Made by a program: the position numbers and the translations under genes. From positions 1-34,444 of the forward strand of contig JAHJVF010000477.1 of assembly GCA_018828505.1 (NCBI GenBank): DNA of 34,444 nucleotides. The letters are read 5' to 3'. The notes beneath the pieces were generated by a model. That model saw nothing but the letters and a program-made list of their open reading frames with translations. It was not told the DNA's origin and searched no databases. Positions 1-34,444 of this stretch are shown here, piece after piece (position 1 is the first letter of the stretch; every line of letters begins with the position of its first letter). The stretch comes from Bacteroidota bacterium. Its GTDB lineage: Bacteria > Bacteroidota > Ignavibacteria > Ch128b.

Positions 1-172
1 CACTTTTAACTTGATTTTCACTTGTTTCTAAATTGTTTTTTGATTGTTGTAAAAAAACATTTTTTTGAAGGGCTATTTTTACTGCTTCCTCCATATTCAA
101 ACTTAATGGTTGCTGAGCAAAACCAATCGCCAGCATAATTGTGAAGAACGTTGTAAGAATTGTTCGAGTCAT
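1..172 (-). CDS. TolC-family outer membrane efflux protein, N-terminal fragment (continues off the left edge)
   Basis: Not in the ORF track. Reverse strand from ATG at 172 reads MTRTILTTFFTIMLAIGFAQQPLSLNMEEAVKIALQKNVFLQQSKNNLETSENQVKS: signal peptide followed by the LxxxEAVxIALxxNxxLxxxxxxLExxxxQV pattern of TolC/OEP proteins. Confidence 0.7.
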   Translation of the reverse strand, partial: MTRTILTTFFTIMLAIGFAQQPLSLNMEEAVKIALQKNVFLQQSKNNLETSENQVKS

Positions 173-210
173 TCTATACTCCAAGAATAATTTATTGTTT
201 ATAACGAATC

Positions 211-1671
211 TTATTTATTAATGTTGCGAAAATTAGCAACTAACTTTGACAATCTTTCTGAATTTTGGTTTAAATATTCCTTTGCAGCTTCATAAGTATT
301 TTCGATTTCACCTTCTAAAATTGCTTCTTCAATTTCATTCTTGATAATACCGACACCTTTGCAGGGAGGAAGAGCAAACATTTCCATGATCTCTTCGCCT
401 CGTACCGGTGATTGAAATGCTCTTAGTTTATCCCGTTCATTCACGTTATGAATTTTTTGGACTACGATCTCATAGTTTGCTGAATATTCTTTTATCTTTT
501 CTGGATTCTTTGACGTGATATCGGCTTTGCATAAAACAATTAAATCTTCAAGATCATCTCCTGCACCTACAATAAGTCGACGTATAGCTGAATCCGTTAC
601 TTCTTCATCGACGAGTGCAATAGGTCTAAGATGAAGCCGTACAAGTTTTTCGACGTAATCAACTTCGTGCAATGGAAATTTATATTTCTTAAAAAGTCTT
701 TTAACCATTCGAGCACCAATTTCTTCATGACCGTGAAAAGACCAGCCGGTTTCTTCCTCATATTTTTTTGTCACCGGTTTTGCGATGTCATGAAAGAGTG
801 CCGTCATTCTAAGCCAAACATCATTAGATGAAAGAGCAACATTGTCCACTACTTGAAGCGTATGCCAGAAAACATCTTTGTGATGAAATTCTTTTTTCTG
901 ATCAACCCCAGCCATCGCGGCAATTTCAGGGTAAAGGGTTTCCATTACTCCGGTTTGATACATCAATGCTAAGCCGATAGAAGGTTTATCTGATTGAATG
1001 ATCTTGAAAAACTCTTCGACAATTCTTTCGGAGGAAACGATCTTTAATCTATCTCTCATCAAAAATGCAGCTTCGAGTAAAAAATTATCGACTGAAAAAT
1101 TTAATTGTGAAGCAAATCTAAAAGCACGCATTATTCGAAGCGGATCATCTGAAAACGTAACTTTCGGATCTAACGGAGTTCGGATTAATCTATTCTCGAT
1201 GTCCAAAAGTCCGTTATAAGTATCAATTATTTCTCCATATTTTTTTTCATTGATGGAAAAAGCAAGAGTGTTGATAGTAAAATCCCTTCTTTTAATATCT
1301 TCCTCGAATGACCCATTTTCAACAATGGGCTTCCGGGAATTGGGAGTGTACGATTCTTTTCTTGCTCCAACGAATTCAAGTTTGAAATTATTATAATTGA
1401 TAAGAGCAGTTCCAAAATTTCGGTAGAGAGTTATATCACGTGTTTGAAGATGAGAGCTTAATAATTCAGCAAATCGTACGCCATCTCCAACAACAAGAAA
1501 ATCGATTTCTTTTCCAAAGGATCCTTCGGATTTTTCGCGATTCAAAATTCTATCGCGAATATACCCGCCAACTACATAAGATTCAGTTTGTTGAATATCT
1601 GCAAATTTGCCAATTTTATTTATTAGAGCATCAATACTACTATCTGAAGATTTCCATTCAGTGATATTCAT
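211..1671 (-). CDS. CCA tRNA nucleotidyltransferase / poly(A) polymerase family protein with HD domain
   Basis: N-terminal VVGGYIRDRIL and EIDFLVVG, RRDFTINTLAF, DPLRIMRAFRFASQL, plus HD motif LFHDIAKP. Confidence 0.9.
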   Translation of the reverse strand: MNITEWKSSDSSIDALINKIGKFADIQQTESYVVGGYIRDRILNREKSEGSFGKEIDFLVVGDGVRFAELLSSHLQTRDITLYRNFGTALINYNNFKLEFVGARKESYTPNSRKPIVENGSFEEDIKRRDFTINTLAFSINEKKYGEIIDTYNGLLDIENRLIRTPLDPKVTFSDDPLRIMRAFRFASQLNFSVDNFLLEAAFLMRDRLKIVSSERIVEEFFKIIQSDKPSIGLALMYQTGVMETLYPEIAAMAGVDQKKEFHHKDVFWHTLQVVDNVALSSNDVWLRMTALFHDIAKPVTKKYEEETGWSFHGHEEIGARMVKRLFKKYKFPLHEVDYVEKLVRLHLRPIALVDEEVTDSAIRRLIVGAGDDLEDLIVLCKADITSKNPEKIKEYSANYEIVVQKIHNVNERDKLRAFQSPVRGEEIMEMFALPPCKGVGIIKNEIEEAILEGEIENTYEAAKEYLNQNSERLSKLVANFRNINK

Positions 1672-1729
1672 TTGTACAAATTAAGAATTATTCTTGAGAA
1701 GTTTAAGGGATTGGATAGGCACGTTGAGG

Positions 1730-3919
1730 TTAAATATTTGATAAAATATATTTCATTAACATCAATTTGCTTTTTTCAATTTCTGATAGAGATGCTTGCT
1801 GTAGTACTTCGACTAGTGTTCTTGCTTGTAAAAAATCGCCGGAATCAAGTAAGCTGAAAAATTGTTTTTCAAACACCCAAAAATTTCCGGAATAAGTTGA
1901 AAAGAATTTCTTCCGCTCATTTGAAGTAAGATGTTTGTATAATTGTGTCATCACCACAGCATCATCACTATAATACTTAAGCAATTCTTTCGCGAATTCA
2001 ACCTGGTCGGGGTGAAATAAATACTTTTGGACGAATTCTTTCGATTCAATAATTTTCAGTCTGAATTGAATGGCGTTATTATACTCCTGGTTCAAATTCA
2101 ATCTTAAAGAATAATCGAGAAGCATTTTTGCTTTGTCATCTCTTCCTGTCAATCCATAAGCAAAAGCAGTGAGTAAATATGAAGAAACATAATTTGGGCT
2201 TAGAGAATCCTTAAATAAATCCTTTTCAAAATAATCTATACACTCTTTATACTTCTTTTGAAATAAATTTGAATAAAGAATCCCATAAGCAATAGATGGT
2301 GTCTTCACTGTACCCCAAAGCTCCCTGAATAAAAGATTCGCCTCCAAATATTTTTTTTCGGTCAATAATTTATACGCTTGATTTGTTTTCTTCGCAATTG
2401 TTCTTAAACACTCTTTTTCGAAAAGAGATTGACGTTTAAAGTAATATTCAGTTGAGAGACTATCTTCTGCTTTTGTATTTAATGATTTAATGAAGATCAG
2501 ATACCTCTCAGATAAATCACTTAGATTAATACCATAAGTATTTGCAAAATCACCAGTCGCATACAATTTCCCGAATTTTTCAATTCCGTACTCATCAATC
2601 AGAAAACGAGCAAATGAACCACTGATAATATAACTCACTGCAGATGGTTTGAAAGCGAAGTTAAATCCTCTGAAAAAATGAGCTGGATTTAACTCGCCGA
2701 TGAATCTAAAAATATTCGAAGCATAGAAATGCGGCTCCTTATCATTCCAATCCCATTCGCCGGCCATCGCTGCTCCTTCAACTAATCCGAGATTAAAATT
2801 TTGAGCAACATGAAAAAGATTCTCAGAGTATTCACCACTAAAGATGTGAGCTAATTCGTGTTTAATAACTTTTTTAAAATTATCTCGGGTAAGAAAAATT
2901 TGATAAAGCCACGGTTTTGTAAAATCTGCGTACGCAGTACCCAAAAGTTTCTTTTTCGATTTATCTGACTCAAAAAGAAATATTTTAATTATTTTTTTTG
3001 GTTGAGTTTGAAAGAAACGGGTTAATTGTTCGAAGTGGAAATCAGTTTCAAGCTTAATTATCTTTTTTTGATTTTCTGAGAGGGAATCACTTTCGAAATG
3101 AAATTCGAATCTTTCATCAATTTTTCTGCTGTTAAAATTTTTCTCTAAACGACTAAGTGATGTACTAAAACCTAGATCATCAGAGAAGAATAACATTAGG
3201 CAAAGAATTAACGAAGTAATTATTAGCAAACCTCTGTTGAGCAGAAGGTTGAATCCCTTGAAACTATTCGATTTTGAATATCGATGACAAGTTAAAATTA
3301 TTAGCATGGAAATAAGAAGGATCACTACACGATAAAGCAAGATCGTTGAGGTCAAGGTTATATCTTCATCGTAAACAAATCCTGGAAAGAAACCATAGAT
3401 CGGATTGAACAAAAACAGTTGTGGATGAAAATAATATACCACTACACTCCAAATAAATATCGTCAGAAAGAATAGGACAAAAATTATTGGTGAATATTTT
3501 TTATTAAGGAAAAAACTTAAAAACCCGATTGAAGTTCCGAATACTACAGCCACACCTGTGAATACAAAATAGAATTCAATTCCTTCGAGAAGTGAACAAT
3601 TTTTTACCAAGAATGAATTAAGATAACCCAAAATCAAAGGAATGAAAGTAAAGAGACTCAGAATCGCTGCAATTTTTTTATACTCAAAATTCCATTTCAA
3701 AAAAAACGCAGTACATAATCCGCAAAAAAAAGTTAAAAGAAGCGCACTAAAAATTGAATACTCAAATCCCAAAATATTCAACAGTGGTAACTGTAATGTG
3801 ATGATGGATGCGAGAGCAATTAAAGCAGGAACAATTATGAGAAAGACTTTTTTTACTTGAAGAAGTTTATTCACAAATGATATTGCATTTTGTCTTTCAA
3901 AAATTAACCAAGCTGCCAA
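1730..3919 (-). CDS. Multi-pass membrane protein with gluzincin-like metallopeptidase domain (HELAH) and TPR-like C-terminus
   Basis: About 10 hydrophobic N-terminal segments, then KKVIKHELAHIFSG (HExxH) and downstream LVEGAAMAGEW, then a helical repeat region. Start appears to be TTG. Confidence 0.65.
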   Translation of the reverse strand: MAAWLIFERQNAISFVNKLLQVKKVFLIIVPALIALASIITLQLPLLNILGFEYSIFSALLLTFFCGLCTAFFLKWNFEYKKIAAILSLFTFIPLILGYLNSFLVKNCSLLEGIEFYFVFTGVAVVFGTSIGFLSFFLNKKYSPIIFVLFFLTIFIWSVVVYYFHPQLFLFNPIYGFFPGFVYDEDITLTSTILLYRVVILLISMLIILTCHRYSKSNSFKGFNLLLNRGLLIITSLILCLMLFFSDDLGFSTSLSRLEKNFNSRKIDERFEFHFESDSLSENQKKIIKLETDFHFEQLTRFFQTQPKKIIKIFLFESDKSKKKLLGTAYADFTKPWLYQIFLTRDNFKKVIKHELAHIFSGEYSENLFHVAQNFNLGLVEGAAMAGEWDWNDKEPHFYASNIFRFIGELNPAHFFRGFNFAFKPSAVSYIISGSFARFLIDEYGIEKFGKLYATGDFANTYGINLSDLSERYLIFIKSLNTKAEDSLSTEYYFKRQSLFEKECLRTIAKKTNQAYKLLTEKKYLEANLLFRELWGTVKTPSIAYGILYSNLFQKKYKECIDYFEKDLFKDSLSPNYVSSYLLTAFAYGLTGRDDKAKMLLDYSLRLNLNQEYNNAIQFRLKIIESKEFVQKYLFHPDQVEFAKELLKYYSDDAVVMTQLYKHLTSNERKKFFSTYSGNFWVFEKQFFSLLDSGDFLQARTLVEVLQQASLSEIEKSKLMLMKYILSNI

Positions 3920-3991
3920 GTAAAAGCAATCGGATTGTTTTATAATTTAGTCCTTTTTTAATATATTGAATAAGAATCAACTTGAAGAATA

Positions 3992-4762
3992 ATGGCGACC
4001 ACTGCAAGACAATCAACATTGTTAGTCATCCCGTCAATTGACATTAAGGATGGAAAATGCGTCCGGGTAGTGCAGGGCATTCCAAAATTAGCCGAAGCAA
4101 ACTATCCGAACGATCCTGTTGAAATGGCAATAATTTGGCGGGCAGAAAACGCGAAATGCCTGCATGTTGTTGATTTCGATGGAGCTTGGCATAGTTCAAC
4201 TAAAAATCTGAGAATCATTGAAGAAATGATTAAGGCGGTTGTCATTCCAATTCAATTCGGCGGTGGATTACGGAGTTATGAAAGAATTAGAAATGCTTTT
4301 GAGATGGGATTGTACCGTGTTGTTTTGGGAAGTGTTGCTGTTACTGATCCTGATTTACTTCAGAAATGTATTGAAGATTTCGGGTCTGAAAAAATTTTAG
4401 TCTCGCTCGATGTGCTAAACCGTAAAGTCTTGATCGGTGGGAGAAAAGAGCAATCAGCTTTATCGCCGGTTAGTCTTGCACTCAATTTGAAGTTAATGGG
4501 AATAACCCGTTTAGTCGTTACAGATGTTGAAAGAAATGGATTAATGCTCGGTCCAAATATTGAGCTATTATCATTAATTGCAAAAAAATCCAAACTGAAA
4601 GTTACTGCTTCCGGTGGTGTTTCAGGTTATGAGGATTTAATAAAGTTACAGAAGTTGAAAGAAGATGGAGTGGACTCGGTTATCATCGGCAGAGCACTAT
4701 ATGAAAATAAATTTGCTTGTCAGCGTCTTTGGCGGGTTGCAGAAATTGGCACAATAATTTAA
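3992..4762 (+). CDS. HisA/HisF-like (beta/alpha)8-barrel protein, divergent HisA homologue
   Basis: VIPSIDIKDGKCVRVVQG, HVVDFDGA, QFGGGLRS, VSLDV, VTDVERNGLMLGPN, ASGGVS, VIIGRALYE match the HisA framework; no other his genes nearby. Confidence 0.8.
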   Translation: MATTARQSTLLVIPSIDIKDGKCVRVVQGIPKLAEANYPNDPVEMAIIWRAENAKCLHVVDFDGAWHSSTKNLRIIEEMIKAVVIPIQFGGGLRSYERIRNAFEMGLYRVVLGSVAVTDPDLLQKCIEDFGSEKILVSLDVLNRKVLIGGRKEQSALSPVSLALNLKLMGITRLVVTDVERNGLMLGPNIELLSLIAKKSKLKVTASGGVSGYEDLIKLQKLKEDGVDSVIIGRALYENKFACQRLWRVAEIGTII

Positions 4763-4773
4763 TTTGTATTTAT

Positions 4774-5328
4774 ATGGCAATAGAAAAAAATATCACGATG
4801 GTTAAAAGCAGTCTTTGGCACAACATTTTTAAAACATCCGGAAATCAGCAAAAAATATTTCAATTGCTGAAAAGTTTCCCGGGATTTGCAAATCTTAAAA
4901 AGCGGGAAATCAAAGAGATTCAGAAAGTTGCTCAAGTTAGAGATTTTTTGAAAAACGAAACCATTTTTTTTCAGGGTGATCCTGGATTTTCAATGTTCAT
5001 AATCGATAGCGGCAAAGTCGACATAACTTATGAATTTAAGAATGGTGACAAGCAAGACTTAGCTACTTTGTATCCTGGTGATTTTTTTGGAGAAATGAAC
5101 GTGATTCTTGAAGGTAAAAGAACGGCAACTGCAACGGCAATCGAAAATTCTAAGGTGCTGATAATCTTTAGGCCTGATCTTCATGAAATTATTGAAAAAG
5201 ATCATTCAGTAGGTGTTCGAATATTAAATGGCTTCTCGAAGATATTTGTCTTGAAGCTTCGAAACTTAAACAGTGACTATTTAAATATCCTCGAATTATT
5301 AAGTGAAGATAAACAAACTCAAAAATGA
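4774..5328 (+). CDS. Cyclic nucleotide-binding domain protein (Crp-like sensor domain only)
   Basis: FFQGDPGFSMFIIDSGKVDITYE..LYPGDFFGEMNVILEGKRTATATA is a cNMP-binding fold; no HTH follows. The track starts at TTG 4717 inside hisA; ATG 4774 is more likely. Confidence 0.8.
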   Translation: MAIEKNITMVKSSLWHNIFKTSGNQQKIFQLLKSFPGFANLKKREIKEIQKVAQVRDFLKNETIFFQGDPGFSMFIIDSGKVDITYEFKNGDKQDLATLYPGDFFGEMNVILEGKRTATATAIENSKVLIIFRPDLHEIIEKDHSVGVRILNGFSKIFVLKLRNLNSDYLNILELLSEDKQTQK

Positions 5329-5336
5329 GGTAAGTG

Positions 5337-5804
5337 ATGGAACCAAAAGTTGATAAAATCTTAGTCCCGATCGATTTTTCTGAAAACTCAAAAAACGCAA
5401 TTAAGTATGCTGTTGCATACGCGGAAAAATTTAAAGCTGAAATCGTTTTTGTTTATGTCATTGAACCTGTAATCTATCCAAGCGATTTCGGACTTGGTCA
5501 AGTTCCCATAAACAGGATGGATATGGAGATCCATTCGAAAGCTGAAGATGAGTTAAAAAAAATAATTGAGACACATTTACCAAAAGGAATTAAAGGTACC
5601 CATTGCGTTCGAACCGGGAAACCATTTCTTGAAATAATCAATTGTGCGAAGGAGAATAAAAGCGATCTGATAATCCTGTCAACACACGGTCATAGTGGAA
5701 TTGAGCATATTCTTTTCGGAAGCACAGCAGAGAAAGTTGTGAGAAAGTCTCCCATACCGGTTCTCACTATTCGGGATACAAATACTAAATTTATTTTGCC
5801 CTAA
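5337..5804 (+). CDS. Universal stress protein (UspA family)
   Basis: ILVPIDFSENSKNAIKYAVAYA, and the C-terminal STHGHSGIEHILFGSTAEKVVRKSPIPVLTIR nucleotide-binding motif. GAGGT precedes the ATG at 5337. Confidence 0.9.
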   Translation: MEPKVDKILVPIDFSENSKNAIKYAVAYAEKFKAEIVFVYVIEPVIYPSDFGLGQVPINRMDMEIHSKAEDELKKIIETHLPKGIKGTHCVRTGKPFLEIINCAKENKSDLIILSTHGHSGIEHILFGSTAEKVVRKSPIPVLTIRDTNTKFILP

Positions 5805-6781
5805 TTTTTTCTCTCGATAATAAACGTAACCAGATCGATAAGCGCCCTTTTGCTTTCAGAATCCGAATAAGATTCAAGATTTTTTAAAGCAAGCGAAGCA
5901 TACTCCTTTGCTTTGGAGATGGAGTATTCTAATCCATTGTAAGATTTAATGAAGCTGAATATCTCTTTAAATTCAGAAGATTTAAGTTCATTTTTTAATA
6001 ATCTTTTAATATGTCTGACCTCTGAAGGTGAAGCTTTCTGAAAAGCATAAATAAGCGGTAGGGTTAACTTCTTTTCTTTAAGATCGGCACCAATAGGTTT
6101 ACCGATAATGCTTGATGTTCCATCGAAATCAAGTATGTCATCCTTTATCTGAAAAGCGATCCCAAGATTCTCCCCGAAATTTCTGAAATCTTCAATGACT
6201 TTTTGATCTTGCGTTACACTTAGTGCTCCGACTTGTGTGCAGGTTGAAAGCAACGATGCGGTTTTATCTGAAATTATTTTAAAATACGTTTCTTCGTCGT
6301 TATTAAGCTTACGGGTTTTTTGTATCTGGAGGAGTTCCCCTTCGCTCATACGCTTCACAGTATTCGTAATTACTTTTAAAAAATCGAAATCGTTGTTGTC
6401 AACAGATAAAAGTAAGCCTCTTGATAAAAGATAATCACCCATTAAAACAGCTATTTTATTTTTCCAGACTGAATTGATGGATAGTAAGCCTCTTCTAGTT
6501 TCAGCACTATCTACAACATCATCATGAATTAACGTAGCAGTGTGAAGCAATTCCACTAAAATTGCAGCCCTATAAGTGCTTTCATTAATTTCACCTACGG
6601 TTTTTGCCGAAAGTAAAACTAATGTTGGTCGAATTTTTTTTCCCTTCTGCCGGAGAATATATTTCGCTACAAGATCAACAAGCCCAACTCGTGATTTCAT
6701 CGACAAACTGAACTGTTTTTGAAATATTTTCAGTTCCTCTTTTATCGGTTCAGTAAAATTCTTGATCTTCTTATCAATCAC
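5801..6781 (-). CDS. Polyprenyl synthetase family protein (trans-prenyl diphosphate synthase)
   Basis: Two Asp-rich motifs: LIHDDVVDSAETRRG and FQIKDDILDFDG; GKPIGADLKEKKLTLPLI. Confidence 0.92.
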   Translation of the reverse strand: MIDKKIKNFTEPIKEELKIFQKQFSLSMKSRVGLVDLVAKYILRQKGKKIRPTLVLLSAKTVGEINESTYRAAILVELLHTATLIHDDVVDSAETRRGLLSINSVWKNKIAVLMGDYLLSRGLLLSVDNNDFDFLKVITNTVKRMSEGELLQIQKTRKLNNDEETYFKIISDKTASLLSTCTQVGALSVTQDQKVIEDFRNFGENLGIAFQIKDDILDFDGTSSIIGKPIGADLKEKKLTLPLIYAFQKASPSEVRHIKRLLKNELKSSEFKEIFSFIKSYNGLEYSISKAKEYASLALKNLESYSDSESKRALIDLVTFIIERKN

Positions 6782-7523
6782 TGGATTTTCTTTGCGATAA
6801 TTTTGATATATAAATACTTAATTCATATAAAAATAACAATGGTACAGCTAAAATAAGTTGACTTACCGGATCGGTGGTAGGTGTAAGCAATGCAGCTAAA
6901 ATGAAAATGACCACAATGGAATGCCTTCTATAACGTCTCATAAACTTTGGAGTTAATATGCCAAGTTTAGTTAAAAAAAACGAAAGCATTGGAAGTTCAA
7001 AAACAATTCCAGCTAATAGCATTACACTTACAATTATTGAAAAATATTCTTCAATTGAAAAAAAGTTTGTAATATTTGCTGAACCGAATGCCCCTGCAAA
7101 ATTTAGAGCATATGGGAGCATCAGAAAATAGGCAAAAGCGACACCGCTCAAAAAACATAAGCTTGTAAATATCACTATGAGGGAAACATATTTCTTCTCA
7201 CCCCTCTTTAGGGCAGGTTCGATGAATTTCCAAATCTGATAAACTACATTTGGAAGACTTATTATGAAACCCCCTATCAAAGCGACTTGTATATATAAAA
7301 ATAGTTGACCAAATGGTCTTAAGTTCTGAAGTTTCAAGTTATTAATCCGTGCAGGGCGAAGTAATATTTCATCAATTATTAAATCAATGAATACCCAACA
7401 AAGAATCGCACCGAGAACAATTCCGATGAACGCTCGAACCAGAGTCCATCGCAGTTCCTCCAAATGTTCGAGAAAGGTCATTTCCCTAATGCCAGATGAC
7501 TGATCTATGTTGTTATCTTCCAT
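6774..7523 (-). CDS. tatC: Sec-independent protein translocase TatC
   Basis: MTFLEHLEELRWTLVRAFIG, RPFGQLFLYIQVALIGGFIISLPNVVYQIWKFIEPAL, multi-pass; ends in TatC-like ALLTPTTDPVSQLILAVPL. Confidence 0.95.
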   Translation of the reverse strand: MEDNNIDQSSGIREMTFLEHLEELRWTLVRAFIGIVLGAILCWVFIDLIIDEILLRPARINNLKLQNLRPFGQLFLYIQVALIGGFIISLPNVVYQIWKFIEPALKRGEKKYVSLIVIFTSLCFLSGVAFAYFLMLPYALNFAGAFGSANITNFFSIEEYFSIIVSVMLLAGIVFELPMLSFFLTKLGILTPKFMRRYRRHSIVVIFILAALLTPTTDPVSQLILAVPLLFLYELSIYISKLSQRKSSD

Positions 7524-7529
7524 TCAGTG

Positions 7530-8834
7530 CTAATTTATGTTAGAGAGAACATCCTGATAAATTGGGAAGTGGGAGCAGAGTGCTTTAACATCACTTCGTA
7601 TTTGAGTGAGTACTGAGAGATTATTTACATTGCAAAGAGCTTTATCGATAAAACTATATACTAGCTCCATTTCTGCATTGTTCATTCCCCGTGTTGTAAC
7701 TGCAGGGGTCCCAATTCTGATTCCGCTTGTCACAAATGGACTTTGTGTATCATAAGGTACCATGTTCTTATTTACAGTAAGTCCAGCAATTCCTAACGCA
7801 TCCTCTGCTTGTTTTCCGGTTAAATTTTTGTTCCTTAAATCTAATAACATAAGATGGTTATCAGTTCCGTTTGAAACAACAGTATACCCACCATCAATGA
7901 ACTTTTGCGCTAATGTTTTTGAATTCGAAATTACTTGTCTTGAATATTCCTTGAAGTCTTCTCTTAGATTTTCACCGAATGCTACGGCCTTTGCCAGGAT
8001 TACGTGCATTAAGGGCCCACCCTGAATTCCGGGCATCACATTTGAGTCAATAATTTCCGACATCATTTTTAGGCGGCCGCTCTTCGGGGCTTTGATTCCC
8101 TCACGATTCTCGTAATCTTTTCCGATCATTATCATACCACCGCGAGGACCACGTAGTGTTTTATGCGTTGTCGTGGTGACAATATGACAGTGCTGCATCG
8201 GATCAGCAAGTATCTTTGAAGCAATCAACCCCGCTGGATGTGCTATATCCGCTATTAGGTATGCTCCAACCGAATCGGCAATTTGCCGAAAGGACTTGTA
8301 ATCCCAATCTCGTGAATATGCACTTGCTCCAATAACAATTGCTTTCGGGCGATTTAACTTTGCAAGAACTGAAACTTCATCTAAGTCTACTAAGTGATTA
8401 TCTTTCCGAACATTATAGGGAGTTACTTCAAACATCTTTCCAGAGAAATTTACGGGAGAACCGTGTGTTAAATGTCCTCCATGGGCAAGATTTAAGCCCA
8501 TTATTCTATCCCCCGGTGAAAGTATTGAAAAATAAACTGCCATGTTCGCCTGTGAACCGGAATGCGGTTGAACATTCACATAGTCACAATTGAAAAGCTG
8601 TTTTGCTCGATCTCGAGCTAAATCCTCTGCCATATCGACATATTCGCAGCCTCCATAATATCTCTTAGCGGGATATCCTTCAGCATATTTATTTGTTAAA
8701 ACTGAACCGAGTGCCCGTAGAACATTTTCACTAACATAATTCTCAGAAGCGATCAATTCCAACCCTTCTTCTTGACGAAGGATTTCTAGTTTTAAAATTT
8801 CTTTTACCTGAGGATCGCGAGATAAATTTAACAT
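7530..8834 (-). CDS. glyA: Serine hydroxymethyltransferase
   Basis: [49 protein letters not shown] (PLP-lysine region). Confidence 0.97.
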
Positions 8835-9283
8835 AGGTTTTTCTCTTCTATTAATTTGATTTTATTCAATCGCTTCAAATGTCTTCCCCCTTCAAATTCA
8901 GTGGCAAGAAATGTTCTGATAATAACTTCTGCTTCGTTTTCGTCAATTATGCGAGACCCTAAAGCAAGAATATTGGCGTCATTATGCAGACGGGCAAGTT
9001 CAGCCATTTTGGGAGAAGTACAAAGTGCCGCTCGAATGCCGGGTATCTTATTAGCCGAGATAGAAATTCCTATTCCTGTTCCGCATATTATAATTCCAAA
9101 TTTTGCCTTATTCTCTTTTACTACAAGGGCAACAGCTTCACCGTAATCAGGATAATCACATGATTCATCTGAAAAACATCCGAGGTCGAGAACTTCTACT
9201 GATAAATTAAAAAGGAAAGATTTTACTCTTTCCTTTAATTTAAATCCTGCATGATCAGAACCAACTGCGATCTTATAATTCAT
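8828..9283 (-). CDS. rpiB: Ribose 5-phosphate isomerase B
   Basis: [50 protein letters not shown]. Confidence 0.95.
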
Positions 9284-9404
9284 TTATGAGCCTACTCAAA
9301 AAAGGTAGCATTAGTGATTTTCTCCGTCAGCTGACGGATTCGATTATTGAACAAAATTAAAAGATAATTTATACAAAAAGTCCTTTTTAGATTCGGCTCA
9401 TTTA
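9283..9404. repeat. Intergenic inverted-repeat element, copy 1
   Basis: Ends TTTATGAGCCTACTCAAAAAAGG (9283-9305) and CCTTTTTAGATTCGGCTCATTTA (9382-9404) are imperfect inverted repeats. It contains the perfect palindrome TCCGTCAGCTGACGGA (9323-9338). Its ends resemble the element at 25651-25790. Confidence 0.5.
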
Positions 9405-9405
9405 T

Positions 9406-10653
9406 TTATGGAACTGTTATACTCTTACCAATCCAATTATAGCAGCTGCCTTCGATTTTGATAGTTTGACCTGAACGATATTTTCGGAAGAAATATTCTT
9501 CCTTAGTCGGAATTGAACCATTGAGATTTCCGATCGCTTCATGTGCCATTGCAGCGATACTTGGGTCAATCGCTCTTGCCTTTGCATAAGTTTCTTGTGC
9601 AAGTTTAAGAACAATTTTATCCATAAACTCGAAGCTCCCACATTTCTGAACTGCAGTCTGGTATAATGTTGCTTCATAGATATATGGTAATCCCCATCCA
9701 TTTCCAACCTCTGTAGCTTTGTAAAAGAAGTTTCTTGCAGTTGAAAGCTGCCCCAGCTCCTTATAGCAGATACCTATGTGTAAAGGATACTCTTTTGTTT
9801 TTGTATTAAGATCAAATGCTTTTTTATACGCGTCGATAGCCTGGTTATACTTTTCCAATTTTTGATATGAAGTTCCAAGCCGATTCCAGTAAGTTTCTGA
9901 ATCCGGAGTTTTCTTCGCCAGAAATTCAAGCGGCTCAATTGCCTTTTCGTATTCACCTGATTGAAAAGTTATGGATGCATACTGCCACGCTTTCGCAAGG
10001 TTTTCCTTATCTAACTGCCAGGCTTGATAAGTTATATCGATAAGTTGAGTAATATCTTCAGCCAAGTTTTTTAATCGTTCGATAGGAACTGGATTATTTG
10101 GATCTTTAACAGAAGCATTTTGATATAATTCTAAAGCTTTCATTTTATAATCATTCTTATCGGATATAAATTTCATATATAGAAGCCCAATTCTATCAAC
10201 ATAGTAAAAATCAAGATTCGGGTCTGCCTTTAATGCCTTTTCATACTCTGATAATGCCTCTAACTCTCGATCTCTATACCATATCTCAAGGTAATATCCC
10301 TTATTCTTATGAAAATATGGTGCATTCTCAGGTTGAGTTTGAATGGCGAGATCGTACAAATATATTAGAGTATCAGCGTAAATAACCTTCTGAGCTTCAG
10401 GAGTGGCAGATGAATCATGCAGCTTTATCAAGCAATCTTCCATTCGTAAAAAGATAGTTTTGAATCTTGAAGGATCTAATTGTATAATTTCCCAACCGTA
10501 TGGAAGTGCGCTCAAATAGTCTGAATTTTTATGATACTCAGCAAAGAGACTCCACTTTCGATATATTTTTAAAGTATCATCTTGAGCAAACGATTGATTT
10601 AAGCTCATAAGACTAAGAATTATTGCCATCAATATTGTTAATTTTGTTTTCAA
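9406..10653 (-). CDS. Secreted tetratricopeptide repeat protein
   Basis: Signal peptide MKTKLTILMAIILSLMSLNQSFAQ; TPR-like repeats, e.g. SETYWNRLGTSYQKLEKYNQAIDAYKKAFDLNTK. Confidence 0.85.
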   Translation of the reverse strand: MKTKLTILMAIILSLMSLNQSFAQDDTLKIYRKWSLFAEYHKNSDYLSALPYGWEIIQLDPSRFKTIFLRMEDCLIKLHDSSATPEAQKVIYADTLIYLYDLAIQTQPENAPYFHKNKGYYLEIWYRDRELEALSEYEKALKADPNLDFYYVDRIGLLYMKFISDKNDYKMKALELYQNASVKDPNNPVPIERLKNLAEDITQLIDITYQAWQLDKENLAKAWQYASITFQSGEYEKAIEPLEFLAKKTPDSETYWNRLGTSYQKLEKYNQAIDAYKKAFDLNTKTKEYPLHIGICYKELGQLSTARNFFYKATEVGNGWGLPYIYEATLYQTAVQKCGSFEFMDKIVLKLAQETYAKARAIDPSIAAMAHEAIGNLNGSIPTKEEYFFRKYRSGQTIKIEGSCYNWIGKSITVP

Positions 10654-10675
10654 TTTTATTTCCTAAATAATTATT

Positions 10676-11926
10676 TCAATCTTCATCTCTCATAAACCAC
10701 AGCTCTGCAAAATTAATACCAACCCACAATTTTAGCATGCTATCTTTCTGAAGATAACTCACTGATTTTCCGCGAACTGAATATTCAAGAGCAAAATCAA
10801 TTAAATTGATTTGATCGAAAGGGAACGAAAAACCTAAATTTACGCCGTATTCGTTGATTTTTTCACCTTTAATGCTGAATTCAGAGTTCCGCAAAAATCC
10901 TCCAAATCGTAAAGCAAACGTCTGCCAAAAACTTTCCGGCTTGGCTGATGGCAAATACTCAAAACTTAAAGCAATTTTTGAAAGAGCCGCCAGATTAAAA
11001 TCTTGTTGATTATTTGTCCTATATTTTGACCAGTTTTGATATAAATAATCTACATATCCTCTAAATCTTTTCGAGAATTGAGTTTCTAATCCGATCCCGA
11101 ATCTAAATGGAATTTCAGTCTTGTAGTTATTAACAATTAGAGTATCTTCTGTAGTTCCAAACTTTAATTCACGGCTATCAGTATTTAGTTTCGCACCAGT
11201 TGAATATATCACAGCGACACGAAGGTCCTCGAATAATCCTAAGCTCAAATTTCTCTCTAAGTTTGGAGAAATGGCTCCGAAATTAAAGTTAAAGCCACCC
11301 ATCTTATATTCATTCACAAAACTTGTGTTCACGAACTCGGTCTTTCCGAAATCAACAGAAGCTCTGTGATTAATCGTACCCACCAAGTAATCCGCGCTCA
11401 TTCCAACAGATAATCCAAAAGGAAATCTGAAAGATGTGCCAAGATAAATTTTATTTAATCCGCCATCTCCGGAATAATGAGACTTGAATCCTATTGAATC
11501 TATTATATTATTATTAATGACATCATAATCGACCTTCGAATATGGAGTTGTACCCATAACGAAATTAATTCCATTATCAATTGATATTGGAATTGAAAGT
11601 GCTATCGATTCAAAAGATGAAGAAGCCAGAAAATTAGAATTAATCCCATCAGAATAATTATTAGCAAAATATCTCATCGAAGCTAAGATCTTGACGCTCC
11701 GTATCCCGTTCCATGCTGCAGGATTGAGTGAATTAACATCGAACTGATCTGTGCTCGCCAATCCTAATCCTGCTAATCCATTTCTTCTAACAGAAGGATT
11801 TATTAAAACATCACCAATTCCATTGCGTGAATATCCGGAACCAATCTGCGAAAAACCTTCCACAACCATTACAGCAATTAAAACGCAAACTAAGGTAATA
11901 ATATTTTTAAAAGATTTATTAAGCAT
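10676..11926 (-). CDS. Outer-membrane beta-barrel protein (PorV/FadL-like architecture)
   Basis: Signal peptide, GSGYSRNGIGDVLINPSVRRNGLAGLGLA, SLNPAAWNG, alternating beta-strand pattern and C-terminal barrel strand. Confidence 0.6.
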   Translation of the reverse strand: MLNKSFKNIITLVCVLIAVMVVEGFSQIGSGYSRNGIGDVLINPSVRRNGLAGLGLASTDQFDVNSLNPAAWNGIRSVKILASMRYFANNYSDGINSNFLASSSFESIALSIPISIDNGINFVMGTTPYSKVDYDVINNNIIDSIGFKSHYSGDGGLNKIYLGTSFRFPFGLSVGMSADYLVGTINHRASVDFGKTEFVNTSFVNEYKMGGFNFNFGAISPNLERNLSLGLFEDLRVAVIYSTGAKLNTDSRELKFGTTEDTLIVNNYKTEIPFRFGIGLETQFSKRFRGYVDYLYQNWSKYRTNNQQDFNLAALSKIALSFEYLPSAKPESFWQTFALRFGGFLRNSEFSIKGEKINEYGVNLGFSFPFDQINLIDFALEYSVRGKSVSYLQKDSMLKLWVGINFAELWFMRDED

Positions 11927-11929
11927 GAT

Positions 11930-13138
11930 TTAATCTTTTCTGATAGTATAATAAATTTTTAATATAGGTCTTTTATTGAAATCAGCTGAGTTACTGCTTT
12001 CGAAAGCGAATCTCTCAACTCCTCCTTCAGGATCGCGAGTACTTAAAAGTAATCCAAAATTCTGACCTGAGTTTAACCAATCTTGAACAATTCTCGCAAT
12101 GTTCCCTTCGTAGATATCCGGTCGGGATTGAACTAAAACATGAGCAAAATTTGAATCTATAGAAATTTTAGAAGTATCAGTTAAACGTAAAACATACAGA
12201 CTATCCTGAAAACTAGTACCAAATTCTGATTTGCTTAAATTTCTTGTCAACTCCAAAACCGCTGAATTAATAATTGCATCTTTTGGAATTCGGCTAATAT
12301 CAAATTTCAATTTTGCTTTAGCTAAAACTCCAGACTGTAAAACAATGAGAGATGGATCGTTGTAATTTTCAGTTGTAGTCACCACATGGACGTCTGCAAC
12401 AGTAACTGCATTGATTGTGTCATTCGAAGTTCCATTTTTAGAATAAACAACTTCGAGAGTGCTAGTTTTTACATTTGTTCCAATAGCTCCTAAACCACGA
12501 ATAAAATTAGCTGTAGGCTTAAGATAAATCCCGGATGGATTTTTAATTCCCGTATCTGCAATTGCTTTCATCCAGGCTAAAACTTTATCGTTTGGCAGAG
12601 TGCAGGTAACTATTGAGTCGCCATCGAGAAAATTTGACTCAATTGGCGAATTGTCAAAATCAAAATGGGATGGATTTAAACTATCAGCAGTAAATTGATC
12701 TGAATCCCACCAGGATTTGATTTCATGAACGTTAAAACTGAAATTGGTTCTCGTCGAGTCGCCGAACCTATAAATTGGATAAACTTTCAATTTTGCTGCA
12801 GAGAGAGTTATTTTATTCTCTGATAATAATTTTTTTATTTCTTCTGAAAATAAAAATTCAAAACGCATTAACGCTGATGCGGTAAGATTTTTATAATTAC
12901 CAACTAAAATTCTTCGAGCTGCACCAAAATTTTCAACTTGTATTAATTGACTAAATTCTTGATGGACTGAATCACGTGTTGTATCGAAGGACCTAATTTC
13001 AATAAAATCCTCGGGATTCAACAGTCCGTAACCTGTTGAATTAGGTTCATCAGAACATGAAATAAATAACAGAATTGGTAAAACTAAAAGAAGATACTTT
13101 AGTTTTTTCAACTTAGGTAAAATAAAATATTCATTCAT
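11930..13138 (-). CDS. DNRLRE-like domain lipoprotein
   Basis: Lipobox PILLFISCSDE; AKLKFDISRIPKDAIINSAVLELT and VQDWLNSGQNFGLLL are DNRLRE-like. Confidence 0.65.
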   Translation of the reverse strand: MNEYFILPKLKKLKYLLLVLPILLFISCSDEPNSTGYGLLNPEDFIEIRSFDTTRDSVHQEFSQLIQVENFGAARRILVGNYKNLTASALMRFEFLFSEEIKKLLSENKITLSAAKLKVYPIYRFGDSTRTNFSFNVHEIKSWWDSDQFTADSLNPSHFDFDNSPIESNFLDGDSIVTCTLPNDKVLAWMKAIADTGIKNPSGIYLKPTANFIRGLGAIGTNVKTSTLEVVYSKNGTSNDTINAVTVADVHVVTTTENYNDPSLIVLQSGVLAKAKLKFDISRIPKDAIINSAVLELTRNLSKSEFGTSFQDSLYVLRLTDTSKISIDSNFAHVLVQSRPDIYEGNIARIVQDWLNSGQNFGLLLSTRDPEGGVERFAFESSNSADFNKRPILKIYYTIRKD

Positions 13139-13173
13139 TAAGATTTGGTATAGATTGAAAAGCGATTAGTTAA

Positions 13174-14670
13174 TTAGTTATCCTTAAGTATCTTTTTATA
13201 AAGCTCGATGTACTTTTTAGCCGATGCATGCCAGGAATAATCTTTGGACATTCCATTTTTCATAATTTTTGTCCAAATATCTTTGTCCTTGTACATCTTC
13301 ACTGCACGTTGAATTTCTTTTAGCATCTCTTTTGATTCATACTTTTTGAAAACGAATCCTGTTCCCTGTCCATTTGAGCTGCTAATTTTCTCAACTGTAT
13401 CGGCTAATCCTCCAGTATATCGAACTATAGGTACGGTTCCATACTTCAAGCTGTATAATTGAGTCAGACCGCAGGGTTCAAAACGTGAAGGCATCAAATA
13501 CAAGTCTGAGCCTGCTTCGATTAAATGGGCTAAGGCATCATCGAACTCAAATGAGATTGCAAATTTATCTGGATATTTTTTCTGAACTCTCTCAAAAAAA
13601 TCTTCATACTTCTTATCGCCTTGACCGAGTATGACGTATTTAACATTCAATTTTAAAATATCATCAATCGCTTCCTGAATTAAATCGATGCCTTTTTGTT
13701 CAGTTAATCTCGAGATTGTTCCAATTACCGGAGCATCCGTTCCATTATTAAACTTAAATCTTTCAAGGAGCGCCTTCTTATTTTTAACTTTATTGGTTAA
13801 ATTTTTAGCACTATATTTTTCTTCAATCAGATCATCTGTCTCTGGATCCCATATTGAATAATCAATACCATTAACAATTCCAAATAATTCAGATTTACGC
13901 TTCTGTAATACGGGTTTCATTGAACCGCCAATTTCCTCAATCGTTCGAATTTCCTCAGCATATTTTTCGCTAACCGTTGTAAGAATATCAGAATAAACTA
14001 ATCCGGCTTTGAGAAAAGAAATTTTTCCGTTTGAATTGACAGAGATATCATTGTATACAGATTCGGGAAGTCCGGTTTTAGCAAAAGTTTCTTTTCCGAA
14101 CAATCCCTGAAATTCTAAATTGTGAATAGTGAAAACTGTTTTTGTATTTTTTATTAATTCGAGATCTGCATAGAGAGTTTTTTGATATGCTGGGATTAAT
14201 CCGCTTTGCCAATCATTGCAGTGGATGATATCTGGAGTCCAGCCAAGTTTCTTAATCATTTCCATTATTCCGTGACAGAAAAGAATATATCTATCGTCGT
14301 TGTCGGAATAATCTTTTTTGCTTTTTATATCCTGATATAAACCCTTTCGAGAACCAAAAAATTTTTGATTATCGAAAAAATATATCTGCACTTTAGTTTT
14401 CAATCCTGAAAGAAATGAAGATCGCACACTGAATAACTCAATCTCGTCGCCCAAATGAATCGGAATATCTTTCAGTCTGACAATTTCGTGAATTTTAAAT
14501 CTTCGTTCGTCAACAGCTCCATATTTCGGAACAACGAGCCGAACCTCGTGACCAAGCTCAGCCAAAGTCTGTGGAAGAGCACCAGATACATCGCCAAGTC
14601 CGCCAGTTTTAACGAAAGGTGTAACTTCAGAAGTGACGAACAATATTTTTAGGTTTTTTAATTTAGCCAT
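13174..14670 (-). CDS. glgA: Glycogen synthase (GT5)
   Basis: ILFVTSEVTPFVKTGGLGDVSGALPQTLAELGHEVRLVVPKY, HCNDWQSGLIPAY, PSRFEPCGLTQLYSLKYGTVPIVRYTGGLADTV. Confidence 0.96.
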   Translation of the reverse strand: MAKLKNLKILFVTSEVTPFVKTGGLGDVSGALPQTLAELGHEVRLVVPKYGAVDERRFKIHEIVRLKDIPIHLGDEIELFSVRSSFLSGLKTKVQIYFFDNQKFFGSRKGLYQDIKSKKDYSDNDDRYILFCHGIMEMIKKLGWTPDIIHCNDWQSGLIPAYQKTLYADLELIKNTKTVFTIHNLEFQGLFGKETFAKTGLPESVYNDISVNSNGKISFLKAGLVYSDILTTVSEKYAEEIRTIEEIGGSMKPVLQKRKSELFGIVNGIDYSIWDPETDDLIEEKYSAKNLTNKVKNKKALLERFKFNNGTDAPVIGTISRLTEQKGIDLIQEAIDDILKLNVKYVILGQGDKKYEDFFERVQKKYPDKFAISFEFDDALAHLIEAGSDLYLMPSRFEPCGLTQLYSLKYGTVPIVRYTGGLADTVEKISSSNGQGTGFVFKKYESKEMLKEIQRAVKMYKDKDIWTKIMKNGMSKDYSWHASAKKYIELYKKILKDN

Positions 14671-14833
14671 AAATTTTAAAAATTTTTTTCAAAAATACGA
14701 AAATTTGCTTCTATTTTCAATTTCTATTTTGTATAATAAATTCCAAATTGAGTTTAATGAATGTATTTTTTCTCAGGAATAGACCCGAGCTATCAAATTA
14801 CTTTAAGAAATGTAGGATAAGCATTTATTTTAC

Positions 14834-14862
14834 TTGACATTATCAAAATAAAGAATTAATAT
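14834..14862 (+). promoter_or_regulatory. Candidate housekeeping sigma promoter (TTGACA-N17-TAATAT)
   Basis: TTGACA at 14834-14839, 17-nt spacer, TAATAT at 14857-14862; start codon about 22 nt further downstream. Confidence 0.55.
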
Positions 14863-14884
14863 TTCGTAAGAAATAGAGGTGAAA

Positions 14885-15412
14885 ATGAGACACATATTTT
14901 ATTTTGTTCTTTTTGCAGCTTTCATCTTGTATGGTTGTTCTGCTTCAGAAGTAACCGAAGAGACAGGTGAAACTCAGGTAGAGTACAAAACAACTGAAGT
15001 ACCTCAACCACCAGCAGGAACCAAACCAATCGTTACACCACAGGAGACATTCAAAACTCAAACACAGCCTGAATATATTCCTCAAGGTCCGCCGAATCCT
15101 CCTCCTCCACCAATTAAAACAACTTTCACTGAGACCAAAGTGGAAGAGATAAAAACTCCTCCTCCGGCAACGCTAGAATACCAATACAAAGTTCAGGTAT
15201 TCGCATTTAAGAGTCGGTTGAACGCAGAGACGGAAGCGCAAAGAATCCGTAATCGTCTCCCTGCTCAAAAAGTTTATGTTGAGTGGTATGATAATTTATT
15301 TAAAGTTCGGTTAGGGATTTTTTCTGCTTGGGAACATGCACGATCGGTGAAAGAAGTTTTGTATAATTTAGGTTACACAGATAGTTTTATCGTCACTGAA
15401 AATAAGCAATAA
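14885..15412 (+). CDS. SPOR-domain lipoprotein
   Basis: Lipobox FILYGCSAS, Pro/Thr-rich linker, C-terminal SPOR domain (YKVQVFAFKSRLNAETEAQRIRNRL...FKVRLGIFSAWEHARSVKEVL). The track starts at GTG 14879; ATG 14885 with upstream AGAGGTG is more likely. Confidence 0.8.
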   Translation: MRHIFYFVLFAAFILYGCSASEVTEETGETQVEYKTTEVPQPPAGTKPIVTPQETFKTQTQPEYIPQGPPNPPPPPIKTTFTETKVEEIKTPPPATLEYQYKVQVFAFKSRLNAETEAQRIRNRLPAQKVYVEWYDNLFKVRLGIFSAWEHARSVKEVLYNLGYTDSFIVTENKQ

Positions 15413-15893
15413 GCAAATATTATTTCTTTCACTTGCGATTGTAATCGTTTTTTTACTTTCGAAATGTTCTTCAGGTGAAAAAATTAGTGAAGAAGCAAAT
15501 GATGATTATCAAGTGGACTTAAGCGGTTACAGTCCACTTGATAGTTTCTTATCTGAAAAATCTCAGGATTCAAGTTCTAATAAAGAAAATATTTGGCAGT
15601 TCTACGATACTGAATTAATCCGAAATCAAAAATCTACCTTAAAACCGTCTCGACCAAGTTCATTTTATACTATTCAAATTCTAATCAGCGATAATCTTTT
15701 AGAGATTGATTCGTTGAAAAAGGAAATACAATCTGTAATTCCTGAACTAAAGCAATTCGTTTTATACGAACCTCCATTTTATAAGCTTCGACTTGGTGAG
15801 TTCCAAACAAGACTCCAGGCGAATAAATTTTTAAATATTTTAGAGAAGAATGGTTATATTACAAGCAGAATAATTACTGATAGACGCAAATAG
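15396..15893 (+). CDS. Second SPOR-domain lipoprotein; ORF extended upstream to a candidate CTG start
   Basis: The track begins at GTG 15513. The same frame upstream encodes (L)KISNKQILFLSLAIVIVFLLSKCSSGE, a lipoprotein signal peptide with lipobox. C-terminal SPOR: YTIQILISDN...YKLRLGEFQTRLQANKFLNIL. Confidence 0.65.
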   Translation: MKISNKQILFLSLAIVIVFLLSKCSSGEKISEEANDDYQVDLSGYSPLDSFLSEKSQDSSSNKENIWQFYDTELIRNQKSTLKPSRPSSFYTIQILISDNLLEIDSLKKEIQSVIPELKQFVLYEPPFYKLRLGEFQTRLQANKFLNILEKNGYITSRIITDRRK

Positions 15894-15918
15894 TTCTTCA
15901 TAACCATTTTTCAACGAA

Positions 15919-17169
15919 ATGTCTCTTCTTCTCTTTAATGCTAATCAAATACTAACCTGCAAGGCTCAAAACAAACGATTTAAACGTAAGGATGAACTTA
16001 GCGAGTTATCGATTCTTGATAGAAACTCGATAATCATTGATGCGGGGATTATTACAGAAATAACTGATAAAGTTTCTGAAGCTGATTTTGGTAAATTTGA
16101 TAATGTTATTGATGTAAGAGAATTTTCTATCCTGCCAGGTTTAGTTGATGCTCATACTCATCTCGTGTTTGCCGGTTCCAGAGAAGAAGAATTTGAAAAA
16201 AGGACAAAAGGAATCACTTATGAAGAAATTGCACGCTCCGGCGGTGGAATAAATTCTACCGTAGAAGCAACACGAAAGATCGGTTCTGAAGAACTCTTTA
16301 TGGTCTCAAAAAAGCGACTTTTAGAGTCAATTTCATATGGAATTACGACTATCGAAATTAAAAGTGGTTACAGTCTTGATGTTGCCAACGAAATCAAAAT
16401 GTTAAATTGCATAAAAGAATTAAATGAACTTGATTTAGCGGAATGCATTCCGACTTTCTTGGGGGCACACACTGTACCAAACGAATTTAAGCAAAACCGT
16501 TCAAACTATATCGCATTAATCTTGGATGAAATGCTTCCAAAAATATCTCAATTGGGAGTAGCAAAGTACTGCGATATCTTTCTTGAAAAGACTGCATTCT
16601 CCGTAGAAGAATCTGAATCGATCCTTTCAAAAGCAAAATCTGTAGGATTTGAATTAAAACTTCATTGCGACCAATTTAATTCAATCGGCGGTGTTGAGCT
16701 TGGCATTAAATTAAGAGTAAAGAGTATTGATCATTTAGAAATGATCACAAAAGAAGATATTTCAAAGATTGCTGAAACTGAAATTGCGACTGTTTTATTA
16801 CCCGGAGTATCATATTTTCTAAATATACCGTACGCTCCAGCTAGAAGTCTAATAGATTACGGAGCAATTGTTGTACTCGCGACTGATTTCAATCCCGGTT
16901 CTTGTATGACTCAAAATCTACCCCTCATAATGAATCTTGCTGCGATTCAAATGAAAATGTCTATCAATGAAACGATTAACGCTGTTACGATCAATGCAGC
17001 ATATTCATTAGGGCTTGAAGAAAAAATTGGAAGTATAGAAGTTGGAAAGCAAGCTGACTTTCTGATTCTCAATTCTCCGAATTATCAAAATCTGGTTTAT
17101 CATTTCGGTACCAATCATACACAATACACTATAAAAAAAGGGAAAGTAATATATGCAAGAAATAATTGA
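15919..17169 (+). CDS. hutI: Imidazolonepropionase
   Basis: LPGLVDAHTHLVFAGSREEEFEKRTKGITYEEIARSGGGINSTVEATR; ATDFNPGSCMTQNLPLIMNLA. Confidence 0.95.
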   Translation: MSLLLFNANQILTCKAQNKRFKRKDELSELSILDRNSIIIDAGIITEITDKVSEADFGKFDNVIDVREFSILPGLVDAHTHLVFAGSREEEFEKRTKGITYEEIARSGGGINSTVEATRKIGSEELFMVSKKRLLESISYGITTIEIKSGYSLDVANEIKMLNCIKELNELDLAECIPTFLGAHTVPNEFKQNRSNYIALILDEMLPKISQLGVAKYCDIFLEKTAFSVEESESILSKAKSVGFELKLHCDQFNSIGGVELGIKLRVKSIDHLEMITKEDISKIAETEIATVLLPGVSYFLNIPYAPARSLIDYGAIVVLATDFNPGSCMTQNLPLIMNLAAIQMKMSINETINAVTINAAYSLGLEEKIGSIEVGKQADFLILNSPNYQNLVYHFGTNHTQYTIKKGKVIYARNN

Positions 17170-18175
17170 ATGTGTCCCGAATTTCAGTGAAGGAAGAAAT
17201 GAAGAAACAATCAAAGCTATTGGGGATGCTGTTTCAAATACGCCTGAATGTAAACTGTTGAATTGTGAACCTGATAAAGACTACAATAGAGTTGTTGTTA
17301 CTTTTGTTGGAACCAAAAAAGGAGTTTTAGAGGGTGCTGTAAATGCATCTTTAGTTGCCTCTGAAAGAATTGATATGACTCAACACAAAGGAGAACATCC
17401 ACGGCTCGGTGCGATCGATGTAGTACCATTTATTCCTGTAAAAAATGTTACCGTTGAAGATTGTGTGGCTATCTCAAAGGAATATGGTAAGATTGTTTCA
17501 GAAAAGCTCAATATCCCGATCTACCTATATGAATCCTCAGCTGTGAAACCCGATCGAATCAATCTTTCCAACATTCGTAAAGGTGAATATGAAGGCTTAT
17601 CCGAAAAGCTTAAAGATGCTGAGTGGATGCCGGATTTCGGCAAACCTAAATTTAATCCTAAACTTGGTGGAACTGTTACCGGTTCTCGGTTTTTCTTGAT
17701 TGCGTACAATGTGAATTTGAAAACTGAAGATGTTAATATCGCAGATGAGATCGCCCAGACAATTCGTGAATCCGGAAAAATCTTACGGGATGAAAATGGC
17801 AACGCTGTTAAAAAAGATGGTAAGACCGTAAGAATACCCGGCAAACTAAAAGATGTTAAGGCGATGGGAGTTTCACTAGAGAACTTCAAAATCACACAAG
17901 TTTCAATAAATCTCATCAACTATCGAATCACAAATATGCACCAAGCGTTTGAAACAGTGAAAGAAGAAGCAAAAAAAATCAATGTGGAGACTTGGGGAAG
18001 TGAAATTGTAGGACTTGTACCGCTCGATGCTATTACTGAATCGGGAAAGTTTTACTCACCCAATGAAGATGATGAAAAAAATCTTGTCGAATCAGCTGTT
18101 CAAAATCTTGGATTGAGCAATCTTACCAAATTTAATCCAGATGATAAAATAATTGAATATTTAATTAAGGAGTGA
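17153..18175 (+). CDS. ftcD: Glutamate formimidoyltransferase
   Basis: IIECVPNFSEGRNEETIKAI, DYNRVVVTFVG, HPRLGAIDVVPFIPV, VSINLINYRITNMHQAFETV. Confidence 0.93.
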   Translation: MQEIIECVPNFSEGRNEETIKAIGDAVSNTPECKLLNCEPDKDYNRVVVTFVGTKKGVLEGAVNASLVASERIDMTQHKGEHPRLGAIDVVPFIPVKNVTVEDCVAISKEYGKIVSEKLNIPIYLYESSAVKPDRINLSNIRKGEYEGLSEKLKDAEWMPDFGKPKFNPKLGGTVTGSRFFLIAYNVNLKTEDVNIADEIAQTIRESGKILRDENGNAVKKDGKTVRIPGKLKDVKAMGVSLENFKITQVSINLINYRITNMHQAFETVKEEAKKINVETWGSEIVGLVPLDAITESGKFYSPNEDDEKNLVESAVQNLGLSNLTKFNPDDKIIEYLIKE

Positions 18176-18807
18176 AAATGATCTTAGAAAAAAAAGTAAA
18201 TGAACTCATAAATGAAATTTCATCATCATCACCAACTCCGGGTGGCGGGAGTGTTTCATCATTTGCTGCTGCACTGGGAACGGCTCTTTCAATAATGGTT
18301 ACAAATCTCACCATCGGTAAGAAAAAATATGACGCCGTTCAAGATGAAATAATTAAATTAAAAAATGAGCTTGAGAATGATATTAAATTATTCTACGAAC
18401 TTTATGATAAGGACTCAATGGCTTTTGACGAAGTAATGGTAGCTTTCAAATTACCAAAAACAAACGATGATGAGATTTCAAAAAGAAGTGATGAGATCGA
18501 AAAGGCAACTGTGAAGGCGACCGAAGTTCCTATGGAAGTGATTGAACACATCCTTAACGTTGCAAGGAAAGCTGTAAAAGTTGGTGAAATCGGGAACCAG
18601 AATTCAATTAGTGATGTAGGAGTTGCGTTGAGCTTACTTAAAGCTGCAGCCGATGGTGCGTTCTTGAATGTAATGATTAATACAAAATCGATGAACAATC
18701 AGGAATTAGCCAGAAGCTTAACAATAAAATCAGCTCAAGTTATTGAAGAACTTGAGTCTATCGTGCAAAAATCTCTTTCGGACATAAAAAAATCCATTGA
18801 ATTATAA
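18172..18807 (+). CDS. Formimidoyltetrahydrofolate cyclodeaminase (FTCD_C family)
   Basis: SSPTPGGGSVSSFAAALGTALSIMVTNLTIGKKKY; DKDSMAFDEVM; cyclodeaminase fold. Confidence 0.93.
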   Translation: MKMILEKKVNELINEISSSSPTPGGGSVSSFAAALGTALSIMVTNLTIGKKKYDAVQDEIIKLKNELENDIKLFYELYDKDSMAFDEVMVAFKLPKTNDDEISKRSDEIEKATVKATEVPMEVIEHILNVARKAVKVGEIGNQNSISDVGVALSLLKAAADGAFLNVMINTKSMNNQELARSLTIKSAQVIEELESIVQKSLSDIKKSIEL

Positions 18808-20048
18808 TGAAGTTAAAGTACTCGTTTCTCGTTACAATTTTTATTTGCCTTTTTACCACTAATCTTTATTCTCAATCAAAAGTTTTGACAGGAATAGAAA
18901 TTCTATTCAGAGATGGTTTAGATAAAATTAAAGGAAAAAGAGTAGGATTAATTACTAATCAAACCGGAGTTAATTCAAAACTTGAATCGACCATTGATTT
19001 GATTCATAAAATGAAAGATGTGAAGTTAGCTGCACTCTATGGTCCTGAGCACGGTGTGAGAGGTGCAATTCCCGCAGGCGAAAAAATTGATACTTACATA
19101 GATGATAAAACAAATCTTCCAGTTTACTCATTATACGGAAAGACCCGAAAACCAACTCCTGAAATGTTAAGAGGAATTGATGTTTTGATTTATGATATAC
19201 AGGATATTGGTGCACGCTCATATACTTACATTAGTACTATGGGTTTGGCGATGGAAGCTGCTGCAGAAAATAATATCAGCTTCGTTGTGCTTGACCGTCC
19301 TAATCCGCTTGGCGGAGAAAAATTCGAAGGTTCGATTGTCCGCGATGGTTATTTTTCATTCATCAGTCAATTCCCAATTCCCTATATATATGGATTAACC
19401 TGCGGTGAGATCGCACTGATGATCAACAACGAAGGTTGGTTGAAAAATAAAATTAAATGTGATCTAACCGTTGTAAAAATGCAGGGCTGGAGAAGAGATA
19501 TGATTTTTGAAGATACAGGTTTACCCTGGGTCCTCACTTCTCCTCATATTCCACATTACTATTCGGCGCAATATTATAGCTGCACCGGAATTTTAGGTGA
19601 ACTTGGGGTACTTTCTGAAGGTGTCGGTTCAACCCTTCCCTTTCAATTAATGGGAGCTGAAGGAATTGACCCTGAATTGATTGCCACGAAATTGAACAAT
19701 TTGAAATTACGGGGAGTGATTTTCAGACCAATAACCTGGAAACCATTTTACGGAAATTATCAAGGTAAGACTCTTGGTGGAGTTCAAGTTCATATTACTG
19801 ATTATAAAAATGTCAACCTGACATCCATTCAGTTTTACTTTCTTCAAGAATTAATCAAACTTTACCCTGACAAAAAAGTCTTCACTCAAGCTAAGCCGGA
19901 AAGAACAAGAATGTTCGATTTAGCAACAGGCTGGAATCAGATTAGAGAAAGATTTTCGAAGTCTTATAAATACAATGACATCAAAAACATTTGGGAAAAC
20001 GAAGCAATTGAGTTCAAGAAAAAAGCTGCAAAATATTTTTTGTATTAG
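18807..20048 (+). CDS. DUF1343 protein, NamZ-like exo-beta-N-acetylmuramidase family
   Basis: Signal peptide; GKRVGLITNQTGVN, LYGPEHGVRGAIPAGEKI, LPVYSLYGKTRKPTPEML, DVLIYDIQDIGARSYTYISTM, LDRPNPLGG. Confidence 0.9.
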   Translation: MKLKYSFLVTIFICLFTTNLYSQSKVLTGIEILFRDGLDKIKGKRVGLITNQTGVNSKLESTIDLIHKMKDVKLAALYGPEHGVRGAIPAGEKIDTYIDDKTNLPVYSLYGKTRKPTPEMLRGIDVLIYDIQDIGARSYTYISTMGLAMEAAAENNISFVVLDRPNPLGGEKFEGSIVRDGYFSFISQFPIPYIYGLTCGEIALMINNEGWLKNKIKCDLTVVKMQGWRRDMIFEDTGLPWVLTSPHIPHYYSAQYYSCTGILGELGVLSEGVGSTLPFQLMGAEGIDPELIATKLNNLKLRGVIFRPITWKPFYGNYQGKTLGGVQVHITDYKNVNLTSIQFYFLQELIKLYPDKKVFTQAKPERTRMFDLATGWNQIRERFSKSYKYNDIKNIWENEAIEFKKKAAKYFLY

Positions 20049-21000
20049 TCTTTCGTTACTGACCTTATTCTCAGTTTCAGCTTTCTCACAAATTGCATTT
20101 TCAAAGTTTGAGAATAACTCATCCTATGAAGGGAATTGGGAATTAGCTTATGACGTTCCCAACTTTATCTCAAGCTATGTGCGGGAGAGCTTTGAACTTA
20201 TTTCACTTTCGCCGAAGAATCTCGAATATGAAATTACGCACTCCAAAAGTGATAGTCTTACTATTTTAGAATTTATAAATCAACTTGGTTTTAAATATTT
20301 CGTAACAGGTAAAATTTCAAAATTCAGCATTTCTCGTTTTACAGCCGGCGAACCGAAATTGGCAGGCTATGAAACGTATTCGAATGACATTTCTTTAACC
20401 TTAAATATTTTAGATTTAAGTTCTAATAAAATTATCTTTTCAGAGATATTCTCCAATGAAATCTCAGATCTCGGGGTTGGCGTTACCATTTTTGGCAGAG
20501 AATCTGCAAGTAAACGGGAATTTTATAATTTGGATAATATCCGATTTGGCTCTTCAGAATTTGTCCAAACACTCGTCGGCAAAAATATGATCGTTATTTG
20601 TGAATCATTCACTGAGAAAGCGAAATCAGTTTTTTCAGATCTAAAACAAACTAAAGTACAAATTCCCAAAAACAATACTGAAGATTCTCCCTCTCCTTTT
20701 GTGAGAAAAATTATTAAAGGTGAAATTCTTCTGATCGATCATGAGAATAAAGAAGTTTTTATCAATTTAGGTTCGAGTGATAATCTTTCTGTTGGTACAG
20801 TCTTATCTGTTTATGCCATCGGTGATTCTCTATTTGACCCACAGACAAATATCTTCCTGGGAATTGCTGATAGAAAAGTCGGTGAAATTGAAATCGTTGA
20901 AATTAGAGGTGAACGATTCTCTCTTGGAATAATTCGTTCAGAAACTGAAGAGGTAAAAAAAGGAAATCAAGTTCGAAAAATTTCTGTTCTACCTCGATAA
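20008..21000 (+). CDS. Secreted CsgG/FlgT-C-like envelope protein
   Basis: TTG at 20008 gives MSSRKKLQNIFCISLSLLTLFSVSAFSQ signal peptide (track starts at 19975). C-terminal GEILLIDHENKEVFINLGSSDNLSVGTVLSVYAIG..VGEIEIVEIRGERFSLGII resembles FlgT_C. Confidence 0.6.
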   Translation: MSSRKKLQNIFCISLSLLTLFSVSAFSQIAFSKFENNSSYEGNWELAYDVPNFISSYVRESFELISLSPKNLEYEITHSKSDSLTILEFINQLGFKYFVTGKISKFSISRFTAGEPKLAGYETYSNDISLTLNILDLSSNKIIFSEIFSNEISDLGVGVTIFGRESASKREFYNLDNIRFGSSEFVQTLVGKNMIVICESFTEKAKSVFSDLKQTKVQIPKNNTEDSPSPFVRKIIKGEILLIDHENKEVFINLGSSDNLSVGTVLSVYAIGDSLFDPQTNIFLGIADRKVGEIEIVEIRGERFSLGIIRSETEEVKKGNQVRKISVLPR

Positions 21001-22701
21001 TTTTTCATAATCGAAATCCACATCTGTCACGGGCCAGCGTGGTTTAATTTTGATCGTATCAGGGTAATAGACAAATTTATTTGAAAATTCATTTCTGACT
21101 GATGAACCTAAAAATTGTTTGCCTTGTCCGCTTTCATCCTGAAACATCTTTAACAAATAGGACCCTTGTAGGATTCTTTTAAGTTCATATTTCCCTGAGG
21201 TGTCAACTTTAGCTGAATACTTTTGACGGGGTCCATCTATCCCCCTTGCAGAAATAAATACTTTATCAGATTTATCTTTATCGAGATTTTTTACAGTACC
21301 TATAATTTCACTGAAATATGATTCATCATTGGTTCTAAAGCTTATGGTGAAAACCGAATCGACTTTATTCCCGGCAAGGTCTTTAAAGTATTTGAGATCT
21401 AAACTTAATCTGTAATCCATCTTTGGTATTAAAGAAAGCTTGGGAATAATGTGAAAAGAGGATTGATCAATATATTTAATTTCAAACTCGACGTCCTTAT
21501 TCGAAGAATCCTTGAAAACAATTCCAGACTTCAAATTCTCATTTGCTATGAAATCGTCAAATAGGAAATAAATTATTGGATTTAAATAATCGGTAGTAGC
21601 GCTTTTTTCAAATGGTCTTGAATCTAATAATTTTGGTGCTGTCGTATCCTTTCCTGCATTACTTAAAAAACTAATTATACTTGTATCCGATTCATTTCCA
21701 AAGTAATCATTGATACCGAATGTTTTTAACTCATATTCATAATCATCTTTTAGTTCATCAAACAACAAGAAAATGCTTGTGCCGGGAAGTCTTGCACGAA
21801 AATGTCCGAGAGGTTCAACTGCAATATAGTCTTTCTTGTCTCGCAAAATTATTTTTTCAGCAATGAGGGAAGTTGAATCGATTGGTTCATTAAATACTGC
21901 TAGCAAATGGTTATTATCGATTGATTTAACTGAAAGAACCACTGGTTTTGCTGTGTCTTCTCTTGTCATTTCAATGTAAATATTTTCTTTCTTATTCAAA
22001 GAATCGCTTAAGAAAATATCTGCCAAAGCGAATCCGACTTGATCTTGCTCAATCTGGTATAACAAATCTTTAAATTGATCTCTCACAGCAAGTAATCTGT
22101 ACCAGCCATTATTCAATCCGAGTAAGTTGAATTTGCCTTCTCGAGAAGTTTGACTGACATAATCCGGTTTTTTATCAGAATATTTAACAATCGAATTTGC
22201 TGAATCAATTTTAAATAAATAGACCATAATATTGAAAGGATTATCATCATAAATCTGTCCAGAGATTGAACCTTCATCAATTTTATCACCGGTCGAAAAT
22301 TTTAGAGTAAATGTTTCTGATAACTTATTTCTTCTGAGATCAGAAATATCCGTTCCAAGTGTGATTACATAAGTTTGATTTTCTTTTAACCTCTCAGGAA
22401 AGATAATTTCCACTTCTCTTCCACTCCAACTGATCTCAGGACTCTCTTCAAAATATGGGGAAATAAAAATTGATTCTTGGAATGTCCGTTTGTCGATGTA
22501 TTCATTGAACTCAAAAACAACTTTGTCATCGGAGAAGTTTGTTGCAGCTTGTGGAGGATAATATGAAATTATTTCAGGTGGGATTTTATCCTCTTCACCC
22601 CCTCCAGGCGGTAACTGGCTTGCACATGAGAAAATCATAATCGAATTCAGAATAATGAAAAAAGATATATAATATTTTTTCAAGTTAGTATTCTGCTTCA
22701 T
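20989..22701 (-). CDS. Ig-like (Big_5/SbsA-type) domain lipoprotein
   Basis: Lipobox IMIFSCASQLPPGGGEEDKIPPEI followed by VVFEFNEYIDKRTFQESIFISP..YVITLGTDISDLRRNKLSETFTLKFSTG. Confidence 0.75.
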   Translation of the reverse strand: MKQNTNLKKYYISFFIILNSIMIFSCASQLPPGGGEEDKIPPEIISYYPPQAATNFSDDKVVFEFNEYIDKRTFQESIFISPYFEESPEISWSGREVEIIFPERLKENQTYVITLGTDISDLRRNKLSETFTLKFSTGDKIDEGSISGQIYDDNPFNIMVYLFKIDSANSIVKYSDKKPDYVSQTSREGKFNLLGLNNGWYRLLAVRDQFKDLLYQIEQDQVGFALADIFLSDSLNKKENIYIEMTREDTAKPVVLSVKSIDNNHLLAVFNEPIDSTSLIAEKIILRDKKDYIAVEPLGHFRARLPGTSIFLLFDELKDDYEYELKTFGINDYFGNESDTSIISFLSNAGKDTTAPKLLDSRPFEKSATTDYLNPIIYFLFDDFIANENLKSGIVFKDSSNKDVEFEIKYIDQSSFHIIPKLSLIPKMDYRLSLDLKYFKDLAGNKVDSVFTISFRTNDESYFSEIIGTVKNLDKDKSDKVFISARGIDGPRQKYSAKVDTSGKYELKRILQGSYLLKMFQDESGQGKQFLGSSVRNEFSNKFVYYPDTIKIKPRWPVTDVDFDYEKLSR

Positions 22702-23738
22702 CTTCTCACGGTTTTTCGATACTCTCGAACTGCTCTTTGATGCTCGGTATAATTTTTTGAAAATTTGTGACCATCATTTTTTCCAGTAGATACAAAATAA
22801 ATAAAATTATGCTTTTCGGGATTAACTGCAGCCAATAAGCTCGCTCTCCCCGGTGAATTTATTGGTCCAGGAGGCAAACCCGGATTGAGATATGTGTTAT
22901 ATGGGGAATTTATTTTTAAATCTTTGTACAGCAACCGACGAGGTGGACCTGAAATCACATATGCGACAGTCGGATCTGCTTCCAACCGCATTTTCTTTTT
23001 TAGTCGATTATGATAGACACCCGATATCGTGGAGCGTTCACTTTCAACATTCGTCTCAACTTCGATTATGGATGCTAAAGTTACAATTTCATTTTTCGTG
23101 AATTTTATTTTTGCTTCATATAGTTCGATTTTCTCTTTATAGAACTTTTGAAAGTGTGAAGCCATTTTGTTGATCACTTCCTCCGGGGTGCTGTCCGTAA
23201 AAAACTCATAAGTATCAGGCATCAAAAAACCTTCAAGTGTAGATTGAGGTACATCATATTTTGATAAAAGCTCTTTATTTGATGCTGCCATCAAGAATTC
23301 TTCTTGTGTGAAATTAAGTGAATCTGAAGATATCCTTGCAATTTGTTTCAACGTTATACCTTCCGGAAAAGTAATTTTTAACGTCGATTTTCCCCTTCCT
23401 TCAACAAACATTCGAAGTAGATTATAATTTGATAAACCATACGGAACTTCATAAGTCCCAGCTTTAATTTTTCTTTCAACACCTAATACAAATCCACAAA
23501 AAAGAAATGCATATTTGCGATTGATTATGTGTTTCTTCTCAAGACTATCTGCAAGAGCCTTGAACGTTGATTTTTCATGAACCTTAACTAGAGTCGATAT
23601 TTCATTATTTTTTGCATTTTCTGCGAAGAATAAATTCAAGCCGAACATTAAAAATAAAATAAATGATGAGAGTATTATCAGCCAATAATCAGGCGTGATG
23701 TAACTACCGGGATTATTTTTCTCATGCTTAGCTTGCAT
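22698..23738 (-). CDS. mltG: Endolytic murein transglycosylase MltG
   Basis: LEGFLMPDTYEF, LASIIEVETNVESERSTISGVYHNRLKKKMRLEADPTVAY, SPYNTYLNPGLPPGPINSPGRASLLAAVNP. Confidence 0.95.
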   Translation of the reverse strand: MQAKHEKNNPGSYITPDYWLIILSSFILFLMFGLNLFFAENAKNNEISTLVKVHEKSTFKALADSLEKKHIINRKYAFLFCGFVLGVERKIKAGTYEVPYGLSNYNLLRMFVEGRGKSTLKITFPEGITLKQIARISSDSLNFTQEEFLMAASNKELLSKYDVPQSTLEGFLMPDTYEFFTDSTPEEVINKMASHFQKFYKEKIELYEAKIKFTKNEIVTLASIIEVETNVESERSTISGVYHNRLKKKMRLEADPTVAYVISGPPRRLLYKDLKINSPYNTYLNPGLPPGPINSPGRASLLAAVNPEKHNFIYFVSTGKNDGHKFSKNYTEHQRAVREYRKTVRR

Positions 23739-24727
23739 TAATTTGGAAAGGGATGTGTAATTGGATTTGTTTGATAATAATTCGATTCGTAAGATTTCAG
23801 CCCGGCAAAAGCGATCATTGCTCCGTTATCCATACATAAAGATAAATCCGGATACAAAAGATTACAACTTTTAACTTTTAAGCTCTCTCTCAATTTTTCT
23901 CTAAGATAATTATTTGCCGCAACACCGCCAACTAAGACAGCATCTCTGACTTTGAACTCTCTAACTGCAAGATCGACTTTTTGAACTAACGCCTCAGAAA
24001 CAGCTCGCTGAAAGGACGCAGCAATATTTTGTTTAGAGATATCGTCCATTCCTTCTGAATAATTTTTCTGAATAAATCTCAGAACAGAAGTTTTGACTCC
24101 ACTAAAGCTGAAGTTATATTTTTCAGCTAAATTTGCAACCGGAAAATCTGTGAAATTCTCATCTCCCAATAACGCCAACTTCTCGATTTCCGAACCGCCT
24201 GGATAATTCAGACCAAGCAGTTTTCCAACTTTATCGAATGCTTCACCAGCTGCATCATCGACTGTCGATCCGAGTAACTCCATCTCATAAAAATCTTTAA
24301 TCAAGTAAAGAGCGGTATTGCCACCGGAAACAAGTAGAGCAACGAACGGGAATCGTGGTTTTTGTTCCGACAAAAAAATTGAAAATAAGTGTCCATGAAC
24401 ATGATTTACTGGAATGAAATTTTTTCTCAACGAAAAACTAAGTCCTCTTCCGAAACAATATCCGACAATCAAAGCTCCTATTAATCCGGGCCCAGCAGTT
24501 GCTGCGATCAAATCCAACTCTCTCGAGTCTAACCTGGTTTCGGTTAAAGCTTGTTTCAGGAGTGGAAGTAAATTTTGGAGATGTGCTCTACTTGCAATTT
24601 CCGGAACAACGCCCCCAAATTTATTGTGTTGCTCCTGGGTATAAATTAAATTTACGAGAATCCTATCATTTTCGATAATTCCAATTGAAGTCTCATCACA
24701 GGATGTTTCAATGCCCAAAGTTATCAT
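23738..24727 (-). CDS. tsaD: tRNA N6-adenosine threonylcarbamoyltransferase
   Basis: LGIETSCDETSIGI, PVNHVHGHLFS, LLVSGGNTALYLI, FSFSGVKTSVLR, VLVGGVAANNYLR. Confidence 0.97.
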   Translation of the reverse strand: MITLGIETSCDETSIGIIENDRILVNLIYTQEQHNKFGGVVPEIASRAHLQNLLPLLKQALTETRLDSRELDLIAATAGPGLIGALIVGYCFGRGLSFSLRKNFIPVNHVHGHLFSIFLSEQKPRFPFVALLVSGGNTALYLIKDFYEMELLGSTVDDAAGEAFDKVGKLLGLNYPGGSEIEKLALLGDENFTDFPVANLAEKYNFSFSGVKTSVLRFIQKNYSEGMDDISKQNIAASFQRAVSEALVQKVDLAVREFKVRDAVLVGGVAANNYLREKLRESLKVKSCNLLYPDLSLCMDNGAMIAFAGLKSYESNYYQTNPITHPFPN

Positions 24728-25632
24728 GATCGCTTAGCAAAAATATTCAGTGCTATATTTTTTACAAGATCGGGATTCTCCTTCATTCTTCTCATAGAAT
24801 ATTTATACCATTGAGTTCCAAATGGGACGTAAATCCGTACCTTGTAACCCTCTTCAACAAGCTGATCACGTAAATCGACTTTTACACCCAATAACATTTG
24901 GAATTCAAACTCTTTAAATGACTTATTATATTTTTTTATAAGCTGTTTTGAAGAATTAACCAAATATAAGTCATGTGTCGCGATGCCGACATAAATATTA
25001 TTTTGAAAAAGAAAGTCAAGAAGTTGGATAAAATTATCCCTGATCTCCTGTTTCCCTTTATAAGCGATTTCTTCTTTTTCGTTATAAATTCCCTTACAAA
25101 GGCGAACACTGCTACCACTTAATTCTTTTAGTGCACCTTTGAATATATTCTCCCCATCTCGAAGATATGCTTGCATTACCATCCCACAGTTAGAATAACT
25201 TCTTCGCAATTCTTTGTACAATCGAACTGTATCATAGGTGCAGCTCGAATCTTCCATATCAATCTCAACATAATTATCCGTTTCCTTTGCAACATCGAGA
25301 ATGAGTTTCATATTTTTTAAACAGATGTCATAACTAAGTTTTAATCCAAGTTGAGTTAATTTCACAGAAAGTGTTGACCCAAGTTTTTCATTTGCAATTT
25401 TTTTAAGCACGTCTATTGCTTCATTTGTCGATTCGGTTGCTTCTGATATTTGGGTCGTATCTTCTCCGAGTACATCCATCGTAGCGAGTATTTGTTTTGA
25501 ATTCAATTCTTTAACAACACGAACACCATCTGATAGATATTCTCCGGCTATATACCGGGATGCAAAAAGTTTTATGAATGATTTAGGTAAGATTTGAGCG
25601 AGCTTAACAATAAGCAAATTTAGTAAGTTCAA
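24724..25632 (-). CDS. Proline dehydrogenase family protein
   Basis: SVKLTQLGLKLS, YVEIDMEDSSCTYDTVRLY, MVMQAYLRD, VRLCKGIYNEKE, YVGIATHD, FEFQMLLGVK, RIYVPFGTQWYKYSMRRMKENP. Confidence 0.9.
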   Translation of the reverse strand: MNLLNLLIVKLAQILPKSFIKLFASRYIAGEYLSDGVRVVKELNSKQILATMDVLGEDTTQISEATESTNEAIDVLKKIANEKLGSTLSVKLTQLGLKLSYDICLKNMKLILDVAKETDNYVEIDMEDSSCTYDTVRLYKELRRSYSNCGMVMQAYLRDGENIFKGALKELSGSSVRLCKGIYNEKEEIAYKGKQEIRDNFIQLLDFLFQNNIYVGIATHDLYLVNSSKQLIKKYNKSFKEFEFQMLLGVKVDLRDQLVEEGYKVRIYVPFGTQWYKYSMRRMKENPDLVKNIALNIFAKRS

Positions 25633-25650
25633 AAGAAAGCTCCGTTATTA

Positions 25651-25790
25651 TTTATGAGCCGAACCAGCCTGCCTGCACGCCAAAGTGTATAGCACATTTC
25701 AAGTTTACCTACGCAAAGCTTCGGTAAACAGGTATTTTGACATGCGGGCGTTACGGCACACAGGCGTGTAGTGAAGCAGGCTCATTTATT
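25651..25790. repeat. Intergenic inverted-repeat element, copy 2
   Basis: Begins TTTATGAGCC and ends GGCTCATTTATT; internal 7-bp hairpin GTTTACC (25703-25709)/GGTAAAC (25723-25729); more GC-rich than its surroundings. Confidence 0.5.
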
Positions 25791-26440
25791 CATGTTGAAT
25801 TATTTTTCTTCTCTTTTGAAAGCAGAGTTAAAAGATTCCAAATAAAAGTAAACTTATTATTTAATTCTTCAATTGTAGAATCATTATGAATTACGAAATC
25901 GGCTAATTCCTCAGCATCATCAGGATCGATTTGATATTGTGCTCTCTGAAAAAATTCTTCAGGCTCAATTGAATCTCTTGATACGATTCTTTTCAATCGA
26001 TTCGAAATTTCTGATTTTAACAGTACAATATAATCAAACTTATCTTGAATATTTGTCTCGAAAATCAGAGCTGATTCAACGAAAACGAGATTACGTTTTT
26101 TAAATTCTTTCTTCGCTATGTTTTGGATTTCAATTATGGTTGGTGGGTGAACGATTGAGTTAATCTTTTTATACTTTATCGGATCAGAATAAATTTCCTC
26201 GGCAATAAATTTAGCATTTAATTTTCCGCTATGAAGATATGCTTTGCTGCCAAAAGTTTGGGCAATATGACTTCTTACGTTTTGGTTTTCGAACATTAAA
26301 TCTTTTGCAATAGCATCTGAATCTAGAACAATTTCGCCTTTTTGTTTAAGGAACTCGGAGAAAAGCGATTTCCCGCTGCCGATCCCACCGGTAATTCCAA
26401 TTAGTAGATTATAGTTCTTCCGACGCTGGGAAGAATGCAC
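25790..26440 (-). CDS. coaE: Dephospho-CoA kinase
   Basis: LIGITGGIGSGKSLFSEFL (P-loop), VLDSDAIAKDLM, SIVHPPTI, VFVESALIFE. The track start at 26482 overlaps rny; GTG 26440 gives MHSSQRRKNYNLLIGITGG. Confidence 0.93.
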   Translation of the reverse strand: MHSSQRRKNYNLLIGITGGIGSGKSLFSEFLKQKGEIVLDSDAIAKDLMFENQNVRSHIAQTFGSKAYLHSGKLNAKFIAEEIYSDPIKYKKINSIVHPPTIIEIQNIAKKEFKKRNLVFVESALIFETNIQDKFDYIVLLKSEISNRLKRIVSRDSIEPEEFFQRAQYQIDPDDAEELADFVIHNDSTIEELNNKFTFIWNLLTLLSKEKKNNST

Positions 26441-26441
26441 T

Positions 26442-28004
26442 TTATTTGGCAAAAGCAATCTTTCGCACTTCTCTGATAACAACTACTTTAATCTGACCCG
26501 GATATTCCATTTCTTCCTGGATTTTCCCGGCAATCTCCTGGGCTAATCTATCTGCAGTAACATCATCGATTTTTTCGTGTTCAACAACAACCCGCACTTC
26601 TCTTCCAGCTTGGATTGCATAAGTCTTTGCTACTCCCTCAAACGATTTTGCAATTGCTTCAAGTTTTTCCAAACGTTTAACATATCCCTCAAGAGGTTCT
26701 CTCCGGGCACCAGGTCTTGAACCACTGATTGAATCAGCAGCTTGGACAATAGCTGCAACTGGATGTTCCATCTCGATGTCATCATGATGGGAACCGACAG
26801 CATTTACTACAATTGGGTGCTCATTATATTTTTTTGTTATTTCCCACCCTAGTAGAGCATGCGGTCCTTCAACTCCTTTTTCTACAGTTTTACCAATATC
26901 GTGCAGGAGCGCACCTCGCTTAGCATAAGTTGGGTCTAATCCAAGCTCAGCGGCAATAATGCCTGCTAACATAGCGACTTCAATACTGTGCTGTAATAGA
27001 TTTTGCCCATAGCTGGAACGATATTTCATTTTTCCCACTAATTTAATTAGTTCTTTATGCATCCCATGCAAGCCCAACTCGACTAAAGCGTTCTCACCAT
27101 CTTCAATAAAACGGTCATCGAGTTCTTCCTTAACTTTTTCTACCACTTCTTCAATCCTTGCCGGATGAATTCTACCGTCAGCCATTAACTTTTCGATCGA
27201 TACTTTTGCGACTTCCCTTCTGAAAGGATCGAAGGCACTCAAAATTACCGCCTCAGGCGTATCATCTACAATCACATCAACACCGGTTGCTGCTTCAAAT
27301 GCACGGATATTCCGCCCTTCTTTACCGATAATTCTCCCCTTCATTTCTTCATTTTGGATTTGAACAACACTTACCGTCGTTTCCACAGAGTGATCGGCTG
27401 CTGATCTTTGTATTGCTTGCACAATTATTTTTTGAGCTTCTTTTTTGCACTCGGCTTTTGCTTGATCACGAATATTTTTAATTGATTGTGCAGCTTCTGC
27501 TTTCGCTTCATTGCTCAAATTTTCGATCAGCATTTTTTTTGCTTCGTCCCGTGTGAGACCGGCAGTTCGTTCAAGTCTAATGTTCTGTTCGGTGATTACT
27601 GTATCGAGCTGTAAATTTTTCTTCTCAGCCTCGGTTAAATGGCGTGAAAGCTCTTTTTCATTTTCGAGTAAAGTTTTTTCCTTTTTGATATAAACTTCCA
27701 ATTTTTTTTCAAGAGTCTCCTCTCTTGTTTTAATCTGCTTTTCATAATTCTGAACTTGATTCTTTTTTTGTGAAACTTCCTGATCAAAATTCTGTTTTTT
27801 CTTGTACCATTCGTCTTTGACTTCTAGAAGCTTCTCCCTTTTGATATTTACTGATTCCTTCTCAGCATCCTGAATTATTTTTTTTGCCCTCTCTTCAGAA
27901 GAACTTATGCTACTTTTTCCAACCTGTGAATTTAACATCCACCCTAAAAAGAAAAGCGTAACACATAGGAAGACTATTAACGGAATTAAAATATAAAGAT
28001 CCAT
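26442..28004 (-). CDS. rny: Ribonuclease Y
   Basis: N-terminal TM segment, coiled coil, KH region [49 protein letters not shown] domain [11 protein letters not shown]-terminal [15 protein letters not shown]. Confidence 0.97.
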
Positions 28005-28029
28005 AATTTTTGCTTTCTTGTTTTAATCT

Positions 28030-28253
28030 GCCGCCCCAAATTCTCCTCTAGATAGGATTTGAGAACCTATCTAACATACAGTGGGTGTCAGCCCAAAAAC
28101 CTTTTACGTCCACTGAGCTATTTGATTACCAAGTAATCAAAATGGCTACGATCATATAAATGATAGTTGAGGCCTGTAATTGGCTATTGGAGTCTAACTC
28201 CCTTGGTAAAAGTGTTAGTTCTCAAATATTTACCAAGAAGAATTCAGAGCGGC
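28030..28253 (-). ncRNA. Candidate structured non-coding RNA between zapA and rny (6S-like is one hypothesis)
   Basis: Closing stem 28235-28253 with 28030-28048: 19 contiguous pairs including 5 G.U. Hairpins: 28202-28210/28229-28237 and 28050-28056/28066-28072. Loop-loop complement 28218-28227/28057-28066 (10 bp). Near-perfect TTTGATTAC-TTG-GTAATCAAA hairpin. TATACT box at 28258-28263. Confidence 0.6.
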
Positions 28254-28257
28254 TAGA

Positions 28258-28263
28258 AGTATA
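28258..28263 (-). promoter_or_regulatory. Candidate -10 box (TATACT) for the zapA-rny intergenic RNA
   Basis: Reverse strand reads AATATTATACTTCTAGCCGC; a TSS about 7 nt downstream would fall at the base of the closing stem. No good -35 match. Confidence 0.35.
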
Positions 28264-28269
28264 ATATTA

Positions 28270-28551
28270 TTAAGAAATGTCTTCCAGAAGCAAATTGAGT
28301 TTATTAATTCGTTCGGTCGCCTTATCTATAGATTTGTTGAATGATTCCTTCTCTGCAAACAAGTCATTCGCTATATTAAGCGATGCTAATACTGCAACTG
28401 TTTGGCTTGGTTGATCGCTCATATCTTCCCGCAAATCATTCATAAGTGTGTTGACATAATCGCCAAGATCTTTTGCACGTTCTTCGTTTTCAACTAAAAG
28501 TGAATATTCTTTATCGAATATTTTGATTTTAAGCTTCTTCTGGTTAGACAT
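28270..28551 (-). CDS. zapA: Cell division protein ZapA
   Basis: KIKIFDKEYSLLVENEERAKDLGDYVNTLMND..QTVAVLASLNIANDLF. Confidence 0.88.
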   Translation of the reverse strand: MSNQKKLKIKIFDKEYSLLVENEERAKDLGDYVNTLMNDLREDMSDQPSQTVAVLASLNIANDLFAEKESFNKSIDKATERINKLNLLLEDIS

Positions 28552-28569
28552 TATTGTATTGAAACATTC

Positions 28570-28881
28570 TTAAGAAATATGAACTTCCATCCTCTCCAGG
28601 ATTTCAGAAATTCTACTTTTTAATGCTTGTCTCTCCTTCTCAGAAATAATAATTGTATTTTTTATTTTATTGAATTGAACCTTTATGTCATTTAACTCGG
28701 TCTCTCGAGTTAATTTTTCTTTGGTCAATTCGGCGTTTAAGTTTCTAAAGTTAGAAATCTCTTCTTGTAATTCGTGATTTTCTTTTTTGAGATCGTTGTA
28801 CTTTACGGCTAAATCTTGAATATTCTTTTCGAGATTAAGAAGTGTTTCTTCGAATTTGGCTTTTTTTTCTTCAATGCCCAT
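28570..28881 (-). CDS. Small coiled-coil protein, possibly a ZapA-partner (ZapB-like) protein
   Basis: 103 aa, almost entirely charged heptad-like sequence, sits between pheT and zapA; start overlaps the pheT stop. Confidence 0.6.
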   Translation of the reverse strand: MGIEEKKAKFEETLLNLEKNIQDLAVKYNDLKKENHELQEEISNFRNLNAELTKEKLTRETELNDIKVQFNKIKNTIIISEKERQALKSRISEILERMEVHIS

Positions 28882-31286
28882 TAATTCGACGACCTCAATT
28901 GAATGGCAAACTCTTTTTCTAGTCCGTTGATAATTTTATCTATTCTTTTCTCTACTTCCTCTGTTGTGAGAGTTTTTTCGAACGATTGGAACTCCAGACG
29001 TACGGCGAGACTTTTCCTGCCTTTAAATTTTTCATCACGATAAAGATCGAATAGATTTACACTAATTAACAATCGATCGCATAGAGAATATATTTTCTCT
29101 TCAATTTCGCTATAGGAAATATTTTCACTCACAAAAAAGCTAAGGTCTCGTTCGACCTTGGGGAAGTTGGATATAGAGGAATAGGATTCGACCCGTTTAG
29201 AAAGGGATTTTATTAAGTTAAAATTAAACTCTGCTGCAAAAACTGGATATCTAATATCATATTTTTGAAGATATCCTTCATGAAGCCGATATAAAGAACC
29301 TATATAAGTAGAATCTATAAACACTTTAATTTCAATAGAATAGAATAAATTTTCTAAATTATTATAAGAAGTGAATGAAACTTTGTCAAGGGTTATTTTT
29401 TCAAAAAGTGCCTCTATTAATCCTCTGAGATAGAAAATGTCGACATTATCCGTTTTATCTTTCCAATTTTCTATCTGGGATGGACCTGCCACGCAAATTG
29501 CAAGATTTCTGGTTTCCACAAAATCATTAAAATCATTGAGATATGCTGCCTTCATCGAAACGCAATTACCCAATTCATAGATTTGAATATTGAATTCGGA
29601 AAATTTACTATTCGATGAAATATTTTTAACTAATCCTGGTATTAGACTCGTCCTCAAATGAGAATGCTCTTGACTGATGGGATTGAGAATTTTCATTGGC
29701 ATTTTTGCATCGAATGAAGCGTCCGTTTCGTTCATTAAAGTGTTATTGACTACTTCGGATAAACCAAAACCAGTTAAGATCTCTCTGATCGATTTCTCCT
29801 GTTCGACAAAAAACCTTTCCGGTGAAATTTCAAAACTAATCCGTGAATCGAGAGGAATATTATCATATCCGTATATTCGAGCAATTTCCTCGATCAAATC
29901 TACTTCTCCCTCGATATCTGGCCTGAATGATGGAACCGAGCAGGTTAATTCGACTCCGTTTTGCTTACGAACTTCAAACCCGAGACTTTCAAGAATTTCA
30001 GAAATCCTATCTCGTGCAATCTCAATTCCTATAACTTGCGTTACACGTTTAGTCCGCAGTTCAATTTCTCTTATTTGAATTTTATTCGGATACTCATCAA
30101 TATGCCCGGCTACGATTTCTCCATCTGCCAATTCGGAAATTAATTGAGCGGCACGAAGAGCTGCATTAAGCGTATTATTAAAATCAACTCCCCTTTCAAA
30201 TCGATAAGATGATTCTGTGGATAGCCCTAAATATTTTGACGTCTTACGTACACTCTTCGGATTGAAGTATGCACTTTCAATAATTACATCTTTGGTTGAC
30301 TCGATTATTTCAGAATTTTTTCCTCCCATAACACCTGCAATCGCAATTTTTCGATTTGCATCGCAGATCATTAATGTATCTTCGGTAAGAAGTTGTTCTT
30401 TATCATCAAGAGTTGTGAATTTTTCTCCCGCTGCAGCATTTTTGATTATTATTCTGTTCCCTTCGATAAGCCTTGCATCGAATGTGTGAAGCGGTTGCCC
30501 GTATTCCATCATTACAAAATTTGAAATATCGACAACATTGTTAATCGGTCTAATTCCGATATTATTTAAATAATTTTTTAACCATTGTGGGGACTCTTTA
30601 ATCTTTACATTCTTAACATACTTCGCACAGTAGCGGGGGCAATCCACTTCATTCTCAATTTCAACTTTCAGTAGGTCGTCAATTTTTTCATCAATTTCAT
30701 TAAAATGGATTTTTGGCACACAATATTTTTTCTTTAAGATTGCACCTAATTCTCGAGCTACACCAATATGGCTTAGTGCGTCAGGACGATTCGGTGTAAT
30801 TCCGATTTCGAGTACTGTATCCGATAAATTAAAATGTTCGATCAATGGTTGTCCCACCATTGCATCATCACTTAGCACAAGAATACCAGCTTGATCTTCC
30901 CCAAGTCCTAATTCATTTTCGCTGCAAATCATACCTTGCGATTCGATTCCGCGAATTTTTGTTTTTTTTAATTTTTCACCGTTCTCCGGAATTATCGTAC
31001 CAACAGGGGCGAATATTATTTTCTGATTTTGGGCTACGTTCGGGGCTCCGCAAACAACCTGGAAAACTTCACTTCCGGTAGAGACTTCACACAGAGTGAG
31101 TTTATCCGCATTCGGATGCTCCTTCTTCGAAATTACTTCACCTACAATAAATCCTTTAAGGTTCTCACCGACATTCTCAATATTTTCCACTTCCAAACCT
31201 GCCATAGTCAGAGATTTTTCAATCTCATCGACAGTAAAATTAGAAATATCTATATAGTTTTTTATCCAGTTAAGAGAAATTTTCAT
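28881..31286 (-). CDS. pheT: Phenylalanine--tRNA ligase beta subunit
   Basis: MKISLNWIKNYID, tRNA-binding domain VGEVISKKEHPNADKLTLCEV, B5/FDX-ACB domains FPKVERDLSFFVSE. Confidence 0.97.
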   Translation of the reverse strand: MKISLNWIKNYIDISNFTVDEIEKSLTMAGLEVENIENVGENLKGFIVGEVISKKEHPNADKLTLCEVSTGSEVFQVVCGAPNVAQNQKIIFAPVGTIIPENGEKLKKTKIRGIESQGMICSENELGLGEDQAGILVLSDDAMVGQPLIEHFNLSDTVLEIGITPNRPDALSHIGVARELGAILKKKYCVPKIHFNEIDEKIDDLLKVEIENEVDCPRYCAKYVKNVKIKESPQWLKNYLNNIGIRPINNVVDISNFVMMEYGQPLHTFDARLIEGNRIIIKNAAAGEKFTTLDDKEQLLTEDTLMICDANRKIAIAGVMGGKNSEIIESTKDVIIESAYFNPKSVRKTSKYLGLSTESSYRFERGVDFNNTLNAALRAAQLISELADGEIVAGHIDEYPNKIQIREIELRTKRVTQVIGIEIARDRISEILESLGFEVRKQNGVELTCSVPSFRPDIEGEVDLIEEIARIYGYDNIPLDSRISFEISPERFFVEQEKSIREILTGFGLSEVVNNTLMNETDASFDAKMPMKILNPISQEHSHLRTSLIPGLVKNISSNSKFSEFNIQIYELGNCVSMKAAYLNDFNDFVETRNLAICVAGPSQIENWKDKTDNVDIFYLRGLIEALFEKITLDKVSFTSYNNLENLFYSIEIKVFIDSTYIGSLYRLHEGYLQKYDIRYPVFAAEFNFNLIKSLSKRVESYSSISNFPKVERDLSFFVSENISYSEIEEKIYSLCDRLLISVNLFDLYRDEKFKGRKSLAVRLEFQSFEKTLTTEEVEKRIDKIINGLEKEFAIQLRSSN

Positions 31287-32305
31287 ATTCGTATAAATTG
31301 TTTGAGAAAACGAATATCGTTATCAAATAAAATCCTGATATCGTCAATCCCGTACTTCAACATCGCTATTCTTTCAATACCTATTCCGAAGGCATAACCG
31401 GTGAACTCTTCAGGGTCATAATTAACCGATTTGAAAACATTCGGATCGACCATTCCACATCCGAGAATTTCGAGCCAGCCGCTGTATTTGCAAACGCGGC
31501 ACCCTTTCCCCTTGCACAAAACACAACTTACATCCATCTCGGCGCTCGGTTCGGTGAATGGAAAGAAACTTGGTCTGAATCTTATCGAAACATCTTTGCC
31601 ATAAAATAGTTTTGCGAAATTAAACAACGTTCCCTTCAATTCAGCGAAGGTAACTTTTCTATCAACGTACAAACCTTCCACCTGATGAAATATGCAATGG
31701 CTTCGTGCACTTACAGCTTCATTTCTGAATACTCTGCCAGGAGCAATAACTCGAATTGGTGGAGAATGTTTTTCCATATATCGAATTTGTACGGGAGAAG
31801 TGTGTGTTCGCAGTAAAAGATTTTGTGAAACGAAAAATGTATCCTGCATATCGCGTGCTGGATGATCTTCAGGAAAGTTGAGAGCGGAGAAATTATAATA
31901 ATCTGATTCGACCTCCGGTCCTTCAGCTGTAATGAAACCAAAAGATTTAAAAATATCTTTTATTTCATCCAGAGTACGGGTCACAATGTGTTTGGACCCG
32001 ATATTAGGCTTTAGTCCAGGAAGAGTAAGGTCTTCAGAAAATACTGCAGATTTCTGTTTAGGAAATCTTGATAAAAGCTCCTCATAGCTGTGCTCAAGCT
32101 CCTTTTTCAGGGAGTTCAACTCCTTACCAAATTGAGATTTGTGCTCCTTTGGAACTAAAGCAATTTTTTCAAATAACTCGGAGATTAAACCTTTACGTCC
32201 TAAGTATTTTATCCTATAATCTTCAGCTGCAGAGAACGAATTGATATTTTTTAAATCATCCTTGGCTTCTACAGCAGTTTTCTGGATCAATTCAAGATAA
32301 TTCAT
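31283..32305 (-). CDS. pheS: Phenylalanine--tRNA ligase alpha subunit
   Basis: YLGRKGLISELF, PARDMQDTFFV, LLRTHTSPVQIRYM, FHQVEGLYVD, GYAFGIGIERIAMLKYGIDDIR. Confidence 0.97.
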   Translation of the reverse strand: MNYLELIQKTAVEAKDDLKNINSFSAAEDYRIKYLGRKGLISELFEKIALVPKEHKSQFGKELNSLKKELEHSYEELLSRFPKQKSAVFSEDLTLPGLKPNIGSKHIVTRTLDEIKDIFKSFGFITAEGPEVESDYYNFSALNFPEDHPARDMQDTFFVSQNLLLRTHTSPVQIRYMEKHSPPIRVIAPGRVFRNEAVSARSHCIFHQVEGLYVDRKVTFAELKGTLFNFAKLFYGKDVSIRFRPSFFPFTEPSAEMDVSCVLCKGKGCRVCKYSGWLEILGCGMVDPNVFKSVNYDPEEFTGYAFGIGIERIAMLKYGIDDIRILFDNDIRFLKQFIRI

Positions 32306-32316
32306 AATTTAAAATG

Positions 32317-32350
32317 AAAATTCCCTTTGTTTAGTAGAAAAGGGAATTTT
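32317..32350 (-). terminator. Perfect 12-bp hairpin between rplT and pheS (terminator/attenuator-like)
   Basis: AAAATTCCCTTT (32317-32328) and AAAGGGAATTTT (32339-32350), 10-nt loop; followed on the minus strand by CATTTTAAATT. Confidence 0.5.
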
Positions 32351-32355
32351 TAAAA

Positions 32356-32703
32356 TTAGTTCAACGCAAATTTAACTACTACGGAAAACGCTTCTGGATT
32401 ATCGTAAGCAATATTTGAAAGAAGCTTTCTATCGATTGAAACCTGCTTTTTAGTGAGAGCATTTATCAACTTTGAATATGTCGATCCGTTAATCCTTGCG
32501 GCGGCATTTATACGAGTAATCCAAAGTTGTCGATATATTCTTTTCTTGAGTTTTCTGCCGGTATAGGCATGAAGTAATCCTTTTTCAACCGAATTCTTGG
32601 CTATTGTGTAAACTTTACTTCGACTTCCCCAATAACCTTTTGCTTGTTCTAATACTTTTTTTCTTCGCCGATGCGATGCTACTTTATTTTTTGATCTTGG
32701 CAT
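32356..32703 (-). CDS. rplT: 50S ribosomal protein L20
   Basis: KVASHRRRKKVLEQAKGYWGSRSKVYTIAKNSVEKGLLHAYTGRKLKKR. Confidence 0.97.
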   Translation of the reverse strand: MPRSKNKVASHRRRKKVLEQAKGYWGSRSKVYTIAKNSVEKGLLHAYTGRKLKKRIYRQLWITRINAAARINGSTYSKLINALTKKQVSIDRKLLSNIAYDNPEAFSVVVKFALN

Positions 32704-32720
32704 TTTTTATCCTCTGCTAA

Positions 32721-32912
32721 CTATTGTAACATTTGCTTTACTCTTTTTTGATCTGCTTCAGAAACTAAGGTACTCTTTCTGAGATTTCTTTTTCTCTTTG
32801 TCGTCTTCGATGTTAAGATATGACTTCTGAATGCCTTAGCTCTTTTAAACTTTCCGGATGCAGTTTTACGAAATGTTTTTGATGCACCGCGGTTACTTTT
32901 CATTTTTGGCAT
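32721..32912 (-). CDS. rpmI: 50S ribosomal protein L35
   Basis: [46 protein letters not shown]. Confidence 0.96.
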
Positions 32913-32927
32913 AGTTTTACCTGCAAT

Positions 32928-33470
32928 TTAGTGCTTTTTACTTTTTGATTTATCTGCCACTAAAATCGCGATCATATGTCTTCCTTCCAATTTCGGAGGA
33001 CTCTCGACTTTAGCGATGTCGCTTAATTTTTCAATTAATCTATTCAATAATACTTCACCATGTTCTGTGTAAGCCATCTCTCTTCCCTTGAAAATCACTG
33101 CAGCTTTAACCTTATCACCATCTAAAATAAATTGACGGCAGTGACGTGCTTTAAATTCAAAATCGTGGTCATCGGTATTAGGATGGAATCGAATCTCTTT
33201 TAATGTTGTAACCTGCTGATTCTTCCGTTGAATCTTTTCTTTCTTTTGCTGTTCGTATCTATACTTACCATAATCAATTATTTTACAAACCGGAGGTTTT
33301 GCAGTTGGTACAATTTCAACTAAATCAAGACCTTTTCTTTCAGCGATTTTTATCGCTTCTCTTGGTGACATAACTCCAATCTGTGTCCCATCGTTATCAA
33401 TTACTCTAATCCGAGAAATTCTTATTTGCTCGTTTATGCGAGTTTCCGGAGTTTTTTCTTTAGAACTAAT
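32928..33470 (-). CDS. infC: Translation initiation factor IF-3, corrected to an ATT start
   Basis: The track begins at internal ATG 33371. The same frame upstream gives (I)SSKEKTPETRINEQIRISRIRVIDNDGTQIGV-MSPREA, the missing IF-3 N-terminus, starting at ATT (33468-33470) preceded by GAGGTAATTT. Confidence 0.92.
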   Translation of the reverse strand: MSSKEKTPETRINEQIRISRIRVIDNDGTQIGVMSPREAIKIAERKGLDLVEIVPTAKPPVCKIIDYGKYRYEQQKKEKIQRKNQQVTTLKEIRFHPNTDDHDFEFKARHCRQFILDGDKVKAAVIFKGREMAYTEHGEVLLNRLIEKLSDIAKVESPPKLEGRHMIAILVADKSKSKKH

Positions 33471-33480
33471 AAATTACCTC

Positions 33481-34444
33481 TTAATTTGTTGTGATTGTTT
33501 TGTGATTGATTTCTTCGAGTACCTGAGAAATGAAACCTTCAATATTAAATTGACCTAAATCGCCGGTCTTATGTTTCCTTACTGAAATATTTTTATTCGA
33601 AACTTCTTTTTCACCTATGATTAACATATAAGGGACTTTTTGCAGTTCCCATTCACGAATTTTATATCCGATCTTTTCGTTTCTCTGATCTAATTCAACA
33701 CGAATATTATTTGAGAATAATCTGTCATATATCATTGAAGCAAAATCAGTAAAATTCTCAGAGATCGGAAGGACTACAACCTGGATGGGTGAAATCCATA
33801 ACGGGAAATACCCTGCAAAATGTTCTGTCAGAATTCCAATAAATCTCTCAAAACTTCCAAAGATCGCTCGATGGATCATTATAGGGCGTTTGCGTGAATC
33901 ATTCTCGTCGATATATTCTAAATCAAATCTTTCCGGCATTTGAAAATCCAACTGAATAGTTGCAGTCTGCCAAGAACGATTGATCGCATCCTTAACCTGG
34001 ATATCGATCTTAGGTCCATAAAATGCACCGTCCCCTTCATTAATTTTGAAAGGGATTTCATTTACGAGAAGTGCTTGTTTCAATGATTCTTCTGCTTGAT
34101 TCCACAACTCCGGAGAACCCATAGCTTTTTCCGGAAGGGTAGATAAAAAATATGAAGGTTCAAATCCGAAAAGCTTGTAGAATTCATTTACCAATTTCAA
34201 AAGTTTTTGAATTTCAGGTAATATTTGATCCGGTCGAACAAATAGATGTGCATCATCCATTGTAATTTGACGTACCCTTAACATTCCTCCTAAAGCGCCC
34301 GATACTTCATTCCTGTGTAATCTTCCAATTTCAGAAAGACGTATAGGAAGGTCCCGATAGCTTCTTAGTTTTGATTTATAAACTATGGTGCTTTCCGGAC
34401 AGTTCATCGGTTTCAAGCTGTAAGTTTCCTCATCAACCTCAACA
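33481..34444 (-). CDS. thrS: Threonine--tRNA ligase, C-terminal part (continues off the right edge)
   Basis: KPMNCPESTIVYKSKLRSYRDLPIRLSEIGRLHRNEVSGALGGMLRVRQITMDDAHLFVRPDQI; GDGAFYGPKIDI; HRAIFGSFERFIGILTEHFAGYFPLWISPIQV. Confidence 0.97.
   Translation of the reverse strand, partial: VEVDEETYSLKPMNCPESTIVYKSKLRSYRDLPIRLSEIGRLHRNEVSGALGGMLRVRQITMDDAHLFVRPDQILPEIQKLLKLVNEFYKLFGFEPSYFLSTLPEKAMGSPELWNQAEESLKQALLVNEIPFKINEGDGAFYGPKIDIQVKDAINRSWQTATIQLDFQMPERFDLEYIDENDSRKRPIMIHRAIFGSFERFIGILTEHFAGYFPLWISPIQVVVLPISENFTDFASMIYDRLFSNNIRVELDQRNEKIGYKIREWELQKVPYMLIIGEKEVSNKNISVRKHKTGDLGQFNIEGFISQVLEEINHKTITTN

What the first reader, a model, noticed from the sequence alone, without database searches (positions are those of the whole stretch)
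28030..28253. Structured RNA candidate filling the zapA-rny gap
Seen directly: on the minus strand, 28253-28235 (GCCGCTCTGAATTCTTCTT) pairs with 28048-28030 over 19 uninterrupted pairs (5 G.U), enclosing about 186 nt. No ORF in the track covers it. Internal hairpins include CTTGGTAAA/TTTACCAAG, GGAGT-TAG-ACTCC, ATCAT-TTAT-ATGAT, TTTGATTAC-TTG-GTAATCAAA and AGATAGG/CCTATCT. A TATACT box lies just upstream of the stem. Established knowledge: in gammaproteobacteria the 6S RNA gene (ssrS) lies next to zapA. Inference: this may be a divergent 6S-like RNA, though it is longer and more branched than the usual 6S rod, or it may be a different RNA class.
Basis: partly seen in the sequence, partly recalled or inferred. 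Interest (0 to 1): 0.8.

Follow-up and report, generated by a model that had tools for sequence, protein, structure and literature searches.

The report
Divergent 6S RNA beside zapA
The gap between zapA and rny holds this bacterium's 6S RNA, a known RNA brake on RNA polymerase; standard annotation misses it in most of this bacterial class because it has drifted far in sequence and gained a forked tip.

Summary
Window 28253-28029 (minus strand) encodes a 6S RNA (SsrS). Rfam's 6S model RF00013 matches it end to end (48.7 bits, cut-off 46.4, E 9e-9). The match appears only with permissive filters; the default scan of the window reports nothing. The 19-pair closing stem is exact, and the fold is 6.4 SD more stable than shuffles.

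The same RNA follows zapA in the relatives examined. A covariance model built here finds exactly one copy in 168 of 197 genomes of the class and one copy in this genome. All 97 named matches from the pattern scan have zapA upstream, rny downstream, or both. On a plain MAFFT alignment 94.9% of pair cells pair and 25 of 42 pairs show changes on both sides, far above all controls.

Anatomy: closing stem, template helix P2, central bubble with a probable pRNA start at 28214, a covarying hairpin in the 3' bubble strand like the release hairpin of E. coli, and a forked (two-hairpin) tip in 87 of 92 relatives.

It is a new member of a known kind. RNA-polymerase binding, pRNA synthesis and expression are inferred.

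The parts
28029..28253 (-). 6S RNA (SsrS) gene, whole structured unit
   Evidence: RF00013 model 1-187, 48.7 bits; own covariance model R1, 114.5 bits, only match in the genome
28235..28253 (-). closing stem, 5' strand
   Evidence: 19 pairs; helices 1 and 2 of the alignment covary, 11 of 12 pairs with changes on both sides
28030..28048 (-). closing stem, 3' strand
   Evidence: as above
28217..28227 (-). helix P2, 5' strand AUUUGAGAACU (downstream duplex and pRNA template)
   Evidence: MFE; helix 3, 95.8% paired, G-C to A-U exchange at columns 36/228 (29 to 15)
28057..28067 (-). helix P2, 3' strand GGUUCUCAAAU
   Evidence: as above
28203..28216 (-). 5' strand of the central bubble; predicted pRNA start at 28214 (RNA nt 40), pRNA 5'-GUUAGUUCUCAAAU...
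   Evidence: position by analogy with B. subtilis C40 and E. coli U44; GAACUAAC almost invariant in relatives; inference
28048..28074 (-). hairpin of the 3' bubble strand (UUAGAUAGG/CCUAUCUAG), candidate release hairpin
   Evidence: forms when the template is blocked, at a cost of 1.4 kcal/mol; native arms pair better than swapped arms in relatives
28083..28202 (-). apical arm from GGG (28202-28200) to CCC (28085-28083)
   Evidence: helices 4-6
28169..28180 (-). invariant core ATTACAGGCCTC
   Evidence: used as a search pattern
28100..28113 (-). invariant core GTGGACGTAAAAGG
28114..28168 (-). forked tip: hairpins 28164-28151 and 28141-28121, where Rfam's consensus has one loop
   Evidence: 87 of 92 relatives have two hairpins here
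28270..28551 (-). zapA, upstream neighbour
   Evidence: PF05164, 57.4 bits
26442..28004 (-). rny (RNase Y), downstream neighbour
   Evidence: PF12072, HD and KH domains

Best explanation
This is the single 6S RNA of an Ignavibacteria-type bacterium (phylum Bacteroidota in the wide sense). The RNA folds into a rod that imitates an open promoter: closing stem, template helix P2, central bubble, apical arm. It is inferred to occupy the housekeeping sigma factor-RNA polymerase holoenzyme, mainly when growth slows. When nucleotides return, the polymerase would copy the 5' bubble strand from about nt 40 into a short pRNA (5'-GUUAGUUCUCAAAU...). This opens P2, frees its 3' strand into the UUAGAUAGG/CCUAUCUAG hairpin, and releases the RNA. 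Shown here: sequence and structure homology, covariation, single copy, position next to zapA. Inferred: expression, polymerase binding, pRNA, release.
For: RF00013 matches end to end, above gathering score, E 9e-9. Fold z -6.4. Covariation: 94.9% of cells paired, 219 cells with changes on both sides against 58 in shuffles and 27-42 when slid; a tree-based null puts only pairs of this structure on top. One copy in this genome and in 168 of 197 genomes of the class. Position beside zapA and/or rny in all 97 named loci, and after zapA in other families of the phylum, as in E. coli zapA-ssrS. The 3'-bubble hairpin: native arms -8.7 against -4.8 kcal/mol swapped, 39 of 45 sequences, p 5e-7. A release hairpin of this kind is established for gamma-proteobacterial 6S (PMC8876501). 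6S RNA and pRNAs were detected in Bacteroides thetaiotaomicron (PMC7366714).
Against: The Rfam score passes its cut-off by only 2.3 bits, and most relatives score below it. The model built here does not recognise E. coli 6S RNA. No expression data were available. No convincing promoter and no terminator was found next to the gene. The p-value above treats related sequences as independent.
Confidence: 0.93

Rival explanations
1. A cis-acting structured leader of rny: the RNA lies in the 5' UTR of rny and controls RNase Y synthesis, for example by autoregulation.
For: It ends 25 nt before the rny start codon, and rny follows it in nearly all relatives.
Against: In several families of the phylum the RNA still follows zapA although rny is not next (L202, L203, L205, L208); many relatives end the closing stem with a T run that looks like a terminator; full-length match to 6S.
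Confidence: 0.04
2. A structured RNA of another class that happens to resemble 6S, with a target other than RNA polymerase.
For: Marginal Rfam score; forked tip and longer length than the usual 6S rod.
Against: The match covers the whole 6S model including the bubble, the GGG/CCC block and the GCC...GGA...AAAA core; relatives reach 47.1 and 42.3 bits with RF00013; same neighbour zapA as E. coli ssrS.
Confidence: 0.03
3. Chance palindrome or artefact of an AT-rich gap.
For: None beyond the gap being noncoding.
Against: z -6.4; conserved across the class with compensatory changes.
Confidence: 0.005

Closest known systems
6S RNA / SsrS, Rfam RF00013 (E. coli ssrS)
   Same: Rod with closing stem, central bubble and apical arm; GGG/CCC block; P2 helix that can open in favour of a 3'-bubble hairpin; gene directly after zapA.
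   Different: About 40 nt longer; forked tip; low sequence identity; downstream neighbour rny instead of fau (ygfA); the P2 3' strand lies mostly in the loop of the 3'-bubble hairpin (median 2 of 6 nt shared), whereas in E. coli it forms the 3' arm (read).
6S-1 RNA of Bacillus subtilis
   Same: Bubble-and-P2 design; predicted pRNA start at a C near nt 40 (pRNA beginning with G), compare TSS C40 in PMC8876501.
   Different: B. subtilis has a short 3'-bubble hairpin in the free RNA and a central bubble collapse helix; no collapse helix was looked for here.
6S-Flavo, Rfam RF01685 (Bacteroidetes)
   Same: A divergent 6S of the same wide phylum that needed its own Rfam family (PMC2864571).
   Different: RF01685 does not match the window even at E 10.
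Bacteroides thetaiotaomicron 6S RNA
   Same: 6S of the same wide phylum, expressed and with pRNAs (PMC7366714).
   Different: Its sequence was not compared here.

Membership tests
6S RNA (RF00013) | covariance-model match above the gathering score over the whole model | tested here: met
   48.7 bits against 46.4, positions 1-187 of 187; not reported under default filters
6S RNA (RF00013) | rod-like fold with closing stem, large central bubble and apical arm, supported by covariation | tested here: met
6S RNA (RF00013) | P2 helix beside the bubble whose 5' strand would be the pRNA template | tested here: met
   helix 3, 95.8% paired with a G-C to A-U exchange; GAACUAAC nearly invariant
6S RNA (RF00013) | single terminal loop at the tip, as in Rfam's consensus (a usual trait, not a functional criterion of membership) | tested here: not met
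   two hairpins here and in 87 of 92 relatives; a variable region, so it does not exclude membership
6S RNA (RF00013) | gene next to zapA (typical of beta- and gamma-proteobacteria) | tested here: met
   E. coli reference
6S RNA (RF00013) | abundant transcript that binds the housekeeping holoenzyme | not testable with these tools
   no RNA-seq or protein work available
6S RNA (RF00013) | serves as template for pRNA and is released by it | not testable with these tools
   only the fold with a blocked template was computed
6S-Flavo (RF01685) | match to the Rfam model | tested here: not met
   absent from the permissive scan up to E 10

The most novel reading that the evidence does not exclude
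The 6S RNAs of this clade form a structural subfamily with their own release switch: both strands of the bubble fold into hairpins whose loops carry the two strands of P2, so P2 could be partly a loop-loop contact that pRNA synthesis breaks, and the forked tip is a second contact site for RNA polymerase or a protein.
Probability: 0.12. Interest if true: 0.6.

Novelty: new member of a known kind. Interest (0 to 1): 0.35.

Why it matters
It fills an annotation gap: RF00013 passed its cut-off in 1 of 118 sampled genomes of the phylum, while the model built here finds one 6S RNA in 168 of 197 genomes of the class. It shows that 6S next to zapA is not a proteobacterial peculiarity, which suggests an old linkage of 6S with the cell-division gene. 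It gives comparative evidence for a release-type hairpin in the 3' bubble strand outside the gamma-proteobacteria.

Tried and rejected
Default Rfam scan of the window: no match; the same family with permissive filters on 551 bases gives the match. Genome search with RF00013 missed it as well. The sigma-70 promoter scan found no more than shuffles do, and no terminator; the TATACT box is not kept in the sister species. A first hairpin scan used wrong anchors in many sequences and was replaced; one search failed with a script error. MAFFT's structural mode was not available. A hairpin enclosing the template (CTTGGTAAA/TTTACCAAG) was tested: -2.2 against -1.2 kcal/mol swapped, 66% of sequences better than their swapped mean, so it is suggestive only. 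The R1 model does not detect E. coli 6S, so homology to E. coli rests on Rfam's model, layout and gene position. Wehner et al. 2014, the survey of 6S RNA among bacteria, is not in the paper library, so whether it already lists this class could not be checked.

Full report
What was checked. The 225-nt strand folds 6.4 standard deviations better than its dinucleotide shuffles.

Identity. Rfam's default scan of the window returned nothing. A permissive scan of 551 bases returned RF00013 (6S RNA) over model positions 1-187, 48.7 bits against a gathering score of 46.4, E 9e-9. The match has a 55-nt stretch where the model has 8 nt, which is the forked tip. Because the score is only just above the cut-off, the case was tested independently with relatives.

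Relatives. In 61 related genomes zapA was located in 57. For 30 of these the DNA next to zapA was read, and every stretch holds a related RNA, with the blocks GAACYAAC, GGG, CAGGCC and GTGGAAG...CCCAC...GGTTCTT recurring with variations. A pattern from two of these blocks, run over 85,462 species genomes, gave 109 loci. Twelve were chance hits without the rest of the motif, and 97 were real. The titles of the real ones are mostly Ignavibacteria, Ignavibacteriales, Melioribacter(aceae), Kapabacteria and Chlorobiota, plus some loosely titled MAGs. Contig lengths identify three members of the window's own family as MAGs titled Ignavibacteria or Ignavibacteriales (G002, G003 and G004 contigs of 121,782, 21,929 and 86,481 bases). 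All 97 have zapA upstream, rny downstream or both: 85 both, 4 zapA only, 8 rny only, the single-sided ones mostly at contig ends.

Covariance. Forty-five diverse sequences were aligned with MAFFT without structural information. The RNAalifold structure of 42 pairs has 94.9% of cells paired, 25 pairs with changes on both sides and 219 such cells, against 58 +/- 9 in shuffles and 27-42 when the partner strand is slid. The model R1 built from this alignment scores the window at 114.5 bits, its only match in the genome at E up to 10, and gives exactly one match in each of 168 of 197 genomes of the class. The window is among the sequences the model was built from, so its own score is not independent; the class-wide result largely is. 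In the wider phylum 79 of 148 genomes match, and in twelve loci from families outside the class the RNA again follows zapA, in some without rny next to it. RF00013 passes its cut-off in 1 of 118 sampled genomes of the phylum, with the caveat that the fast filters of that search lose weak matches.

How it most likely works. By homology with E. coli and B. subtilis 6S RNA (PMC8876501) the rod imitates an open promoter and holds the housekeeping holoenzyme; copying of the 5' bubble strand into a pRNA opens P2 and releases the RNA. Here P2 is AUUUGAGAACU/GGUUCUCAAAU, and the start is predicted at C40 (28214). When nt 27-40 are blocked, as a 14-nt pRNA would do, the predicted fold loses only 1.4 kcal/mol and a 9-pair hairpin UUAGAUAGG/CCUAUCUAG appears in the 3' strand. 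In 45 diverse relatives such a hairpin has a median of 10 pairs, and its native arms pair much better than arms exchanged between species, 39 of 45 (for 97 sequences). So the hairpin appears to be under selection. That it drives release is inferred from E. coli, where the equivalent hairpin does so. One difference: the P2 3' strand sits mostly in the loop of this hairpin, so hairpin and P2 compete for only about two of six nucleotides in the median sequence.

The tip. In 87 of 92 relatives the segment between the two invariant core blocks folds into two hairpins. Between the window and its sister species L002 the letters of both hairpins differ widely while both hairpins remain (sequences). 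The function of the fork is unknown; a protein contact or simple spacer are both possible.

Expression. No convincing promoter was found next to the gene, and a full promoter would not fit between zapA and the RNA (16 nt) unless it lies partly inside zapA. The window has no T run after the closing stem, whereas many relatives do (GCGGTTTTTTT). Transcription from within or upstream of zapA followed by processing is therefore plausible but untested.

Verdict. An ordinary regulator in an under-annotated lineage: a divergent but genuine 6S RNA. The library held no paper with both '6S RNA' and 'Ignavibacteria', but the survey most likely to mention it (Wehner et al. 2014) could not be read, so novelty is stated cautiously.

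Noticed in passing
L013, L014, L015, L017-L019, L021-L026 (between zapA stop and the RNA): A GTTCTTT-like element lies upstream of the 6S closing stem (about 28-50 nt by eye) in relatives outside Ignavibacteriales; it repeats the P2 3' strand and is complementary to the pRNA template AAAGAAC, so it could mask the template in a precursor. It is absent from the window.
   Followed up: no
L202, L203, L205, L208: In some families of the phylum the gene after the RNA is not rny but a metallophosphoesterase-like ORF or an ORF on the other strand; the RNA stays behind zapA.
   Followed up: partly
28570-28881 (-): A 103-aa coiled-coil-like ORF between pheT and zapA with a sub-threshold ZapB match (21.4 bits, cut-off 31.5); a short ORF recurs at this position in other families.
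   Followed up: partly
28237-28203 (-): A hairpin enclosing the pRNA template (CTTGGTAAA/TTTACCAAG); similar but different hairpins occur in a minority of relatives, with weak statistical support.
   Followed up: partly

Follow-up and report, generated by a model that had tools for sequence, protein, structure and literature searches.

The 265-nt gap between zapA and rny in the stretch of DNA analysed here (34,444 nt, hereafter the window) contains two hairpins, A and B, whose loops are perfectly complementary to each other. The hairpins should be read as RNA of the minus strand, the strand that also carries zapA and rny. The complementarity raises the question of whether the two loops meet in a tertiary contact or are strands of another structure. 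A sequence-only reading had offered a kissing loop or a conformational switch, the alternative state of the switch being a 6S-like rod. The exact 10-nt reverse complement, GTTCTCAAAT (28218-28227) against ATTTGAGAAC (28057-28066), was confirmed, as were the stems of the two hairpins (CTTGGTAAA/TTTACCAAG and AGATAGG/CCTATCT). On its own, the complement is only mildly unlikely: dinucleotide shuffling of the gap still produced a distant exact 10-nt complement in 52 of 2000 cases (about 3%). It is conservation that shows the complement to be real.

The zapA-rny gap encodes a divergent 6S RNA

6S RNA is a small RNA that blocks bacterial RNA polymerase by mimicking DNA and is a global regulator of transcription. 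The best fold of the minus strand is a rod (-80.8 kcal/mol, z -5.3) in which the two “loops” are paired together. The rod comprises a closing stem, a central bubble and an upper arm, which is the layout of 6S RNA. An Rfam covariance scan of 501 bases performed with relaxed filters matched RF00013 (6S/SsrS) to positions 28253-28029 of the minus strand over its full length (model positions 1-187 of 187) with 48.7 bits, at a gathering cut-off of 46.4 and an E-value of 8e-9; the paired rod of the fold reaches beyond this match, to 28027-28257. The genes around the RNA are arranged as zapA-RNA-rny, to be compared with zapA-ssrS-fau in E. coli.

Neither a scan of the window at default Rfam filters nor a search for the RF00013 family across the window's own genome gave a match. 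Since the same model scores above the cut-off when the filters are lax, we attribute both misses to losses at the speed filters. The upper arm exceeds the model, with 55 unaligned nucleotides versus 8 in the RF00013 consensus, and this probably explains why the match is lost in the fast filters. No other plausible Rfam family was matched at the locus in the relaxed-filter scan; matches to AdoCbl-II and snoU85 (E about 4-5) were dismissed as chance. The locus is comparable to 6S-Flavo (RF01685), a divergent 6S family of Bacteroidetes that had been overlooked by existing homology searches (PMC2864571), but the RF01685 model itself gave no match here up to an E-value of 10.

When RF00013 was run on 20 relatives, seven were matched at E<0.03 and in the same place, one of them above the cut-off (L149, 47.1 bits) and six below it (L132 with 43.8 bits and five others down to 25.6). 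Four Chlorobia loci scored 22-28 bits, again in the same place, and a further Ignavibacteria locus (L202) scored 32.7; the E. coli ssrS gene, scored for comparison, reached 139.8. 6S RNA is a known class, and what is found here is a divergent branch of it at the edge of the Rfam model.

Taken together, the covariance model, the rod structure, the gene context and the covariation described below identify the locus as a 6S RNA and bear out the rod that the sequence-only reading had named as an alternative. We are highly confident that a 6S RNA is encoded on the minus strand between zapA and rny, and its helix P2 would be swapped for local hairpins at release. The locus is a divergent, earlier missed member of the known 6S family and probably has an E. 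coli-like release hairpin. Its parts and neighbours are collected in Table 1. A small ORF of 103 amino acids (28570-28881, minus strand), coiled-coil-like by eye, lies between pheT and zapA.

Table 1. Features of the 6S RNA locus and its neighbours (positions in the window)
Feature	Positions	Strand	Basis or remark
6S RNA (SsrS) gene	28029..28253	-	Extent of the full-length RF00013 match
Closing stem P1, 5' strand	28231..28257	-	Fold; outer helix own-versus-swapped z -12.5
Closing stem P1, 3' strand	28027..28054	-	Fold
Helix P2, 5' strand (AUUUGAGAAC)	28218..28227	-	Loop of hairpin A; predicted pRNA template; complementarity and covariation
Helix P2, 3' strand (GUUCUCAAAU)	28057..28066	-	Within the loop of hairpin B; complementarity and covariation
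Hairpin A	28202..28237 (stems 28202-28210 and 28229-28237)	-	5'-strand alternative to P2; takes central-bubble sequence
Hairpin B, 9 bp including one G-U	28048..28074	-	3'-strand alternative to P2; candidate for the release hairpin
Upper arm, 5' strand, conserved AUUACAGGCCUCA	28168..28180	-	Alignments A2 and A3
Upper arm, 3' strand, conserved CUCAGUGGACGUAAAA	28102..28117	-	Alignments A2 and A4
Conserved GACACCCACUGU preceding the 3' central bubble	28078..28089	-	Agrees with RF00013 consensus caCCCACC
Predicted pRNA start, C of CUAAC	28214	-	Analogy to the 6S RNAs of E. coli and B. subtilis
zapA-like gene, directly upstream of the RNA	28270..28551	-	ORF; matched at the same place in relatives
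rny (RNase Y), directly downstream of the RNA	26442..28004	-	ORF; homologues in 54 of 61 genomes

Helix P2 of the rod accounts for the 10-nt complement

Within the 6S rod, the 10 matching base pairs make up helix P2, on the closing-stem side of the central bubble. Because the full-length MAFFT alignment (A2) misaligned the 3' half, pairs were counted on anchor-based, ungapped strands. In 57 dereplicated homologues, 436 of 456 P2 cells were paired, versus 400.2 ± 3.3 with permuted partners (own-versus-swapped z -12.4), and in 43 dereplicated homologues the inner seven pairs were 95% paired, versus at most 68% in slid versions; the homologues are related, and such statistics overstate their independence. 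The outer closing helix covaries more strongly than P2 (z -12.5 in a test that gave P2 -9.5).

Compensatory changes are seen at several P2 positions. At k=3, G-C is replaced by A-U in 8 of the 57 homologues, which turns GAAC/GTTC into AAAC/GTTT (e.g., L051-L054 and L058); at k=0, C-G is replaced by U-A in three of them; and additional pair types occur at k=5 and 6. The compensatory variant AGATCC/GGATCT is present in L016, L017, L022 and L056, and GAATC/GATTC in some Chlorobia. We also looked for homologues that keep the hairpin stems around loops that do not covary, an outcome that the sequence-only reading had named as evidence against its proposal, and found the opposite: the complement is retained and covaries, whereas the hairpin stems vary or are lost.

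Distribution and gene order

Rny homologues were gathered from 61 genomes plus named records, the latter assigning the source organism to the Ignavibacteria, and the regions upstream of rny were searched for the RNA with profiles of its 5' and 3' halves. The RNA was found in all 64 Ignavibacteria/Kapabacteria loci (L001-L064, a few of which are duplicates of one genome), at L041 through the 3' half alone. Neither half-profile gave a convincing match at rny loci of other phyla; in Bacteroidales, the region preceding rny gave no match to the Ignavibacteria profiles. From the wider Bacteroidota, a 6S RNA with pRNAs detected by dRNA-seq has been described in Bacteroides thetaiotaomicron (PMC7366714).

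For genome-wide searches, the 5' half was represented by a 79-position sequence model. It found a single strong place in the window's own genome (52.6 bits) and matched 90 of 98 genomes of the class, at one place each. Outside the class, the phylum sample contained 298 genomes, 98 of which were matched, again once each. Ten of these outside genomes were tested for the FMO bacteriochlorophyll protein (PF02327), and all ten carry it, which marks them as green sulfur bacteria. There the RNA again precedes rny and zapA is detectable upstream in most cases; the gene order zapA-RNA-rny is common to Ignavibacteria and Chlorobia. Rny was undetectable in several members of the class, namely G011 (family f7) and G015, G024, G033, G042, G051 and G059 (family f11). 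In family f11, where no Rny was detected, the 5' half of the 6S RNA is still present, elsewhere in the genome, in four of six genomes; at L210, a 3' half was sought over 260 nt and not recognised.

In Ignavibacteria and in green sulfur bacteria, this branch of 6S RNA scores at or below the Rfam cut-off and is missed by default scans, so that genomes of the two groups likely lack an annotation for it. A literature search returned no paper on 6S RNA in Ignavibacteria; the survey of Wehner et al. 2014 lay outside this search, and an earlier listing of Chlorobi or Ignavibacteria sequences is possible.

Transcript ends and upstream signals

Scans for σ70 promoters and for terminators gave results at chance level only. 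A T-run directly follows the closing stem in 39 of 77 homologues, and where it does, the closing stem of the 6S RNA may double as a terminator. In the window (28005-28030) there is no T-run after the closing stem, and it is mostly missing in the nearest families too, which suggests that the RNA is processed there from a zapA-6S-rny transcript.

A boxA-like motif (GTTCTTTnAAA or GCTCTTTGAAAA), which resembles rRNA antitermination leaders, was observed before the 6S gene in 26 of the 77 homologues, versus 1.0 expected from shuffles. It precedes the P2 5' strand by 59-85 nt (L014, L016, L024, L061, L197-L201 and others), and 23 of the 26 loci fall among the 39 with a T-run. The motif is absent in the window's own family, and a literature search found no paper joining boxA, NusB and 6S RNA.

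Hairpins A and B and alternative readings of the locus

The two local hairpins were analysed by the same own-versus-swapped comparison. Hairpin A gave z -4.9 and hairpin B z -6.75, while the four other pairings of the arms gave 0.3, 0.7, -3.3 (AL_BL, a control pair of arms) and -10.6 (AL_BR, which contains closing-helix sequence); from these values, the support is fairly good for B and weak for A. L003-L006, which belong to the window's family, have no hairpin A but keep both P2 and hairpin B. The 3' hairpin of L026 and L059 takes part of the P2 3' strand into its stem instead of holding it in the loop. Such variation is expected of a release hairpin with a drifting register and not of a fixed loop-loop contact. 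As a point against a release hairpin, the 3' strand folded alone is only mildly more stable than its shuffles (mean z -0.97).

A kissing loop, a defined tertiary contact between the loops of hairpins A and B with both stems formed, would require that both hairpins be conserved and that their complementary loops covary. The window does contain the two stems and the complementary 10 nt in the loops, and in several other lineages, too, the GAAC and GTTC strands are enclosed by stems, but across homologues it is the complement that is conserved, while hairpin A is lost from relatives that retain P2 and the register of the 3' hairpin shifts. Nine to ten pairs that consume an entire 9-nt loop would, moreover, be sterically awkward, and the two stems would take up the central bubble that, from what is known of 6S biology, should be needed for polymerase binding. 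We therefore consider the kissing loop of the sequence-only reading very improbable; even if such a contact forms in the window RNA itself, it is not what evolution conserves. In all likelihood, the two “loops” are strands of one helix, P2, that would be traded for local hairpins, and not parts of a standing kissing complex.

Two other readings concern what the RNA does. The structure could be a cis-acting leader that regulates the RNase Y mRNA, for example by autoregulation, with no separate 6S RNA. Its constant position just upstream of rny fits such a leader, and with no T-run after the closing stem in the window, co-transcription with zapA and rny is possible. The full-length RF00013 match, the T-run expected of a separate transcript in about half of the homologues, the retention of the 5' half in most genomes of family f11, where Rny is undetectable, and the E. 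coli ssrS gene, which follows zapA without rny, all speak against a leader, and we give it little credence. Alternatively, a 6S-type RNA could have another client, as actinobacterial Ms1 does, and act on the core polymerase rather than on the holoenzyme. Ms1 is structurally related to 6S RNA (PMC9130861), and sequence alone cannot separate holoenzyme from core binding; however, Ms1 was described from Actinobacteria (PMC9130861), whereas the 6S covariance model, with no rival Rfam family, and the zapA neighbour fit a canonical 6S RNA. A client of this kind seems, if anything, slightly less probable still than the leader.

Modelled refolding of P2 and proposed release of the 6S RNA

Opening of helix P2 was modelled in silico. 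When the predicted pRNA footprint was blocked, the energy of the window RNA changed from that of the rod to -79.4 kcal/mol, a cost of 1.4 kcal/mol, and hairpins A and B formed. In the control, opening of E. coli ssrS cost 2.7 kcal/mol and yielded the known 9-bp 3'-bubble hairpin. This hairpin contributes strongly to 6S release in E. coli (reviewed in PMC8876501). Averaged over 43 homologues and calculated from minimum energies only, opening of P2 cost 4.7 kcal/mol, versus 7.2 kcal/mol when only the bubble arms were shuffled; it was cheaper than the shuffled-arm version in 37 of the 43 (Wilcoxon 5e-8, a significance overstated by kinship, although the effect points consistently one way). In several lineages, the free RNA is predicted to adopt the two hairpins instead of the rod, which indicates that the balance between the two differs among lineages. 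With the computed states of the window RNA so close in energy, the conformational switch of the sequence-only reading is plausible as one between rod and two hairpins.

The course of events may be pictured as follows. As a member of the 6S family, the rod with its central bubble would imitate an open promoter and bind the housekeeping RNA polymerase holoenzyme. The polymerase would then start a short pRNA on the 5' bubble strand and extend it into P2. By analogy, this pRNA is predicted to start near 28214 (GUUAGUUCUC...) and to begin with GUUAGUUCUCAAAU; in many relatives, the predicted start is near GUUGGUUCUU. Synthesis of the pRNA would displace the P2 3' strand, which would fold into hairpin B and bring about release, and on the 5' side hairpin A can form at this step in silico. 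Release through such a double hairpin is our hypothesis, based on modelled folds. The proposed exchange of P2 for hairpins, together with natural compensatory variants in many lineages, provides a comparative test of how 6S RNA exits from RNA polymerase.

Comparison with known 6S RNAs

The RNA shares with E. coli 6S RNA (SsrS, RF00013) the full-length covariance match, the long rod, the central bubble and the zapA neighbour, as well as a 9-bp 3'-strand hairpin that appears in silico once P2 is opened by the pRNA footprint. It differs from the E. coli RNA in its longer upper arm, its low RF00013 score, the additional 5' hairpin A and its downstream neighbour, which is rny and not fau. In addition, the P2 3' strand is located in the loop of the window's candidate release hairpin, and not in its stem as in E. 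coli. In B. subtilis 6S-1 RNA, which forms a central bubble collapse helix, pRNA synthesis likewise leads to the exchange of P2 for another structure (PMC8876501). The partner of the P2 3' strand in 6S-1 RNA is the distal 5' bubble, whereas here each side would fold back on itself.

A more far-reaching reading, which we consider rather unlikely, is that 6S RNA of Ignavibacteria is a finely balanced two-state RNA in which P2 is exchanged for one hairpin on each side, with a P2 strand in each loop. If this were true, the polymerase would pay only about 1-2 kcal/mol to trigger release, and the exchange would constitute a third release architecture besides the 3' hairpin of E. coli and the collapse helix of B. 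subtilis.
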